Shown here: positions 1 through 64,000 of the stretch, piece by piece
How the letters are laid out: the number at the start of each line of letters is the position of its first letter
Numbering within the stretch: position 1 is the stretch's first letter
Virus record (IMG/VR): IMGVR_UViG_3300006923_000013
Location: 1-64,000 of that record
From: a virus
DNA length: 64,000 nucleotides
Reading direction: 5' to 3' (one strand)
Position numbers and translations under genes: made by a program
The notes under the pieces: generated by a model
The model's input: only the letters and a program-made list of their open reading frames with translations
What the model was told of the DNA's origin: nothing
Database searches by the model: none

Positions 1-672
1 AAACTACAAAAGATTGCACAGGAAGTTGAACAAGAGCAAGGTTACGGAGGAACTGCATCAGGTTTGTATGCTGATATATGGATGGAAGCGTATAGACGAT
101 TAGAAGCCAACCAACCGAAGGAGGGAATGATTGAGGTTAGTTTAGACGAATACCAACAATTTGTAGATTGGAGGGGTAAGGAGATAGAACGCCTTGAAAT
201 TAAATGCGGATTTAAGGAGAAACCCCAACAGCCGAGCGTTGAGGATTGGGAAAGTTTAGACAAATACACAAGAGATTTACTGAAAGTAGCATGGTGGGTA
301 ATTGAAAAACCTTCTGAAGTTAATATTTCTAATCTGAAATTTGCAGCCAAAGAATTTGAGAAAAACACCCTCAACCAAGACAAGGTTCTGGATGTTCCTA
401 AAAGATGGACTGATGAAGCAATGTTAGCTGAATGGATGCACGATACCTACGAGGAAATTGCAGCAGGTGAAGGATGGGAAACTCAAAAGGATTGTAAGGT
501 TCTATTTGATGACCTACCTGAAAAGAATAAGGCTGTAATGTTGAAAGTTGCAGGGAAGTTATTAGACGAAGGATTTAACGACCCTGACTTACTCAACCAA
601 GACAATGATTGGAAAAGAGTAGGAGAGTTAGCAAATGAGATCACTAAAATTGTAAGAAATGAAACTAACTGA
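1..672 (+). CDS. Hypothetical protein, 5'-truncated by window edge
   Basis: The reading frame is open from base 1 through to a TGA at 672, giving at least 223 residues, so the real start lies outside the window. The internal TTG at 64 is not a convincing start because the frame upstream encodes similar Lys/Glu-rich sequence. The protein is charged and mostly helical, rich in Glu, Lys and Trp, with no signal peptide or membrane segment. I recognise no catalytic motif. It heads the small-gene early region on the plus strand and ends 35 bases before the next gene. Function unknown. Confidence 0.6.
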   Translation, partial: KLQKIAQEVEQEQGYGGTASGLYADIWMEAYRRLEANQPKEGMIEVSLDEYQQFVDWRGKEIERLEIKCGFKEKPQQPSVEDWESLDKYTRDLLKVAWWVIEKPSEVNISNLKFAAKEFEKNTLNQDKVLDVPKRWTDEAMLAEWMHDTYEEIAAGEGWETQKDCKVLFDDLPEKNKAVMLKVAGKLLDEGFNDPDLLNQDNDWKRVGELANEITKIVRNETN

Positions 673-707
673 AAAAATGACATTAATTATATTAACAAAA
701 TAAAGAA

Positions 708-944
708 ATGAAAGAATCAAAACTATTTATAATAATACATACATTTAAAGCAGGAAGTGAAACCTATGCCGTACACTCAACAGACGATATTGCAATAGGT
801 GTATCAGAAGTTGAAGATATGACTCCCAGTATAAAAAGATTAATAAGTCTATTAGATATAGACTTTGATGTACATAAAGAAGGAGAATGCCTGGATATAA
901 TAGAGATAGGTACAATGGAAACAATTAAAACTTTTAAATTATGA
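708..944 (+). CDS. Small hypothetical protein (78 aa)
   Basis: A 78-residue acidic protein with no recognised domain. It begins with an alternating hydrophobic stretch (LFIIIHTF) that predicts a beta strand, followed by a mixed alpha/beta pattern. The start ATG follows an A-rich leader without a Shine-Dalgarno sequence, as usual for Bacteroidota and their phages. Its stop overlaps the start of the next gene (ATGA), which supports both as real coupled genes. Confidence 0.55.
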   Translation: MKESKLFIIIHTFKAGSETYAVHSTDDIAIGVSEVEDMTPSIKRLISLLDIDFDVHKEGECLDIIEIGTMETIKTFKL

Positions 945-1090
945 ATGACACAGATAAATTTCTAAATACAGTAAATAACGATTGGGGAGATAACTGGGAC
1001 GCAATAGTAGATTTTTTTGGACCAGAAACTGCAGAATTATTTGATAAGGCCATTCTTGAAATGGAAGAACGTGTAAAAGAAAAACTCTAA
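941..1090 (+). CDS. Very small hypothetical protein (49 aa)
   Basis: A 49-codon frame that starts inside the ATGA overlap with the previous gene and ends directly against the next ATG at 1091. The peptide is acidic and Trp/Asp/Glu-rich (NDWGDNWDAIVDFFG near the start), probably helical and soluble. The tight overlap upstream and zero spacing downstream are the main evidence that it is translated. Function unknown. Confidence 0.5.
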   Translation: MNDTDKFLNTVNNDWGDNWDAIVDFFGPETAELFDKAILEMEERVKEKL

Positions 1091-1258
1091 ATGAAAGAAA
1101 TATTTGAAACAATTTGGAATACACCTCAAACTGAAATAGAAGTAGTTGTACAACAAACTACAATAATGCTTGGTGCTGGTATAATAATTACATATAGTAT
1201 TATATGTGCTCTTTTATATAAAGCTTGGTACGAAAGAAAACACAATAAATTCAAGTAA
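1091..1258 (+). CDS. Small single-pass membrane protein (55 aa)
   Basis: Starts immediately after the preceding stop codon. Residues of about 24-43 form one hydrophobic segment (MLGAGIIITYSIICALLYKA) followed by a basic tail (WYERKHNKFK), predicting a single membrane span with the positive C-terminal end in the cytoplasm. No known family is recognised. Small membrane peptides in early phage regions often act on the host envelope or host defences, but nothing here shows that directly. Confidence 0.5.
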   Translation: MKEIFETIWNTPQTEIEVVVQQTTIMLGAGIIITYSIICALLYKAWYERKHNKFK

Positions 1259-1274
1259 TAGAGATATACTTTAT

Positions 1275-1282
1275 TACCTTTG
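1275..1282 (+). promoter_or_regulatory. Bacteroidota-type -7 box (TACCTTTG)
   Basis: TACCTTTG matches the Bacteroidota primary sigma factor -7 consensus TAnnTTTG and ends 20 bases before the ATG at 1303, in one of the few intergenic gaps here. I see no clear -33 TTTG box about 19-21 bases upstream, so this is a weak candidate promoter for the genes starting at 1303. Confidence 0.3.
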
Positions 1283-1302
1283 TTAACCTTTAAAATCATA
1301 AT

Positions 1303-1572
1303 ATGACTGAAAAACAAAACAACGAGATTCTTAAGTTACTACAGAATCTGAATACACTGGTAGAAAATAATATACTACCGAAGAAAACAGTAACAGAATC
1401 TACAAAACTATTTTCAGATCTTACAACTGAGAGTTTAACACTTCTTAAACTTTTAAATAGTATGGCAACGCTACTGCGAGATCTGGTAAGCAATGATAAG
1501 ATACCTTTTAAAATAAGGCTCAAAATTGTAGATGTTATAGATGAGTTTTCAGCAGTAATAAAAACACTATAA
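1303..1572 (+). CDS. Small helical hypothetical protein (89 aa)
   Basis: An 89-residue, Leu/Asn/Lys-rich protein, almost entirely helical with heptad-like spacing of leucines (ILKLLQNLNTLVENN), so probably a small coiled-coil or helical bundle. It has no membrane segment and no recognised family. It follows a candidate TAnnTTTG promoter element, and its stop codon overlaps the ATG of the next small gene at 1572. Confidence 0.55.
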   Translation: MTEKQNNEILKLLQNLNTLVENNILPKKTVTESTKLFSDLTTESLTLLKLLNSMATLLRDLVSNDKIPFKIRLKIVDVIDEFSAVIKTL

Positions 1573-1721
1573 TGGAAATAAAAAAAACAACAAGCTCTAC
1601 ACGTAGGGCAGTACGAAATACACTAAAAGCAAAAAAATACATACTTCCATTATGGATTACAATGAATATACTTTCTTTAGGGTTACTCGTAACAATGATA
1701 TTCAAATTTATCACATCTTAA
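1572..1721 (+). CDS. Very small membrane protein (49 aa)
   Basis: A 49-residue frame whose ATG at 1572 overlaps the last base of the previous stop (TAATG), a stop-start arrangement also common in the late operon here. The N-terminal half is basic (MEIKKTTSSTRRAVRNTLKA). Residues of about 24-47 form a single hydrophobic span (ILPLWITMNILSLGLLVTMI). Predicted topology is N-inside single-pass. Function unknown. Confidence 0.45.
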   Translation: MEIKKTTSSTRRAVRNTLKAKKYILPLWITMNILSLGLLVTMIFKFITS

Positions 1722-1730
1722 TTAAACATA

Positions 1731-2105
1731 ATGTTAAAACTAAATTTAGACCACACTAAACCCACACTGAGTGAAGTATTTGGACAATCTATAGATTTTA
1801 GTCAGAATACCTTACTTACTCTTATGCAGTTAACAAGAACTGCAGAAGAAAACAGTAAAAATGCAGATGAAAAAAAATTAGAAAAAAGTAATCTTTTTGA
1901 ACAGCTTTTCAATGCTATGAATATAACCACACTTGAGGCTGCAGTACTTTTAGGTATACAATTCGCAGAGATCACTATGGCAGCGTTATCAAACGCAAAC
2001 CCTAAAGATATATCAAGTATAGAACAGGAACTTCATAAAGATTCTTATGAATTAAATGAAAAGAAGGTACAAGTATATTTTAATGAACCTGGAAACGACT
2101 TTTAA
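1731..2105 (+). CDS. Hypothetical protein (124 aa)
   Basis: A 124-residue soluble, acidic, mostly helical protein. A Lys/Glu-rich central stretch (residues about 40-60) is followed by a more hydrophobic helix with Ala and Leu (ITTLEAAVLLGIQFAEITMAAL). No catalytic motif is recognised. It sits in a string of closely spaced early orphan genes, two bases before the next ATG at 2108, so it is probably co-transcribed with its neighbours. Confidence 0.55.
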   Translation: MLKLNLDHTKPTLSEVFGQSIDFSQNTLLTLMQLTRTAEENSKNADEKKLEKSNLFEQLFNAMNITTLEAAVLLGIQFAEITMAALSNANPKDISSIEQELHKDSYELNEKKVQVYFNEPGNDF

Positions 2106-2107
2106 AA

Positions 2108-2521
2108 ATGGAATCAGAGATAACAGCTTCACAACTTGCAGCTTTAAGTAAGAAACTTTACAATGTAAAACAATTAAAAGAATCTCATCAAAAACTTACA
2201 CAAATTGCAGAAAATGTAATACATAATGAATATCCATTTTCCTTAGAATTAAAGGTTAAAGTAACTATACCCTCTATAGATGAGGAATCGAGTAAACAAA
2301 AAACAGCAGAGGATCTTTTAAATATGTTAACAGATAAAGAAGGGGAAGAAGACTTTATGTCCCGTCTGAATAATATTAAAAAAGATAAACCTGAGGTTAT
2401 AAAGGAAATAGCTGTAAATCTGCAAAACATATCTGATAAAACATTTTTTGCAGTTTTAGAAAGATTAGTAAAAGATTTAAACGTTGAAATAAAAAACACA
2501 TCTAAAACAATTAAACTATGA
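2108..2521 (+). CDS. Hypothetical protein (137 aa)
   Basis: A 137-residue charged protein. Residues of about 1-40 are helical, a short beta-like stretch (ELKVKVTIPSI) follows, and the C-terminal half is helical and Lys/Glu-rich. No domain is recognised. The stop overlaps the ATG of the next gene (ATGA at 2518-2521), indicating translational coupling to the membrane-anchored alpha-CTD-like protein. Confidence 0.55.
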   Translation: MESEITASQLAALSKKLYNVKQLKESHQKLTQIAENVIHNEYPFSLELKVKVTIPSIDEESSKQKTAEDLLNMLTDKEGEEDFMSRLNNIKKDKPEVIKEIAVNLQNISDKTFFAVLERLVKDLNVEIKNTSKTIKL

Positions 2522-2940
2522 AAACAATATTATTATTTACACTCGCACAAATGTGGCCTTGGGGTTGGTTAACTTTTTTATGTGTATTAGGAACTGCAGT
2601 ATGTGTAATCTTACTTGCTAAAAATGAAAATAAGAAAGCTGAACAACACATGAATAGTGCCGTAGATAAAATCAATAAACAACATGGAATATGTGAAGTT
2701 GTAGAGGATATAAGAGAGATTATATCTACAGAAAAAGCAGCCGCTTGGTATTTTACACATTTACATAATAGTCTTTCATATAGAGCACGCTATGCTCTAA
2801 GTCAGATAGCTGTAACCAATTTAGAAGAATTTATGGATCTAACCTCTGCAGATTTAGAAGGTATCTATAGATGTGGGCCAGTTACACGAAGAGAAATACT
2901 TGATATGGTAGCATGTGTATCTACAGAAGATAAACTTTAA
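2518..2940 (+). CDS. Membrane-anchored protein with RNA polymerase alpha-CTD-like domain
   Basis: A 140-residue protein in two parts. Residues of about 12-34 form a hydrophobic N-terminal membrane anchor (WPWGWLTFLCVLGTAVCVILL). Residues of about 84-132 resemble the helix-hairpin-helix fold of the RNA polymerase alpha C-terminal domain: the order LSYRARYAL, then NLEEFMDLTSADLEGI, then RCGPVTRREILDMV follows the family pattern of LSVRA..CL, L..L...DL..I and R.LG.KSLEEV. That domain normally binds DNA or transcription activators. A plausible inference is recruitment or modulation of host transcription at the membrane, but it could equally be another HhH module. An intrinsic terminator follows directly. 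Confidence 0.5.
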   Translation: MKTILLFTLAQMWPWGWLTFLCVLGTAVCVILLAKNENKKAEQHMNSAVDKINKQHGICEVVEDIREIISTEKAAAWYFTHLHNSLSYRARYALSQIAVTNLEEFMDLTSADLEGIYRCGPVTRREILDMVACVSTEDKL

Positions 2941-2962
2941 ATTTTATTTAATTTTAAATAGT

Positions 2963-3000
2963 AAGAAGTAGTTAGAGACTTTCTCTTTCTACTTCTTTTT
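2963..3000 (+). terminator. Intrinsic terminator after early orphan cluster
   Basis: An inverted repeat pairs AAGAAGTAG (2963-2971) with CTACTTCTT (2989-2997), and inside it AGAGA (2974-2978) pairs with TCTCT (2982-2986) around a 3-base loop, with a TT/TT internal mismatch. The 3' arm runs into a T-rich tract. It lies between the stop at 2940 and the next start at 3024, so it should end the 1-2.9 kb transcription unit. Confidence 0.65.
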
Positions 3001-3023
3001 ACTTTAACTAATACTTATTATAA

Positions 3024-3554
3024 ATGGAACAAGAAAATAAAAAATTAACATATGAATCTTTTCAATTAAGATTATTCAAAAAAATATTTGAAAATATAGA
3101 AGAAAATAAATTTGTATCTTCTTTAGCTGTATTAACAGAAAAAGAAACTACAAAACTTATTCCTCTTCCTGGTAGTTTATTTGAAGATAAAGAAGATATG
3201 GATCTTACACTGCGTAAAATATCAAAACTTGGAAATGCAAAAATGTGCTGTTTTGTTAGTATGTGCGGCATATCAAAAGTAGATAAAGATGAAAATCCTG
3301 AAGCATTTGAAAAACTTAAAAATCTAAATGTAGAAAAGTTAACCTCAGAAGATATAAAACTGTTACAGGATTCAGCAACTATAGAAGAAGGATTGATTTT
3401 TAACTTTGAAAGTATAGGAGAACCAAGTAAAGTATATGCATTTGTAAGGAATAAGGAAAAAAGTACATTTGAACTTAAAGAAACCTTTTCATCTGATGAT
3501 AAGGAATTCGAGCAAGAAAGAACAGGTAGATTTATGAATATCTTAGAACAATGA
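3024..3554 (+). CDS. Hypothetical acidic protein (176 aa)
   Basis: A 176-residue Glu/Lys-rich soluble protein. It has a helical N terminus, a central alpha/beta region with the motif KMCCFVSMCGIS (three Cys), and a C-terminal beta-hairpin-like segment. No known family is recognised. It is the first gene after a strong terminator and its stop overlaps the start of the DNA polymerase gene (ATGA at 3551), so it heads the replication operon and may be a polymerase-associated or regulatory factor. That role is inferred from position only. Confidence 0.55.
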   Translation: MEQENKKLTYESFQLRLFKKIFENIEENKFVSSLAVLTEKETTKLIPLPGSLFEDKEDMDLTLRKISKLGNAKMCCFVSMCGISKVDKDENPEAFEKLKNLNVEKLTSEDIKLLQDSATIEEGLIFNFESIGEPSKVYAFVRNKEKSTFELKETFSSDDKEFEQERTGRFMNILEQ

Positions 3555-5482
3555 TCTATCTTGTAAGTACTACACAAGCATTATTCAGATCTCCTGCTAA
3601 CGGTGTAGATATTATACCCTGTACTATCCAAGATGTAGTAGATTACTGTAAACATAAGAAAGTACTTGGAGTAGATACTGAGACAGAAGGATTAGATTTC
3701 ACTGTACATAATATGATATTATTTCAGATCGGAGATAAGGAAAATCAATATCTTATAGACACTCGTAACACAAGTATAGAACCATTACGTGATGTATTAG
3801 AAAGTAAAAGCATACTTAAAGTACTTCAAAATGCAAAGTTTGATTATAAAATGATCCTACAAGGAGCTAATATCAAGCTGGAAAATGTATATGATACTAT
3901 GCTTGTTGAGAAAGTAATTCATTGCGGTAAATTCGGACTAAGTTATAGTTTGAAGACACTATGTAGTAAATACCTGGCATTGGATCTAAGTAAAAATGTA
4001 ACCAATTCTTTTACAGAATTATATGGCGCTCCATTTTCATACTCTCAATTAAAGTATGCTGCAGATGATATAGCTCCTCTTTTAGATATTCGAGATTTAC
4101 AACTGCCTCAACTTTCTGCAGAGGATCTGGAAACTGTAGCAGAATTAGAGAATAAGGTCATATTGGCATTTGGAGATATGGAGTATAATGGAATGCCTCT
4201 AAATACTATACTATGGAAAGTACTGGCTACTAAAGCTAAAACTGAAGCAGAGCTTTTACAAGCACGTTTAGATCTATATGTATTAAGAGCACCAATTCTT
4301 TCCAGAAGATATAAACTTAAGTATGTGCAAAGTAATCTATTTACTGATATACAACACATACGAAAGGTTAATATAAATTGGGCAAGTCCTATGCAGGTAT
4401 TAGAGGTCTTTAGAAATCTTGTGCCTAGTTTAGAAACTGTAAATGCAAAAGAGCTTATACTACACTCTAAACCTTTTATACTCATTAAAGAATATATAAA
4501 GTATAAAGAAAAAATGAAACTTGCTACAAGTTATGGAGAAAAGTTTTTAACGCATGTTAAGAATACAGGTAACATACATACACAGTTCAATACTATACTT
4601 AATACTGGTAGATCCGCATCTAAATTGCCTAATATGCAACAGATACCTTCTCCAGATGAGTATAGAAATTGCTTTCAAGATGTAAATGACCCTGAAGCTG
4701 TATTTGTATCGGGAGACTATGCATCACAAGAGTTATGTATAATTGCCTATGGTTCTAAAGATCCAGTATGGCTTGCAGCTCTTAAGAATGGAGAAGATCT
4801 ACACTCAGTATGTGCAGATCTGGTCTATGGTATAAGTTGGGGACAGGCAGCAGAAGCTAATTGTGCCTATATGGTAGATAAATCCAAATGTGATTGCCCT
4901 AAGCATAAAAAGCTCAGAACGAATGTAAAGACCATTAATTTTGGTCTGGCATACGGAATGGGCCCTAATAAGCTTGCAGAGAATTTGAATATATCCACAC
5001 AGGAAGCTAAGGATCTTATACAAGCCTATTTTAAGGCGTTTCCTGCTATTAAAGCATTTCTTGAGGCTCTTGGTAACTATGGTTTAAATAGAGGCTTTAT
5101 ACGTACATTCTTACCCTTTAAACGGATAAGACACTTTGATGGGTGGCACAACGGAATACAGAATTTAAGATATAAGGATAATAAAACGTCTGAACTACTT
5201 GGAACAATAGAACGTGCAAGTAAAAATACTCCTATTCAAGGTACTGGAGCAGATATGACCAAGCATGCAATGGTCCTCGTACGAGAAGACATCGCAAAAT
5301 TTAATAGACCTGTTAAGCTTGTAATGGCTGTACACGATCAGATTGATACTATAACTACGAGAGCCTATGCGCCAGAGTGGAAGATTAGACTACAAAAACT
5401 GATGGAAGATGCAGCTTTATTAAGTATTCCTACGGGAGAATTGAAAGTAGATGTACATATTAGTGCGAAATGGAAAAAATAA
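3551..5482 (+). CDS. polA: DNA polymerase, family A, with 3'-5' exonuclease domain
   Basis: Replicative phage DNA polymerase of 643 residues, with no N-terminal 5'-3' exonuclease. The DnaQ-like proofreading domain starts with VDTETEG (D42, E44 metal ligands). The polymerase domain shows motif A as GDYASQEL (D389), motif B as R456, K460 and the FGLAYG segment (F464-G469), and motif C as VHDQ (H595, D596). Two departures from the textbook family are visible: the Arg that usually ends motif A is Cys, and motif C has Gln instead of Glu. All catalytic carboxylates and the motif B Lys are kept, so the enzyme should be active. It starts in an ATGA overlap with the preceding gene and leads the replication block. 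Confidence 0.95.
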   Translation: MIYLVSTTQALFRSPANGVDIIPCTIQDVVDYCKHKKVLGVDTETEGLDFTVHNMILFQIGDKENQYLIDTRNTSIEPLRDVLESKSILKVLQNAKFDYKMILQGANIKLENVYDTMLVEKVIHCGKFGLSYSLKTLCSKYLALDLSKNVTNSFTELYGAPFSYSQLKYAADDIAPLLDIRDLQLPQLSAEDLETVAELENKVILAFGDMEYNGMPLNTILWKVLATKAKTEAELLQARLDLYVLRAPILSRRYKLKYVQSNLFTDIQHIRKVNINWASPMQVLEVFRNLVPSLETVNAKELILHSKPFILIKEYIKYKEKMKLATSYGEKFLTHVKNTGNIHTQFNTILNTGRSASKLPNMQQIPSPDEYRNCFQDVNDPEAVFVSGDYASQELCIIAYGSKDPVWLAALKNGEDLHSVCADLVYGISWGQAAEANCAYMVDKSKCDCPKHKKLRTNVKTINFGLAYGMGPNKLAENLNISTQEAKDLIQAYFKAFPAIKAFLEALGNYGLNRGFIRTFLPFKRIRHFDGWHNGIQNLRYKDNKTSELLGTIERASKNTPIQGTGADMTKHAMVLVREDIAKFNRPVKLVMAVHDQIDTITTRAYAPEWKIRLQKLMEDAALLSIPTGELKVDVHISAKWKK

Positions 5483-5514
5483 TACTAATTTTACAAATCC
5501 AATAAATTTTATAA

Positions 5515-6723
5515 ATGCAAACAACCCTCGCCCTCAATTTAGAGAAGGACGCTGAACAACAGCTTCACCTTAAAGCGTGGAAGAAGAATAACTATAAAGG
5601 AACATCTATTGCCGCAACTGGCCTTGGAAAGACCCGTATAGGTCTTCTTGCCATAGCTGCAACACTACGATTATTCGGAAAATCCAGTAGAGCACTAGTA
5701 ATAGTGCCTACTGAGAATCTCCGTGATAACGAATGGCTCGATGAAGTAGCCAAATGGAATATGTCTGATGTTCTGGACCAGATAGAATTCGTATGCATAC
5801 AAACAGCTTATAAATTCACTGCCCAAAACTGGGATATCGTGGTTATAGACGAAGTACATACTACACTATCCCTCGAATACAGAAATTTTTATAAGAATAA
5901 TACCTGGAAGAAAATATATTGCTTTACTGCAACTATACCAGAAAATGAAGAGTATAAAGAATTCCTCACTAAGATCGCACCTATTGTGTATACTACTGAC
6001 CTGCGGAAAGCAAATCGTTTAGGACTTGTAGCAGATCATATAGTATATAACTTAGGAGTAAGCTTTTCTCCTATAGAAGCACTTCAGTACAAACATGTCG
6101 AAAAGACATATAAGCAAGCAGAAGAGGAGTTAGGAGGTAAATTCGTTGCATTTATGAATGCAACACGATGGAAGAACTCTCGGGATAGAGATAAAGCCAA
6201 ATGGGCTAATATATTTTACGGCGCAATGCAAAAACGTAAACAACTTTGCTATAATGCTGCAAATAAAATAGAAGTATCTAAGCAGATATTAGCCCGATAT
6301 CCAGATCGTAAAGCTTTAGTATTCAGTGAATCTATAGCATTCGCAGATAAATTACAGAATACTTTACAACAGGAATGCGTGACATTTCATAGTAAATTGG
6401 GCATAAAAGCAAAAAGACAGGCATTAGAATCTTTTTCAGATGATACCTCACCAATACGGGTTATAAGTTCTGTTAAAGCATTGAATGCTGGCTTTAATGT
6501 ACCTGATTGCTCTTTAGGTATATGCGCAGCAGGAAGCTCTAAAGCATTGGACAACATTCAAAGAAAAGGAAGAACATTAAGAAAAACAGAAGACGAATTT
6601 AAGACAGCAATATATATAAACATATTTGTAAAGGGATCACAGGAACTCAAATGGGTACGCAAGCGAACAGAAAAGGATCATAGTGTAAAATGGATTGCAA
6701 GCATAGATGAGATGATATATTAA
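5515..6723 (+). CDS. SF2 DEAD/DEAH-type helicase
   Basis: A 402-residue two-domain superfamily 2 helicase that unwinds or translocates on nucleic acid using ATP. The Walker A motif is ATGLGKT (K39), motif II is IDEVH (D112-H115), motif III is the TAT of FTATIP, and motif VI is QRKGR (349-353). This resembles the UvsW-like/DEXDc phage helicases that process recombination and fork intermediates. It has no extra nuclease or zinc domain. It sits 32 bases after the polymerase, in line with a role in replication or recombination-dependent repair. Confidence 0.9.
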   Translation: MQTTLALNLEKDAEQQLHLKAWKKNNYKGTSIAATGLGKTRIGLLAIAATLRLFGKSSRALVIVPTENLRDNEWLDEVAKWNMSDVLDQIEFVCIQTAYKFTAQNWDIVVIDEVHTTLSLEYRNFYKNNTWKKIYCFTATIPENEEYKEFLTKIAPIVYTTDLRKANRLGLVADHIVYNLGVSFSPIEALQYKHVEKTYKQAEEELGGKFVAFMNATRWKNSRDRDKAKWANIFYGAMQKRKQLCYNAANKIEVSKQILARYPDRKALVFSESIAFADKLQNTLQQECVTFHSKLGIKAKRQALESFSDDTSPIRVISSVKALNAGFNVPDCSLGICAAGSSKALDNIQRKGRTLRKTEDEFKTAIYINIFVKGSQELKWVRKRTEKDHSVKWIASIDEMIY

Positions 6724-6741
6724 CCCTTTAAACCCTTAAAT

Positions 6742-7404
6742 ATGATAGCTTTTGGCGAACCTTTCATCCAAATGTTGGAAGAAATAGAATTAACACTGAC
6801 AGAGTACTTTGTTCTCTACTGTTATGTGTATGAAAAAACTGATCTTATCGATAGATACGATAAGTTAGAGAACTACAGTACAGATACTGCACTAAGTAAA
6901 TTATTAAAAAAGAAACTCCTCGTTCATTTTGAAACTGATACTCTCAGTGATTCTCGTTATCTAGCTACGGAAGCTGGAGAGATATTCATAAAAGAACATG
7001 TTACTTCGTATATGGACGCGATAACGGATAATCCCTTATTGGGCGAGGAGGATCTTAGTGCATTATCCGAGTCTTCTTACGAAAAAGATTTTCAAATACT
7101 ATTAGACACTTATCCTGTAAAGGTTACACGCTCTAGTGGTAGATCTTCATACTTAAAAGAAGGCACTAAAGAAATAAAAAGATTATATATAAAAGCACTG
7201 GAAACAAAAGAGATTACTGCTCTTGATCTACAAAAGGCTATTGAACATTATGTAGGAAGATATACACAAACAGGTAATACTGCCTATATGAAGACTTTAA
7301 AGAATTGGTTTTCTCAAGATATTTGGAAAGATGTAATGTCTAATATGAAAACAGAAAGTACAAATACCACTAAAAGAGTAGACTATGGCGGAAGGATCGA
7401 TTAA
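6742..7404 (+). CDS. Putative replication initiator or helicase loader (wHTH + DnaT-like)
   Basis: A 220-residue protein in two parts. Residues of about 10-95 follow a winged-helix pattern (LTLTEYFVLYCYVY, then LSKLLKKKLLVHFE, then a D-R-Y-L-AT-AG wing-like stretch) reminiscent of MarR-like folds. Residues of about 115-205 resemble the C-terminal domain of phage replisome organisers and DnaT-like proteins: a YPVK start, a basic helix, an AIEHYV helix and a final YMKTLKNWF...W helix. It overlaps the DnaB-like helicase gene by 20 bases. I infer that it binds origin DNA and loads that helicase. No similarity search was possible, so this rests on pattern and position. Confidence 0.45.
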   Translation: MIAFGEPFIQMLEEIELTLTEYFVLYCYVYEKTDLIDRYDKLENYSTDTALSKLLKKKLLVHFETDTLSDSRYLATEAGEIFIKEHVTSYMDAITDNPLLGEEDLSALSESSYEKDFQILLDTYPVKVTRSSGRSSYLKEGTKEIKRLYIKALETKEITALDLQKAIEHYVGRYTQTGNTAYMKTLKNWFSQDIWKDVMSNMKTESTNTTKRVDYGGRID

Positions 7405-8374
7405 GAAGAAAATATTAGCATATAAACATATTAAAGAGGCCAGTAAGGATGCTCTTAAATATATTGATGATAGACGTGCAGGTCGAGTTCGTTCGCTTAA
7501 AACCAAATGGAAAAAACTCAATGCTCGTACAATGAATGGTATAGAATGGAACTCTATCATGACCATTGCAGGTATGAGTGGCTCAGGTAAATCAAGTATG
7601 GCTAATGAACTTGAGACAAGCCTGTTTGATTGTAACCCGAGGGAAAACTTTTCAGTGCTTTCCTTTAATTTCGAAATGCTAGCCTTAAGGCAAGTAGGTA
7701 GAAAGATATCCTCTAAGATGAATAAGACCGTAACAGATCTTTATTCAGGTGGAGGAAAATTATCAGATGCAGATTATAATACAGCAAAGTTCCATGTCGA
7801 TTCTGATATAAAAAATTATGATGTCTATTATGTAGATATCCCTGGTACAGTACAAGAGATATTTGATACGATACTGCAATTTCATATTGAGCAGAAAAAG
7901 CTTAAAGGAGATTTTTATGGAACAGTAATAGTATTGGATCATACCTTACTTACACGAGGTGCTCAAGGTGCAGGAGAAAGAGAGATTTTATCTCGACTTT
8001 ATGGCATGTTTATGTTCATGAAGAAGAAAATAAAGTGTATCTTTGTAGCACTCAGCCAACTTAATAGAGAGATAGAAAAGTCCGAAAGACTTACGAATCC
8101 TATGCAACATTATCCGATGAAGAAAGACATCTTCGGTAGTGATGCTGTATTCCAAGCTTCTGACTATGTATTGATCTCACATAAACCTTATATGCTTCAT
8201 TTACAAACATATGGCCCAAATAATCTACCTGTCATAAATCCTATGGATGGAAGTCAGCCTATGATATATTGGCACTTAATAAAAAATAGAGATGGAGAAA
8301 GTGGATTAGTATTAAGCATGGTAGATAACCTAAAATACAATAGAATAGATGAATACAAACAACCTTTAAAATAA
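7385..8374 (+). CDS. dnaB: DnaB-like replicative helicase (RecA-core only)
   Basis: A 329-residue DnaB-family ATPase. Walker A is GMSGSGKS (63-70), a DnaB-type H1a-like segment follows (SFNFEMLALRQVGRKIS), Walker B is VIVLDHT (D185), and the H3-type motif ALSQLNREIE lies at 222-231. Full-length bacterial DnaB is about 450-470 residues with an N-terminal primase-binding domain. Here only about 55 residues precede the core, so the primase-interaction domain is missing or replaced by a partner such as the upstream gene. It probably unwinds the fork as a hexameric ring together with the phage primase and polymerase. Confidence 0.85.
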   Translation: MAEGSIKKKILAYKHIKEASKDALKYIDDRRAGRVRSLKTKWKKLNARTMNGIEWNSIMTIAGMSGSGKSSMANELETSLFDCNPRENFSVLSFNFEMLALRQVGRKISSKMNKTVTDLYSGGGKLSDADYNTAKFHVDSDIKNYDVYYVDIPGTVQEIFDTILQFHIEQKKLKGDFYGTVIVLDHTLLTRGAQGAGEREILSRLYGMFMFMKKKIKCIFVALSQLNREIEKSERLTNPMQHYPMKKDIFGSDAVFQASDYVLISHKPYMLHLQTYGPNNLPVINPMDGSQPMIYWHLIKNRDGESGLVLSMVDNLKYNRIDEYKQPLK

Positions 8375-8384
8375 TGAAAAAAAC

Positions 8385-9071
8385 ATGAGTCAAGAAATTT
8401 TAGTAATAGGAGAATCTGGTAGTGGTAAATCCGCCAGTTTAGAAAATTTAGATCCTAAATCTACGTTTCTTTTTAATGTTGTTAAAAAACCAATGCCCTT
8501 CCGAGGGTGGAAAACAAAATGGCAACCTCTTACAAAGGAAACTCCAAATGGCAATTATATGGCAACAGATAATCCTACAACTATACAGGCCACAATGCAG
8601 CATATAAATACAAATATGCCTCATATAACTACCATTGTTATTGATGATTTTCAATATATAATGGCAAATGAGTTTATGCGTAGAGCACATGAACGTGGAT
8701 TTGATAAGTTCACTGATATTGGTCTGCATGCGTGGGAAATAATCACCTTAGGTAAAAATCTTAGAGAAGATCTAACATTTGTAGTCTTAGGACATGCAGA
8801 AGTATCTACTGATCTAAGCGGTGGAAGACGCCTTAAATTTAAAACAATTGGAAAATTGGTCGATGATAAAATCAATGTAGAAGGATTGTTTACTGTGGTT
8901 CTATTTACTCACGTAGGACCCGATGAGAATAATAAAATATGCTATCGGTTTAAAACACAAACAGATGGTTCAACAACAGGGAAATCCCCAAAAGGTATGT
9001 TCAAAGAAGAAAAGATAGAGAACGACCTTGATTACGTAATTAAAACAGTAACCGAATATAATAATTCATAA
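8385..9071 (+). CDS. AAA_24/Sak4-like RecA-fold ATPase
   Basis: A 228-residue P-loop ATPase. Walker A is GESGSGKS (9-16), Walker B is TIVIDDFQ (D87-D88), and a later LTFVVLGHAEVSTD segment resembles a sensor strand. The overall layout (P loop at the very N terminus, KPMPFRGW turn, IDDFQY) matches phage AAA_24/Sak4 proteins, which promote single-strand annealing in phage recombination, often next to an SSB and an exonuclease. Here an SSB-like gene and a RecE-like nuclease lie downstream, which supports a recombination role. Confidence 0.75.
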   Translation: MSQEILVIGESGSGKSASLENLDPKSTFLFNVVKKPMPFRGWKTKWQPLTKETPNGNYMATDNPTTIQATMQHINTNMPHITTIVIDDFQYIMANEFMRRAHERGFDKFTDIGLHAWEIITLGKNLREDLTFVVLGHAEVSTDLSGGRRLKFKTIGKLVDDKINVEGLFTVVLFTHVGPDENNKICYRFKTQTDGSTTGKSPKGMFKEEKIENDLDYVIKTVTEYNNS

Positions 9072-9072
9072 T

Positions 9073-9618
9073 ATGAGATTAGTAGGAAAAAAAGTAGAAC
9101 GAATGAATCGTTTTGGAGATAGTATCTGCGTAGAACTATCAGATGGAGGAAAAATGAAACTTTCTCCAGGCGCAATGTCAAGGTTAAAAATAACCCCGAC
9201 AGCTAATAGAGTAGGATTTGCATATCCAGAAAATGACACAGAAACCATTTGTATGTATGTAGCAACGGACAATGATGGTATTGCAGTTAACAAACAAGGA
9301 ATAGCAACTACTTCAGCGCATAATCGTGATGTAAGGTCTGCACTTGATCTTCCAGCAACAGGTACTACGAATGTATATCTAAACGAAACTGCTACAGAAA
9401 TGGCAGAATACCCAGGATATCATTTTTACGAACTTCGTGTAGATGAAACCCCTTGGGATGCAGCAGTAGAACAGGAAGATGTAGACGAAGAGATGGTAGA
9501 TATGACTACTCCTCCAACACATGACAATCCACAACCACCAGTAGAAGAAGTACAAGTAGAGGAAGTAGAAGTCATAGAAGACCCTATAGTATCTACGAGT
9601 TCAATAGACATTTTTTAA
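9073..9618 (+). CDS. Hypothetical protein with long acidic tail (181 aa)
   Basis: A 181-residue protein whose first 130 residues look like a compact beta-rich domain (starting RLVGKKVERM). The last 50 are strongly acidic, with EEVQVEEVEVIED and a hydrophobic end (SIDIF). Such acidic tails ending in hydrophobic residues are typical of single-stranded-DNA mimics and SSB C-terminal peptides that recruit replication partners. It sits between the Sak4-like ATPase and the SSB. No family is recognised; a role as a replication or recombination accessory is inferred from position and tail. Confidence 0.55.
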   Translation: MRLVGKKVERMNRFGDSICVELSDGGKMKLSPGAMSRLKITPTANRVGFAYPENDTETICMYVATDNDGIAVNKQGIATTSAHNRDVRSALDLPATGTTNVYLNETATEMAEYPGYHFYELRVDETPWDAAVEQEDVDEEMVDMTTPPTHDNPQPPVEEVQVEEVEVIEDPIVSTSSIDIF

Positions 9619-9645
9619 ACAGTAACAACAAAAACTAAATACAAT

Positions 9646-10224
9646 ATGTATACAATAAATCAAGAAGTAGCAGAAGGAACAGGATCAGGAGCAACTCCAA
9701 TACCTGTCGGAATCAATGAAAACGTTAAATTCTTAGGCGTTGAGCAGAAAAAAGATAAGAATCAAAAATCATATCTGAGTTTTGGATTTCAAGACGAAGA
9801 TGGAAGTGTAATTTCTCATAATGAGTTTGAAGCAAATCCAGACTATATAACTCCTAAAGAGGGAGAAACAATAGACGAGGCTGTAGCCAGAAAAGTGAAT
9901 AATATGCTTATTAGAATTAAGCATATCTGTACACAATTTGTAGATCCAGCATCATTTATAATAAACGGAGATACCTTTCCAGATTTTTGTACAAACCTTG
10001 TAACTTTTATGAGTGCCAAGAATATTTCAAAACTGGTAAGATTGAAAGTAGTGTATAATTATAAAGACTATGCATCACTACCTAATTTCACTCCTTTTGT
10101 TGAACCTATGGAAAAAACTCCATCATCACTAAAGATCAATCCTAAGTACGATAAAATGGAACAGGATTCAGCAACAGCAACTACTGAAGCAGCAGTTACT
10201 ACAGAGCCAGATCTTCCTTTCTAA
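9646..10224 (+). CDS. ssb: Single-stranded DNA-binding protein (SSB-like)
   Basis: A 192-residue protein with an N-terminal beta-rich region (NENVKFLGVEQKKDKNQKS, then YLSFGFQDEDGSVI) and a flexible Thr/Ala/Glu C terminus ending in DLPF. This acidic D-x-PF tip is the classic SSB signature for docking replication and repair enzymes. It is expected to coat unwound DNA and recruit polymerase, primase and the Sak4-like annealing ATPase. The OB fold itself is only inferred; no search was possible. It lies directly between the recombination ATPase and the primase, the expected context for an SSB. Confidence 0.65.
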   Translation: MYTINQEVAEGTGSGATPIPVGINENVKFLGVEQKKDKNQKSYLSFGFQDEDGSVISHNEFEANPDYITPKEGETIDEAVARKVNNMLIRIKHICTQFVDPASFIINGDTFPDFCTNLVTFMSAKNISKLVRLKVVYNYKDYASLPNFTPFVEPMEKTPSSLKINPKYDKMEQDSATATTEAAVTTEPDLPF

Positions 10225-10236
10225 ACAGTAAAGAAA

Positions 10237-11265
10237 ATGTATGATGTAAAGAATATAATTATTCCTACACCTCTTACTAAAGCTAACATACTTAGAGCAG
10301 TAAGTGAATCGTACATAATAAAGCATTATTTAGGGTTTGAATTTGAATTAGGAAAGGCTTATAAAAGCCCCTTGAGGTCAGATTCGAACCCTTCTTTTGC
10401 TTTATACAAAACTAGTAATGGTAGTATTAAATTTAAAGATTTTAATGGAGCACAGGGAAGTTGTTTCGATCTTGTAATGCTATTGTTAAACTTAGACTTT
10501 CCAACATGCTTACAACGTATCAATGTAGATCTTAATTTAAAACTAGGTACAAGCAATGCATTACCTATAGGAGAAATAACTAAACAGATATATATTCCAA
10601 AAGGAGAAAATAACGGTATACCGAGGCTTATACAATTTAAACCTCAGCATTATACAGAAGCTGACTTAGCATATTGGGCTCAATATGGTATCCCAAAATG
10701 GCAATTGGAGTTATATAATGTGTTTTCTGCTAAGTATGTATTCTTAGATCATAAGTTACTATTAAGAGCTACGCTTAGAGATCCAATATACTGCTATAAA
10801 TTTCCTAAAACAAAAAGAGTAAAAGTATATAGACCTTTAGTAAAAAACAAAGCACATATAAAATGGCTAAGTAACGTTACTAGTGACGATTTACAAGGTG
10901 AAGAACAACTAATAGAAGGAGATAGACTTATCATTACCAAATCTATGAAAGATGTTATGGTTCTTGGTATGCTTAATTTTCCCGCTATAGCTCCTCAAGC
11001 AGAAGGAACCCGTAATCAATATGATAAGATATTAGAAATTGCTAACCAATTTCAACAAGTTACTATTCTATTTGATTATGATCCTACTGGTATAAAAGGT
11101 GCAGAAGACCTTCAAAATTACTTAAGAAATGCTGGAATAAGTGTTCAAGTAGTATATATAAAAGAAGAAGGCATTAAAGATATTTCTGATTTTGTAGCTG
11201 TACGAGGTACATATACAACTGAAAGATTTTTAAAAACATTAATAAATGAAACAAAAACCGCCTGA
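10237..11265 (+). CDS. dnaG: DnaG-type primase (TOPRIM) with degenerate zinc domain
   Basis: A 342-residue primase that should lay RNA primers for the phage fork. The N-terminal segment YKSPLRSDSNPSFALY (42-57) corresponds to the CHC2 zinc-domain region (PFR..TPSF), but the usual Cys/His ligands are not evident. The TOPRIM part shows LIITKSMKDVMVL, where the usual acidic residue is replaced by Lys as in several phage primases, followed by LFDYDPTGIKGAEDL with the D280-x-D282 metal pair and an IKDISDFV end. No helicase domain is fused, so it probably works with the separate DnaB-like helicase. The gene overlaps the next one by 20 bases. Confidence 0.8.
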   Translation: MYDVKNIIIPTPLTKANILRAVSESYIIKHYLGFEFELGKAYKSPLRSDSNPSFALYKTSNGSIKFKDFNGAQGSCFDLVMLLLNLDFPTCLQRINVDLNLKLGTSNALPIGEITKQIYIPKGENNGIPRLIQFKPQHYTEADLAYWAQYGIPKWQLELYNVFSAKYVFLDHKLLLRATLRDPIYCYKFPKTKRVKVYRPLVKNKAHIKWLSNVTSDDLQGEEQLIEGDRLIITKSMKDVMVLGMLNFPAIAPQAEGTRNQYDKILEIANQFQQVTILFDYDPTGIKGAEDLQNYLRNAGISVQVVYIKEEGIKDISDFVAVRGTYTTERFLKTLINETKTA

Positions 11266-11842
11266 TAATAAAATATGGAAATTAACTATTCCTAATTATG
11301 AAGATAAAGTACCAATAAGCCAAAAACGAAGAGCGAAGTACTTTAAACAGAATGAATCAAAGCCTAGATTACCTAAAAAACATCTATCAAAAATACAATC
11401 TGGACATTTTAAATATGATAAACTAGGTTATTTGGTAGATGAGAATAAAAATAGAGTATTAGCTAATCCTATTGTAGCAGGAACACCTCGATATTGGACT
11501 ATAAATGGTCAAAGAATCTATGATGGATCTCTACACTATACCGCACGCTCTAAAGTAGCGCGATGGATGCATGGATATCTTGGAGCATACATAAGTAAAT
11601 TACCAGCATTACACATTCCAGAAGGATGTTATTTGAGGGTATGGATAGATATGTATAAACCTGCAGATAATCAGAATTGGGACTGTGATAATCAGTGGCC
11701 CTGGACCAAGTGGTTCTTAGATACTCTAGTTGAACATAAAAAAATCCCAGAAGATAATGTACAGTATATACGAAGTTCAGGACAGATAACTTATATACCT
11801 TCAGATGAACGTAAACTTGTCTTTAATATTCAAATAATATGA
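11246..11842 (+). CDS. RusA-like Holliday junction resolvase
   Basis: A 198-residue protein. The N-terminal 60 residues are basic and may bind DNA. The C-terminal part matches the RusA pattern: D146-x-D148-N, then an aromatic helix ending LDTLVEHK (D159), then PEDNVQYI (D170) and a final beta strand. RusA enzymes are dimeric endonucleases that cut four-way junctions using such Asp residues. In a phage with annealing-type recombination it would resolve branched replication intermediates before packaging. It is flanked by the primase and the RecE-like nuclease, with short overlaps on both sides. Confidence 0.6.
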   Translation: MKQKPPDNKIWKLTIPNYEDKVPISQKRRAKYFKQNESKPRLPKKHLSKIQSGHFKYDKLGYLVDENKNRVLANPIVAGTPRYWTINGQRIYDGSLHYTARSKVARWMHGYLGAYISKLPALHIPEGCYLRVWIDMYKPADNQNWDCDNQWPWTKWFLDTLVEHKKIPEDNVQYIRSSGQITYIPSDERKLVFNIQII

Positions 11843-12891
11843 TAACAACAGAAACAATAAATAACCAAGTAACAGATGTGAATGATCATGTAATGAGTGT
11901 GTCTTCATTGAATCTTTTTAATGCATCACCACGAGATTACAAAAATCATGTACTACATCCTGTAAGTAGAAATACTACATATTTCACTAAAGGAAGTGCT
12001 GTAGATTGCCTTATAACTGAGCCTAAAAAGTTTTATGATCAGTTTGCAGTAATGAGCATCAATCGTCCATCAGGAATGTTGGGAGATATGTGTGTAGCAT
12101 TAGCAGAATTTAAAGCGTTAGATCCAGAAAATAAAGTGACTTTCGATGAAATGTTCAATCTTGCATATAAGACTGTTAATTATAAACTAACAGAAGCTTC
12201 AGTACGTAAGAAATTTGAGGATCCTAAGAACAACTTCAAAAAATATTACCAAGAACTTATAGCTGCTGGAGATAAAAAAACTATAAGTACTGTCGAGTAT
12301 GACCAGGCTGTAGAGGTAGTTCGTATGTTGCAAACTGATCCTTACACTAAAAAATACATAACCGATGCTCCTGCACACTTTATGATGGATGTCCATGATC
12401 AAATGGAGATATTCTTCTCTTATAGAGATGTAGAGTGTAAAGCATATCTTGATAGGCTCATAATAGATCATAGTACTAAAACTTTAATACCTATTGATCT
12501 TAAAACTACAGGAAAATCTGTTTTTGATTTTCCAAAAAGTTATATCAATTTTGAGTATTTCCGACAAGGTGCCTTTTATACAAAGGCTGTACATGAATAT
12601 AGAGCGGCCCATCCAGAGTTAAAAGGGTATAATATAGAACCTTTCCTATTCATAGTAGCAGAAATGGCATGCAGTAATTCGCCTATGATATACAAAATGA
12701 GTACAGAAGATCTTGCAGTTGCACTTTACGCAGGTGGAGAATTGAAATACTCAAGATACCCTGTACGATCTATTGCAGATCTTTTAGATGATGTAAAATG
12801 GCATCGTGATGCGGGTTCATGGGATATGTCCAAAGCACATTATACACGTTATGCCAATGACCATGCAATTACACTCGATAGTTTCGCTTAA
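11839..12891 (+). CDS. RecE-like PD-(D/E)XK exonuclease (DUF3799 type)
   Basis: A 350-residue nuclease of the PD-(D/E)XK superfamily, resembling the phage exodeoxyribonuclease VIII/RecE group. The N-terminal S-x-L-N-x-F-x-x-S and KGSAVDCL pattern is typical of this group. The core is VECKAYLDRLIID (D205) followed by IPIDLKTTGKS (D220-x-K222), and then the YFRQGAFYTKAV helix that carries the conserved Q-x-x-x-Y. It should resect DNA ends to give single strands for the annealing ATPase. It starts in an ATGA overlap with the RusA-like gene. Confidence 0.7.
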   Translation: MITTETINNQVTDVNDHVMSVSSLNLFNASPRDYKNHVLHPVSRNTTYFTKGSAVDCLITEPKKFYDQFAVMSINRPSGMLGDMCVALAEFKALDPENKVTFDEMFNLAYKTVNYKLTEASVRKKFEDPKNNFKKYYQELIAAGDKKTISTVEYDQAVEVVRMLQTDPYTKKYITDAPAHFMMDVHDQMEIFFSYRDVECKAYLDRLIIDHSTKTLIPIDLKTTGKSVFDFPKSYINFEYFRQGAFYTKAVHEYRAAHPELKGYNIEPFLFIVAEMACSNSPMIYKMSTEDLAVALYAGGELKYSRYPVRSIADLLDDVKWHRDAGSWDMSKAHYTRYANDHAITLDSFA

Positions 12892-13381
12892 AAAATATGT
12901 AAGAACCTTTTCTACAACATTTCTACTGCCTATGGTGGTAGAAATGCTGGGAAAAGATTATAAACGTTTAGGGTTTTATAACATATACTTAGGAGACGCT
13001 AAACAATACCAATATCCAGAAGCAGTATACATTCTATTCAAACCACGATTCACTAAAGAATACACCGACTATGAAAAAGAATTAGCTACTCATCCTGAAT
13101 ATATAAAAAGGTATGATATTGCCTCTAAGTTTACAATGCATGTATTTCATATACCAAAAGAGTATATAGCAGACTATCATGTATTTATTAACGGAGAGTA
13201 TACAAAGTTTACACCCGAATACAAATCTAAATTCAAACAAGGCTCTAGAGTCTACGATGTTGTTCAAGGACATCTTAATTATCCTAAATGGAAAGAAAAC
13301 CTTGAAATTTTTAACTTAAAACTAATTACAAATAATACAAAAAATGGAAAAAAGAACAATAAAAACACAATTGAAAGGTAA
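12863..13381 (+). CDS. Hypothetical protein (172 aa)
   Basis: A Tyr/Lys-rich soluble protein with the layout LGKDYKRLGFYNIYLGD, then YPEAVYILFKP, then FHIPKEYIADYHVFINGEY. It suggests a compact alpha/beta domain of a kind seen in uncharacterised phage proteins. The longest frame begins at 12806, but the ATG at 12863 gives a shorter overlap (29 bases) with the nuclease gene and is preferred; the ATG at 12932 is also possible. The C terminus is basic and Asn-rich and overlaps the MoxR gene by 38 bases. Function unknown. Confidence 0.5.
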   Translation: MQLHSIVSLKKYVRTFSTTFLLPMVVEMLGKDYKRLGFYNIYLGDAKQYQYPEAVYILFKPRFTKEYTDYEKELATHPEYIKRYDIASKFTMHVFHIPKEYIADYHVFINGEYTKFTPEYKSKFKQGSRVYDVVQGHLNYPKWKENLEIFNLKLITNNTKNGKKNNKNTIER

Positions 13382-14420
13382 AGATGAAGTTTTCAATCTT
13401 CTTGCTCTTGGAGAGGCTGTACAATTACCAGTTTTACTACTTGGAGAACCAGGTGTAGGTAAAACTCAGGCTCTTCTCGATTATGCTGCTTCTAAATATA
13501 ACTATAGAAGAGATCTGGTACGTTCAAAAACATTCATGATAGAATTGGATGAAGGAACTAAGACCTCAGAAATTAAAGGAAGAGTAGATATGAAAGCATT
13601 GCTTGAAGAGAAAAAGTATGAAACTAAAGCACCTATTGCAGATGCAGAGTTTATTATGATAAACGAAGTTGATAAAGGTACTTCTGGAGTACGTAATACT
13701 TTACTTTCAGTAATGAGAGAAAAAGCACTGTTCTATGGAGATACTGTTAAAAAGTGTAACTGGCAAGTATTTGCTGGTTCTTGTAATATTATTCCACAAG
13801 AAGAAATAGAGAATCCTTTTTGGGATAGATTTATACTTACATTAACTGTAGAAAGAGTAGGAAGTGATGTTATGAAAGGTATATGTAACGAAGAAGCATT
13901 AAAAGTACATACTCTTGATATTAATATTCCTTCTACTGCAGATATAGAAAAAGAAAACGTAAACACTGCATTATTTAACAAATTTGTAGATACGATATAT
14001 TCAACTGCTTCAGATAGAACTATTTATGCACTTAAGGATATAATTAAAGCTGTAAAGCTTATTTATACTTATGATGATAAACAGGCAATTATCTATGTAT
14101 GTAGCCTGGTCGCACCTGCAGCACTTGCAGATATTTCATCTAAGCTTGAGACTAAGAGAGAAAATAATGTAGCTACATTACTATCTCAGTTACCTGGTAT
14201 TTTAGAAGCACATAATGATAGCTATGCTCAAATATTTCTACACTCAGTTTTAACTGAAATTACTGCATTAGCAGAAGTTAATAGTTATAAAACCAGAGCA
14301 GAACAATTTACAAAAGATGTAATTACTTGTATTGAAACTGCTGCTATTTCTACGGAGCAACAAATGCTATTTAAAGGAATAGTAGCTGAACAAAGTTTAA
14401 AAACAACATTAACAGTTTAA
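13344..14420 (+). CDS. MoxR-family AAA+ ATPase
   Basis: A 358-residue AAA+ ATPase of the MoxR/RavA type. Walker A is GEPGVGKT (34-41). Walker B is FIMINEVDK, where the usual Asp is Asn (N107-E108). Sensor 1 is near AGSCN (144-148), and WDRFI (160-164) matches the MoxR arginine-finger region. The C-terminal half is all-helical. MoxR proteins act as chaperone-like remodelers with VWA partners that bind metal-dependent targets, and a VWA gene follows two bases downstream. The pair is probably a functional complex; its phage role is not known. Confidence 0.85.
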   Translation: MEKRTIKTQLKGKDEVFNLLALGEAVQLPVLLLGEPGVGKTQALLDYAASKYNYRRDLVRSKTFMIELDEGTKTSEIKGRVDMKALLEEKKYETKAPIADAEFIMINEVDKGTSGVRNTLLSVMREKALFYGDTVKKCNWQVFAGSCNIIPQEEIENPFWDRFILTLTVERVGSDVMKGICNEEALKVHTLDINIPSTADIEKENVNTALFNKFVDTIYSTASDRTIYALKDIIKAVKLIYTYDDKQAIIYVCSLVAPAALADISSKLETKRENNVATLLSQLPGILEAHNDSYAQIFLHSVLTEITALAEVNSYKTRAEQFTKDVITCIETAAISTEQQMLFKGIVAEQSLKTTLTV

Positions 14421-14422
14421 TC

Positions 14423-15814
14423 ATGAACTATAGAGGAAATTACGGAGATAGGTACTCAGTTGGTACCAAAGGCTACTACGATAAAGCATATGAACAGAAA
14501 AAGAAAAGAGCTGAAATTCTTAAAAACCTTCGACCTGAAATCGAAGCTTCTAAACCTGCACGTATAATTCAAAATCCTCTTCCTCCAGATTTGGAGGGAG
14601 AGGTAGTACGTAGTTTAAAGACATCTATGTCGAATAACTTTTTAGCTTCTTCCTTTATGCAAAAGCAAGGAGTTGAAAATCTAACTATAGATGGATTTAA
14701 CCACTGGTACTCAGAAAAAAAACAGTATAATATCAATTCTGATAAATACTGGTGGCATCATATATTAACAAAAGTTGATAATCATCTATTACAGTATGCT
14801 ACTAATCATAAAGCTGCATATAGCTACATTGCAAGTAAACATATTATTACTATGCTTGAAAAACTTCATAAAGAGTTTGGAAATGATATGGAAAAGCATA
14901 TGGATAAATTCAATGAGCAATGTGGAGACAATGGTAAAAATCCTAGCACCGAAGAAGATTCCGAAGCTTATAAAGAGTTTAAAAATAAGTTAGAAAAAGG
15001 AACAACTCGTGCTAATAATAAAATAAAGAAGGATATCAAAGAAACTGCAGCTAAAGGAAGTGATAGTTTAAATGGTGCAGGTAAAGGAGCTATAGAGCAA
15101 ATAAAACTTTTTGATTCTCCTATTATAAAAAAGTTAGATAACATTAATAAGGGATCTTTAAAGGCATTTTTCAAAACTACTATTGATAAAGCTACGCAAA
15201 ATGCAATAGGACAACAATCTTTAATAGAAGAAAGCTTTTTTGATAGTGAAGAGATAGAAGAGTTATCCAATATAGAGAATTTCGCACATATTGCATTATT
15301 TGAAGATCTTGTTACTCGTTGTATACAATATCATGTTAGTTTTGATATCTATATAGATGATTCAGGTTCTATGAGCGGCAAGAATTTTATTGATAATGTA
15401 TTGGTTTCATACAGAGATCTTGCGCATCTTGTTGCATTTAGATTAAATCAACTTAAATTATTACGAGATTGTTACCTTTTTGCAAGCCATCACCAACTTG
15501 CAAAAATTCCAATAGAAGAATTATTTAAGACTGTATATGGAGGAGGTACTAATATTGATCAATGTTTTATTAATGCAAAAAAAGTAAATCGTCCTTGTAT
15601 TATAATTACAGATGGGTCAGATACATTGAATCCGAAAAACTACTTTAGAGATGCTTTTATTCTTACATTGGAAGTTTCTTCTCTTAATAAGTCGTTTGTA
15701 CCATATGCTGAAAACGGACAACTTTTAGGATATAGACAAGGAAAGATGGAAAAATATATCGTAAACGGCGTAGATGAATATGGTAGAAAAGGTTACTTAA
15801 CCCTACCAAAATAA
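14423..15814 (+). CDS. VWA-domain protein, partner of MoxR ATPase
   Basis: A 463-residue protein. The N-terminal 280 residues are charged and helical, with no known domain. The C-terminal part is a von Willebrand factor A fold: YIDDSGSMSG supplies the MIDAS D-x-S-x-S (D312, S314, S316), GGGTNID near residue 373 supplies the second Thr ligand, and a final IIITDGSD strand supplies the last Asp. This resembles CoxE/YehP-type VWA proteins that pair with MoxR ATPases. It follows the MoxR gene with a two-base gap and ends just before a strong terminator, so the pair probably forms the end of the replication operon. Confidence 0.85.
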   Translation: MNYRGNYGDRYSVGTKGYYDKAYEQKKKRAEILKNLRPEIEASKPARIIQNPLPPDLEGEVVRSLKTSMSNNFLASSFMQKQGVENLTIDGFNHWYSEKKQYNINSDKYWWHHILTKVDNHLLQYATNHKAAYSYIASKHIITMLEKLHKEFGNDMEKHMDKFNEQCGDNGKNPSTEEDSEAYKEFKNKLEKGTTRANNKIKKDIKETAAKGSDSLNGAGKGAIEQIKLFDSPIIKKLDNINKGSLKAFFKTTIDKATQNAIGQQSLIEESFFDSEEIEELSNIENFAHIALFEDLVTRCIQYHVSFDIYIDDSGSMSGKNFIDNVLVSYRDLAHLVAFRLNQLKLLRDCYLFASHHQLAKIPIEELFKTVYGGGTNIDQCFINAKKVNRPCIIITDGSDTLNPKNYFRDAFILTLEVSSLNKSFVPYAENGQLLGYRQGKMEKYIVNGVDEYGRKGYLTLPK

Positions 15815-15828
15815 TTATTATAATTTTT

Positions 15829-15860
15829 AGCCCCAGGAGTAATATACTCTTGGGGCTTTT
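15829..15860 (+). terminator. Strong intrinsic terminator after MoxR-VWA pair
   Basis: AGCCCCA-GGAGTA (15829-15841) pairs with TACTCT-TGGGGCT (15845-15857), a 13-bp stem with one G-T wobble and a 3-base ATA loop, followed by a T tract. It is the most GC-rich hairpin in an otherwise AT-rich gap and should end the replication operon. Confidence 0.85.
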
Positions 15861-15878
15861 AACTAAATCTTAACACAA

Positions 15879-16175
15879 ATGACTAAAACTATTTATGACC
15901 AAGTAAAAAAATTATTAGAAGAAGATCCTAAACTACAATCTTCAGACAAAAAATTAATCTCAAAAATCTGGAAAGATGAAATGAAAGCTATAAGGTGTCC
16001 TATGGACTTATTTTTCACTATGTTCGAGACAAATCACCTCTCATCTTATGAAAGTGTTACAAGGGCAAGACGAAAGGTACAAGAGAAGAATCCCAATCTA
16101 AGAGGAACTACTCACACACAAAGGCACAAAAAAGCTAAAAAAATATCAAAATCAGTGCACACTATGCATCTGTAA
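15879..16175 (+). CDS. Small putative DNA-binding protein (98 aa)
   Basis: A 98-residue very basic protein. Residues of about 50-75 (LSSYESVTRARRKVQEKNPNLRG) match a pattern I have seen in small phage proteins: a helix-turn-helix-like stretch with S-x-x-x-x-R-x-R-R-x-x-Q followed by N-P-x-L-R-G. The C-terminal tail is Lys/His-rich. It probably binds nucleic acid, but no specific function can be given. It lies between the terminator at 15.85 kb and the ribonucleotide reductase gene, so it could regulate that unit. Confidence 0.5.
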   Translation: MTKTIYDQVKKLLEEDPKLQSSDKKLISKIWKDEMKAIRCPMDLFFTMFETNHLSSYESVTRARRKVQEKNPNLRGTTHTQRHKKAKKISKSVHTMHL

Positions 16176-16219
16176 ATTGTATCTTTATCTTTCCTTTAAA
16201 CAATTAAATTTTACACAAA

Positions 16220-18079
16220 ATGGATAAGAGTAATCAAATACTTAGTGACATTGTTGTCTTTAATAAATACGCAAAATATAAGCCCAAAGAAAAAAGAAGA
16301 GAAACATGGGATGAGATCGTAACACGGTATCTAACTATGATGAAGAAAAAATATCCAGAATTAAAAAATGAAATTGAAACAAAAGGACAATATATAAGAG
16401 ATAAAAAAGTATTAATGTCAATGAGAGCTGCACAATTTTCAGGTGCAGCAATTGAAAAATCAGAGTCTCGTGTGTACAATTGTGCATACTTGCCAATAGA
16501 TGACTATAGAGCATTCAGTGAAACAATGTTTCTTCTTTTAGGAGGAACAGGTGTAGGATTTTCGGTACAAAGAGATCATGTGAATGCTTTACCAGAGATA
16601 CAAAAACCAAGAAAACAACAAAAATATTTAATAGGAGATTCTATAGAAGGCTGGGCAGATAGTATCAGGCATTTAATGGCAAGTTTCTTTGGATTAAGAA
16701 AAACTAAACCTGTTTTTGATTTTAGTGATATTAGAGAAAAAGGAGCACAGCTTGCAACTGCAGGCGGTAAAGCTCCTGGGCCCGATCCTCTTAAAAAATG
16801 CTTATTCAACTTAGAGCTCATGCTTGCCACAAAAGCTAACGGAAGTAAACTTACTCCTATAGAAGTGCACGACATGATCTGTCATATAGCAGATGCTGTA
16901 CTTGCTGGAGGAATTAGAAGAGCAGCTTTAATATCACTCTTTTCGGCAAATGATGAAGAAATGCTTTCAGCTAAGTCTGGAACATGGTATGAAGCTAATC
17001 CTCAACGAGGAAGAGCTAATAACTCTGCAGTACTACTAAGACATAAAGTAACAGAGAAGTTCTTTAAGGATATATGGAAGAAGATTGAACTAAGTGGAAG
17101 TGGAGAACCTGGAGTGTATTTCACAAACGACAAGGACTGGGGAACTAATCCCTGTTGTGAAATTGCATTAAGACCTTTTCAATTCTGTAATCTAACAGAG
17201 ATCAATGCTGGAGATATAGAAGATCAAGCTGATTTTATTAGACGAGCAATAGTTGCTTCATTTTTTGGAACTCTTCAGGCAGGATATAGTAATTTTCATT
17301 ATTTACGTCCTATTTGGCAAGAGACAACAGAGAAGGAGGCCCTTATAGGTGTCGGCATTACAGGTATATGTAATGGAAAGCTCTCTAGAATAGATTTAAA
17401 AAGAGGGGCTAGGGCAGTTATTCAAACAAATAAAAGAGTAGCAGAGACCATTGGAATAAACCCTGCAGCGAGAACTACAACTGTAAAACCTTCGGGAACA
17501 ACAAGTTGTGTAGTAGGAACAAGTTCAGGTATTCATGCCTGGCATTCTAAATATTATATACGTAGAATGCAATGCTCTAAAAATGAGCCTCTATATAAAT
17601 ATCTATCTGTTATGCATCCCGAACTCGTAGAAGACATGGTATTGTTACCTGGTTCTGCTGTTATAGAAATCCCTCAACGTGCTCCTAAAGGAGGAACTAC
17701 ACGAGAAGAAGAAAACATAAGTTTTATGTTAGGAAGAATAAGTCTTTATAACAATGATTGGGTAAAAACAGGACATATTACAGGTTCTAATACTCATAAT
17801 GTTTCAGCTACAGTTTCTGTAGAAGAAGATCAATGGGAATACGTAGGAGATTGGATGTGGCATAATAGAAATAACTTCAATGGTCTTTCAGTACTTCCAT
17901 ATGATGGAGGAACTTATCAGCAGGCGCCGTTTGAAGAGATCACAAAAGAAGAATTTGAAAAAAGATACGATAAATTACTAGCAATAGATTTAACTAAGGT
18001 AGTAGAAGACGAAGATAATACAGATTTAAAAGGAGAATTGGCATGTGCAGGCGGTGCGTGCGAAGTAGTGATAGCCTAA
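16220..18079 (+). CDS. nrdJ: Ribonucleoside-triphosphate reductase, B12-dependent (class II)
   Basis: A 619-residue monomeric class II reductase that makes deoxynucleotides from ribonucleotides with adenosylcobalamin. Key residues are C88 (NCAY), the radical site N-P-C312-C-E314, and C323 (FCN), spaced 11 residues after C312 as in Lactobacillus RTPR. The PSGTTSCVVG and GIHAWHS segments are typical of the family, and the C-terminal redox pair is C609 and C614 with a gap of five. It is shorter than Lactobacillus RTPR (739 residues). No small subunit or activase gene is visible in the window, which fits class II. It lets the phage make dNTPs independently of host class I enzyme, provided the host supplies B12. 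Confidence 0.9.
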   Translation: MDKSNQILSDIVVFNKYAKYKPKEKRRETWDEIVTRYLTMMKKKYPELKNEIETKGQYIRDKKVLMSMRAAQFSGAAIEKSESRVYNCAYLPIDDYRAFSETMFLLLGGTGVGFSVQRDHVNALPEIQKPRKQQKYLIGDSIEGWADSIRHLMASFFGLRKTKPVFDFSDIREKGAQLATAGGKAPGPDPLKKCLFNLELMLATKANGSKLTPIEVHDMICHIADAVLAGGIRRAALISLFSANDEEMLSAKSGTWYEANPQRGRANNSAVLLRHKVTEKFFKDIWKKIELSGSGEPGVYFTNDKDWGTNPCCEIALRPFQFCNLTEINAGDIEDQADFIRRAIVASFFGTLQAGYSNFHYLRPIWQETTEKEALIGVGITGICNGKLSRIDLKRGARAVIQTNKRVAETIGINPAARTTTVKPSGTTSCVVGTSSGIHAWHSKYYIRRMQCSKNEPLYKYLSVMHPELVEDMVLLPGSAVIEIPQRAPKGGTTREEENISFMLGRISLYNNDWVKTGHITGSNTHNVSATVSVEEDQWEYVGDWMWHNRNNFNGLSVLPYDGGTYQQAPFEEITKEEFEKRYDKLLAIDLTKVVEDEDNTDLKGELACAGGACEVVIA

Positions 18080-18085
18080 AAGAGG

Positions 18086-18508
18086 TCAGTCTACAAGAAC
18101 ACCAATACCAATACCAGCACCAAGGGCAGAGACAGCTATAATGGCTTCTTTGCCCTTTTGCCATATATTTTTCCAGAAAGCTTTACGTTTTAATGCTTTA
18201 ACTTCTTTTTCAGATAATGCTTTTTCCTCCTTTACAATAGCAATCACTTCTGTTTGTGCTGTATCTATTTCAGCAAGTATAGCAGTTTTAGCTTCAAGAG
18301 TAGTTACCTTATGTTTAAGGTCTAAAATAGTGCCTTCGTGGATAGATACTTTATCAAAAACTGATACTACAGCTCTGGCCTGTGACTCTGAAATGCAATA
18401 ACGAGTAGTATCGTTATATCTAATTACGATCTGCGAATACACGTTTGAGCTCATTGATGATGCCAATAGAATCACCAACAAGAGCAAGGCTTTGTTTATC
18501 AATTTCAT
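18086..18508 (-). CDS. Putative lysis accessory protein, o-spanin-like position
   Basis: A 140-residue protein on the opposite strand to its neighbours. It has an N-terminal signal peptide (INKALLLLVILLASSMSS), a long charged coiled-coil region (residues about 60-105) and a C-terminal hydrophobic segment (AIIAVSALGAGIGIGVLV). Its start overlaps the end of the upstream gene by 89 bases in another frame, an arrangement typical of Rz/Rz1 spanin pairs. However, there is no lipobox Cys as expected for an o-spanin, so the assignment is uncertain. The gene ends six bases from the reductase stop, converging with it. Confidence 0.5.
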   Translation of the reverse strand: MKLINKALLLLVILLASSMSSNVYSQIVIRYNDTTRYCISESQARAVVSVFDKVSIHEGTILDLKHKVTTLEAKTAILAEIDTAQTEVIAIVKEEKALSEKEVKALKRKAFWKNIWQKGKEAIIAVSALGAGIGIGVLVD

Positions 18509-18758
18509 TTATTGCTTTGGTTTTATCTGTAAGTTCAGTATCTATACTATCTAGCACAATATCATACTGAGCTAGTTTACGTCTAAGTGTATTTATTTCT
18601 TTATTTTTAGAAATCCTTAGATCTGCAAGTGCATTTTTATGGTCTCTTTTGATACCATCAAGTTCATTATTTGCAGTAAATCTACAGATCTCACTATATG
18701 TAAGACTACATGCTAATAATAATATAATACCACATGCGAACACTGAAACAACTTTCAT
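18420..18758 (-). CDS. Putative i-spanin (Rz-like)
   Basis: A 112-residue protein when started at the ATG at 18758; a longer frame starts at 18854 but adds a poor N terminus overlapping the divergent plus-strand gene. It has an N-terminal membrane anchor (VVSVFACGIILLLACSLTY), then a periplasmic-type coiled coil rich in Lys, Glu and Asp. This is the layout of Rz i-spanins, which span the inner membrane and link to an outer-membrane partner during lysis of Gram-negative hosts. The overlapping downstream gene is the expected partner. Confidence 0.5.
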   Translation of the reverse strand: MKVVSVFACGIILLLACSLTYSEICRFTANNELDGIKRDHKNALADLRISKNKEINTLRRKLAQYDIVLDSIDTELTDKTKAINEIDKQSLALVGDSIGIINELKRVFADRN

Positions 18759-18814
18759 GGGCACTGGAGTGTGCGGAGGAAATAAATTCATATTCCAAAA
18801 ATACAAAATTAATA

Positions 18815-19372
18815 ATGAAAAATTATAAAATGAAACAAGCGTTGTTCTCTCCAAAACGACACTGGGAAGAGCCTCCCGAGCAGCAAGGACGAAAAATTGT
18901 AGAAAAAGTAAAAAAAAAACAAAGTAATGCGAGACGTATGAAACAGTTTAAGTCTGAATTTGATAAAATGACACTTGCGTTTATAGACGGACTACCACAT
19001 CCTTCCTATATAACTTTACTTATTGGATTTAATCATTCAGTTATTGATAATTTAATACAACCTGCTCTTGTGAAAAACCAAAGTATATTTAAAGCTCTTG
19101 TCAAAGCTACAATAAAAGCTGACTTTAACTACCAGGCTGTATCTACGTTATACGAAACAACTATTCGATATATAAAAACAGATATTAACCTGAAAAAGAC
19201 ATCTTCAGACCATATTGGAGACTGTGAGAAGATAGTGTCTAAATTTTTAACAGATCTTGTAATTAATAAATTTATAACTATTAGTACATCTGCGAAACTT
19301 TTTAATTACTTCATGGATATTCCTCAATTTGAACATTCGGATAAATCTATAAAAGAATACTGGAAAGTTTAG
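18815..19372 (+). CDS. Hypothetical protein (185 aa)
   Basis: A basic, mostly helical protein without signal peptide or membrane segment. The frame opens at 18734, but the ATG at 18815 avoids overlap with the divergent minus-strand gene and is preferred; ATG 18830 is also possible. The first 45 residues are very basic and probably disordered (KKKQSNARRMKQFKSEF). The rest is hydrophobic-patterned helix. No family is recognised. It is on the plus strand after the antisense spanin-like pair. Confidence 0.55.
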   Translation: MKNYKMKQALFSPKRHWEEPPEQQGRKIVEKVKKKQSNARRMKQFKSEFDKMTLAFIDGLPHPSYITLLIGFNHSVIDNLIQPALVKNQSIFKALVKATIKADFNYQAVSTLYETTIRYIKTDINLKKTSSDHIGDCEKIVSKFLTDLVINKFITISTSAKLFNYFMDIPQFEHSDKSIKEYWKV

Positions 19373-19384
19373 TATATTTGTAAT

Positions 19385-19678
19385 ATGAATTACAGCAACA
19401 AACGCGGAGAAGACGAAACATTCGAACAGTATAAGGATCGTCAGAAGTTCCTTACTAAGCTTAAAAAGCGAAGTAAAAAAGGAATATCAGTTTGGGACAG
19501 CAAATCAGAATCCACATATATCAAGGATACTGCCGCTCCAGATTTACTTAAAGAAAGAGGCAAAGAAGCTAAAGAAAGGATAAATATCCAACTAAGCAAC
19601 TTTGAACAGTGGCAACAAATAGACGCAGAGAATATTGAAGACTTTTTAAAAGAGTCTGAGAACGATACAGAGCTTTAG
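19385..19678 (+). CDS. Hypothetical charged protein (97 aa)
   Basis: A 97-residue, Lys/Glu-rich, helical protein with no recognised domain. It begins with NYSNKRGEDETFEQYKDRQKF and ends with an acidic tail. It follows the previous stop by 12 bases and is the last plus-strand gene before the convergent terminator, so it is probably co-transcribed with the gene at 18815. A TATATTTG box ends only five bases before its start; this is too close to be a usual promoter. Confidence 0.55.
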   Translation: MNYSNKRGEDETFEQYKDRQKFLTKLKKRSKKGISVWDSKSESTYIKDTAAPDLLKERGKEAKERINIQLSNFEQWQQIDAENIEDFLKESENDTEL

Positions 19679-19730
19679 AAGCTCATGTACGCATAGTTTT
19701 TCAGTGATTGGTTTTACTATGTGTTTATAA

Positions 19731-19763
19731 GGGTAGGAGCTATAAGCTTCTACCCTTTTTTTT
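19731..19763 (+). terminator. Intrinsic terminator at the convergence of the two arms
   Basis: GGGTAG-G-AGCT (19731-19741) pairs with AGCT-T-CTACCC (19745-19755), an 11-bp stem including one G-T pair and an ATA loop, followed by eight T residues (19756-19763). It lies 52 bases after the last plus-strand gene and just short of the last minus-strand gene, so it insulates the two converging arms. No T run serves the minus strand. Confidence 0.85.
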
Positions 19764-19786
19764 ACTCACGCTTAATATAAGTTAGA

Positions 19787-22700
19787 TTATCTGGCCCTAC
19801 CCGTTTCAGCATAAAAGCTCACAATGTCCTTCATGTACCTATTACGAGTATAGTGTTTATAGAAAGGAACAAGATCATAGATTTTTTTACTGATCTTTCT
19901 ATCTCCTTTACGGGACCCTGATTTGTATATTTCCATTCCTTCTCCTGAGAGCGCTCTAAATGTGTCCGTTTTACCTTGACTTAAGAAGTCTATAATACGT
20001 TCAATGAACGTAATAGTAATCGCAGGGTTCTTTAGGATTCTCCCTGCTTCCATAGGGCTGATATATTGTAAAAGCTCACTATGAAGTCTATATGCCATAA
20101 AACTGCCTAAATACCAATTCACAAAATCATCATCTTCGTCTTGTCCCTTTGCAAGTGCAGCCATTGATGCCCCTGCTGCAGGTAAAACAAATAATGCAAG
20201 ACCTATCTCAGAAACAGCTTTAATAACATTACCTTTTTCATTTCGAGAAAGTTCTGCCCAATTAGCACTTACTACCTGCCATTTCATTAATTCTAGATCG
20301 CTAATAACTTTACCTATAAACTTATAAGCCGTAGAATATGTACCTAAAGACCTATATGTGCCTAACATAGGGTCATACATTCTTGTTGGAGTCGCAGTGG
20401 GTAATTCTGAAGAATGTTCTATATACTCACCATCTGTAAGAGTGCCTTTAGAGTACTTACCTACTTTAGGTGTATAATCTCGTACAGTTTGTGCTGCACC
20501 TCCAAGTCTTGCTCTGAACCCTGGAACTAGATATTTTTTAAATACAATCATAATGGATCCTAATACAAGCCTTTGAAAAGGCATAGCATTTCGTTCACTA
20601 TATGCACCATGTAACTGTTGATTAATACGTTGGATCGCAACAGTTCCACGTCTATGAAAAGCAGCACGATCATCACGGCTATAGTATGGCATTTTTTTAG
20701 TAGTTTCTCCAATCATTTTTTCTACATAACGGATAGAATGGTTATATACTACTTTACCTTCTTTTATTCTATAGCTATCCCAAAGACTTATTCCTTTGTT
20801 TCTATCTTCAGTTGGTTCATTTTTAGCATCCAGATACATATCATTTTCATCTAAGATTTTAGTAGATTTAAGATATGCGATCATAGTAAGGGATTGAACA
20901 TGGTGTTCAACACTGGCGTTCAAAAAATGTAAACTAAATCCGTGCAATAAATGTGCTGTTTTACTATTATGTGCATAATCAAATTGCCTGTGATCAAAGT
21001 TATTCGTAGGATCGTAAATTAACCCTACTACATTTACTTTAGAATGCTGATCTAATGGCTCAGTTAAGTCTGCTATCATTCTTGGCATATCTCTAGCATA
21101 AGCTTCATATGCAGCAGCTACATCTTTTTTACCAAAATGCTCTCCTGCTGCTCCTTCAATTGTAAATAATATGTTTGCTAAATTAGCATTAGCAATAGAA
21201 GAATGGACATTAAATGATAGCATTGTAGTAGACATATACGATTGTACAAGTCCTAATAACTTAGTAACACTAAGACCTCCAATTTCATACCCTGGGTCTA
21301 ATTTAGTAACTCCAAACATTCGGTGTTCTATTAAATCCTTAGCAGCATTGTAAGAATTTTTAGCTGAAACATCAATGTTTCTACCTATAGATCCTCTACC
21401 TACTGTTTTAAATCCTGCTTTTTGTGTAAAATTAAGCCTCTTCTGTAGAAAAAATACAAGCATCTCTGCATAAGGAAGAAGTTGGGTCATTTTCTGATAA
21501 GACAATGTAACCCATGTATTCTTTACAAGGGAACCGTGAAGATCCATAGTTAAATCCTCAATTTCTATTTGCCCTCTATAGTGAATAGGTACATACTGTC
21601 GTTCTCTGCCTTCCTCGTCTGTGCTTATAGAAGCGTAATCTTGTATGTTCTTCCTACGTTTACTTCGTAGGTTATCCATCTCTTCACTCTCCTCCCCCCT
21701 TTCCGAAACTTCACCTTTAACATATACAGTCCTTTCCTCTTTCCACTTTTGAAATATTTCAGAGTATAAACTGTTCTTTCCTATTAATTTTGGAAAAAAG
21801 CCCATCCATTTATGGACATCTTCAAGTCTTTCTGGTAAAGATTTACGAATTGAAGGCATTTTATACATAGTTCTAAAATTAGAAGGAAGTCCTTCGTCAT
21901 TTATTGTATTTTGATTCATATACCGTATATAATACTTCCAATATATATTATCTCCCCCTTCAAGTTTACTATAAGCTGCAAGTTTTTTATATGCAGGATT
22001 TAAGTATTTAGCGTGATCCTCTGGCTTTTTAGGAATTTCAAATTGAGTATGACTTGCTCTATGAATCATTGCAATTTTATCCTCAAAGAGTGATAACGGA
22101 CCTCTATCTCCAGATCGTGTAATATTATTAGCAGCATCACGTTTAGGTACGGATGCAGCTAAAGCCGCTTCGTGCTCCTTTTTAAGGGCTTCTACCTTAG
22201 CGTCCCTTTTGGCTGTTGCTTCTCTTATTATTTTGTCTTTTTCTTCCTTTTTAGCGCCTTTAGGAATAATGTAACGTAGTGGTAATGTATAGTTATACTT
22301 TATATTTTCTTTTTTCCACTTGATCCACTGTCTGGTTTTAGCTGCCTCTGATACTCCTTCTTGGCTATAGATCTCATCTTGCTTCTTTTTACGGTCTCTA
22401 CTCCAGTTAGAATGGTATTTAGATACGAAATATCCAGTAGGTTTGCCTATTTCATCTTTTTCAAGCATAAACGAATAGAACTCCTCACGGGTCATATTCT
22501 TATCCTTTTTCATCTGATGTTCCTGGAGCTCTTTAAAAGTACCATGTAATGCACGGACTTCATCTATCCATTTGAGACGTATTTCATCCTCTACTTTGGA
22601 GATTTCCATTTGTAGGGCCCTCAGAACATCATCGTTTACATCTTGAGCATTTAAGAACCAACGTTGGACAAATGAAATGTCCTGATTAGTTGCTTCTAAC

Positions 22701-23776
22701 ATATTACGAAATATAACAGCTCCACGTTTTTCAAGTGTAGTTTTGGCCTCATCTAGCCTCATTTGTATATATTCCTCCTTTGTTTTATCCTTTATGCCCA
22801 TCTGTTCGAGCATAACGTCATCTCCTTTATACTTCTTATTAAGCTGTGCGAACTCTTTACCATAAGAGGTTTCTGCCCACGCTTTCATCATATCTCCACC
22901 TGTAGAAAACTTATTTACTACATAGTCTTTAGCATAGCGTTCATACTTAGCAGCAATTTCCTTATGAACATCACTTGCAGTTTGTAGATGCATTCTTACT
23001 TTATCGGGTACTATTAATTTACCCTCTTGAATTTGTGCAAGAGTTGAGTCGATGTCACTAAATGCTGTGATATAATAATAAATATCCTGAGCTGCGGCTG
23101 CAGTAAGTTTTTTAGTTCCTTCATCTTCTGCTACACCCATGTTAAGAATTAGCATATCCATTTCTTCAAGAATAGCTGCAGTTTGTTCCATTGCATTTGC
23201 TGCATAGTTCAATAGCCTTTCATCTTGTACTGCCTCTCCTATTGAATCTAATTCCTTTTCTAAATCCTTTTTTTGAGCTTTTAGCTGCCCACTAAGCAGT
23301 TCCTTTGATTTTTGGCGAGAGAGTGTCTTTATTCTCTTTTCCAAAGCACTTGCTGCTTTACGTAGTATTGCAACTTTTATAGAAGATGTAGCTTTAAATT
23401 GACTGGTATTCCAAGGTTTAGTAGCAAGTATTTTACCACTGGCAAAAGACCAAACATCTGCCATATACGGCTCTCCATATATGATCTGTCCGTTCTCATC
23501 GTCTCCAAGGTTATACAATCTAGGAGATTCTTGAGGTGTATCTAATTTATTTACAAGCCTGTATTCATTAGCGGGTAAGATTTTCCAATTACCATACGTA
23601 TTCGTAAACTCTTGACTGCGTGCTAATTCCCAGAGGCTGTCTTTAATAAGTTCCCCCTGGGTTCCATCAGGCTTATCGTATCGTTGATCCCCAAACTGTT
23701 CCTCTAATTTTTCGTAGAGCTTGCTGGGAATTTCTTTACCTGCTTTGTCTACTTTAAAAACTTTACATGTGCTCAT
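19787..23776 (-). CDS. Large helical virion cargo protein (1329 aa)
   Basis: A 1329-residue protein, last gene of the leftward late operon, starting in an ATGA overlap with the giant RNA polymerase gene. It is mainly helical and charged, with long Glu/Lys coiled-coil stretches in the first 600 residues. It has more hydrophobic helices in the C-terminal half, including GLALFVLPAAGASMAALA near residue 1200. No enzyme motif is evident. In crAss-like phages the genes beside the virion RNA polymerase encode further large injected cargo proteins or polymerase subunits. This one is probably such a protein, but its exact role cannot be read from sequence alone. Confidence 0.65.
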   Translation of the reverse strand: MSTCKVFKVDKAGKEIPSKLYEKLEEQFGDQRYDKPDGTQGELIKDSLWELARSQEFTNTYGNWKILPANEYRLVNKLDTPQESPRLYNLGDDENGQIIYGEPYMADVWSFASGKILATKPWNTSQFKATSSIKVAILRKAASALEKRIKTLSRQKSKELLSGQLKAQKKDLEKELDSIGEAVQDERLLNYAANAMEQTAAILEEMDMLILNMGVAEDEGTKKLTAAAAQDIYYYITAFSDIDSTLAQIQEGKLIVPDKVRMHLQTASDVHKEIAAKYERYAKDYVVNKFSTGGDMMKAWAETSYGKEFAQLNKKYKGDDVMLEQMGIKDKTKEEYIQMRLDEAKTTLEKRGAVIFRNMLEATNQDISFVQRWFLNAQDVNDDVLRALQMEISKVEDEIRLKWIDEVRALHGTFKELQEHQMKKDKNMTREEFYSFMLEKDEIGKPTGYFVSKYHSNWSRDRKKKQDEIYSQEGVSEAAKTRQWIKWKKENIKYNYTLPLRYIIPKGAKKEEKDKIIREATAKRDAKVEALKKEHEAALAASVPKRDAANNITRSGDRGPLSLFEDKIAMIHRASHTQFEIPKKPEDHAKYLNPAYKKLAAYSKLEGGDNIYWKYYIRYMNQNTINDEGLPSNFRTMYKMPSIRKSLPERLEDVHKWMGFFPKLIGKNSLYSEIFQKWKEERTVYVKGEVSERGEESEEMDNLRSKRRKNIQDYASISTDEEGRERQYVPIHYRGQIEIEDLTMDLHGSLVKNTWVTLSYQKMTQLLPYAEMLVFFLQKRLNFTQKAGFKTVGRGSIGRNIDVSAKNSYNAAKDLIEHRMFGVTKLDPGYEIGGLSVTKLLGLVQSYMSTTMLSFNVHSSIANANLANILFTIEGAAGEHFGKKDVAAAYEAYARDMPRMIADLTEPLDQHSKVNVVGLIYDPTNNFDHRQFDYAHNSKTAHLLHGFSLHFLNASVEHHVQSLTMIAYLKSTKILDENDMYLDAKNEPTEDRNKGISLWDSYRIKEGKVVYNHSIRYVEKMIGETTKKMPYYSRDDRAAFHRRGTVAIQRINQQLHGAYSERNAMPFQRLVLGSIMIVFKKYLVPGFRARLGGAAQTVRDYTPKVGKYSKGTLTDGEYIEHSSELPTATPTRMYDPMLGTYRSLGTYSTAYKFIGKVISDLELMKWQVVSANWAELSRNEKGNVIKAVSEIGLALFVLPAAGASMAALAKGQDEDDDFVNWYLGSFMAYRLHSELLQYISPMEAGRILKNPAITITFIERIIDFLSQGKTDTFRALSGEGMEIYKSGSRKGDRKISKKIYDLVPFYKHYTRNRYMKDIVSFYAETGRAR

Positions 23777-26700
23777 TTACAGTTATCTTTAGTATGCGGA
23801 TCGTCATTAAGGTCGTCCTTACTTATATATTTTTCAGGTCTAATTTGGGCCCTCATTCCTCTTTCTGTTCTAACGAGTTTTAACACAGGGCTCTTATTAA
23901 ATACTGTATTGTTTATATGTCCTATATAATTAGCACTTTTTGCATGGTCGTGTTTAAATCCATAAAAGTATTTACCTTTTTTTTGTAGCTTCTTATCTTT
24001 TCCTTTTCCTAATGTACCCTTGTTTAAATATTTGTTACCAATTGCAAAGATCTGAGGAACAGTGAAGTGCAAAAATACAAAATCGCTTTCTTGTGCAGGT
24101 GAAAACTCTCTGTTTTCATTATCATGAGGTATAAAGTTTCTATGGTCATAGTAATCTTTATCCCGCGATAGTGCATCTGAAAACTTTGCTTCAAATATAG
24201 ATACCCAAGAAGCATGTCCTTGTTCTGTTACCACTTCATGTTCTGTATTTAAAAAGAAATCAATTAATAACATCTGCGACTGTTCCTCTTTAGTAAATTT
24301 ATCTAAGCGTTTATTAAAGTTACCTTTTAGGCTCACAAACTTTTCTACAAGATGAGGATGAGTAGTAATAATTGCATTTACAACTATTTTTTCATCCTTT
24401 TCAGGTCTAAATACATATATAGGTATAAAATTAGGAATTTCCTTTTTAACATCGGTCTCTAACCACTGTACAACTTCTTGAATGGTATCAAAATGTCTCT
24501 TACTTTCAGGAATAACGAAATCCAGATCATGTAAGGTTTCAGCTTTATCCCTATATACATTTCCCTGACTTCTTAGAGCAAGGGATCCTACGAGTACGGC
24601 ATTTAATTTACTAATTGCCGTTTCCATCACTTCAAATGCTTTTGGAAATTTAGTGGCTCCTTCTTCAAAAGTTTTAAGTGTAAAGTTTTTATCCTTAGCC
24701 CTTCCATATGTTTCCATGAATTTTTTATCCCCAGAAAGAACTTGCTGTGCAATCTCATCTGCCATAATTTCTACTGGGATACTTGCTATGGATTTTGCTA
24801 TTTTAAGTATAGCTTCATACGCCTCATAAGCTAATTTAAGAAATTTACCTTTTGGAACTCGTTTTTCATTAGCGTAAATAATCGCCTCACCTATTATCTG
24901 CCCAATAGCTTCTTTTTTTATTTTCTCCATATTAGGAGAACCATCTATATTTTGATATAGCCTGTTTTTTGCATAAGCACGCTTAATGGCTCCAAATTTG
25001 CCCCAAGACGTTATATTCTGCATAAGAGGTTTAATCAGATCACTCTTAACGCCTACAAGGTCTACAAGCATATGACTGAACTCTTCAGGCATTACCATCT
25101 TAGTTCTATCTTCTTTAGCTATATCTATAACTTTACGAAGTGTGTGTGCTACACCTAAAACTCCTTCTCCATACCGCTCTTCCATATCCTGCATAGAACG
25201 TTCTGTAACAATTACTCCATATTCTTCTAAAAAGTCTGCTAAATAATTATCTAATTTTTTATCTGCTTTCTCTCCTAAAGTCTGCATTTTAGCAACTATA
25301 TCCTTATGTCCTTCTAATAACGAACTGAATCTATATGCCATAAGTACATTAAAAGGTTTGCCTTTGTATATAAGAGCATTACGTTGCAGCCAACGCTCAA
25401 TTATATCAATTTCATCTTGACTGAATCCATTTTCAGCTAAAAATTCCTTATCGCTGGGTTTTAATTCTTTACCATCAAATACCGATTGTAAGTCTGCAGC
25501 ATTCTCCATAAGAGTTGCAGCTCGTTCTACTTCATTAAGAAATGAGTTTTCTTCTAAATGAAAAAGTGTATTCACATCTGTAGTCTCATTTGGAGATGTA
25601 GATAACTCCACTTCTACTAATATGCCCGCTTCTTTAAGTTTTTTAGTAGCAAAGGTTGTACCTACAATAACATTTTTTTGTAGTGCTTTATCTAAAAGAA
25701 TAATATTATTAGTATTTATATTAGATCCTTTTCCCTCTCTTAAGAAAGGCTCAAATAAGGTTTTACCTCTATCGTTTTTTCCTAACTTGTTTACTACAAC
25801 ATATACAGGGAGCTGCTTTGAATTCCATCCTGCATGTCTGTATAATCTTTCATTCACTGTTACATACTTGGTAACACGAGTAACCTCTTCTCTTCCATCT
25901 ATCAATTCTGTTTTAACAAGAGACGTATCTCCTGTAGCAAATCCGTAGACCTCAAGTCCTAACTCACTAGTAACTTTTTCTGCAAATTTATCGGATATTT
26001 CAGGTACTAAATCTGTATTATGTGAATTATTTCTAAAGAAGATATCTAATTCTGCTCTTGAAAATAACCCTGGGTCAGTAGTATCTGAAACTACAGCACT
26101 ACCTCCTTTGCCGTCTGATACCTCAATTGTGTTTGCTTCTTCATTAAATCGGTCAAATAATTCATCCTCTAATGAAAGGGGCATTAGTTCATGAAAACTA
26201 AAGAGTTTATTTGTATACCCACTTACAATAAAGGAATATAGAGCTAAATCTTTAGCAAATGCTTGTACTTTTTTATCTTCATGTAAGTAGAGTTGTTCCC
26301 AAGCTTCTGTAAGAAGGTCTTTACTTACTCCGTCTTTTTCTTGTGTATTTGGAACAGTTATACTTCCTATTTCATCCTTAATATTAGAGATATTACCTTT
26401 AGATGCAAGTAAATATTTAATAAGTCTGTTTTCTTTTATAGGAGACTTACTAGAAGTCTGCCAGAATGCAAGCTGATTCACAATATTGTTATCACTTATT
26501 ACAAGTTCCTGGAATTTCTCTTGTGTAAGACTTTTTGCCTTCTTAGCAAGATACATACTGTATAAATCTCTATAGGCCCTTCTTAGCTTTTCTGGATTTT
26601 TACTGAAATACTCATTATTGGACATTTCTTCTATCTGCCATAATGCTGATCCAAATCCAGCACTTCCAATATTAAAAGAGTCTTTAAATAACGAGAGCAT

Positions 26701-29700
26701 TAAAGATGTAGAGTTATCTCTATATTTAGCAAGCATTGTGTTTTCAAATCTAGCTGCTATACCCCGTAATCCTGTATCTTGTAATGCATCACTAAGTTTA
26801 CGTTCAGAGACCAATGAGTTTACCATTCCTCCACCTGCACCCTCCACATCTTGTTTAGATGCTCCAATTGCAGAACTAAGTACTGATGCCCGTTGGCGTA
26901 AGTGAAAAAATGTTTCCACTACAGTAAGTTGATGTATAATATGCTCAATATCAGTAGCTTCTTTATTCTTGATCCCTTCTTCTAATGTAGATATATTTAA
27001 AAGGTTATCAAGTTTTAATGTGTTACTTCCAAATTTAGAATTTATATTCTTTATTTCATCTTTAAATGCTTTCTCTGCGTTTATATACGACATACCCTCT
27101 CCCTCCATTGTCTCTATATACTTCTTCTTATAATCACGAAGTACTGCTTCCTTATCTGTTAAAGTCTTTTTAGTTTTTTCATCCCATATCCGTTTAGTAT
27201 TACCCGCACGTGTGTATTGAGCATATTCTACCCATTCTTTAAGTATAGGCTGAGACATGAACATATCAGTCCATTCTGGGTTCGCCCCGAGGCGATCTAA
27301 CAGAAATACAGTATTTGCTGTGAACTCATTATTGTTTAGATAAAAGATATAAGGATCTTTTGCTATATCCACATATGCATTAAGTCTACCTGAAATGATA
27401 TTAGTGATCGTACCTTTTGCAGTATTGTAAATTTGAGAAAGATCAGAGAATCCTGATTTGGTTTTATTACCAATTCCTAAATTTTCTGAAAAATACAATG
27501 GAGATTCTTCGCTCACGTTATCTGAAAGAGAGAACTGAGAAATCGCATGGTCAACCAATTGACGTGCAGTAAGTGCTACTCCTGTTTTACCTCCTACAAA
27601 TTGCTGCTTTACATCTACTTGAAACGAAGCTGAAAACCACTCAAGATCTCCTTTGACAGACATGGCGTCTGTCACAAACTTTATAAAATCTTCAAGTTTA
27701 TCTGCAGCAATAAGCGCTTCACCCCTTGCACGCATTTTGTGATCAAAAACTGTAGTATAATTCTCAAAGAATCTAACTTTTGCAGCTCTGAATTTTACTC
27801 CAATGGAATCCAAAGGAGTAATTAGGTCTATATATGTTTTAGGATCACTTATAACAGCATCGTATATCTCAAGTTTTCTATTTTGAAGTGCTTTCTTACG
27901 AATTGCTCTTTTTTTCGAATAGTATATCTCTGTAGCCTTTTCTTTTGAAGTCGTTCCTTTTTTATTCTTTTCTTGTATCGCTTCTATTTGCTTTTCTGTT
28001 GGAGGTAATATAGGACCTTTCATAGATTCCTTATATTCTATATAATAAGGTTTACCTGAATTTTTATCCACTCCAAAATTAGGAAGCATAATGAACATCT
28101 TATCGATGTCGAAATCCGAACCTGTCTTAGCTGTGATATCATCGTATGCTACTACCGCATCTCCCATAGATTTCGGTAAAAACCCTACAACTTCAAATGC
28201 ATCGATAGAGCTCATACCTTGATTTGGTATTCTATATGCTATACCTCTAAGTAATCGCTTATCAGAGATATATTTCTGAATCTCTGCAGACGACATCTTT
28301 TCGTAATTAGGAATAAGATCTCTAAACCAAGAAGGAAGCATAATTTGGGCCCGAGAGAACTTAACAAATTCGCCGCCCTTATTAACTTCAGATATACCAG
28401 GTTTCAAATCGTTAGGATTAGTAACCATTTCTATCTCTGCCTTTTCTGCATCAGTAAGACTTGACCAGCGTTTAGTACGCTTAAATCCGAAGTTACTCAA
28501 CTGAATATACGAGCCACCTGGCATTTTAAGCTTTACAGTACGTGCTGTAATGATAGATCCAATTAATTGGTCGATCTTATCTGCATATGGATGAGAGTGA
28601 AGAGGGCGTAAGAATCCTCTCTTATCTGCTCTAAGTTCCAATGAATCTAACAGCTTTCTGGGAGTTGATTCTTTCTTACTGAACTCTTTATAGATTAACT
28701 CATGTAATTTAGTGTAATCTGTAATCTGTGGATCACCTTCATCATTAGTAGTTATACCAAATTCTTCATAAAGTTTATCCTTGCCCATATTCGACAGTTC
28801 TCTGTCTATATCATGTGCCTGTTTAATTAGATTTTGACCCGTAACTTTTTTTCCATCTAAAGTATACTGTGCATTTATCCTAATATTAGCAAGTAGATTA
28901 CGTTTAACCTGAGACCCCTCAAGAGACTCAGAAGCTGTGTGAGGACGCAAGTCCTGCTGAAGCTTCCAATACTCATTACGAAGAGTCATTACATTAAGCT
29001 TCAGTTTTCCTTCACCTGTAAAATGCTTAGGAGATTGGGCGCCGACTTTAATACCTGATTCGAAGATCACCTCATCGATAGGATTAGTTTTATCTGTCAT
29101 TGTAGCATACAGAGTTTCTAACTTATCTGTACCCTTTACAACTTGTGGAAATAATACTGCTTGGGAATACTTTATATACGTAGGAACCATAAGTCCTTTA
29201 TAAGGACGTAATTCATAATGCATACCTTTTAAAGGCATTGCAGCTATAAATTTCATATCCTTTGCTGTTCCTGCTCCTGCAAGTAATCTTTTATAGATCT
29301 CATCTATTTTACTATTGTCCCAACGGCCTAACCTTTTCATAATGAATGCCCAACGCTCAAGTGATATATAGCCCTGCCCATCAGCTTGGTTTACCTTACT
29401 ATAAGGTTTAAGAATGCGTTTAATATCTGCTTCTGAGAATCCCCATCCATGCTTTTTATTTGCGGCTTTATAGCTAGCTAAGTACTCTCCAAAATATGCA
29501 CTTGGTTCTTCTATATCCCGTAAAACTGCCATTTTGAAGAACTCTTCTCCGACAGCTAAATTTAGATCCTGACCTGGTGCAATAAGAGATGGCATTCTCT
29601 TAGAGAGCTCATCCATATTAAAATAGAAAGCAGGATTACCTGCATATACTTGCATTGCCTCTAAATTAGAAATAATGCTATTAAGACCAAATGCAGCTAT

Positions 29701-32700
29701 TGCGCGTCTGGTTCTTACATCCGCAGAGTGCACTATTTCTCCTGCTTCGTTTACTGTTTGCCCATCGAGGGTACTGAATGCACTGAATGTTTTTGTAGCT
29801 ATAGCATGATTCTTAAGTCCGCCATTCGGATTAGTTTGTATTGTAGAATACCTTAATGCTGTTCCTACTTCTGCTCTGATTCTATCATTTATGATATCTG
29901 TCATCTTAGACACGAATGCTGGCTTTTCAAGAAGATCCTTAATTACAGGATGAACTATGGTCTTTCCAACCTTAAACCCGATCTTTTGTAAAAACTCCTC
30001 ATCATTAAAAGAAGGAAATGTTACGAATTTAGTGCCGTTTGCATTTTCACGTAAAAGCTTTCCTGTCTTCTTATCCTCTCCCTTATAGTGATAATTTTCT
30101 ATAAGTTGCGAATCGGTAAGTGCGTGTTTTCCGAACAGTTGTAAATCAGCTTGATATATAGCTGCCATTTCGGTAACAGCATAGGTACTAAATATCTTAA
30201 GTATATGAGGAGGTATAATATAAGTATCTGTTTTTTTATTATACTCTATCATATTAATATCCGAAGGAGTTAAATATTCTACTCCTTTATATAGCATCCA
30301 AACTCCTTTATCTGCCATAGTTGCAGGGCTGTAAGTATGCTTTAAAGTCATATTTACTCGAAGTGTGTATTCGTCTGCGGGGTTCAAACCTTTATAGTCT
30401 GTTCCGTGATCGTTTCCTCCCTGTTTCTTGTAGGTATTGAAAGTTTTATATACTAACTTTTTACCTTTTTTCAACTGCTTCAGTAATTGCGATTGACCAT
30501 GATATGGACTTTTTAATAACTCATCTGCATAATAAGAAGACCTGTTCATTTGTAATGTACGCTTCTTGAAGAAATTATTCAGTGAGTATATCCAGTAAGT
30601 TTTACCTTCTGGACCCAGGATAGTAGTTTGACCAAAATCTTCTGTTACAACTGCCTCTCCTGCAGCAAGTTTCATTACAAAACTCTCTTTAAGCATATGA
30701 TTTTCTACGAAATCTACAGCTACATTTCCTTTATTTTTTCCCTTTCCTGCCAAAGTACCCATAGAATATGTAGAACCTGTTCCCATAAGTTTTGACATGC
30801 CACCTATAAATATCCTACGAGCAGTTTTAAATTCTGGAGAAATCAGGTTAAATGCCTGTTCTAATCCCTCTTCGCTCATTTCTATTCCTAAGTGCTCTAA
30901 AAATATACGTGTAGTATGAGAAGTAGACGCTGTAAGACCTTCATTACGTAAATCGAGCATAACTTGTAACCACATAGCACTGTTACGTGCGGCTACGTCT
31001 TTATTAGCTGTAATTACAAGATTCCCCTCTTTATCCTCTTTTTTGCTATATAAGGGCAACTCCTTATGATTCTCAAACCATCTATCTCGAATACGATATG
31101 CTTTACCTTGCTGTTGAGGGTCTATAAACTTATATAGTAAGCTCTTCTGTACCTGTCCTTTTACTTCGTAAACTAAATTCTGATACAGAACAGTTAAGAA
31201 ATTGCTATTTGATTTACTCATAGCATTAAAGAACTGTGTCCTTTCATTTATAGGTAACGCTTTTACACGAGTATATAAACTCTCAAATGTTCTATCTGAA
31301 ACCGATAAAGTCTCTAATTTGACCATCATCTGATCGTAAGAAGATATAGTTTTACCTTGTTCATTGGTATATGTAACAGTATCAGCTAATAAAGCCTCAA
31401 CTGTGTTCCACATATGCCCAGGATTAGCCATTACAGGCAATCCCGTGTCTACATTCGTAACTAGTTCACCGTTCTTATCAAATAGCGGTAAAAAGCTAAA
31501 GAATACCCTGGTAGTAGTAGTAGCATTTTGCTTACCACTGGTCTCAAACGGAGATTTAGATGCAGCCAAGACATCAGCGTTATCCTTTCTCGTTTCTTCG
31601 TTTTCTCTGATTCCTAATTGTTGTAATCTAAGTTCTGCATGTTCAACAAGGACATCTACTTCTCTTAGTAGTAGTTTTCTCGCATTCAAAAAGGGCTTTT
31701 CATTTTCTATAGTTTCTGCCCTTTTGACCTTAAATTCTAAATATGCTTTAAAGAAAGCATGTAATTTCTTACTCTCTTTCGCATTAGCTTCAAAACTCTC
31801 TATATCCTTGATATTATGAACTCCTCCTATTCCTCCTGCGTTATCTATATAGTGGTGTAAAGTAATATTAACTGTCTGCTCTACTGTACGGGGGTCTAAG
31901 GGAAGCCTCTCCATTGCTAAAGCATGTAAACCTTTTCCACTGCGCCACGCTTCTACTTTAGCCGATATAGGCTTAGTATTAGCGTAATACCCTGCAGACA
32001 TACGGTAGAACAGTAAGTCTGTGTGCATACGGGTTTTAGGATTCATCATATATCCGACTAAAGCCTTGATATACTTAAACCATCGTATTACCTTCTCTCC
32101 TACTCCTGCAGTTTCACCTGTAGTTTCCCAATATCTATACTCTTCAGCACGTATTTCAGAATAATAGATAGCCTCTGCTACTTCTTCGGTAATATCCTTA
32201 TGTTTAGATTGAATCTCTTTGATCATGGCTTTGGTAGGAACACCAAATTGCTGCCTGGTCTGAATATCTAATCCTCTACGTTGCTCTGGTGCAAGCCATA
32301 ATTCTTCAACAGCATGATAGGCTTCGTGGTACTCTGCGCCATGTACAGCCTGTTCAGATAAAGTAATCATACCCTTTCTAAATACACCGTATGCATATGC
32401 ACCTTTTCGTCCTAAGCTTATCAGGCTCTTTTGAATATTAACAGGAACAGTATCTCCAAGTACTCTCTTTAAGTATGCCCGAGCTTTAATCTCGTTGAAT
32501 TTCTCTTTAGGAGCTTTTTCCGAAGTGTCGTCCCCTACCTCTACTTCCATAGAAAGGTTTTCCATGTCATCGCCAAACTGGAAGTTATGACCCTCGTTTG
32601 TGGTTTCTTTTTTTGCTGCAGTTTTAGTATCTTCTTTCTTTTTTTCTTCCTTTTCTTCCCTACTCTTATTATGCACTTCAGTATTAAATATAAACTTACT

Positions 32701-35700
32701 TGCTGAATGTACAAGGTGTTTTGGTCTAAGTTGATCGTCTAATTTAGTGTCTGTACGCATAACATGCATATCTACATCCTCAGAATTGTTTTCTGTTAGA
32801 AAATGCTCATTATACTTATCATACTCATCTTCAAGGTATGTAACCCCTTGAAATACAATAGAACCCCGTTTCTTAAGGGACATTGTTTCCGAAGTGAATA
32901 TATCAAATATCGATTTATTTAATGCTGTTGAATGTACCTGACGTTTTTTGTTCGCTAAAGCCCACGCTATGAACTGCTCTTTGGTACTTTCCGTAAGTTG
33001 TACAAAGTCTCCAGCCTCACCGTCATAAAAATATGCTTGATTTTCTTCTATCACGAGAGCAGTATTTATGAACGGAGAAAACCCTTTTCCTGCTCCAAGA
33101 GTATAGTGCTGTTTTGCATACTCTCTAGACTCGAAAGAATATGTAAGCATTTCAAGGTATTGCAGAATTGACAACCCTGTATCTATTTCATTTCGCCAGT
33201 ACCTCGAAGACTTACTTCTTGCCTTTTTATAAAATTCAAGTATATCCAATAGATCAAAAACCTCATTCTCATTAAGCCCTCTTTGATTAAGCTTAACACT
33301 TTGCGGCTCTTCTGTAGCAGGATCAACTACCATCGCATAGACTACACCATTATTAGCCTTTGTACCTGTATCAAATCCTACAGTCGTACCTCCTCCAGTA
33401 ATTTCAAAGTCATTCTTAACTCCTAATACTACTGGACCATCTGGGAATAAAGATTTAATAGAGAAGTGCTCCCCTATATTTTCCTTTACTCCATCCCTAC
33501 TACGAAGCTCGTTCCAAAATGCCCTTACTTCTTGATATTTGGATATAGTACCAAATGCAGGTTCTCCTGCAACATACTGCTTGTATATTTTACGTCTAAG
33601 GAGCGCAGTAGCCTCTTTATTACTCTGATCTCCTGTGAGCCCGCTCTGCAAATTTACACTGTATTCAACTCCTGTTTTCGGATCCTTTATCCATACGTTT
33701 ATATGAAGCTTTGCAAGATCTCCGACTGGAGCATCTTTAGGAGGTGTAATTTTATTTCTATACTTATCTTTTATTATAGAGCTTGCGTACCAATACTTTG
33801 AATCGAAATCTATTTCGTATCTAACCTCTTTATTTTCAAAAAATATAGAGGGAAGAGAATTTATATACTTAAGAAAGAGATCCGTTATGTGTATTCCATT
33901 CCTTATAGATCCTATTAAGGATATAGGCTTTTTAGCATCTGTAAAACTTGGTTCGGGCTCAACTGCTTCTTCTTCAGTTGTATTTTCTTCTGTTTTAGGA
34001 CCTGAATTTCCATCTTGGTTATCGTGTTCTACCTTTTCTGCATTTTCAAATGAAGTGTTTACAGTTGGAACTACTTCAGGTTCTACAACTACTTCAGGCC
34101 CCACGTCTGCTTTTACTTCTCCTGTTTCTTCTGGCGCATGTTCCTCAGCAGTTTCTTCTGCGTTTTCGAATAGAGCATCATCTACTACAGGTATTACAGG
34201 TACTACAGGTTCGTCAAATTTAGAAAATAGATCATCTACATCATCGGACCCTTCCTCCTCCTCCTCCTTAGCCTTTTTAGCCTTTTCCGCTTCTTGCTCT
34301 TTCTTCTCATTTTTAGCATTCTGTTGCTTTCCATGAGAAGTAGCATTTTCAGCTTTAACTTCCTCAATTGGTACTATAAGTGTAATATTATCTCTTTCTA
34401 CTGGTACCTCTATTTCACCATTCCATACTCCATATGTAGCATTCCCTTCTTGATCTGTGGTTATTCTAAGATTTCCATGTTGTGCTTGCCCATTGGAATC
34501 TTTATATTCTACCAAAGCATTTTCTTCTAAACCTTCTTGATTTTGCTTAGCAATAGTAGGTTCTTTTTCCTTTACCTCTGGTCTCTCTAAAGTTTTACCA
34601 AAATCCTGTATAAATGGATTTGCCATGAGCGTTTCTCCATTTGACGCACTTTGTATCAACTCTCTGGTTACATCATTTTCCCGTTTAGATGCTTTGGCTG
34701 CAAATGCGGTATTATTAAGATCCTGTAGATCTTTATTTAGAGGAATACTTTTGGTCGTTGTATGTCCATGCTGTTCCAGCATAGTTTTGTACTGCTTTTC
34801 AAGTCCTGGTACAGCTTCTTTGTGCTCTGTAGCTTTTGTTCCCTTTAATATTTTTGTATAGTAATCCTCCTGTATCTTATTAATAGCAGCAAGACGCATA
34901 TCTGTAGTCCCAGGAAGAGCCTTAATACGCTTAAGCTTTGCTCTGGCTACATTCAATTCTGCCTTTAGAGCTATAAGTTCAGACATTCCCTGTTCCTTCT
35001 CCGTTGTAGGAGCTGGAAGACCTGCAATAACTTTTTGAATTTCTGACTCTGCATTGGAAATATCCTCTGCTAATCTTTCCCCTGTAGAGTAGTTACTGAT
35101 AAGGGCCCTAAATGCTGTGCTTTTATCTTCTACGCTTAACGATTTGAACTTCTCTTGATTTACATTACTATGGATTGCGGATGCAACGAGAACCATTTCT
35201 CTGGCTTTAGGCATATCCATCTTCTCTGCAATATCAGGAAAACTCTTCTCAATCTTATTGAGTAACTTATTAAGCTTTTTAGCTCCACCTTTCTCTTGAA
35301 GTTTAGTGAAAAGCCATTCAGACATTGCCTTATTATGCTCTGCATCCATATACCTATCGTATACCTGCTCTACAAAATCTTCTGCATCTGAACCATACAT
35401 TTGATTATCTACTACCTTCTGTGCAGTTCTTATGCCTAATTCTCCTACTGTTCTGGTACCTCCCATGACACCACCAAGCATTACTCCTGCATCAACAGAG
35501 GCTTTAAACTCTTTGGATTCCGTGCGTCCTCCTGCAACTCTATAGTCTAAAATCCTATTAATAGAGTTATTGACCATCCCTCCAGTAGTTTCTGCAGCCA
35601 GTCCCATACTGTTTACAATAGATTCGAGTCTTTCTAAATCATCATAGTCTCCTCTTAGATAACCATTCTTAATTAAGAACTGGTCTCCTTCTTCTCTTCC

Positions 35701-36951
35701 TTCCCAATAAGCTCCTACACCTACACCACCAGCTCCTGCACCTGCATAAGCAGCTCTTCTTCCCCATTTACCTGTAGGTAAGAAGTTTTTAAACTTACTC
35801 CAAGGTAAGAACCCTATACCTGCTTCAATCACATCTGTGGCAAATAGATTTTGATTCAGGTCATACACAGCCCCTACAGTAGACATCGTTTGTTTTTCAA
35901 GAGCAGCTAACTCTTCTTCTGGCATTTCCTTGCCATTATTAAGCAGTCTGTATTTTCTTTTCTCTCCCTCAATCTTAGATTCAAATGCTTCGTGCATTTC
36001 TGCGTAAGATTCTCTATTTCTAGAGTAAAGCTGTGCAGCAAGTGCTCCGCCGAATCCTACAGCGAATCCAATAGTACCTCCAACTGTTACTCCACCTGCA
36101 GCTCCTGGTCCTGACCATATAGTCGCACCAAGTCCTACTGTAGCCCCTACAAGTGCTGTAGCCTTTCCTGCAATATAAGGAGCAGCCATACTCGCCCCCA
36201 TTGCTTGTATTTCAGACATAGTTCCACCTAAATGGTGTGCAAGCTCCATCCAACTGTCAGGCCAAGCTCCTGGATTTGCTACATCCTGATCAATCCTATG
36301 TTGACCATATTTTCCTAAATAGTCAGATGCAGCCTTATGTTCTATTTCGTTTTCTTTTATATCTTGCTCATAATCAGCAATATCATCATCGATCTCTTGT
36401 AAAGCATCGAGCTGATCTTCAGTTGGTACTCCTCCTGAATTTTTAATATCTTCTTCGATTATGTTCTTTCTATTAGTAGCCTCAAGGATCTCTCCTTTAG
36501 TAGCACTTATCTGAATAGCATCTATATTCTGCTGAAGAGCATTCCATACATTACGTATTCCACTCTTTTCTAAGATCTCTTCTTTAGTACTTACAACCAG
36601 TGCATCCTCAGGGTTAAAACGAGGATCACTGTTTAAAAGCTTTCTATCTTCTCCTCCTTTATTTATATACTTAAGTAACTCTGATTTATAGCGTTGCTGA
36701 AGATACCCCGCTTTATCGGCTGTATAAGCATCCTGCTCTTCGAAAGAACGTGGGTCTTCTGGTCCATAAGGATTTATGGGATTCTCAAAAGGAAGCTCAG
36801 TATTTGGAGGGATTGGAGTTGTTGCTGTGCCTTGCTTATTTTGTAAAGGCTTATTCTGAAGTTCAGAGCGTAAGCTTTCGCTTTGCTCTACTTCCTTATT
36901 TTCAAACTGCTCTACATACTCTTCAATAGGCCTGTGTTGTTTAGCGCTCAT
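23773..36951 (-). CDS. Giant virion RNA polymerase polyprotein (crAss-like, DFDID motif)
   Basis: A 4392-residue protein, by far the largest here. Residues of about 250-415 hold Gly/Ala-rich hydrophobic segments (APYIAGKATALVGATVGLGA and a later AAYAGAGAGGVGVGAYW) resembling membrane-active cargo. Residues of about 860-1000 are acidic and disordered. HEAYH at 1542-1546 fits a zincin metallopeptidase HExxH. GSDFDIDKM with DFDID at 2946-2950 is the metal-binding motif of crAss-like and YonO-type double-psi beta-barrel RNA polymerases. Near the end, VGS (GS 4122-4123) and HDLDFVI (D4142, D4144) resemble a Pol-beta-type nucleotidyltransferase. I infer a packaged polymerase injected to transcribe early genes. 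For comparison, the Cellulophaga phi14:2 enzyme is about half this length. Confidence 0.85.
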   Translation of the reverse strand: MSAKQHRPIEEYVEQFENKEVEQSESLRSELQNKPLQNKQGTATTPIPPNTELPFENPINPYGPEDPRSFEEQDAYTADKAGYLQQRYKSELLKYINKGGEDRKLLNSDPRFNPEDALVVSTKEEILEKSGIRNVWNALQQNIDAIQISATKGEILEATNRKNIIEEDIKNSGGVPTEDQLDALQEIDDDIADYEQDIKENEIEHKAASDYLGKYGQHRIDQDVANPGAWPDSWMELAHHLGGTMSEIQAMGASMAAPYIAGKATALVGATVGLGATIWSGPGAAGGVTVGGTIGFAVGFGGALAAQLYSRNRESYAEMHEAFESKIEGEKRKYRLLNNGKEMPEEELAALEKQTMSTVGAVYDLNQNLFATDVIEAGIGFLPWSKFKNFLPTGKWGRRAAYAGAGAGGVGVGAYWEGREEGDQFLIKNGYLRGDYDDLERLESIVNSMGLAAETTGGMVNNSINRILDYRVAGGRTESKEFKASVDAGVMLGGVMGGTRTVGELGIRTAQKVVDNQMYGSDAEDFVEQVYDRYMDAEHNKAMSEWLFTKLQEKGGAKKLNKLLNKIEKSFPDIAEKMDMPKAREMVLVASAIHSNVNQEKFKSLSVEDKSTAFRALISNYSTGERLAEDISNAESEIQKVIAGLPAPTTEKEQGMSELIALKAELNVARAKLKRIKALPGTTDMRLAAINKIQEDYYTKILKGTKATEHKEAVPGLEKQYKTMLEQHGHTTTKSIPLNKDLQDLNNTAFAAKASKRENDVTRELIQSASNGETLMANPFIQDFGKTLERPEVKEKEPTIAKQNQEGLEENALVEYKDSNGQAQHGNLRITTDQEGNATYGVWNGEIEVPVERDNITLIVPIEEVKAENATSHGKQQNAKNEKKEQEAEKAKKAKEEEEEGSDDVDDLFSKFDEPVVPVIPVVDDALFENAEETAEEHAPEETGEVKADVGPEVVVEPEVVPTVNTSFENAEKVEHDNQDGNSGPKTEENTTEEEAVEPEPSFTDAKKPISLIGSIRNGIHITDLFLKYINSLPSIFFENKEVRYEIDFDSKYWYASSIIKDKYRNKITPPKDAPVGDLAKLHINVWIKDPKTGVEYSVNLQSGLTGDQSNKEATALLRRKIYKQYVAGEPAFGTISKYQEVRAFWNELRSRDGVKENIGEHFSIKSLFPDGPVVLGVKNDFEITGGGTTVGFDTGTKANNGVVYAMVVDPATEEPQSVKLNQRGLNENEVFDLLDILEFYKKARSKSSRYWRNEIDTGLSILQYLEMLTYSFESREYAKQHYTLGAGKGFSPFINTALVIEENQAYFYDGEAGDFVQLTESTKEQFIAWALANKKRQVHSTALNKSIFDIFTSETMSLKKRGSIVFQGVTYLEDEYDKYNEHFLTENNSEDVDMHVMRTDTKLDDQLRPKHLVHSASKFIFNTEVHNKSREEKEEKKKEDTKTAAKKETTNEGHNFQFGDDMENLSMEVEVGDDTSEKAPKEKFNEIKARAYLKRVLGDTVPVNIQKSLISLGRKGAYAYGVFRKGMITLSEQAVHGAEYHEAYHAVEELWLAPEQRRGLDIQTRQQFGVPTKAMIKEIQSKHKDITEEVAEAIYYSEIRAEEYRYWETTGETAGVGEKVIRWFKYIKALVGYMMNPKTRMHTDLLFYRMSAGYYANTKPISAKVEAWRSGKGLHALAMERLPLDPRTVEQTVNITLHHYIDNAGGIGGVHNIKDIESFEANAKESKKLHAFFKAYLEFKVKRAETIENEKPFLNARKLLLREVDVLVEHAELRLQQLGIRENEETRKDNADVLAASKSPFETSGKQNATTTTRVFFSFLPLFDKNGELVTNVDTGLPVMANPGHMWNTVEALLADTVTYTNEQGKTISSYDQMMVKLETLSVSDRTFESLYTRVKALPINERTQFFNAMSKSNSNFLTVLYQNLVYEVKGQVQKSLLYKFIDPQQQGKAYRIRDRWFENHKELPLYSKKEDKEGNLVITANKDVAARNSAMWLQVMLDLRNEGLTASTSHTTRIFLEHLGIEMSEEGLEQAFNLISPEFKTARRIFIGGMSKLMGTGSTYSMGTLAGKGKNKGNVAVDFVENHMLKESFVMKLAAGEAVVTEDFGQTTILGPEGKTYWIYSLNNFFKKRTLQMNRSSYYADELLKSPYHGQSQLLKQLKKGKKLVYKTFNTYKKQGGNDHGTDYKGLNPADEYTLRVNMTLKHTYSPATMADKGVWMLYKGVEYLTPSDINMIEYNKKTDTYIIPPHILKIFSTYAVTEMAAIYQADLQLFGKHALTDSQLIENYHYKGEDKKTGKLLRENANGTKFVTFPSFNDEEFLQKIGFKVGKTIVHPVIKDLLEKPAFVSKMTDIINDRIRAEVGTALRYSTIQTNPNGGLKNHAIATKTFSAFSTLDGQTVNEAGEIVHSADVRTRRAIAAFGLNSIISNLEAMQVYAGNPAFYFNMDELSKRMPSLIAPGQDLNLAVGEEFFKMAVLRDIEEPSAYFGEYLASYKAANKKHGWGFSEADIKRILKPYSKVNQADGQGYISLERWAFIMKRLGRWDNSKIDEIYKRLLAGAGTAKDMKFIAAMPLKGMHYELRPYKGLMVPTYIKYSQAVLFPQVVKGTDKLETLYATMTDKTNPIDEVIFESGIKVGAQSPKHFTGEGKLKLNVMTLRNEYWKLQQDLRPHTASESLEGSQVKRNLLANIRINAQYTLDGKKVTGQNLIKQAHDIDRELSNMGKDKLYEEFGITTNDEGDPQITDYTKLHELIYKEFSKKESTPRKLLDSLELRADKRGFLRPLHSHPYADKIDQLIGSIITARTVKLKMPGGSYIQLSNFGFKRTKRWSSLTDAEKAEIEMVTNPNDLKPGISEVNKGGEFVKFSRAQIMLPSWFRDLIPNYEKMSSAEIQKYISDKRLLRGIAYRIPNQGMSSIDAFEVVGFLPKSMGDAVVAYDDITAKTGSDFDIDKMFIMLPNFGVDKNSGKPYYIEYKESMKGPILPPTEKQIEAIQEKNKKGTTSKEKATEIYYSKKRAIRKKALQNRKLEIYDAVISDPKTYIDLITPLDSIGVKFRAAKVRFFENYTTVFDHKMRARGEALIAADKLEDFIKFVTDAMSVKGDLEWFSASFQVDVKQQFVGGKTGVALTARQLVDHAISQFSLSDNVSEESPLYFSENLGIGNKTKSGFSDLSQIYNTAKGTITNIISGRLNAYVDIAKDPYIFYLNNNEFTANTVFLLDRLGANPEWTDMFMSQPILKEWVEYAQYTRAGNTKRIWDEKTKKTLTDKEAVLRDYKKKYIETMEGEGMSYINAEKAFKDEIKNINSKFGSNTLKLDNLLNISTLEEGIKNKEATDIEHIIHQLTVVETFFHLRQRASVLSSAIGASKQDVEGAGGGMVNSLVSERKLSDALQDTGLRGIAARFENTMLAKYRDNSTSLMLSLFKDSFNIGSAGFGSALWQIEEMSNNEYFSKNPEKLRRAYRDLYSMYLAKKAKSLTQEKFQELVISDNNIVNQLAFWQTSSKSPIKENRLIKYLLASKGNISNIKDEIGSITVPNTQEKDGVSKDLLTEAWEQLYLHEDKKVQAFAKDLALYSFIVSGYTNKLFSFHELMPLSLEDELFDRFNEEANTIEVSDGKGGSAVVSDTTDPGLFSRAELDIFFRNNSHNTDLVPEISDKFAEKVTSELGLEVYGFATGDTSLVKTELIDGREEVTRVTKYVTVNERLYRHAGWNSKQLPVYVVVNKLGKNDRGKTLFEPFLREGKGSNINTNNIILLDKALQKNVIVGTTFATKKLKEAGILVEVELSTSPNETTDVNTLFHLEENSFLNEVERAATLMENAADLQSVFDGKELKPSDKEFLAENGFSQDEIDIIERWLQRNALIYKGKPFNVLMAYRFSSLLEGHKDIVAKMQTLGEKADKKLDNYLADFLEEYGVIVTERSMQDMEERYGEGVLGVAHTLRKVIDIAKEDRTKMVMPEEFSHMLVDLVGVKSDLIKPLMQNITSWGKFGAIKRAYAKNRLYQNIDGSPNMEKIKKEAIGQIIGEAIIYANEKRVPKGKFLKLAYEAYEAILKIAKSIASIPVEIMADEIAQQVLSGDKKFMETYGRAKDKNFTLKTFEEGATKFPKAFEVMETAISKLNAVLVGSLALRSQGNVYRDKAETLHDLDFVIPESKRHFDTIQEVVQWLETDVKKEIPNFIPIYVFRPEKDEKIVVNAIITTHPHLVEKFVSLKGNFNKRLDKFTKEEQSQMLLIDFFLNTEHEVVTEQGHASWVSIFEAKFSDALSRDKDYYDHRNFIPHDNENREFSPAQESDFVFLHFTVPQIFAIGNKYLNKGTLGKGKDKKLQKKGKYFYGFKHDHAKSANYIGHINNTVFNKSPVLKLVRTERGMRAQIRPEKYISKDDLNDDPHTKDNCK

Positions 36952-36956
36952 ACGTA

Positions 36957-36964
36957 CAAAGATA
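36957..36964 (-). promoter_or_regulatory. TAnnTTTG box just upstream of giant polymerase gene
   Basis: On the minus strand the 24-base gap before the giant gene contains TATCTTTG, matching the Bacteroidota -7 consensus. It ends five bases before the ATG, so a transcript would be almost leaderless, and the nearest TTG is 22 bases upstream, slightly too far. It may be a promoter or chance in AT-rich DNA. Confidence 0.25.
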
Positions 36965-36975
36965 ATAAGTTAAAT

Positions 36976-39576
36976 TTAGGCAGGTTCAATATGCACATGT
37001 CCTCCATGAGATAGAACTTTATACCCTTTAGGCTCTAATTCTGCTTTAATAGATGCAATTAACGCTGGATCCTTTATATTAAAATCAATTGCTGATCCTA
37101 CTCTATGTTTGCTACTAACTGCGGCAGGACTTCCAGTATTTTTAAGAAACTTTTGAAGTGCTTCTGGCCTTCCCATAGAATTGACATTTATACTGGGAAC
37201 TCCATTTGCTTGCGCCCAACTGTCTACAGCAGTAAGTATAGCTTTTCCCTCATTTGATACATAAGGAGCACTTACCTTACCACTTTTAATATCTCCTTGA
37301 GTAGCTATGTTACTATCCCAATTAAGAGTTTTATAGGCAGAACTATCTACTTTAGTTAAATTATTAGCTTTACCCCACTTATCCATTTGTGCTGTATATG
37401 TGGCACCATCTATAGGAGTATTGTCTCCTTTACTGAGATCTAATCCAAAGTCATCGATTGCAAAAGCGTCACTTCCAAAGGAAGCAAGTCCTTGTTTTTC
37501 CATCGCCGCACTAAAATTATCATGTACTTGGGCCAAAGCTTGTTGTTTAACATCTGCAGGCCAGTCTGATTTTCTGATCTGATCGGCTCTACGTCCAAAA
37601 TGCTCTATTGCAGTAGTTAATTCACTAAATGATTTAACAAGTTGAGGATTCTTAGTTCGTGCGCTGGATGCAGTAATATTTAACTTATTTTTTATTACTT
37701 TTTCATTACCGTCTAACTCTAAATTTTTCAGTGCTAAAAGTGCAGAATTATGATAATTACTTACTGCCTCACCATTATCTCCTTTTGGCATCAGTCTATT
37801 AGCTTTCTTAAAGGCTGCATGCTCTATAGCAACACCCATTCTCTCCATTTTTGCATTGTATTCTGCCTGTTTTAAGAGCTCTGCCTGTCTTTTATCTACT
37901 GCATCTATATTACGTGCGTCTCTTTGTTTAGTGGTAGAATGTTTAAAGTCTCTGTCTTCTCTTGCTGTTCGATCACTTCCATTAGGAACTAATATTTGCA
38001 TAGAGTAAAGCTCTTCACCGTCACTTTTACCTTCAGATTTAACAAGTCCAAGAGTACTGGTAACTAGAGACCTTAGATTCCAGTCTCCTTCTAAAAATAA
38101 ATCTTCCCAATCACTGTGCTTAAGCCATGAACTGCTTCCACCAAAGAAAGCCGTAGCTTCAGTATCTGTAAAAAGAACTTTCGCCCTTGTATACAGTTTC
38201 CCATTGATCATAGTTGTATTATTTACATCTGGAATTTGAGTTTTAATGCGATGTCCTCCTAAAGAGCTTGTAAAGTTATGAATAAGTTTTGCGTGTCCGT
38301 CTGTTAAATCAGTTTCTTTTATATATGTTTCATAGAAGTCTGCTTTTCGTCCTTCTTCTATGTTTTCAAAAGGATCTATGCCAGAATCTAAATACTTTGC
38401 TTCTTCTTTTACACGAGCTATAAGTCGCTTCTCAGCAGCCGTTTTATTTCCCTTATCTGCAAGTAGTTCCATTACTGTACGAACATCTGCATCATCATAG
38501 AAATCTTCAAGCTCCATTCCAGCTAATCGTTGTGATTTTGCTTTATTAGCATCGTATCCTACATCTCCTTCATGGTAGGTTTCTCCATTTAAGGTATAAG
38601 GAAGATTATTAGCCTCTAACAAAGGTTCTATATATACCTTTGATCCTTGACCTAAATTCATAGGAGTAATTAAGATATCAGCTCCATTATGGTCTATTTT
38701 CTCAGGCTTTCCATGTACTAAAGCAAGGGACTCTGGACTCACTGTAACATGTGTTTCTCCCCCTGATATCAAAGGTTCATATATAGTTTCGTGTGTATAA
38801 CTTCTTGACGCTGCTACTGCTGCCGCCTCTTTTTCTTGTTGTTCTTCTAATGTCTCTGCTTGTGTTCCGCGATTAAGGTTCCAAACCTCTACAGCTTTGT
38901 TTTGGAGTTTATCGTGTGCAAACTTCTCCAGTGCAACGGGATCGTTTATATCTCCATCTTGATCAAAGAATGCTTGTACAACTCTAGGATCTTGAGCGAA
39001 GTTAGCTGCACCTTGAGCTGCTACCATTTGTAAGAACTTCAAATCCGTTGCAGATTCATCTGGTACATCATCGAAATACGCTTCTGCTGGATCATTTAAA
39101 GTTACTGTACCTATATTTCCTATTGAAAGTCTTCCAGTACCACCTAGATTATTAACGTCCTCTGCAAAGTTTCTATTAGTTCTAGGATCATTTTTACCAG
39201 CTAAGATATTAGCTTGTCTGGCCTTTTCTCCTGCTACTGCAAAATCAGCATTATATTGAATATCAGCAAGTCTTGGATCACTGGCTATTCGTCCTATTTC
39301 TTTTGTAAGACGTCCTGTACTTCCACTAAGATCCTGTTCAGACGCAGTTTTCATGTATTCATCGAATTCCGCCTGTTTTTGCTTTAAATATACTTCATCA
39401 TCAGAATTTGGAACGTAATCTATATCGAATAATTCGTCCTTAGCAGTCTGCAACTGTTCAACAGCTTTATCTTGTCTCCCTTGCTTATATTTCGCCGCAC
39501 TAAGTAGCTCTGCAAATGGATACTTATATGTATAATCGACAGAAGGGACCGAAGTAGTCTTATAGAATCTTCCCAT
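36976..39576 (-). CDS. Virion cargo protein with C-terminal M15 peptidase domain
   Basis: An 866-residue protein. Most of it is helical and Ala/Asp/Lys-rich with no known domain. The last about 90 residues are an M15-type (VanY/D-Ala-D-Ala carboxypeptidase or L-Ala-D-Glu endopeptidase) domain: SSKHRVGSAID (821-831) gives S-x-H-x-x-G-x-A-x-D with H824 and D831, and GGHVHIEP gives H860 and H862. These ligands bind zinc and cut peptidoglycan peptides. Its place next to the cargo RNA polymerase suggests a virion enzyme that opens the cell wall during DNA and protein ejection rather than a free endolysin. Confidence 0.75.
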   Translation of the reverse strand: MGRFYKTTSVPSVDYTYKYPFAELLSAAKYKQGRQDKAVEQLQTAKDELFDIDYVPNSDDEVYLKQKQAEFDEYMKTASEQDLSGSTGRLTKEIGRIASDPRLADIQYNADFAVAGEKARQANILAGKNDPRTNRNFAEDVNNLGGTGRLSIGNIGTVTLNDPAEAYFDDVPDESATDLKFLQMVAAQGAANFAQDPRVVQAFFDQDGDINDPVALEKFAHDKLQNKAVEVWNLNRGTQAETLEEQQEKEAAAVAASRSYTHETIYEPLISGGETHVTVSPESLALVHGKPEKIDHNGADILITPMNLGQGSKVYIEPLLEANNLPYTLNGETYHEGDVGYDANKAKSQRLAGMELEDFYDDADVRTVMELLADKGNKTAAEKRLIARVKEEAKYLDSGIDPFENIEEGRKADFYETYIKETDLTDGHAKLIHNFTSSLGGHRIKTQIPDVNNTTMINGKLYTRAKVLFTDTEATAFFGGSSSWLKHSDWEDLFLEGDWNLRSLVTSTLGLVKSEGKSDGEELYSMQILVPNGSDRTAREDRDFKHSTTKQRDARNIDAVDKRQAELLKQAEYNAKMERMGVAIEHAAFKKANRLMPKGDNGEAVSNYHNSALLALKNLELDGNEKVIKNKLNITASSARTKNPQLVKSFSELTTAIEHFGRRADQIRKSDWPADVKQQALAQVHDNFSAAMEKQGLASFGSDAFAIDDFGLDLSKGDNTPIDGATYTAQMDKWGKANNLTKVDSSAYKTLNWDSNIATQGDIKSGKVSAPYVSNEGKAILTAVDSWAQANGVPSINVNSMGRPEALQKFLKNTGSPAAVSSKHRVGSAIDFNIKDPALIASIKAELEPKGYKVLSHGGHVHIEPA

Positions 39577-39578
39577 AA

Positions 39579-42500
39579 TTATTGTCCTAGTAGTTTTTGA
39601 ATCATACCTCCTAAGAAGTATTCTTGTACTTGAGGATTAGGATTTTGTTGCATATTCCTCAATATCATTTGTATGTCGTTCTGTTGTCCTATTGGTTGAT
39701 TGAACCCTTGAGGCATTTGTCTTCTTTTAGCAAGTAAAGTAGCTAACGATTCTGGTTCTTGGCCACCAACTTCTCCACCGTCTTCCATAAGTCCACCTAA
39801 TAGTCCACTAAGCATACCACCTATTCCACCACCTCCACCATCTTCTTCTTTTTTATCTCCACCCCCAAGTAACCCACCAAGTAGTCCACCACCTTCTCCG
39901 CCACTAAGAGCTCCGAGTACAATAGGGGCCGCTTTAGCTAAAAGTGGCCAAAAGTACTCCTGCAATCCTGTATCGGGATTCGTAGTTCCAGAACCTCCCA
40001 TAGACTTTAGCATGTTCTTCTCTGCTTGATTAACATGAACAAGTTCAGTATCTCCAAATCTTCCTTTCTTCTTAAGATTTTCAACTGATGCTCCTCTTCT
40101 ATATCCTCGGATTGGTCCCCCATATCTTGATTTTTCCACTTCGTCTTTATTCTTAAATAGATTCATTAATGTACTTACCATATCTCCTTGTTCGCCTTTC
40201 TTAGTAAAGGTGCCGTTGGTCTCTTCGAATCCAGTTGCACTATTGGCTGCATTGGATAATTGAGTATTGGTAAAGGCTTGGTTCATAGCTTTAGCTTGGT
40301 CCAATCCTAATTTACCTGTTGTAACTGCATTTTGTCCTAAGGCAGTATAATAGTTATCGAGGTTCTGTAGTGTTCGTACAGCTTTTGTGTCCTCTCCTTG
40401 CATTTGTCTGGCTTCACTTTGATTCTGAAACTGTGCAAGTTTATTCTTTTGAGCTATACTCATTTGATCATAGCCTAACTGGGTCTTCAAGTCTGCTTTT
40501 TGTTTTTGAGTATACGCATTTTGTAATTGTGCATTACGTGTTCCTGCAGATGCACTTTGATTACCTAATATCTGTGCTTTAAGGTCAGAACCTATTGCAG
40601 ATAATGCTTGTTGCTTTTTAGCCTCTATAGTATCTAATCCTTGGTCTACAGTTCCTTCGGCTCTTTTCCCGAAGTTCCTAAAATGATTCAGTTCTGCTGG
40701 AGTAGCGGCTCTATTAGCTTCAGTTATAGCCGCAAGTTCAGGGCCTAACTTCTGTAATATATCCATACCAAATTGATCTCCTGGAGGCTGTTTACTTTGC
40801 CCTTTGCCCATCTGACCACCTATGTCTTTAAACATATCAAGTATATCCTCCTGTCTACTTCTTGTTGGAGGTTCAGATATAGTAAGCTCAGGTGGAAGTG
40901 TTTTTGGGCCTGGAGCTGATTTTGGTATACTTTTAGAGGGCACACCAGACATTCCTTTCGGAGTCATTGGTACCATATCTCGTATTTTACTTCCTTCTAA
41001 TGCAGCCGCATCTTTAAGTGTTCCTGGAATAAAACTAGGTAATGGAGCATATGGCATCTTCTCTATAGCTGGAGTGTCTACACTGGAAGTACTTCGAGGG
41101 TCTATAGGAGTAAAAGATGTTCTAGATCCTATATCCCTACCGTGTACAGCTTGCCCCGTACTCCAAGTCATTTGTTGTTCTTCCGACATAGATGCCCATA
41201 GTGCATTAGGATCTTTACCTATGGCTTCAGCATAAGAAATAAATTCTTCTGATGGATCTGTAATTACACTTGCTCCATCAGCATAGTTCATAATGCTATT
41301 TTTATGTCCTTGAGACAATGGTACTACCTTACCACCACGTTTGAATCCATTCTTAGTGATAGGCTTACCTTGCTGAAGCATCTCATCCATTTGAATCTGA
41401 TCTACTTGTTCTTGCTGCTCTTTAGCTTTCTTCTCCTCTACTATTTGATTCTTATGTGCATTTTCTTCTGTTTCCAGATCTCCAAGCCTCTTCCTAATAG
41501 TATTCATAGCAAAGAGGTCTCTCTTTACATCTGGATCTAACATCTTCTCTTCGAGCTTTGCAGCTTCTTTCTCTCGCCTTTCTTTCTGTTTAGTGTGTTT
41601 TCCTTTAGGATATATAAATGTCTCTCCTCCTTCTACCTCTATACCTTCACCACCTTCTGCTTCTATTTCCTGTTGTCCTTGTCCTTCTGCAGGTGTTACT
41701 ACAGCCATTCCACCATTATCATGTGATGGTCCCTGTAGTTTGGCATATCCTTCAAAGTTTTCGGGTATGATTAATCCACCATCAGGCCCTTGTTGCATAC
41801 CTCCTGCTGGTGCATTTGGTGCAATTTGTCGGTCTCGCATCTGAAGTGCTTCCAGATGATTGGTATTTTGGAAATCTGTTACTGGTCCCCCGTCTTCCAT
41901 GATTCCTCCTAAGAGTTCGCTTATCATGTCCATGCCAGGTATTTGCATGCCTCCACCTTTTCCGCCTTTGTCGCCTCCCATCATTCCTCCCATTCCTCCA
42001 GACAGCATTTGAGGAATCTGGGAAAGCATACCCATCATACCATTTCCTCTTCTTTCTTTTTGTTCATTATTACCTACAGATTTGAACATAGGATTAATAT
42101 CCTGACGTACAACCTGATTACTCTGAGGCCCAGAGCGTACTCCCATCTGCTGATTATTTTTTACTCCTTTTTCTATATAATGTTGAGTAAGATCTTTCTG
42201 TCGAGCTAACTCATTGGCTTTATTGTTTCTTCCTCCAAGACCTTGCATCAACTGCGGCAATTGTCCTATCATAGAATGTGGTCCTGGAACCTTATCCATC
42301 ATTCCACTACCCATACTGCCTCCTTGTCCCCCTCCCATACCAGGAAGACCCATTCCACCACTTTGTCCACCGCCTTGTCCAAGTCCACCGAGTATAGGAC
42401 CTAATATATCCATAATACCTCCCATACCACCATCTTGACCACTTACATCTGGGGGATTGTCTCCTGGAGTACCTCCTGGAGAAGTTGGAGGAAAACAACC

Positions 42501-42863
42501 TCCATACACACAGTCCACTTCTTCTCCCAGCCCATACTTAGGAATATTACCACCTTGCTCAAATGGTAGCTTAAAGTTACCAAGTCCGCCTCCACCTATT
42601 CCGCCAGGTAATTGCATACCTCCTCCTCCCATTCCTGGGAGATTCAATCCATTCATTTGTGGCATAGCACCCGCTATTCCGTTGCCACCGCCTCCTAGCA
42701 TACCCATAAGCTGCTCTAGTATTCCTCCCTTATTATCTGTATCGTCACGTACAAACTGATCAAAGCGCCCAGTTACCTGACCACCTTCATCATACTTATT
42801 TTCTTTTTTAAAGGTCTTAGCTAAGTAACTGTACTGCTTTTGACGTTTTTTTGAATGCTTCAT
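39579..42863 (-). CDS. Gly/Met-rich low-complexity virion cargo protein (1094 aa)
   Basis: A 1094-residue protein with a basic N terminus (KHSKKRQKQYSYLAKTFKK). Long tracts of Gly, Met, Pro and Gln occupy residues of about 55-330 and 1000-1070. The unit LLGG(I/L)MEDGG occurs near both ends of the protein. A middle part holds PSHDNGGMAVV followed by IEVEGGETFIYPKGKH, a motif seen in Bacteroidota phage internal proteins, then charged coiled coil. The Leu-Leu-Gly-Gly helices may interact with membranes. It sits between the tail muzzle-like and the M15 cargo genes, so an injected or ejection-channel role is likely but inferred. Confidence 0.65.
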   Translation of the reverse strand: MKHSKKRQKQYSYLAKTFKKENKYDEGGQVTGRFDQFVRDDTDNKGGILEQLMGMLGGGGNGIAGAMPQMNGLNLPGMGGGGMQLPGGIGGGGLGNFKLPFEQGGNIPKYGLGEEVDCVYGGCFPPTSPGGTPGDNPPDVSGQDGGMGGIMDILGPILGGLGQGGGQSGGMGLPGMGGGQGGSMGSGMMDKVPGPHSMIGQLPQLMQGLGGRNNKANELARQKDLTQHYIEKGVKNNQQMGVRSGPQSNQVVRQDINPMFKSVGNNEQKERRGNGMMGMLSQIPQMLSGGMGGMMGGDKGGKGGGMQIPGMDMISELLGGIMEDGGPVTDFQNTNHLEALQMRDRQIAPNAPAGGMQQGPDGGLIIPENFEGYAKLQGPSHDNGGMAVVTPAEGQGQQEIEAEGGEGIEVEGGETFIYPKGKHTKQKERREKEAAKLEEKMLDPDVKRDLFAMNTIRKRLGDLETEENAHKNQIVEEKKAKEQQEQVDQIQMDEMLQQGKPITKNGFKRGGKVVPLSQGHKNSIMNYADGASVITDPSEEFISYAEAIGKDPNALWASMSEEQQMTWSTGQAVHGRDIGSRTSFTPIDPRSTSSVDTPAIEKMPYAPLPSFIPGTLKDAAALEGSKIRDMVPMTPKGMSGVPSKSIPKSAPGPKTLPPELTISEPPTRSRQEDILDMFKDIGGQMGKGQSKQPPGDQFGMDILQKLGPELAAITEANRAATPAELNHFRNFGKRAEGTVDQGLDTIEAKKQQALSAIGSDLKAQILGNQSASAGTRNAQLQNAYTQKQKADLKTQLGYDQMSIAQKNKLAQFQNQSEARQMQGEDTKAVRTLQNLDNYYTALGQNAVTTGKLGLDQAKAMNQAFTNTQLSNAANSATGFEETNGTFTKKGEQGDMVSTLMNLFKNKDEVEKSRYGGPIRGYRRGASVENLKKKGRFGDTELVHVNQAEKNMLKSMGGSGTTNPDTGLQEYFWPLLAKAAPIVLGALSGGEGGGLLGGLLGGGDKKEEDGGGGGIGGMLSGLLGGLMEDGGEVGGQEPESLATLLAKRRQMPQGFNQPIGQQNDIQMILRNMQQNPNPQVQEYFLGGMIQKLLGQ

Positions 42864-42864
42864 C

Positions 42865-45800
42865 TTATCTAGGACTTATCTGATTAATGCCGTATAGGAA
42901 ATTAGTTACAAGACGGTGCTTTCCAGGGGATGCTAAATTACTAAAAAACAACCTAATACCCAAATACTTATCCCTCATGCGTGCTTGCTCAAACCAGTCT
43001 TTAGTTTGAGACACTGCATTAGGGTTTATTACTTTATCTGTATAGTAACTTCCAGAGATATCTGACCATGCAGAGGTAAATAAAGAAGGAGGAGAAGCTA
43101 TATGTCTATCTATGGCAAGGTCTCTGAACCCATTCATCTTCCATGTTCTTTCCTTTCTATCTAATATGCATGAATTATAGTTCTCTGTAATAGAGGTCAC
43201 AGCCATATTTTGAATATCTGTATCTTTTACTACAAAATTCAAATAGTCTGTTATCTGATAACTGTTATATAGATACCCACTATCATGTGTGATGTATCTT
43301 GAGTCTACATATTGCTCTGTATCTACGTTGTACATAGATGCATCTGTCATAAACTGTAGATTCTCTGCTATTGTTACAGCAGAGGGCCCAAGTCCTGTTG
43401 CCATATCAATTGCGTGCGGATGAATGCATCCGTAAAATGATTGGTAATTATCATGCTTAGGAGCTATTGCGTGTTTCCAAGTAGTAAGCTGTGCACGCTC
43501 TGGTAGTACCTGATTCATTCCACTCAGGAAGAAATCCTTAGATGATACATAGTAATTAGGCATATAAGAGTGCCATGCTACCCAAGAACCTGCCATCATA
43601 GAATAACTCACTGTCCAACTCTTACACTCAAATATATCTGACATCTTCCCTGTCCATGTTGGGATAGGAGTATCATCATGGTGTAAGCGTCTAAGTTGAA
43701 GAGGTATAGTAACTTCTACATCTTCATCTATACATGATATACATGTTTGACTGTTTCCTAAGAGATTGTATTTACACTTAGTAATTACTTTATAGTCGGT
43801 ACTCATTAATTTATTACCCAGTGTACTAATGAATTCCTGAATTTCATTTAAAAATGCCCCAGTAGTAAAATCTGTAGAACTTCTTTTATCATATACTGCA
43901 CTAACTCCATAGGATCTCAACCCTGCGTCTGTATATCCTGTAGATACTGTAGCTGCAGTAAGGTCTATTATTTCTCCTGCTGGTACTCCAACTTGTGCTG
44001 AATTTCCAGCCTCATCGGGTTGGAGCGTCACAGGATGAATAGCAGAAGATAACGTTTCTGGACCATTAACTGCTGCAAATAAATGTTGAATGAATTGTTT
44101 ATTGGCTTGGGTAAGACCTGTTGTAGTCTCTGGTACAGGGTATATCAAAGCTTCAAATCTTCTGTTTGCCGAAGTATAAAAAGCATGTTTAAGCACAAAT
44201 GAATCAAAATCTGCTGTATACTCTGCAGTAGGTACTGTATTGGGGACCGATGTCCCATCATGATATCTAACACTTGCATCATTCTGCAGTACCACTGCTA
44301 AAGCTCCTGGCGATACGTAAGTTCCCCATACTTCTCCGTAATATGCTGGATCCTTCATTATAAATGAACTACCGCCTGGGACAGCTACAATATCTGCAAG
44401 TGATGTAGTAGTTCCCATAGCCAGTTTCATATATTCAAGCCATGCCTTCTCTGTAGTTATTCCTAAAGGAACGTGAAAATCTTTACCTTCCCAAAGTTCT
44501 AATACGCCTCCTACGGCTCTTTGCTCTTCTATCCATGTAAGTGCCTGTGCATTTATAGACTCTGCGGTTTCCCAGGTCATTCCCTGCATTCCATAGAAGA
44601 AGTATATGTCATCGTCTACACCAATAGGTCTCCCTTCTGTTATTGTATAGGTATGTGCACATACAGTATTACCCTCATCGTCTGTCTCCGCAGTTACTAC
44701 ATATGTAGAAGGAGATGCTGCTTTCAATTCTGCATCTTCTATACATTGACAGTCTTCACCTGCTCCGTGTAGTTCCCAACTTCCAGAGTCCTCTCCTATC
44801 TTGAGTGCCTGGTAGTACGCACTTGACGTATCTGTTGTATCAAAAGGCGCACGCAACAAATAATCACGTTTAGTGAATACCATCCTATTATGACGCCCAT
44901 CGTATGCAGCTATATATCCTGCACCTGCTGGATTTGCTGGATTATCTATTAAAGGAAAAGGAGCATCGTAAATCTCTTGATACTGGTTATATATTCCCAG
45001 TTCCATATTCTTTTGAGACCAATTCTTAATTCCCATAGCAGAGAGGTCTTTTGGAGACTTCTCTAGATTGAATATCTTCTTATGTCTAACATCAGGCCAA
45101 CTGACACCCATCGCATTGATCAATACTGCCCATTGAGATTGGGATCCTAAAAATCCCGTATCTCCTTCTACCAGCTCTTGGATCTCTTCACTAAAGAAAT
45201 CTCCCGTGCCTATATATACAGTAGAGGTATCGGTATTGAGAAGGTTACGTGCAGGTTCAACTCTCCATAATGATTCCTCTGTATTTACAAATAGACTATT
45301 TCTATATTGGAACATATTCCACACAACTCCACGGTGTGCAGGAATATCTCTATAGTTATTTGTAAGAAAATATTTATAATTATCTTTTTGCTCTTCTTGA
45401 AAAGACTGTTCCGAGTATGCTATCCTATATGGATGGGTTTCCTTACACTCGCTACAGAAGTCATACTGTATTGGAATGGCTGAGTATATATTAGAGTTAT
45501 TATACGCATTATAATCAGGATTCATTTTGAATGTCTGTGCGTCCTCTCCTTCTGATTCCGTGTCTTCGTTTAAAAAGGTAGGCCCTTCTTGTGAGCCTGA
45601 TCTAAAATAACCTGGTTCATCTACAAAACTTAGAGCTCCGTATGATGCTCCTCCTTCAAAGTGATAAGGATAGAACCATTTTCCTGGTTCTTGTGTTCCC
45701 AAGCGTAACTCTGTATTTATATAAGATTCTGTCCAGTACCAAGAGATATGATTAAATATACCGTGTCTCTTTTGGTGCCTTCCCTGTACATCTTCATAAA

Positions 45801-48800
45801 CTGTCTTATTAGGATGTGGGGGTAAATAAAGAGGAGCACTTGCGTACAGAACATTAGGATTTCCATATGAATCTCCCATTTGTGACCAGAATCGTTTCCT
45901 TTCTGTACAGTCGCTTTTTGCACCGCCGCTCTCTGCATCTTCTGCTTTTACTACTCTTCTAGCACATCTAGCATTAAATTGTGTATGCTTAAAAGCAAAT
46001 CTAGATACAAAAGAATTTCCACCAAATAAAGGACCTGTATTTATAGACTTATACGGATTATTCTGTTGTACCTTAATAACACATGTATGTGTAGGTAAAT
46101 ATACCAAACTGGATACATTACCATAGGCATTATATGCATTCTTTTTAAGTGATACATAATATGCAGTGATACGCCCTCGTTTATTTGTACCGTCATCCGA
46201 TTCGCAAAATTCCCCTGAAACGTTATCTTCCAATCTATCACATGTAGATAAAGAAAAAGAAGAGTCAAGTGGACATTGAAATTGATTAGTAGCTCCCCAT
46301 TCATTGTTTACAGTATTGCCTGCAACTGTAAAATGATTATTGAATCCTGGATTATTACCAGGATAAGGAACTCTGAACCATTCTTGTTCCCTATCAGAAT
46401 ACTCCTTAGACTTAAAGCTAATAGGCATACATTCCATAGCTGTATTGTTATCGAATGGAGCATCACCAAAAGTTTCTAAGAATACCTTCTCGAATGCCTC
46501 CACTTTAACAAAATCATCTACTCTTATATTAGATAATGGATATCCGTATATAGGATATGTTGTACTGTTCCATGCATCTCTAGGTTTAGGGCCATTACCT
46601 TCAGCAGTAGACACGATGCCTGCTGGATCGGGAGTAGCCCCCATATCGTACATAGTACGGACTCCATCATTGATATTACTGTATGGAACTACAGAATGCT
46701 GATACGATGCTCTGGAATATATATAAGTAGTTCCGTTATCGTCTCTTCCATTAATGGGATTACCGATCCCAGATCCTCCTGTATTATCATTGTGCAGATC
46801 ATAGTTACTTGGAATATCACTTGAGTCATATTCGTTTGTTTGTCCTGTAAGTCCTAATCCTACATAAGTGTCCGTAGATTGTCTATGTGCTCCCTCTATA
46901 CCATCATTATGACAGCAAGCAGTATTACATACTATATTCCAAGTGTATCCTATTAGGACACGTTCTACTTTAATATAGTCAACTCCTTCTATGGTTCCAA
47001 ATTTAGAAAGTGGACCATGATAGGACATACTTGCATTAGGATATACAATAATATCTGTATCATATCCTATATTGATTCCCTCTGGAGATTGGTCTCCGTC
47101 TGGACAACTATCGTTAGGATGAGCAGGTCTTCCCCACCCCCATGCGGCAGAAGGATATCCGTTGCCAAATTCAAACCAGTCAGAAGCAACTCTTGGTCGA
47201 GAAAGAGCATACAATGCAGAAGGAAGTGTGCCAAGTCCTAAACCAACTGTTATAAGGGGATCACGACCTTTAAACCACTTGTCCCATTGATTATTCTGAA
47301 CAAGCATATGGGTCAATGCAGATTTTTTCTTACTTTCATTTGTACAATTCAAGCAGCTTTCTGCTTCTCCTACCGTATTTCCTACTCCTCCTCCTATACC
47401 ATAAGACGCTACGAATCCTGATGAAATAGGATTACCAGATCCAAATAGACTACCAGATCCGAAAGTTATATCATATACAGAATGACCTGCAATAGAAGTT
47501 TGCCCGTCATCTCCGCCTCCAAAAAGAGATACTTCTGGAGTATCTCCAAAGCCTGCTATATTAACATCTCTATGCCCTCCATGCGCACAAGCAAAAGAAG
47601 ATATGTGTTTATTGAAATAATTACCCTGTTGCATCCAGGTACACGCACCAAAGAAAGGTCCTGAAGGTAAATTCTTACCGTGGAACATCTTAAATGCAAA
47701 ATGATTGTAATAAGCAATTCCCTTATCTATTACAGTTTTATCCTTAATCTCTTGTTTGGCCTGTACAATTTTGAATCCTTGCACAAGATGTGCGTATTCT
47801 TCTGGTGGCTTTACGTTTGTAGCTTCAAAACCCATAGATACTGTCTTGGGCCCGCTTGCTTCATAGACATATGAAGGAATATTATAAAATTCATCTATCT
47901 TTCCATTGGTTATATTCCTATCTCCGTACTGGTGGGGTTCAAGTGTGGTATCTGGAAATTTATGATGTCTGACCTTATCCATAGTAAAGGCAGCCAGTTT
48001 TAAATTTGTAACAGGCTGGAAATAAAACCCATTCCCTGTTCCATTATGCATCTGTTCCCAAGCATTGTCAATAGAGTCTTGCTCTACTGCTGTAATAGGA
48101 TCAAGTATACTGGTAGCTGGATTTCTTTTTGAGTAAGGATATACAGGAAGACCTTTACAATCTCTAGAGTCTGGGTATCTATCAGACCTACATTCGTAAT
48201 ATGCCATCTCACCTTTAGTGACATAGCTACCAGCAGCAGTGTCCGTGTACTGTTGTGTTCTAATAGCAGTATTGTATACTTCCCATCTTTCTATATCTCC
48301 AGTACCATCTATAGTATTATTAAGGTAATGGTGAGTATTTATATCTTTAGTATCTGCATAATTTGTACTTGATACTATTATACTTGTGTCCCATCCGTTC
48401 AAGGCTGGTGCTCTATTATGCTCTGCTTTAACTGCAGATACATAATTATTCGCAATAGGATTATTATAGTCTCCTTCTTGTATAAGAGCTCCGCCGTCTG
48501 CTCCTTCGTTTTTCTTTCTACCTGGTATGTGATAACCAAATGTCTCAGATCCGTCTTTAAATACCCAAACCACAGCAAGTGCTGCAATTTCATCTCGCAT
48601 ATGTGTACGATATGTAAAATAATATTCTCCAGACTGTACAGAATCTTTATTTGCATCTTCTGCTGATACCGTAGTAGTAGCGTAAGTTATTTGAATATCC
48701 TGGGCTGCCTTTTGAAATAGATCATGTTTTATCTCATTTTCAGATACGTTACCAAGTACAAGTCTGTTCTTGATCTGTGCTATTGTCTTAGCCTTTTGAT

Positions 48801-49791
48801 ATATCTTTCTAGGAATTACTATTTCATCTATAGGAACTACAACTTCGTCTTCTGTACGTATAGTAGTAACTTCTATGAACTTATCCTCGTTACTGAATAA
48901 AGGTAAAGGATCTAGCAAATAAGCACTTCCACTATTAGTTCCTGTTCCATCTATATTAGCTACAACAGCCATACGTATATAAGAGAACGAATCGTCAATA
49001 TCTGTCACACGGAATCGGATAGACTTTGCAGTTTTCTCTCCAGGGGAATTACCTTTAATACGTAATTCAGAGTTGGTCACACGGTCATCGTATACAGGTA
49101 CAGGGTGCGTAAGCGTTGTCCAATTTGTAGAGTTAAGATCCCCATCTAAGTACTGCACAGCAACTTGATAACTTCCAGGAGGTAGATCGCCTCCTTCTTG
49201 CAGACTCTCGAATTTTATACAAGGTATATTATAATCGGGCCAGAGTTTCATATTCTCACAATCCCAAACAGATGGATCCGTCCCATCACCCCTCTTCTCT
49301 CCTGGTTTTAGGTAATCTTCCAGTGAAGCTGTATTCAGATGTCGTATATCATTATAATTATCTGTAAAATATATATTTACTTCGCAGCCATTACGTGTAC
49401 GTTGAATAGCTTGTATCTGCTTATGAATTCTAAAATCAAGACAGTTTGAATATACTAATACTTCTGTTTTACAATCTGTTACTCGAAGGATCTTACCTTG
49501 TCCTTCTAATGTAGGGTCAGTAGGTGCTAAGAATAATACAAAATCATTGTCTTTTATATACACACTACCTATAACTGCAAATCTAGGATCTCCCAGATCC
49601 GCGCACGCATAGTTACCCACTTCATTGACAATAGTACCCATGTCTCCATCTTCACTCTCATTTATGGCATTCAATGCCCAACGATAAGTTCCTTCTGGCT
49701 GGTTGCTAGGTACTCCATCTAAAAAAAGCCCCTTGCTGAATGAAGCAGGAGCCTTAGGGGTAGATTTTTTATTTTTACCTTCCTCTGCCAT
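42865..49791 (-). CDS. Giant tail muzzle/P22 gp10-like protein (2308 aa)
   Basis: A 2308-residue beta-rich, Tyr/Asp/Asn-rich protein. Its N terminus (KGLFLDGVPSNQPEGTYRWALNA, then IVNEVGN) follows the pattern of crAss-like muzzle proteins and P22 gp10-type tail hub proteins, which close the tail and contact the host. Many Cys residues and N-G/D-rich loops fit an extracellular structural protein. It has no signal peptide, as expected for a virion protein. It starts in a TAATG overlap with the ring protein gene at 49791, in line with assembly of ring, muzzle and cargo from one operon. Confidence 0.7.
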   Translation of the reverse strand: MAEEGKNKKSTPKAPASFSKGLFLDGVPSNQPEGTYRWALNAINESEDGDMGTIVNEVGNYACADLGDPRFAVIGSVYIKDNDFVLFLAPTDPTLEGQGKILRVTDCKTEVLVYSNCLDFRIHKQIQAIQRTRNGCEVNIYFTDNYNDIRHLNTASLEDYLKPGEKRGDGTDPSVWDCENMKLWPDYNIPCIKFESLQEGGDLPPGSYQVAVQYLDGDLNSTNWTTLTHPVPVYDDRVTNSELRIKGNSPGEKTAKSIRFRVTDIDDSFSYIRMAVVANIDGTGTNSGSAYLLDPLPLFSNEDKFIEVTTIRTEDEVVVPIDEIVIPRKIYQKAKTIAQIKNRLVLGNVSENEIKHDLFQKAAQDIQITYATTTVSAEDANKDSVQSGEYYFTYRTHMRDEIAALAVVWVFKDGSETFGYHIPGRKKNEGADGGALIQEGDYNNPIANNYVSAVKAEHNRAPALNGWDTSIIVSSTNYADTKDINTHHYLNNTIDGTGDIERWEVYNTAIRTQQYTDTAAGSYVTKGEMAYYECRSDRYPDSRDCKGLPVYPYSKRNPATSILDPITAVEQDSIDNAWEQMHNGTGNGFYFQPVTNLKLAAFTMDKVRHHKFPDTTLEPHQYGDRNITNGKIDEFYNIPSYVYEASGPKTVSMGFEATNVKPPEEYAHLVQGFKIVQAKQEIKDKTVIDKGIAYYNHFAFKMFHGKNLPSGPFFGACTWMQQGNYFNKHISSFACAHGGHRDVNIAGFGDTPEVSLFGGGDDGQTSIAGHSVYDITFGSGSLFGSGNPISSGFVASYGIGGGVGNTVGEAESCLNCTNESKKKSALTHMLVQNNQWDKWFKGRDPLITVGLGLGTLPSALYALSRPRVASDWFEFGNGYPSAAWGWGRPAHPNDSCPDGDQSPEGINIGYDTDIIVYPNASMSYHGPLSKFGTIEGVDYIKVERVLIGYTWNIVCNTACCHNDGIEGAHRQSTDTYVGLGLTGQTNEYDSSDIPSNYDLHNDNTGGSGIGNPINGRDDNGTTYIYSRASYQHSVVPYSNINDGVRTMYDMGATPDPAGIVSTAEGNGPKPRDAWNSTTYPIYGYPLSNIRVDDFVKVEAFEKVFLETFGDAPFDNNTAMECMPISFKSKEYSDREQEWFRVPYPGNNPGFNNHFTVAGNTVNNEWGATNQFQCPLDSSFSLSTCDRLEDNVSGEFCESDDGTNKRGRITAYYVSLKKNAYNAYGNVSSLVYLPTHTCVIKVQQNNPYKSINTGPLFGGNSFVSRFAFKHTQFNARCARRVVKAEDAESGGAKSDCTERKRFWSQMGDSYGNPNVLYASAPLYLPPHPNKTVYEDVQGRHQKRHGIFNHISWYWTESYINTELRLGTQEPGKWFYPYHFEGGASYGALSFVDEPGYFRSGSQEGPTFLNEDTESEGEDAQTFKMNPDYNAYNNSNIYSAIPIQYDFCSECKETHPYRIAYSEQSFQEEQKDNYKYFLTNNYRDIPAHRGVVWNMFQYRNSLFVNTEESLWRVEPARNLLNTDTSTVYIGTGDFFSEEIQELVEGDTGFLGSQSQWAVLINAMGVSWPDVRHKKIFNLEKSPKDLSAMGIKNWSQKNMELGIYNQYQEIYDAPFPLIDNPANPAGAGYIAAYDGRHNRMVFTKRDYLLRAPFDTTDTSSAYYQALKIGEDSGSWELHGAGEDCQCIEDAELKAASPSTYVVTAETDDEGNTVCAHTYTITEGRPIGVDDDIYFFYGMQGMTWETAESINAQALTWIEEQRAVGGVLELWEGKDFHVPLGITTEKAWLEYMKLAMGTTTSLADIVAVPGGSSFIMKDPAYYGEVWGTYVSPGALAVVLQNDASVRYHDGTSVPNTVPTAEYTADFDSFVLKHAFYTSANRRFEALIYPVPETTTGLTQANKQFIQHLFAAVNGPETLSSAIHPVTLQPDEAGNSAQVGVPAGEIIDLTAATVSTGYTDAGLRSYGVSAVYDKRSSTDFTTGAFLNEIQEFISTLGNKLMSTDYKVITKCKYNLLGNSQTCISCIDEDVEVTIPLQLRRLHHDDTPIPTWTGKMSDIFECKSWTVSYSMMAGSWVAWHSYMPNYYVSSKDFFLSGMNQVLPERAQLTTWKHAIAPKHDNYQSFYGCIHPHAIDMATGLGPSAVTIAENLQFMTDASMYNVDTEQYVDSRYITHDSGYLYNSYQITDYLNFVVKDTDIQNMAVTSITENYNSCILDRKERTWKMNGFRDLAIDRHIASPPSLFTSAWSDISGSYYTDKVINPNAVSQTKDWFEQARMRDKYLGIRLFFSNLASPGKHRLVTNFLYGINQISPR

Positions 49792-50723
49792 TATATAATG
49801 GAATTACTAAAGTTAAGATGTTCACTGGAACTCATGTTCCCGAAGAAACCGTAGTAGCTATTCTGCTGAGGTATCAGCCTAACTCTTTGCTGTTTAAGGT
49901 TCTCAAGTTCATCTATAGTTTTAGGCATATTAGCTTTACCTCTTGCCTGTTGACAGTACCAATGCCAGTCATCTTCTAGCTTGGCAAATATAGTAGGATT
50001 AAGTAATCCTTGAAGAAATTCTGCATATTTTACCTTATAGATTATATACTTCTTAATAGCTTCAATATAACTGACCTCATCAGGTATCATAGGATACCCG
50101 CGCTCATCTAGAGCCTGCCCTACAAAAGCAAGACATATATACCCACTTTTAAAGTCTGTACGTAAATATGGATGATCTACTGAATATTCGTGCTCACATG
50201 TAGAAGATAAATTAACACAATTTTCACAGTGCATCCCTTTAGCTTGGGAAAAGTGACTTCCTGCTAGGCGTAAAGGTCTAAAATTATTATAGTAGTACGG
50301 AGTCTGAGAAAATGCACCTGGTTTGTAGTATTCTAAAAACAATGAAGCATTAGATATAAGTTGCGAAGTATGCGTACATAGATCAGTACATGTTTCAGTA
50401 TCACAGCTTACGCATGCACCTGTAGTACAGGTAGTAGCAGTCGAATCGCAGGTAGTAAGAGCAGAAGTAGTAGAAGGGGCGCCTTCTGTAAATTTATATG
50501 CTATTTGTACTATTCTATGCAATCCACAAGGAATAAGAGCTCTATAATCGTCTACACGTATGTATTCGACCTTCTCGTCCATTTGTGTGTATGCGCCTAT
50601 AAACTCTAGAGCTTCCCCAGCCCATTCAACCATGTCAGACTCATTGAGTTCAATAGAAGGACTAAGATCTCTATAAAGACCTGCTAAAACTCTTTCTATA
50701 CTTGTAAGCTTTACCTGACTCAT
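49791..50723 (-). CDS. Tail ring/connector protein (crAss-like, 310 aa)
   Basis: A 310-residue protein whose first 90 residues (TSIERVLAGLYRDL, then MVEWAGEALEFIG, then YIRVDDYRALIPCGL) match a pattern conserved in crAss-like ring proteins between portal and tail. The middle has a Cys/Thr-rich insertion (residues about 95-120). The C-terminal half is helical (EAIKKYIIYKVKYAEFLQGL). It should form part of the multimeric collar. It overlaps the muzzle gene by one base (TAATG), suggesting coupled synthesis. Confidence 0.65.
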   Translation of the reverse strand: MSQVKLTSIERVLAGLYRDLSPSIELNESDMVEWAGEALEFIGAYTQMDEKVEYIRVDDYRALIPCGLHRIVQIAYKFTEGAPSTTSALTTCDSTATTCTTGACVSCDTETCTDLCTHTSQLISNASLFLEYYKPGAFSQTPYYYNNFRPLRLAGSHFSQAKGMHCENCVNLSSTCEHEYSVDHPYLRTDFKSGYICLAFVGQALDERGYPMIPDEVSYIEAIKKYIIYKVKYAEFLQGLLNPTIFAKLEDDWHWYCQQARGKANMPKTIDELENLKQQRVRLIPQQNSYYGFFGNMSSSEHLNFSNSII

Positions 50724-50725
50724 TT

Positions 50726-51130
50726 TTATTCATGTATTAGTGCCCACTCAATGATAACATCAACATTATTTACCGCTACATTAATATCTTCCGTTCCATT
50801 CCAAGGAATAAATGCCCACTCTCCATCATATACTCGTGCAAGTACAATAGAGCTGCCTGCTATAGTTCCTATTGTAATCTCTACATAGCGTGTAGCGGTT
50901 GTAGATGTATTATGAAAGAAAAGCCAATTAGACGTATCGGAAGTATAATCCGCTCCATCTATAAGGAGAGTCTCTGCAGTACTTGCCATTGTTTGCCGTC
51001 TCAGTCCTGTAGTGTGTGTTACTCCTGTAGTTGATGCTGCAGCGTTAAGTTCGAATGTCTTTGATATAGACATTACATCAGAGACAAGATCTGAACTTGA
51101 TAGTGTGATTCGTGCGTTAGTAGTTGCCAT
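50726..51130 (-). CDS. Small structural protein, SSTD/PGEFA-family paralog D
   Basis: A 134-residue beta-rich protein sharing a layout with three other small genes here (53367, 53796 and 58407). An N-terminal ITLSSSDL...SISKTFEL is followed by a LFFHNTS strand and a C-terminal segment ending with DGEWAFIPWNG. The others have PGEFA(F/L) in the last position, so this copy has diverged. It is probably a jelly-roll-like capsid or tail decoration subunit. It lies between two ring-type genes. Confidence 0.55.
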   Translation of the reverse strand: MATTNARITLSSSDLVSDVMSISKTFELNAAASTTGVTHTTGLRRQTMASTAETLLIDGADYTSDTSNWLFFHNTSTTATRYVEITIGTIAGSSIVLARVYDGEWAFIPWNGTEDINVAVNNVDVIIEWALIHE

Positions 51131-51136
51131 AATGTT

Positions 51137-51571
51137 TTATCTAAAATATTCTACTGCATTGTCTTTCAACAATTTAGCCAGCGTTCTTTTATTTTTTCGT
51201 ATCGGTGTGAATGAGTAGGCGCTCTTGTTTTTAAATCTAGCTTTATGTTTATGCCAAAACCATTTGTAATAAAACTCGTCTGTGTGGAAGTTTAGATGGT
51301 AGACCTTTACATTACTTTTCTTAGTAGTAGCCCAGTCAACCCTTCGTTGCTTACTCGCAGGTATTTTCTTTATGCGTATCGAACCTAGCCCACCGAATAA
51401 GTTAAATTCATAGGTGGTATTAAGTATTTTATCAGATATATATTCATTGAATCCTAAACATATCTGTCTGTATAGTTTATAGTCTATACTAAAATCTATA
51501 TCCTTCTTATTCTCTTTAGCATACTCTTTGTATGCATCCTTAATAGTCTTACTGTTCTTTTTTACAGCCAT
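51137..51571 (-). CDS. Conserved-looking basic virion or assembly protein (144 aa)
   Basis: A 144-residue, strongly basic protein: KDAYKEYAKENKKDIDFSI, FNLFGGLGSIRIKK, then VDWATTKK and a Lys/Phe/His-rich tail. The order of a helix, L-G-x-I-x-I-x-K, and v-D-W-x-x-T-K-K is a pattern I associate with small conserved phage proteins of unknown function encoded near connector genes. It could bind DNA during packaging or assembly. Its ATG overlaps the stop of the preceding gene by one base (TAATG). Confidence 0.55.
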   Translation of the reverse strand: MAVKKNSKTIKDAYKEYAKENKKDIDFSIDYKLYRQICLGFNEYISDKILNTTYEFNLFGGLGSIRIKKIPASKQRRVDWATTKKSNVKVYHLNFHTDEFYYKWFWHKHKARFKNKSAYSFTPIRKNKRTLAKLLKDNAVEYFR

Positions 51572-52272
51572 TATTGTTTTCTTTGTGCTGGTGCTCGTTG
51601 CTTATCTTCCCTAGCGTCATTTTCATCATCGCCAGGCATTACTTTAAAAATCTGTATTAATTCTTGAGAGGCCATCTGAACCATAGCATCTACTAAGTGT
51701 TGATCTATTTTGAACTCTACTTCGTAAGGCTCTATACAATCTCCAGAACCACATCCTTCTATTAGTTTAACTGCGAGCGGGTCTTCAAAGACACCACCTA
51801 CAGTTACGAATTTAAGAAGTGTTCCTGCTTGCACAAGATACAAGTATTCGTTCTTAATTAAGTAATCAGGTACATCTGCAGTATACTTATTACCAGATTT
51901 ATATCGCCTTTTAACGACATTGGTTTTAGAATACACTGTATCACCGTCTAAATTTGTCACAAACTCCAATTCAGGGCCTATGAACGATTGTATTGGTTTT
52001 GGTAGCTTTTCCTTTGATCGAAGTGCCCTACATCCAGGAGGAACAGGACAAGGGCATTCTCGTGAACCTATTGGTATAAGTTCTAAACATCCTATAGTCT
52101 GAACTATCCAATCAGATACCTGACGTTTCTTATCTATCTCACGCTTTGCAAGCAGTGTACGTACAGATACCATTTTAGCATAAATATGACGATCAGAGAG
52201 ATCACTGTCATCTGAGGCTACACCTTTGTTGTACAAAGCTCGTATACGTGCTATACCTTCTCCTATCAGCAT
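51571..52272 (-). CDS. Putative tail ring protein (233 aa)
   Basis: A 233-residue protein with a helical N terminus (IGEGIARIRALYNKGVASDDSDLSDRHIYAKMVSVR), a Cys/Pro stretch (RECPCPVPPGCRAL), then beta-rich middle and a helical end. The first part matches ring proteins of crAss-like phages that stack beneath the portal. It lies directly upstream of the 144-residue gene with TAATG overlaps at both ends, as do other genes in this block. Function is assigned by pattern and place only. Confidence 0.55.
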   Translation of the reverse strand: MLIGEGIARIRALYNKGVASDDSDLSDRHIYAKMVSVRTLLAKREIDKKRQVSDWIVQTIGCLELIPIGSRECPCPVPPGCRALRSKEKLPKPIQSFIGPELEFVTNLDGDTVYSKTNVVKRRYKSGNKYTADVPDYLIKNEYLYLVQAGTLLKFVTVGGVFEDPLAVKLIEGCGSGDCIEPYEVEFKIDQHLVDAMVQMASQELIQIFKVMPGDDENDAREDKQRAPAQRKQ

Positions 52273-53108
52273 TATCCTTTCTTTTTATAATTATGGAGCT
52301 GTCCTCTACCTTCTAACCTTTTTTCTCCTGCTTCGCTTTCTTTATCTGTCTCTCTTTTTCGCCTCGGTCTATACTCGTAGTTATAGTTTTCATAAATTTC
52401 TGTAGTACTGGCTACAAGTTTCGGATCTTCGTAATCGAACAGTATCCTATCGGTCTCTATTACTGTATGCGGTTGAAGTATAAAATTCAAATAATCAAAA
52501 CAGTTATGTACAACTAATGTAGTAGCCGTAGTGTTTCCTGAATTTAGAAGCAAGTCCATATTCTGAGCGCACTCAGAATTAATTTGGAAGTACTTAATAT
52601 CATCTATATTAACTACATAATCACTAGTAATAGAATTTACTAAAGCTTTCTTGTATACAGTAGTAAAACTTACAGAAGTATATACATCTTCTGTCTTTTC
52701 TACTCCTGATACATAACTTTCTGCTATACGATCCACTATTGCATCAAATGCCTCGTCATAAGGAGTATACGGTTTAACAGTCATAGAAGTATCAGAAGCT
52801 CGATCTATTACCTCCAATTCTTCAAGAACTACCTCGTATTGAGCACTATGCTTCATTGGCGCAGGTGGATCTACTTTTATACTCGAATATACATCATATA
52901 GAGTAGAATCTGTACACAATTGAATAACATCTCCGTTAGCAAGTTCTGTAGTAAAAGAAGTATCTATTCCCGTTATAGTAACTACGCCATATGTAGTTGA
53001 AGTAATTCCTGTTTCTGGAGCTATTTCCCTATCATCAATAGAAGTTATTGAAAACGAACTACCTGACAATTTAGTCTTTGAAGCTTCAAAACGTACGAAT
53101 CTAGACAT
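52272..53108 (-). CDS. Putative virion structural protein (278 aa)
   Basis: A 278-residue beta-rich protein: FEASKTKLSGSSFSITSI at the start, then VVTITGIDTSFTTELANGD, a Tyr-rich centre and a basic C terminus (RRKRETDKESEAGEKR). No domain is recognised. The compact beta pattern and position in the ring/connector block suggest a tail or head-completion protein. It overlaps the upstream 88-residue gene by eight bases and the downstream ring gene by one base. Confidence 0.5.
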   Translation of the reverse strand: MSRFVRFEASKTKLSGSSFSITSIDDREIAPETGITSTTYGVVTITGIDTSFTTELANGDVIQLCTDSTLYDVYSSIKVDPPAPMKHSAQYEVVLEELEVIDRASDTSMTVKPYTPYDEAFDAIVDRIAESYVSGVEKTEDVYTSVSFTTVYKKALVNSITSDYVVNIDDIKYFQINSECAQNMDLLLNSGNTTATTLVVHNCFDYLNFILQPHTVIETDRILFDYEDPKLVASTTEIYENYNYEYRPRRKRETDKESEAGEKRLEGRGQLHNYKKKG

Positions 53109-53367
53109 CTTTTTTCTTTACTGTTTTTGCTATGTCGTCTTTAAGCTCCTTGTAGCTTGCGTCTACATACTTTCTTACTTTCTCCTCCCCCTTAGCAGCA
53201 AGTTCCAATTTTTCATCTGCGTCCATATTAATATGAACGCGCTTAACACCTTTCATAGTCACTGCTACCTCTCCGCTATATGTTTTACCAAATTGCGCAT
53301 CAGTACGTGCTTTCTCACATAACATACATCTATGCGAAGGTTCAAACCCGTGTTCGCAGCTCGCCAT
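53101..53367 (-). CDS. Small Cys/His putative zinc-binding protein (88 aa)
   Basis: An 88-residue protein with an N-terminal cluster C4-x-H6, H13, C15 and C18 (CEHGFEPSHRCMLCEK), a possible small zinc knuckle. A central beta segment and a C-terminal Lys/Glu helix follow. No known family fits exactly. Position among connector genes suggests a small virion or assembly factor. It starts in a TAATG overlap. Confidence 0.5.
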   Translation of the reverse strand: MASCEHGFEPSHRCMLCEKARTDAQFGKTYSGEVAVTMKGVKRVHINMDADEKLELAAKGEEKVRKYVDASYKELKDDIAKTVKKKDV

Positions 53368-53771
53368 TATGTTAACTCTGCTATGAAGAAGTTACAATAG
53401 CCTGTTCCCGATGCAGTAGATACTGTCAACGTGGAATTGGCGCCTCCATTGTAGGGCATAAAACAGAACTCACCAGGAGCAATATCAAGTATCGCTGTAC
53501 CTTCATCGCTTACGATTATGTTCGCATCTGCAGCAGCCGCTCCCGCGATAGCTCCAGTGTTTTTTACGTATACAAGGGCTCTATCGTCTATACCTCCATC
53601 GATCTCTGTATTGATTGTAATCGCAGTAGTACTAACAGCAAGTTGACCAGACTGAGCTACGTTAGCGTTTGCATCGCTAGCTGTGCTTATATCCTTGGTT
53701 TCACTTATTTTTAGTATATACGGTAGTACATCAGTACTATCGACAGTAAGCTTTACTTTTATAGTTGCCAT
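53367..53771 (-). CDS. Small structural protein, SSTD/PGEFA-family paralog B
   Basis: A 134-residue beta-rich protein. It starts with IKVKLTVDSTDVLPYILKISETKDI, has a YVKNTGA strand and ends with APGEFCFMPYNGG and a last strand. The same order of motifs occurs in the genes at 53796, 50726 and 58407, so these are paralogs. Such small repeated virion proteins commonly decorate capsids or heads. The name is descriptive; the function is unknown. Confidence 0.6.
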   Translation of the reverse strand: MATIKVKLTVDSTDVLPYILKISETKDISTASDANANVAQSGQLAVSTTAITINTEIDGGIDDRALVYVKNTGAIAGAAAADANIIVSDEGTAILDIAPGEFCFMPYNGGANSTLTVSTASGTGYCNFFIAELT

Positions 53772-53795
53772 CTCTATCTATTTATATTATTAGTA

Positions 53796-54272
53796 TTATG
53801 CGTCCATCAACCAGAAGAAGACCGAAGCAGTTGTTGTTTGTGCTGCTGTTGCGCAGCTTAATTCTAATCTCAAGTGATCCCGAGTAGCATCTGAATCCAT
53901 AACTCCATCATCGAAGTTATAGAGAGCAAATTCTCCTGGTTTCAGTGTTCCCAACGGTTCTGGAGTTAATCCGCCGCCTGTAGCAGTAAAATCATCCAAA
54001 TGTCGTACAGTAAGATCATACGTAGCTCCAGTGTTCTGCACAAAGTAGAATACTCTACCTACGAGATCATTAGGCTCCAGATTGGGTGGTACAAAAACAC
54101 CACTGCCTGCTGCAGCTTGAGGAACTGTGTAATTCTGTAACTGCGCTACGTCTCCTGCAGTAGTACCAGGCACACTAAGTGTCATGGTCTTACTCATAGA
54201 GAGATTCGAAGGAAGCACGTCAGTACTTGAAAAAGAAATCGTACATTTTAATGTATTATCACCTTTTGCCAT
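53796..54272 (-). CDS. Small structural protein, SSTD/PGEFA-family paralog C
   Basis: A 158-residue beta-rich paralog of its downstream neighbour: CTISFSSTDVLPSNLSMSKTMTL at the start, YFVQNTGATYDLTVRH in the middle, LKPGEFALYNF near the end. It has an extra loop of about 20 residues (residues 45-65, Gly/Pro-rich) compared with paralogs B and D. Tandem placement with paralog B suggests recent duplication or a heteromeric shell. Confidence 0.6.
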   Translation of the reverse strand: MAKGDNTLKCTISFSSTDVLPSNLSMSKTMTLSVPGTTAGDVAQLQNYTVPQAAAGSGVFVPPNLEPNDLVGRVFYFVQNTGATYDLTVRHLDDFTATGGGLTPEPLGTLKPGEFALYNFDDGVMDSDATRDHLRLELSCATAAQTTTASVFFWLMDA

Positions 54273-54273
54273 T

Positions 54274-55548
54274 TTATTTTTCTTTTATTATTTCGTTTAA
54301 ATTTACTTGAAAGTGTCCTTTATAACCACTTTCTTTTCCCCAAAAATATCCCTGTCCTGCACGTATGTTTCCTACATACCCTTTTGAGTGGTGCCAAGAA
54401 TCTGTTCCGCATAGAGAAGGAAGTACCCTTACTACTGTTCCGAAATTTTCATCTATATCCACCCAAGACATTGATTTACGTTTGTGGAAGTGTCCAACAT
54501 GCCATTCTGTAAACTTAGCTTCCGCCCAGTCCTCAGATCGTTCTCTTGCCATAATTAATGGAAGATCAGCATGTTTTTCTTGATTGCCATGAGTGAATCC
54601 TAATAGATTCGTACCATAGCGGTAATACTTACGTGGAGACATTGAGTTGTCTACTGTAACTTCTTTGCAGTTGTTATACCAACATTGAAGAGCGTCTCCT
54701 AAGTAGAACGTGCGTTCATAATCATGATTTCCTGGTATTACCAGAACATCAACTGGTGCTACAAGTCTTAGCCTATCTATTACCTTAACAAGCATTTCTC
54801 TGCACTTTATAAACGATTGTTGCCATACTACATCATCCTGCTGGGGTGTCCCTTTGGTTGTTGTCATGGCAAGTCCATCTGTATTCAGCATATCGTTTCC
54901 TATCGGTACTAATATCCTATCTATTGCAAATAATTGCGAATAGATCAATAATTTCTCAATAGCCTTTTCAAATAACATAACTGCTACATCTGTACTGTAA
55001 GGTTCTCCAACCTCTTGTTTCATTGCTAGTTTCCCTATATGAAGATCAGGTAAACATAATTCATATACTACTGGTTCTGTATCCTTACTTTGCTTTGGAT
55101 ACTTTACAGGTTTATATTCAGGCGAATGTTTAAGTGCCTCTTCAATGAACTCCTCCCGTATTTTCTGTCGAACTTCTGCAGATTGATCAAAAACAGCTCT
55201 TACAGCATATTTCGTATCATCCTTGAAATCCTGCCAAGAAGAAACCCTGAATGATTTTACGTCCCAATAATCAATATTGATTCCTGCTACATCAATCAGG
55301 TCTTCTATACTTGTAATCGAAGCAGCCGAGTAATCAATGACACTATTGCCATTTTCATCCTTGGTTACTTTCGGTAACGTAGAAGGGATTCTGGCGACTT
55401 TTAACTTCCGCCAGATCCTTCTAACTTTTTCTGGGCACGTTTGCCCGTTTATATCTACTATGCCAAACTGGTTGGCCAGATCTTTATAAGAAAGGTCTTT
55501 ACCATTCTTAATCAAGTAATCTTTTAGTGATCTTATATTTACTTCCAT
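54274..55548 (-). CDS. Calcineurin-like metallophosphoesterase with N-terminal HTH-like region
   Basis: A 424-residue protein. Residues of about 1-50 form a helix-turn-helix-like stretch (DYLIKNGKDLSYKDLANQFGI). The phosphoesterase fold carries PDLHIGK (D168, H170), GND (217-219), GNHDYE (273-278), GFTHG (317-321) and GHFH (352-355), the complete set of dinuclear metal ligands. Such enzymes hydrolyse nucleotides, nucleic acid ends or phosphoproteins; the substrate is not visible here. It is unusual to find one inside a structural operon, next to paralog C with a one-base gap. It may be a DNA end-processing or 2',3'-cyclic phosphodiesterase type enzyme carried for late infection. Confidence 0.85.
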   Translation of the reverse strand: MEVNIRSLKDYLIKNGKDLSYKDLANQFGIVDINGQTCPEKVRRIWRKLKVARIPSTLPKVTKDENGNSVIDYSAASITSIEDLIDVAGINIDYWDVKSFRVSSWQDFKDDTKYAVRAVFDQSAEVRQKIREEFIEEALKHSPEYKPVKYPKQSKDTEPVVYELCLPDLHIGKLAMKQEVGEPYSTDVAVMLFEKAIEKLLIYSQLFAIDRILVPIGNDMLNTDGLAMTTTKGTPQQDDVVWQQSFIKCREMLVKVIDRLRLVAPVDVLVIPGNHDYERTFYLGDALQCWYNNCKEVTVDNSMSPRKYYRYGTNLLGFTHGNQEKHADLPLIMARERSEDWAEAKFTEWHVGHFHKRKSMSWVDIDENFGTVVRVLPSLCGTDSWHHSKGYVGNIRAGQGYFWGKESGYKGHFQVNLNEIIKEK

Positions 55549-55557
55549 ACTTTATAA

Positions 55558-55597
55558 ATTAATTAAACTTCTGCGTTATGCGATTGGTTTAATTAAT
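55558..55597. repeat. 11-bp inverted repeat plus imperfect direct repeat in short gap
   Basis: ATTAATTAAAC (55558-55568) and GTTTAATTAAT (55587-55597) are perfect inverted copies around an 18-base loop. GTTATGCGATTGG (55575-55587) is repeated with two changes at 55600-55612, over the stop codon of the next gene. The block lies in the 52-base gap upstream of the phosphoesterase gene and could be an operator or a slippage duplication. Confidence 0.5.
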
Positions 55598-55600
55598 CCA

Positions 55601-56152
55601 TTATGCGAATGGTGTAGCTAATACTCCGTCTCCTTGAAGCGTTCCTGAAATATGTATCCTATTTGCTGCAGTTATCTTAATATCTAAGAATCCCCCAACA
55701 AGTCGCCCTTTAGTATCAGCATCTGCGACCAATTGATCATCATCTGAAATATCAGGTGCAAACCACTCTACCACGTCCGCAGTATCAGTATCAAGAATTG
55801 TAACTCCGCCCTCAAAGAGATCGGCAGTACGTCCTGCTGCAAGTGTGAATGTGCCTGTAAAGGTTGTCTTAATAGCAATACGACAATTGAAACCTACATT
55901 AGCTGCAGTTGCTTCTGGTAATGTTACCGTCATACCTGCTGCCAGGTTCAAATTGAAGAATGCCCCGTCTTTATTGGAATCGATAATATACGTAGCTGCA
56001 GTTACCTCGATAACTTCATCTGTATCGTCTCCGCAACAAAATACCTGGTGCTCTAACTTATCTAATCTGTTTAGAAGAACATTTATTCCTGAGCTGTAAA
56101 AGCCGCCCTTCTTCTTACTTGGGTTTCCATTATATGGTGATCTCTGTGACAT
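55601..56152 (-). CDS. Putative virion structural protein (183 aa)
   Basis: A 183-residue protein. The first 40 residues are polar with a short coiled coil (INVLLNRLDKLEHQVF). The rest is beta-rich and Ala/Thr/Asp-rich (VTAATYIIDSNKDGAFFNLNLAAGMTVTLPEA), typical of trimeric fibre or head-decoration proteins, in which N-terminal coil and C-terminal beta domain are common. No family is recognised. It precedes the repeat-containing gap at 55.56 kb. Confidence 0.5.
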   Translation of the reverse strand: MSQRSPYNGNPSKKKGGFYSSGINVLLNRLDKLEHQVFCCGDDTDEVIEVTAATYIIDSNKDGAFFNLNLAAGMTVTLPEATAANVGFNCRIAIKTTFTGTFTLAAGRTADLFEGGVTILDTDTADVVEWFAPDISDDDQLVADADTKGRLVGGFLDIKITAANRIHISGTLQGDGVLATPFA

Positions 56153-56222
56153 AATTTTATTATTTTTAGTTATTAATTATTTTTATAAAGCTACTAATTA
56201 TTTAGTTACTTTTTATATTCTT

Positions 56223-56849
56223 TTATTTAAACCTCTCAAATCCGTACGCTATCATATTAAACGAGTCTGCATTGGTTGCATCATCGCGTACTCTGAGAAT
56301 CACTTTCTGGTCTGTTCCTTCATCTACTTTTACTCCATATGGAAGACCTAATTTGGTCATGTCCATTGACATAATATACCCATAATCGTTATTTGCATTC
56401 ACATGGCGTACTTCCCAAGCTGTAGGAATTATCTGAAAAGATAATCTGAACATATCTTGATTGGTCTTTATTGCATCATGTATATCAACTTCTCCTTTTA
56501 TAGACTCGTAAAATAGTCTACACCCATTCGCCAGTGCTGCTCCATCTGCAAACAAGTATGGTTTGGCTGTTCCTCCGTACCCTACAAGTATGTTTATCGT
56601 AGTTATATACCTATCGTAATTCTCAACTGCTGGGATATAAAAGTCTACATTCGTAGAACTCCCATCAACTCCCATATCATTAGAACCCGAAGCTGTACCA
56701 TCAGTAGTAAGATACTGTCTGAAGGGTCTTACCTTTTGAGGTTTGAATGGAGGCCAAGGAGAAGCAATTACAGTGTCTTCACCGTCTTTGGTGATTTCTG
56801 ACTTGTAGTCTCCTCCTTTACCATTCTTTATTGTAACCTCTAAACCCAT
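56223..56849 (-). CDS. Putative virion structural protein (208 aa)
   Basis: A 208-residue beta-rich protein. A VKNGKG-like start (EVTIKNGKGGDYKSEI) resembles the start of the downstream-encoded neighbour at 56849. The core has FYIPAVENYDRYITTINILVGYGG and ends with VILRVRDDATNAD. The layout suggests a phage capsid-stabilising or tail protein. It overlaps its neighbour by one base (TAATG at 56849), so the two are probably made in fixed ratio. Confidence 0.5.
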   Translation of the reverse strand: MGLEVTIKNGKGGDYKSEITKDGEDTVIASPWPPFKPQKVRPFRQYLTTDGTASGSNDMGVDGSSTNVDFYIPAVENYDRYITTINILVGYGGTAKPYLFADGAALANGCRLFYESIKGEVDIHDAIKTNQDMFRLSFQIIPTAWEVRHVNANNDYGYIMSMDMTKLGLPYGVKVDEGTDQKVILRVRDDATNADSFNMIAYGFERFK

Positions 56850-57406
56850 TAGCTAAAGCCTACTTCCTCATAATGAAACACCATATCGATCTCGCATAAT
56901 CCAGTTGTACCTGTATCGTATTCAAGCATAATGGCTTTATTCGGCGGGATAATTAAACCTCCCCCAAAATCCATCATCGCTGCACCTAAGGCCTGAGTTC
57001 TATGACTCCCAAGTTGTTCGTGAACTGTAAGCCCTGTAATGGTAGCTCCACCACCCATGCAAGTTGCTTCTGCTTGCCTCCCTGAGCCAAGATTTAGATT
57101 TGAAGGAGTGATAACTGTTCCTCCTGCCGCAGTTCCTTCAACTCTCCACGCCTTCCAATGTACAGCTTCAACTGAATGAAATTCTACATGGTTGACCATT
57201 AAATTCTTATCTGCTGATGTATTCTTGAGGTACAGCACATATTCTCCTGCTGCTGCACTAAATGATGGCATAATAGCATTGAAGGCCAATCCGTTATCTC
57301 TACTTACGTAGAATAATCTGTTTTTCGTTTTAGAAGATACATTGCCTCGTTGTGCAGCAGAGACTGACATATCACCATTTTTACCTTTACCGTCTTCTAT
57401 TTTCAT
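56849..57406 (-). CDS. Putative virion structural protein (185 aa)
   Basis: A 185-residue beta-rich protein starting KIEDGKGKNGDMSVSAAQRGN, with LYLKNTSADKNLMVNHVEFHSV in the middle and ITGLTVHEQLG plus PPNKAIMLEYDTG later. This pattern is one I associate with small virion proteins of uncharacterised phages. No enzyme motif. It is paired by a TAATG overlap with the 208-residue gene. Confidence 0.5.
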   Translation of the reverse strand: MKIEDGKGKNGDMSVSAAQRGNVSSKTKNRLFYVSRDNGLAFNAIMPSFSAAAGEYVLYLKNTSADKNLMVNHVEFHSVEAVHWKAWRVEGTAAGGTVITPSNLNLGSGRQAEATCMGGGATITGLTVHEQLGSHRTQALGAAMMDFGGGLIIPPNKAIMLEYDTGTTGLCEIDMVFHYEEVGFS

Positions 57407-57418
57407 TGTATTTTGTAT

Positions 57419-57844
57419 TTACTGTTCAATGTCAGATTCTATTATTTCATCTCCTAATATGTTACGTAGATATTTATTGTTTATTCTAAGTAACATGTTT
57501 TGTTCTTTTGCCAAACCTACAAGGGTTAACGTTGCAAGTAATGTTGGATCTAAAGCGTTACTTACTGTTGGTACATAAGGTTCTGCTGGATTATTACCAT
57601 TATAAATGTATGTATAGATCTGATCTACAAGATCTTTAGCATCTGTATAGGTAGGAACAGTTACACATGTATAATCTGTACATAATATCTGTTGTCCCTC
57701 ACTTTCAATATAAAGAATGCCATCTTTAGCGTATACCTTCATAGTGTCATTATAAGAATAGGTATTCACTATATTATCCGTTGCATTATTTATAAGCAAG
57801 TAGGATACACCGTCCTCTATTCTATAATCTTTACAAGTAGCCAT
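57419..57844 (-). CDS. Hypothetical virion-region protein (141 aa)
   Basis: A 141-residue acidic alpha/beta protein. The first 80 residues are beta-rich (YLLINNATDNIVNTYSYNDTMKVYAKDGILYIES), and the C-terminal 45 residues are helical with Leu/Asn repeats (LATLTLVGLAKEQNMLLRINNKYLRNIL). No family is recognised. It overlaps the upstream 77-residue gene by 14 bases and lies 12 bases before the next gene. Confidence 0.45.
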   Translation of the reverse strand: MATCKDYRIEDGVSYLLINNATDNIVNTYSYNDTMKVYAKDGILYIESEGQQILCTDYTCVTVPTYTDAKDLVDQIYTYIYNGNNPAEPYVPTVSNALDPTLLATLTLVGLAKEQNMLLRINNKYLRNILGDEIIESDIEQ

Positions 57845-58064
57845 GTATAGTTTCTACTAGTTCTTTTAAATCTGCTGAACCTGCTGGAACAGTTACTTCA
57901 GTATTCCATACCGCATCTACCACTGTTGCGCCTTTATATTGTAATATCACTCTTCCCTCGAAGCCTTTTACTTTAGTATTGACTTTAGGGTAATAGCAAA
58001 CATCATTGTTTACATTATCGTAAGCAAGAATATCATCAGGCTTATTGTATATTTCCCATGCCAT
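57831..58064 (-). CDS. Small hypothetical protein (77 aa)
   Basis: A 77-residue beta-rich protein with Val/Tyr strands (NNDVCYYPKVNTKVKGFEGRVILQYKG) and a short helical end. No domain is recognised. It overlaps the next gene by 14 bases and is six bases from the upstream stop. Co-transcription with the structural operon is likely; the role is unknown. Confidence 0.45.
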   Translation of the reverse strand: MAWEIYNKPDDILAYDNVNNDVCYYPKVNTKVKGFEGRVILQYKGATVVDAVWNTEVTVPAGSADLKELVETIHGYL

Positions 58065-58070
58065 ACTGTT

Positions 58071-58394
58071 TTATCCCGCTTTATACGCTAAAACTGCCCC
58101 ACTTACCAATGCTATGTTTATAAACTTTCCGTATATAATACTTCCTTTAGGAATTGTTATATCTACATCGAAATCTTCGTATACTACATCTCCATTTGTA
58201 GGAGACATAGCAGATACATCTAAAACTGCATCCGCAGTTCCAATAACTTGAACTGCAGTATATGGACCAGCATGTACGCTGGTATCATCTATATATATAG
58301 CACCACAACATCCGAGTGTTCCAGAATGAAGTTTTTTAATAGCTTTCTCTACTCTATTATCTTTTCCTGCAGAACTTGTTTTAGTATCGCTCAT
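58071..58394 (-). CDS. Small hypothetical virion-region protein (107 aa)
   Basis: A 107-residue protein with a polar Lys/Ser/Gly N terminus, a CCGAIYIDD turn and a beta-rich Val/Asp/Ile body (TIPKGSIIYGKFINIALVSGAVLAYKA). Similar small beta proteins occur between fibre and decoration genes in Bacteroidota phages. It is not one of the SSTD/PGEFA family. Role unknown. Confidence 0.5.
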   Translation of the reverse strand: MSDTKTSSAGKDNRVEKAIKKLHSGTLGCCGAIYIDDTSVHAGPYTAVQVIGTADAVLDVSAMSPTNGDVVYEDFDVDITIPKGSIIYGKFINIALVSGAVLAYKAG

Positions 58395-58406
58395 TTTTCT
58401 TTATTT

Positions 58407-58769
58407 TTAAGATCGTGTCCAGTAACCATATTCGACTATACATGTAGCTGTGTCTGCTTGTATTTCTAATCCTGTACTGGCAGATAATGGAAAATATGCA
58501 AACTCTCCTGGATATAAAGCTGCAAAATCTACTCCCGCATCTGTTTTAATTTCTATAAAATTAGTAGCATCTACATTACGTAAATACACAAAATTCACAT
58601 CCGCTATGGTAGAAGCTATAAGTGTAGTTACAGTCGTATGCAATACAGCCACTTTAGCTGTAGATATCAGAGGATTTCCTATTGTAAGGTTATCTGTGTG
58701 ATTTATAAGCATATTTTCAGATGTAGCATCTGTGCTTACAAGATTTAAAGTTACAGTTAAAGTTGACAT
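58407..58769 (-). CDS. Small structural protein, SSTD/PGEFA-family paralog A
   Basis: A 120-residue beta-rich protein: VTLNLVSTDATSENMLINHTDNLTI at the start, YLRNVDATNFIEIKT in the middle, and YPGEFAYFPLS near the end. It matches the paralogs at 53367, 53796 and 50726 in motif order, though it lies 4.6 kb upstream of the nearest. Probably a repeated shell or decoration subunit. It follows a 91-base AT-rich gap that may hold a promoter. Confidence 0.6.
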   Translation of the reverse strand: MSTLTVTLNLVSTDATSENMLINHTDNLTIGNPLISTAKVAVLHTTVTTLIASTIADVNFVYLRNVDATNFIEIKTDAGVDFAALYPGEFAYFPLSASTGLEIQADTATCIVEYGYWTRS

Positions 58770-58860
58770 TGTTCTTCTATAGTTAGATTACAAATTTACT
58801 AAATAGTTTTATATCGCTTTTATAGCTATAAACATATAAAGCTATACAGTCTTTTAATTT
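58770..58860 (-). promoter_or_regulatory. AT-rich gap with candidate promoter for the small-virion-protein operon
   Basis: One of the longest gaps on the minus-strand side. On that strand it contains TAAATTTG (58791-58798), matching the Bacteroidota -7 box TAnnTTTG and lying 21 bases before the ATG at 58769. There is also a 10-bp palindrome TATAGCTATA (58821-58830) and a second AGCTATA at 58840-58846. No clear -33 box is seen. A late promoter or operator is plausible. Confidence 0.35.
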
Positions 58861-59037
58861 TCATTGTTTGAACTTCCTGGATAGTCTATCATTTACGTAT
58901 TCAATTCTCTTTTCTAATTGATCTATCTGATATGTCACACCTGTAACAAATACTGTAGATGTTACAGCAAGAGATATCATTGCCACAACTAACCAGTTTG
59001 GAAATGTTCTCTGTTTAGATATATCCGCCTCGGTCAT
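58861..59037 (-). CDS. Small single-pass membrane protein (58 aa)
   Basis: A 58-residue frame whose ATG overlaps the stop of the next upstream gene by one base (TAATG). One membrane span (WLVVAMISLAVTSTVFVTG, residues about 15-33) is followed by a charged amphipathic helix (YQIDQLEKRIEYVNDRLSR). That single-span plus coil layout is common among phage lysis accessory and spanin-like proteins. With two other small membrane genes next to it, it may belong to a lysis cassette, but the function is unproven. Confidence 0.5.
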   Translation of the reverse strand: MTEADISKQRTFPNWLVVAMISLAVTSTVFVTGVTYQIDQLEKRIEYVNDRLSRKFKQ

Positions 59038-59279
59038 TATGATTTAATCTTTAAAAAAGCTAAAAGTGCTCCTACTGCAATTTGAATCCCTGCAATGATA
59101 CCTATCGCTTTCTGCTTGAATTGCTTATCATCTGCGATATATTTCGCATGATGCTCCACTCTCTGAACAAGCCCCCGATGTCCTAACTCTTCATTCCCTG
59201 TTAGAGCATTCATTATCTCTTTTTGTCCTTCGCGTATTTCACGGACATCTACCTTTAAATCATTCAGTTGTTCTTCCAT
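59037..59279 (-). CDS. XhlA-like small membrane protein, possible holin component (80 aa)
   Basis: An 80-residue protein with a charged N-terminal coiled coil (EQLNDLKVDVREIREGQKE) and a C-terminal membrane segment (AIGIIAGIQIAVGALLAFLKI). This layout resembles XhlA-type hemolysin/holin accessory proteins. An alternative GTG start lies one codon upstream; ATG is preferred. It is between two other small membrane genes. Role as a holin or accessory is inferred. Confidence 0.5.
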   Translation of the reverse strand: MEEQLNDLKVDVREIREGQKEIMNALTGNEELGHRGLVQRVEHHAKYIADDKQFKQKAIGIIAGIQIAVGALLAFLKIKS

Positions 59280-59283
59280 CACA

Positions 59284-59487
59284 TTATTCCTGTTTATCTG
59301 TTTTTATATGTTTCCACGTGTCAAGCCCTAAAAGAGTAGCACTATATCCAAATACCACAAAAATAATAGTCGGTTCTACATTATAAAAGTCAAGACCTGA
59401 GATAACTGCCATAATTAATCCTATTGTAAAACTTATAAAACCAAGTATTCTTTTACTTATTTGCTCCTTTGACATTACTTTATTCAT
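59284..59487 (-). CDS. Putative holin with two membrane segments (67 aa)
   Basis: A 67-residue protein with two hydrophobic segments (residues about 12-31, ILGFISFTIGLIMAVISGL, and 38-58, TIIFVVFGYSATLLGLDTW), a short polar N terminus and a basic C terminus. This size and topology match class II holins, which make lesions letting endolysin reach the cell wall. No endolysin gene is next to it, though the virion M15 domain is elsewhere. Holin assignment is by topology only. Confidence 0.5.
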   Translation of the reverse strand: MNKVMSKEQISKRILGFISFTIGLIMAVISGLDFYNVEPTIIFVVFGYSATLLGLDTWKHIKTDKQE

Positions 59488-59497
59488 TAGTAGTCTT

Positions 59498-59887
59498 TTA
59501 AACTAAAAGTGCCATTGCAATCTCTCTTGGAGTGTAACCATCAGGCTGCACGTTATCCAACCATGCTTGAGGAGATGTTTCAAAAGAAGTCCTTAGTTCC
59601 GAACTCTCTATGTTTATATAATCCGCCACCTCATCACTCCTTGTTCTTAGGAAAGCGGGCATTGCGGGGTTCTCCTCCAATGTAAGCTCTTGAAGAGTGG
59701 ACACATTATCCAACCTATCGTTCCACCCTACATTTATCCCTGAGATACCGTGAATGTCTATGTTCTGATGTTTGGTCTCATGGAGTTGCCCGATGTTCAC
59801 AATAGACAATTGATATATCTCGTTCTGTTGGTCTGCTATCCAAAAACCATCTACTCCTGCTCTATTATCAAATTCTTTATTTGTCAT
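59498..59887 (-). CDS. Hypothetical protein with LRR-like pattern (129 aa)
   Basis: A 129-residue protein when started at the ATG at 59887, which overlaps the stop of the upstream gene by one base (TAATG). An earlier in-frame start lies at 59920. A central segment (LDNVSTLQELTLEENPAMPAF) has the L-x-x-L-x-L-x-x-N spacing of a leucine-rich repeat. No enzyme motif. It lies directly downstream of the DUF285-repeat adhesin-like gene and may assist it, for example as a tail-fibre chaperone or accessory. Confidence 0.45.
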   Translation of the reverse strand: MTNKEFDNRAGVDGFWIADQQNEIYQLSIVNIGQLHETKHQNIDIHGISGINVGWNDRLDNVSTLQELTLEENPAMPAFLRTRSDEVADYINIESSELRTSFETSPQAWLDNVQPDGYTPREIAMALLV

Positions 59888-61050
59888 TATGCTGCTCCTC
59901 CATCGGTTATCCCACCCCACTTCGAGATGAGACTTGTTCTTGCTGCTTCCGCAGCTCCTCCGCTTGTGTATTTACTTCCTCCAAAGTTAACTGTTCCTGA
60001 ATATGCCATTGCTCCCTGAGCATCATAAGCTATCAGTAGTGCATCGTAATTCGCTGTTGACAGTCCTGTGGCATTTTGCATGAACCCTAAAAAGGCAGAA
60101 ACCTGATTAACATCCCAAGCACTGATGTCCTGATCGAAAGCATCCGCATCGAAGAACATATACACCATTCCATTGACAACAAGACTCGTATCCCAAGATC
60201 CTATAGGCTGATTGAAGGCTTTCGCAAGTTGGAACATTCTTGTCATTGTAGTTGCCGCTCCTGTTCCCCATCCACTTATATTCTGATTGAAGAGTGTTGC
60301 GCCTCTGAACATCTCCTGAAAATTTGAAACACTTGTGACCACCCAAGATGATATGTCCTGATTGAACGTGGATGCCGATATGAACATCTGCTTCATACTC
60401 GTTGCTGATGATGTATCCCAAGTGGACAGATCCCCATCGAAGACAGTGCAACTTGTGAACATCGCTTCAAACTTCAGGACAGACCCTACATCCCAAGTGT
60501 CTATGCTTCCATTGAAACTTGTACAGTTTCCAAACATGTTAAGCATGCTTGTAACGCTACTGACATCCCAAGTAGAAAAGTCAGGGGTTGTCAGTGATGT
60601 GCAATTAAGGAAGGTGTAGTCCAGATTTGTAGCAGATATTGTAGGCGCATCCGTAGCGGAGATATCTAAAGCTGAACAACCGTTGAATGCACGGTTAGTT
60701 GAAATATCCAGAGTTCCAAAATTTGAAATGTCAGTTATCTTATCGTCATCTCCTCCATTGTTGAAGTAGACACCTTGCACATCACCTGTTATAGTAATGG
60801 TATATGTTCCTTCTCCGCTACCAAAGGTTATAAGGAGATCTGAATCCGTATTATGCGAACCTGACCCTCCATCTGAATCTTCCCAAGTAAAGTTGTTCGT
60901 AGACCCTGTATCGAAAGGAAGGGCAAACTGGTCGCTATTGGACGTTCCTGCGTTATTGGATTTGACCTGAAATACAAAATCAGTATTTACAGGCGCTCCT
61001 TCCCCAGTTGAGTAGTTTGTTGATATCCCTATTCCTAATCCTAATCTCAT
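59887..61050 (-). CDS. DUF285/BspA-type repeat adhesin (tail tip protein)
   Basis: A 387-residue protein. The N-terminal 120 residues are beta-rich with a Gly/Ser/Asp pattern (SGSHNTDSDLLITFGSGEG). Residues of about 145-340 hold some seven repeats of about 25 residues with the theme FNQDIS.WDVSSVT.M..MF, diagnostic of DUF285/BspA-like leucine-rich-type repeats, ending in LSTANYDALLIAYDAQG. In bacteria such repeats form surface adhesins. In this late operon it is probably a receptor-binding tail protein. The repeat array could vary in length by recombination. Confidence 0.7.
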   Translation of the reverse strand: MRLGLGIGISTNYSTGEGAPVNTDFVFQVKSNNAGTSNSDQFALPFDTGSTNNFTWEDSDGGSGSHNTDSDLLITFGSGEGTYTITITGDVQGVYFNNGGDDDKITDISNFGTLDISTNRAFNGCSALDISATDAPTISATNLDYTFLNCTSLTTPDFSTWDVSSVTSMLNMFGNCTSFNGSIDTWDVGSVLKFEAMFTSCTVFDGDLSTWDTSSATSMKQMFISASTFNQDISSWVVTSVSNFQEMFRGATLFNQNISGWGTGAATTMTRMFQLAKAFNQPIGSWDTSLVVNGMVYMFFDADAFDQDISAWDVNQVSAFLGFMQNATGLSTANYDALLIAYDAQGAMAYSGTVNFGGSKYTSGGAAEAARTSLISKWGGITDGGAA

Positions 61051-61059
61051 TTTATTTAT

Positions 61060-61926
61060 TTAGCTACCACCTTCTACTTCTGGGTCTGGCCCAGCACTGG
61101 GTGCAGATGTCTCGCCCTCGTCTACTCCGCTTGAGGTTTTACCTCCTCCTGTAATAGAAGAAGACGAAGAAGTATTACTTGAAGTAGATACTTCTGAAGT
61201 TCCACTTTTAGGAGAACCTGTCATATCTATACACGGTTCCCATCCACTAATTCTAGGATTGTTTGTAGGAGGCATTACATTGTTTGCCATTGTATTACTC
61301 CAATACAACTCTCCGTAAGAAACTATATCTCCTATATTATATCCAAGTCCATTATTATAGGATATACTCCACGCTCCAGTGCTGGATAATTGACAATAAC
61401 CAAAAGTTTCACCCTGCTGCAGCTCGCAACAAGATCCTATCATATCATCAAATTTCTGTATAAGCTCACATGTAACCTCTGTACATAATGTATGTGCAAA
61501 CGTATCGTTCAATGTAGTTGTACAGGTCTCAGAATTATACTTATTAAGTGTATATTCTGGTGCATTATTAGTTTGAAACAGCCAAAACATAGCATTCCAA
61601 GTATGCAGTTTATCTATTGTGTCCTCTAAGCACTTTTCCCCATAATAAGAATTAGTTAGGAATGTTTGAGCCACTTTAAGGTATTTACAATCCCACATAT
61701 GTGTGAGTAATATCTCATCCACCCCGCATCCACAACAATCGTTACATGCTACATGATTGAAATAATCTCCAACAACAGTTGTATACTCAGTAAAATCTGC
61801 ACAAGGCATATAATAAGTAACACCCTCTATAACTTGTGTATGATAAAATTCCTCACAGCCAAACTCAGCCGATATTGCTCTCGCTTCCCAGGGTGTTGTA
61901 TATATATGATGAGCTACTTCTGACAT
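61060..61926 (-). CDS. Cys-rich tail-tip protein with carbohydrate-binding-like segment (288 aa)
   Basis: A 288-residue protein with many Cys (CNDCCGCG, SCCE). A helical central part is followed by YNIGDIVSYGELYWSNT...SGWEPC (residues about 195-232). That order resembles the CBM5/12 (chitin-binding type 3) fold: Y-x-x-G-D-x-V-x-x-x-G-x-x-Y ... W. The C-terminal 55 residues are Ser/Thr/Gly-rich, a flexible linker. Position between other adhesin-like genes suggests receptor or glycan binding. Exact specificity unknown. Confidence 0.55.
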   Translation of the reverse strand: MSEVAHHIYTTPWEARAISAEFGCEEFYHTQVIEGVTYYMPCADFTEYTTVVGDYFNHVACNDCCGCGVDEILLTHMWDCKYLKVAQTFLTNSYYGEKCLEDTIDKLHTWNAMFWLFQTNNAPEYTLNKYNSETCTTTLNDTFAHTLCTEVTCELIQKFDDMIGSCCELQQGETFGYCQLSSTGAWSISYNNGLGYNIGDIVSYGELYWSNTMANNVMPPTNNPRISGWEPCIDMTGSPKSGTSEVSTSSNTSSSSSITGGGKTSSGVDEGETSAPSAGPDPEVEGGS

Positions 61927-61927
61927 C

Positions 61928-63607
61928 TTAACAGTTATTACATATTTTATTATCCATTATAGAACAAAGCTCTTCTAATCTTTTTATTGATTTTTCTATA
62001 TGTCCTTTAGTTACACAAGTTTCAGCAATTTTAAGTGCTCTATAAATTGAGAAGGCTTTCATATATGTTTCTTTTAAAGCATCACAATCGCAGCACTTGT
62101 TGGATAGCATTATATTTTTCATATGTTTTTGCAAGCATTGTTCTATATTACATAAAACTATCTTACATATAGATATCCTTTTCTTAGTTAATAACTCAAC
62201 TCCTTCTAAAGTAATTGTTACGCTGTATAAAGTATATGTGTATATACCATCTACTAGATTACTGCCAGCCGTTCCCATAACTGCGCTACCATACCTATAA
62301 TAGTTACCATTTGAATTTATACCATTTCCAGTATAGGGTAACTCACTAGCTATTAACTCTGTTACATCTGGTGCTATTGTTGTAGCAACAGAATTAAACA
62401 CAAATTCTTCACCAGACCCGATAGTTATTGTACCTATAACATCTGTAGATGTAGATTCTACATCTTCTGAAGTATATGTGGTTATCTCTCCACCTTCAGG
62501 CATAAACAGATATCCCGTTATAGAAGGAACAGTTGTAGCTGTATCGCAAGTGCAATCTGCTTTAAAATCAAATTTTATACAGCACTCTTCACATCCTAAT
62601 ACTCCATCAGGATCGTAATTAAGCGCACAAGGATCGAGGCATGCTGCACATCCTGTATTCCACAGGTCTCCATCAGGCTCATTACAATCTCCACAAGCAT
62701 CTATAAATTTTGTACCATTTGCAATACCACTGCAATCTTCGCACCCTTCGTTGAAAGTTGGATCTAAAGGTTCCTTACATTCATCACATTTGTCGAGCAT
62801 AGCTAAACCTCCCCACACACCTGCACAATCCTGTTCACATGGAACAGTCACACACTCTCCAGTTAAAGGGTAGCCTTCCTCACATATTCCACCTACAGGG
62901 ACCACACAGTCTCCGCAATTATCAAGCACTGCGGTACCACCACATATTCCAGCACAATCTGTATACAAACAAGAACCGTCATCTTGTGTTGCCTTAGGAT
63001 CGTAATATGCACAAGAGTTTGGATCGGTACATCCGAATACTGGTTCCTCTCCCTCTAGAGCTACCTCTACTACAGCTTGTATAGACACAGAGCAATCATT
63101 TAAAGATATTACTGCTCCATTGAAGTCATACGTAATTGAAGTAGCGGGCCCTATACTGTACTCGCCGCTTGCTAGCCCCGAGAATGTAAATACTTCTGGA
63201 GGACTTACAAGTATTGTCTGTATAATGTTTCCTCCTGAATCGTATAGATTTATAGGAACATTTTGTATCTGTGATTGCCCTTGAGTGTATATCCAAGACA
63301 TGGACACTGTTAAAGAGCCTGAAGATGTATTATTTAAGTCTGGTACAGATTCAAGTACTGTAAGAGTCATATAATCACATGGATGCTGCGAACACTGAGA
63401 CTGACATTGCAGTAGGGTTGCGTATCCAAAACCACTTACTACGTTAGAATACCAAAAATCATTAACTTCCTGCCAAGTCCCTGTAAATACAGTGCCAGAG
63501 CATGAATTATTCAGACAGAAATATACTGTAGTTGTGTATATATCTGGATTCGGGTCATCCGAAATCGGTGGTGGAAGTGATCCTGGTGTGTATTCTATAG
63601 TTGGCAT
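61928..63607 (-). CDS. Cys-rich repeat tail protein, GCTDP/DDGSC-type (559 aa)
   Basis: A 559-residue protein starting at the ATG at 63607, in TAATG overlap with the upstream gene. A beta-rich N-terminal region is followed, at about 190-345, by Cys-rich repeats: GCTDPNSCAYYDPKATQDDG, then several C-x-G-x-C-G-G-x-x-x-x-D-x-C-G-x-C units. This type is abundant in marine Bacteroidota surface and type IX-secreted proteins. A further beta domain and a C-terminal Cys-rich helical segment follow. In a virion it may be a stabilised, disulphide- or calcium-linked fibre. Confidence 0.6.
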   Translation of the reverse strand: MPTIEYTPGSLPPPISDDPNPDIYTTTVYFCLNNSCSGTVFTGTWQEVNDFWYSNVVSGFGYATLLQCQSQCSQHPCDYMTLTVLESVPDLNNTSSGSLTVSMSWIYTQGQSQIQNVPINLYDSGGNIIQTILVSPPEVFTFSGLASGEYSIGPATSITYDFNGAVISLNDCSVSIQAVVEVALEGEEPVFGCTDPNSCAYYDPKATQDDGSCLYTDCAGICGGTAVLDNCGDCVVPVGGICEEGYPLTGECVTVPCEQDCAGVWGGLAMLDKCDECKEPLDPTFNEGCEDCSGIANGTKFIDACGDCNEPDGDLWNTGCAACLDPCALNYDPDGVLGCEECCIKFDFKADCTCDTATTVPSITGYLFMPEGGEITTYTSEDVESTSTDVIGTITIGSGEEFVFNSVATTIAPDVTELIASELPYTGNGINSNGNYYRYGSAVMGTAGSNLVDGIYTYTLYSVTITLEGVELLTKKRISICKIVLCNIEQCLQKHMKNIMLSNKCCDCDALKETYMKAFSIYRALKIAETCVTKGHIEKSIKRLEELCSIMDNKICNNC

Positions 63608-64000
63608 TAGCAATCTTTACATGTTGAACATTCCCATCCTTCTACCAATAATGGTAAGGCATCTAAAATTTCTCTAATTGTATCTTCAGAACCTTCGGCG
63701 CAATTGGTTGCGTTATAAGCTTTTAAAGCTGTAAGCAAACTATCCAATGTTCTGAAATTCTTATACAGTACATCTGTAGGGTTATCACAATTGACTCCAT
63801 AGCATTCATCTGTACAATCTAATACTATACGTTTAGCCATTTCCTTTAATATGCACTCGTAGTATTGTACTGTACATTCACACGATCCATTGTCCACAGT
63901 AGCGGTTGGATCATAATTAGATGCTGTAGGATCTGTACATCCAGAACAACCAGTGGCGTCTCCGTAGCAGTCTCCACATATATCCTTAGATAGATTATTC
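63607..64000 (-). CDS. Cys-rich repeat tail protein, 5'-truncated by window edge
   Basis: The frame stays open to the right edge at 64000, so the start lies outside the window; the internal GTG at 63897 is not the true start. The visible part begins near ICGDCYGDATGCSGCTDPTA, followed by SNYDPTATVDNGSC, the same repeat as in the next gene. It continues as a Cys-rich helical domain (YECILKEMAKRIVLDC) and ends with ECSTCKDC. It is probably a tail or fibre protein similar in style to its neighbour. Confidence 0.65.
   Translation of the reverse strand, partial: NNLSKDICGDCYGDATGCSGCTDPTASNYDPTATVDNGSCECTVQYYECILKEMAKRIVLDCTDECYGVNCDNPTDVLYKNFRTLDSLLTALKAYNATNCAEGSEDTIREILDALPLLVEGWECSTCKDC

Follow-up and report, generated by a model that had tools for sequence, protein, structure and literature searches.

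What does a MoxR-type AAA+ ATPase with a VWA-domain partner do inside the replication operon of a phage? The question is raised by two genes in the window, which is the whole 64,000-nucleotide stretch of viral DNA analyzed here (IMG/VR record IMGVR_UViG_3300006923_000013). The initial annotation placed a MoxR gene and a VWA gene two bases apart at 13344-15814, and both coordinates and spacing were confirmed: the MoxR stop codon TAA occupies 14418-14420, and the VWA gene starts, after two bases, with the ATG at 14423. The replication operon setting also holds, with PolA, SNF2/ResIII-like and DnaB-like helicases, an AAA_24 ATPase, a primase, a RusA-like resolvase, and an exonuclease preceding the pair. 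The relevant features are as follows.

11839..12891, + strand: exonuclease, exonuclease VIII-like (phrog_412), one gene further up from MoxR in the window
13344..14420, + strand: MoxR-type AAA+ ATPase, 358 aa (ORF, Pfam, 72-sequence family alignment)
13443..13466, + strand: Walker A GEPGVGKT, residues 34-41 (family alignment)
13662..13667, + strand: Walker B, N107-E108 (aac gaa), with Asn in place of Asp (sequence)
14423..15814, + strand: VWA-domain partner, 463 aa, with a helical N-terminal part and the VWA domain at about residues 303-443 (ORF, AF2 fold)
15356..15370, + strand: MIDAS motif 1 DxSxS (D312, S314, S316), 49/49 each
15548..15550, + strand: MIDAS T376, 49/49
15611..15613, + strand: MIDAS D397, 49/49
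15829..15857, + strand: terminator-like hairpin 3' of the VWA gene, with a short U-tract (fold)
16220..18079, + strand: adenosylcobalamin-type (class II) ribonucleotide reductase, RNR (phrog_367, 1.6e-128)

The pair is found through many related uncultured phages as a strict unit. In all 62 listed loci with 75 nt or more of downstream sequence, the VWA gene is next, on the same strand and at a distance of -55 to +108 nt. Three of these loci (L118, L192, and L194) were fetched by the VWA protein, and the count among MoxR-fetched loci is 59/59. Pairing is 52/52 among distinct sequences with room downstream, the same three VWA-fetched loci included, and a second scan found the pair in 14/14 among the matches listed, ten of which were new contigs. 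Neighbor scans anchored on PolA and RNR missed the wider family and a single-protein pattern scan returned the same phage alone, while alignment-guided scans reached at least the loci counted. The pair was also said to end at a strong terminator. The hairpin itself is well supported (13 pairs, -22.3 kcal/mol, z -5.3, none of 200 shuffles as good); it is likely a strong terminator, and only likely because its U-tract has about four U and the consensus terminator scan does not list it.

The first protein is a MoxR family member by several measures. It matches bpMoxR (PF20030) at 1.8e-21 (76.6 bits, cut-off 27) and AAA_5 at 2.4e-11, above the cut-off, in Pfam; its relatives at L110 and L172 score 84.1 and 85.5 bits against bpMoxR. 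RavA is its best sequence relative in the PDB (6e-7), and with 31.4 against a cut-off of 681 on the NCBIfam RavA equivalog it is not a member of that group. As for a CobS-type ATPase of the CobNST cobaltochelatase, phrog_249 (porphyrin biosynthesis) gave no match to the window MoxR at E 0.1 and weak matches to L110 (0.0036) and L172 (0.031). The N-terminal extension seen in 15 MoxR rows was considered as a fused copy of c27, the small protein encoded upstream, and this was rejected.

The Pfam VWA profile does not match the second protein; its VWA identity is drawn from a complete MIDAS and the predicted fold. D312, S314, S316, T376, and D397 are each present in 49/49 homologues. The initial annotation had named a VWA protein lacking metal binding as evidence against its account, whereas these residues predict that the metal site is intact. 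The AF2 model reached a pLDDT of 82.5 and a pTM of 0.73 with a 40-row alignment, and a pLDDT of 35.9 when folded without one. The model aligns with Rpn10 at Z 10.8 and with the NorD VWA domain 9qh8_G at Z 10.2 (2.9 A over 136 residues), the latter tied with many VWA domains; Foldseek against the PDB returned nothing at 0.001, and the VWA fold was seen in the VIA second look and in the viral structure library. An adjacent VWA gene with a MIDAS, the mark of a two-gene MoxR-VWA system, is thus present in the window.

Asp-Glu is the usual MoxR Walker B. The window protein reads F-I-M-I-N107-E108-V-D-K and so has Asn-Glu instead, and the description of this motif as unusual is borne out across the family. 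In the 72-sequence MoxR alignment, in which four fragments lack the column, Asn is found in 68/68 members (67 NE and 1 NX), including 15/15 loci fetched by patterns that avoid that residue. In contrast, the control sets have DE throughout, in 11/11 other virus-filed MoxRs and 23/23 archaeal-phylum MoxRs. Walker A is retained (G34, K40, and T41 each 58/58), as are the catalytic Glu, the sensor-1 Asn, and the Arg residues, and dN was below dS in five hand-picked comparisons (dN/dS 0.007-0.31). An ATPase that is dead through decay was rejected because the Asn is fixed, the other catalytic residues are retained, and dN is below dS. The Asn could mean that hydrolysis is weak or absent; the retained catalytic Glu, sensor-1 Asn, and Arg residues argue for turnover still being present.

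The large terminase subunit (TerL) of the window matches 157 INPHARED records and is 39% identical to that of cr60_1, 31% to crAss001, and 29% to phi14:2, all three classed as Crassvirales; it is also 39% identical to that of Fpv20, which does not carry that classification. The window phage groups with Crassvirales in the terminase kinship test. MoxR is absent from crAss001, cr60_1, phi14:2, and phage Fpv20, and because reference Crassvirales lack it, the pair is not essential to crAss-like replication generally. Among the phages that carry it, MoxR distances follow TerL distances (r 0.78 over 19 records, none of 2000 permutations as high). Searching INPHARED phages by tblastn with both proteins gave nothing at 1e-5, and five and four weak records, respectively, at E 10. 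A distant member, L154, led to 19 INPHARED records, none with at least 80% query cover, which comprise RavA-like proteins, ATV/SMV1, and a few others.

The replication setting extends to the family. By raw count, 54 of the 56 loci of at least 6 kb contain one or more of eight replication hallmarks, and 39 contain three or more; L127 and L194 have none. The exonuclease lies directly upstream of MoxR in 13/58 loci, and depending on the clade the neighbors are the exonuclease, a primase, a UDG, or a RusA-like resolvase. The immediate neighbors of the pair therefore vary, which the initial annotation had listed among the outcomes that would speak against it, and none of the replication genes adjoins the pair in every locus. 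Genes of this middle block can serve other ends, such as host takeover, anti-defence, or early virion assembly. The class of client proposed below is drawn from block residence alone, because no adjacent gene is constant.

Several known systems resemble the pair. ATV (p618/p892) and SMV1, of the Bicaudaviridae, likewise encode a MoxR together with a partner VWA protein; the two SMV1 genes are adjacent on one strand in the same order as in the window, and the SMV1 VWA protein scores 22.3 bits against the window VWA family profile. They differ in being archaeal viruses with a Walker B of IDE and a MoxR of 588-618 aa, and the stretches fetched hold no replication operon, unlike the window. A virion or tail role was proposed for ATV p618/p892 (PMC4124505). 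Group 2.2 jumbo phages likewise have a tailed-phage chaperone and co-chaperone pair, with virion assembly proposed as its role, although their VWA domain is fused to a metallopeptidase, unlike that of the window; the available text on this pair does not mention crAss-like phages (Iyer et al. 2021, PMC7824862). NorQ/NorD similarly combines a MoxR-like ring with a VWA partner that has a DxSxS-T-D MIDAS and a finger entering the hexamer pore, and its client is the membrane enzyme cNOR, into which iron is inserted (PMC13036017). In RavA/ViaA, the RavA Walker B is DE in the alignment, whereas that of the window MoxR is NE. The window MoxR exceeds the cut-off of bpMoxR, the family of the MoxR-vWA-beta-propeller ternary systems, and bpMoxR relatives are present in bacterial conflict systems (Kaur et al. 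2020, PMC7159879). The window pair differs from those systems in its phage replication context, and a Pfam scan of 12 window proteins, among them the direct neighbors on either side, gave no match to a beta-propeller, VMAP, iSTAND, or FtsH-type protein.

The initial annotation had linked the pair to the B12-dependent reductase, and the corresponding account is a chaperone that inserts metal or cofactor into the adjoining RNR, as CobST or NorQD do for their clients. Metal insertion is a known activity of MoxR-VWA pairs (PMC13036017). In the window and in L119, L121, L123, L133, L192, and L194, the RNR lies downstream of the pair, separated from it by a single small gene. It lies within the fetched locus in 11/61 loci with distinct MoxR sequences, mostly of the window's own clade. 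The window RNR scores 266.5 bits on TIGR02505, below its cut-off of 340. Pair-bearing records were searched with the PF02867 profile, and the search was repeated with the window RNR protein because PF02867 detects this RNR weakly; 18/26 records had none, a count that class III or very diverged enzymes would escape, and only 8/26 had one. Among records of at least 75 kb, 15/16 lacked a detected RNR and 1/16 had one. Two records from the TerL clade of the window, L140 and L141 (78-79% TerL identity), show no RNR in 94-95 kb. Conversely, MoxR was found in 0/20 records picked from 80 RNR loci (RNR 53-76% identical), most of these phages being unrelated, and L029, with an RNR 76% identical, has a UDG and a MazG/PRA-PH-type gene at the pair's expected place. 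Class II RNR, moreover, uses preformed cobalamin. On these genomic comparisons, chaperoning of the B12 reductase is largely refuted as the general role of the pair and was rejected; such a chaperone is highly improbable.

Three other accounts place the pair elsewhere in the phage cycle or change what the ring does. A machine for counter-defence or host takeover, taking apart a complex of the host, would fit the patchy distribution among crAss-like phages, as expected of an accessory role, and bpMoxR relatives do occur in conflict systems (PMC7159879); the broad agreement with TerL distances and the position in the replication block are closer to what a core module would show, and PADLOC gave one 14-bit match and nothing else useful, which leaves this account unlikely. 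Quite unlikely is a chaperone for virion or tail assembly, the role assigned to both published viral MoxR-VWA pairs that were found (PMC4124505, PMC7824862) and favored by the gene order and VWA similarity of SMV1. Relatives of the window MCP, portal, and TerL were found near the pair in 0/56 loci (blastp 1e-4), in the window these genes are encoded on the other strand, and the ATV and SMV1 Walker B is DE rather than NE. The fixed Asn could instead remove effective hydrolysis and turn the ring into a scaffold gated by nucleotide or an adaptor resembling a clamp. Mg is coordinated by the Walker B Asp in McrB, where hydrolysis is impaired when residues that coordinate Mg are changed to Ala (PMC7680126). 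Most of L172 is covered by a match to a phage clamp-loader family (1.1e-8, 36 bits), but the match of this protein to the MoxR-type PHROG is well above this at 68 bits, and the retained catalytic residues lead us to expect turnover, so that a catalytically weak scaffold appears very unlikely.

The reading we prefer, with a probability of about 0.5, is that the pair acts as an AAA+ remodeller of two components in the replication or recombination of crAss-like phages. In a model drawn from the available text on NorQD (PMC13036017), MoxR would form a hexameric ATPase ring, and the VWA protein would dock on it as an adaptor, the two thus forming a complex. The MIDAS metal site would hold the client through an acidic residue, and ATP-driven movement of the ring may twist, open, or dissociate it. 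The client would belong to the phage replication or recombination apparatus (primase-helicase, single-strand-binding proteins, exonuclease, or resolvase complexes) rather than being the B12 reductase or the virion; the replication apparatus is a more likely target than the adjoining B12 enzyme. The Walker B Asn would tune Mg-ATP handling, giving slower or partner-gated turnover, without abolishing it. A more specific version is tentative: a dedicated MoxR-VWA family may remodel one crAss-like replication or recombination complex, for example in the loading, unloading, or recycling of a primase-helicase or nuclease/resolvase, with the Asn making turnover dependent on the VWA protein or client.

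Among the literature matches listed, none describes a MoxR-VWA pair from crAss-like phages. None of the papers containing both 'crass' and 'moxr' concerned crAss-like phages by title, including PMC10638138 (a Staphylococcus jumbo phage), and in the available text of PMC8195603 'crass' stands for Crassostrea. The exact replication mode of Crassvirales is described as unknown in the available text of a review (PMC10136315). A strictly paired ATPase that resides in the replication block and co-diverges with the terminase offers a concrete handle on crAss-like replication; no MoxR-VWA machine with an assigned role in DNA replication is known to us. In addition, a whole lineage with Asn in Walker B and the other catalytic residues retained is a natural experiment on the gating of AAA+ hydrolysis.

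The pair lies in an 85.8 kb virus record, 64 kb of which is covered by the window, and consists of two genes:

13344-14420, MoxR gene (bpMoxR Pfam match, 76.6 bits against a cut-off of 27; RavA is its nearest PDB relative by sequence)
14423-15814, VWA gene (predicted fold and MIDAS residues)

The spacing of two bases in the initial annotation was borne out. The VWA protein has no match to the Pfam VWA domain. Its AlphaFold2 model, built with a 40-row alignment, reached a pLDDT of 82.5, and in structure comparison residues 303-443 resemble VWA domains (Rpn10, Z 10.8; NorD VWA of the NorQ-NorD complex, Z 10.2, 2.9 A over 136 residues, with many VWA domains tied). Foldseek of the model against the PDB alone gave nothing at E 0.001, and 19 viral models passed, headed by a phage VWFA protein. 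The MIDAS residues D312, S314, S316, T376, and D397 are each present in 49/49 distinct VWA proteins, a set restricted to those of 380 aa or more. The strong terminator previously placed at the pair's end stands in part: a 13-pair hairpin lies 3' of the VWA gene, but its U-tract is short and a consensus terminator scan did not return it.

Relatives gathered by alignment-guided scans of IMG/VR and GTDB show 34-100% identity among the matches listed. The first survey covered 72 loci and excluded the window's own phage; the VWA gene adjoins MoxR on the same strand at -55 to +108 nt in 62 of these, nine stop within 74 nt of MoxR, and L196 has the VWA gene alone. Because three of the 62 (L118, L192, and L194) were retrieved via their VWA, the fair pairing count is 59/59, near-duplicate contigs counted. 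Among 59 distinct MoxR sequences, 52 are paired, none is unpaired with room, and seven lack room; L116 and L117, whose contigs end at the gene, are outside this count. The last scan used patterns outside Walker B and gave, among the matches listed, at least 15 loci, including 10 on new contigs, with 14/15 paired and one breaking off within MoxR; in L209, 304 nt separate the two genes as called. L117 (NZCU01000020.1) and L118 carry the phage operon on contigs filed in a Nanoarchaeota genome bin, probably through binning errors. In fifteen MoxR rows (L152-L154, L156, L157, L167-L169, L173, L175, L176, L178, L180, L186, and L187) the N terminus is extended by 125-269 aa, and most of these extensions show, by eye, an RPSP-x-x-SAT motif. 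They have no homology to c27, the small protein encoded upstream.

The Walker B Asn (N107), earlier described as unusual, is indeed so. Among 72 aligned family sequences, 67 have NE, one has NX, and four are fragments without the column. One of two patterns in one scan included the Walker B motif, and this retrieval bias was checked separately: Asn occurs in 23/23 sequences matching the other, Walker B-free pattern and in 15/15 last-scan loci listed, whose patterns were confined to the N-terminal half. Among MoxRs outside the family that come from virus-filed records, some of them probably bacterial, 11/11 have DE. In genomes from the phylum to which the genome G001 (titled Nanoarchaeota) belongs, 24/30 loci had a MoxR ORF match, the other six being left out; 23 have DE, and the sole NE is the phage contig itself (thus 23/23 DE without it). 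Walker A K40/T41, E108 (one X), N148, R162, R171, and R225 are conserved. Five hand-picked comparisons gave dN/dS of 0.31 and 0.14 for MoxR, 0.19 and 0.23 for VWA, and 0.007 for the MoxR core. Taken together, these counts, controls, conserved residues, and dN/dS values (0.007-0.31) identify the Asn as a fixed family trait and not a product of decay.

At L186 (5768-8867), the MoxR gene is in two pieces around two inserted ORFs of 272 and 166 aa, which by eye look like GIY-YIG and HNH homing endonucleases; it is intact in the related L181. Elements of the homing endonuclease type favour conserved, important genes.

TerL, portal, and MCP of the phage were identified with PHROGs. The window TerL matched 157 INPHARED records and is 39%, 31%, and 29% identical to those of cr60_1, crAss001, and phi14:2, all classed Crassvirales, and 39% identical to that of Fpv20, which is not so classed. 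The cr60_1 terminase gene (L219) contains 10 in-frame TAG codons, consistent with TAG recoding. Ahead of the pair, the operon encodes PolA, two helicases (one SNF2/ResIII-like, one DnaB-like), an ATPase of the AAA_24 type, a primase, a resolvase resembling RusA, and a nuclease resembling exonuclease VIII. Yutin et al. 2021 (PMC7886860) list as the highly conserved crAss replication genes primase, DnaB, SNF2, and an AAA+ ATPase; a term count found no MoxR in their main text.

Context was counted in the 61 loci whose MoxR sequences are distinct; 56 of these are at least 6 kb long. At least one replication hallmark (PolA, DnaB, SNF2, primase, AAA_24, exonuclease, RusA, or UDG, the last a Pfam match of a single cluster member) occurs in 54/56 and at least three in 39/56; L194 and L127 have none. 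Relatives of the window MCP, portal, and TerL were found in 0/56 (blastp 1e-4, which very diverged ones could escape). The immediate neighbours are not fixed: upstream of MoxR (n=58) stand exonuclease (13), c15 (10), UDG (10), c30 (4), c27 (4), primase (3), and others (14), and downstream of VWA (n=45) c19 (6), primase (4), c42 (4; matching a RusA-like PHROG), and others. The small flanking genes of the window (12887-13381 and 15879-16175) belong to families c15 and c19, which recur in 12 and 10 loci; neither window copy has a Pfam match. A spore-photoproduct-lyase-like gene (SPL, 3.2e-25; L126 10481-11392) lies near the pair in 11 loci, including L126.

The B12-dependent ribonucleotide reductase (RNR), pointed to earlier as the only obvious cofactor enzyme nearby, follows the pair in several members of the window's own clade, but occurs in only 1/16 pair-bearing records of at least 75 kb. 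RNR lies within 11/61 loci with distinct MoxR sequences and in 8/26 pair-bearing records searched with PF02867 and the window RNR, a set that retains near-duplicates and possible fragments and leaves class III RNR beyond the search. L140 and L141, with TerL 78-79% identical to the window's, lack it. Fixed co-occurrence is not upheld. In the reverse direction, a profile search found MoxR in 0/20 records drawn from 80 RNR loci. This absence is weak evidence because the search lacked its own positive control (L202 was detected with the profile in a separate search) and a relative of the window TerL was found in 0/12 of those records searched. At L029 (4485-5934), whose RNR is 76% identical to the window's, a uracil-DNA glycosylase and a MazG/PRA-PH-type gene stand in place of the pair.

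TerL relatives were found in 17/26 pair-bearing records, and in the TerL tree the carriers are interleaved with crAss001, phi14:2, cr60_1, and Fpv20, in which a profile search found no MoxR. MoxR and TerL patristic distances correlate (r 0.78, 19 records, 0/2000 permutations as high); carriers L181 and L184, whose MoxR sequences are stored under other loci, were left out. The two trees disagree at some deep branches, and support values are low in several places. These patterns fit long residence of the pair with losses; exchange may also have occurred.

Outside this family, a human-faecal 'phage' scaffold, L108 77-7704 (MT836594.1), also has a MoxR-VWA set among replication genes: Pfam matches identify a helicase, a protein resembling the DNA polymerase III beta clamp, a MoxR with DE, a single-strand-binding protein, and a VWA protein. 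On the viral contig L112 (3834-7452), three consecutive genes encode a MoxR with DE, a VWA-like protein whose VWA_2 score falls below the cut-off, and a reverse transcriptase (RVT_1, 1.4e-27).

The published viral MoxR-VWA pairs found are attributed to virion assembly. The same role is conceivable here, but the position of the pair speaks against it. By analogy with NorQD (PMC13036017), the VWA protein would sit atop the MoxR ring, grip a client with its MIDAS, and be rotated stepwise by ATP-driven action of the ring. Judged by the residence of the pair in the replication block, that client may belong to replication or recombination.
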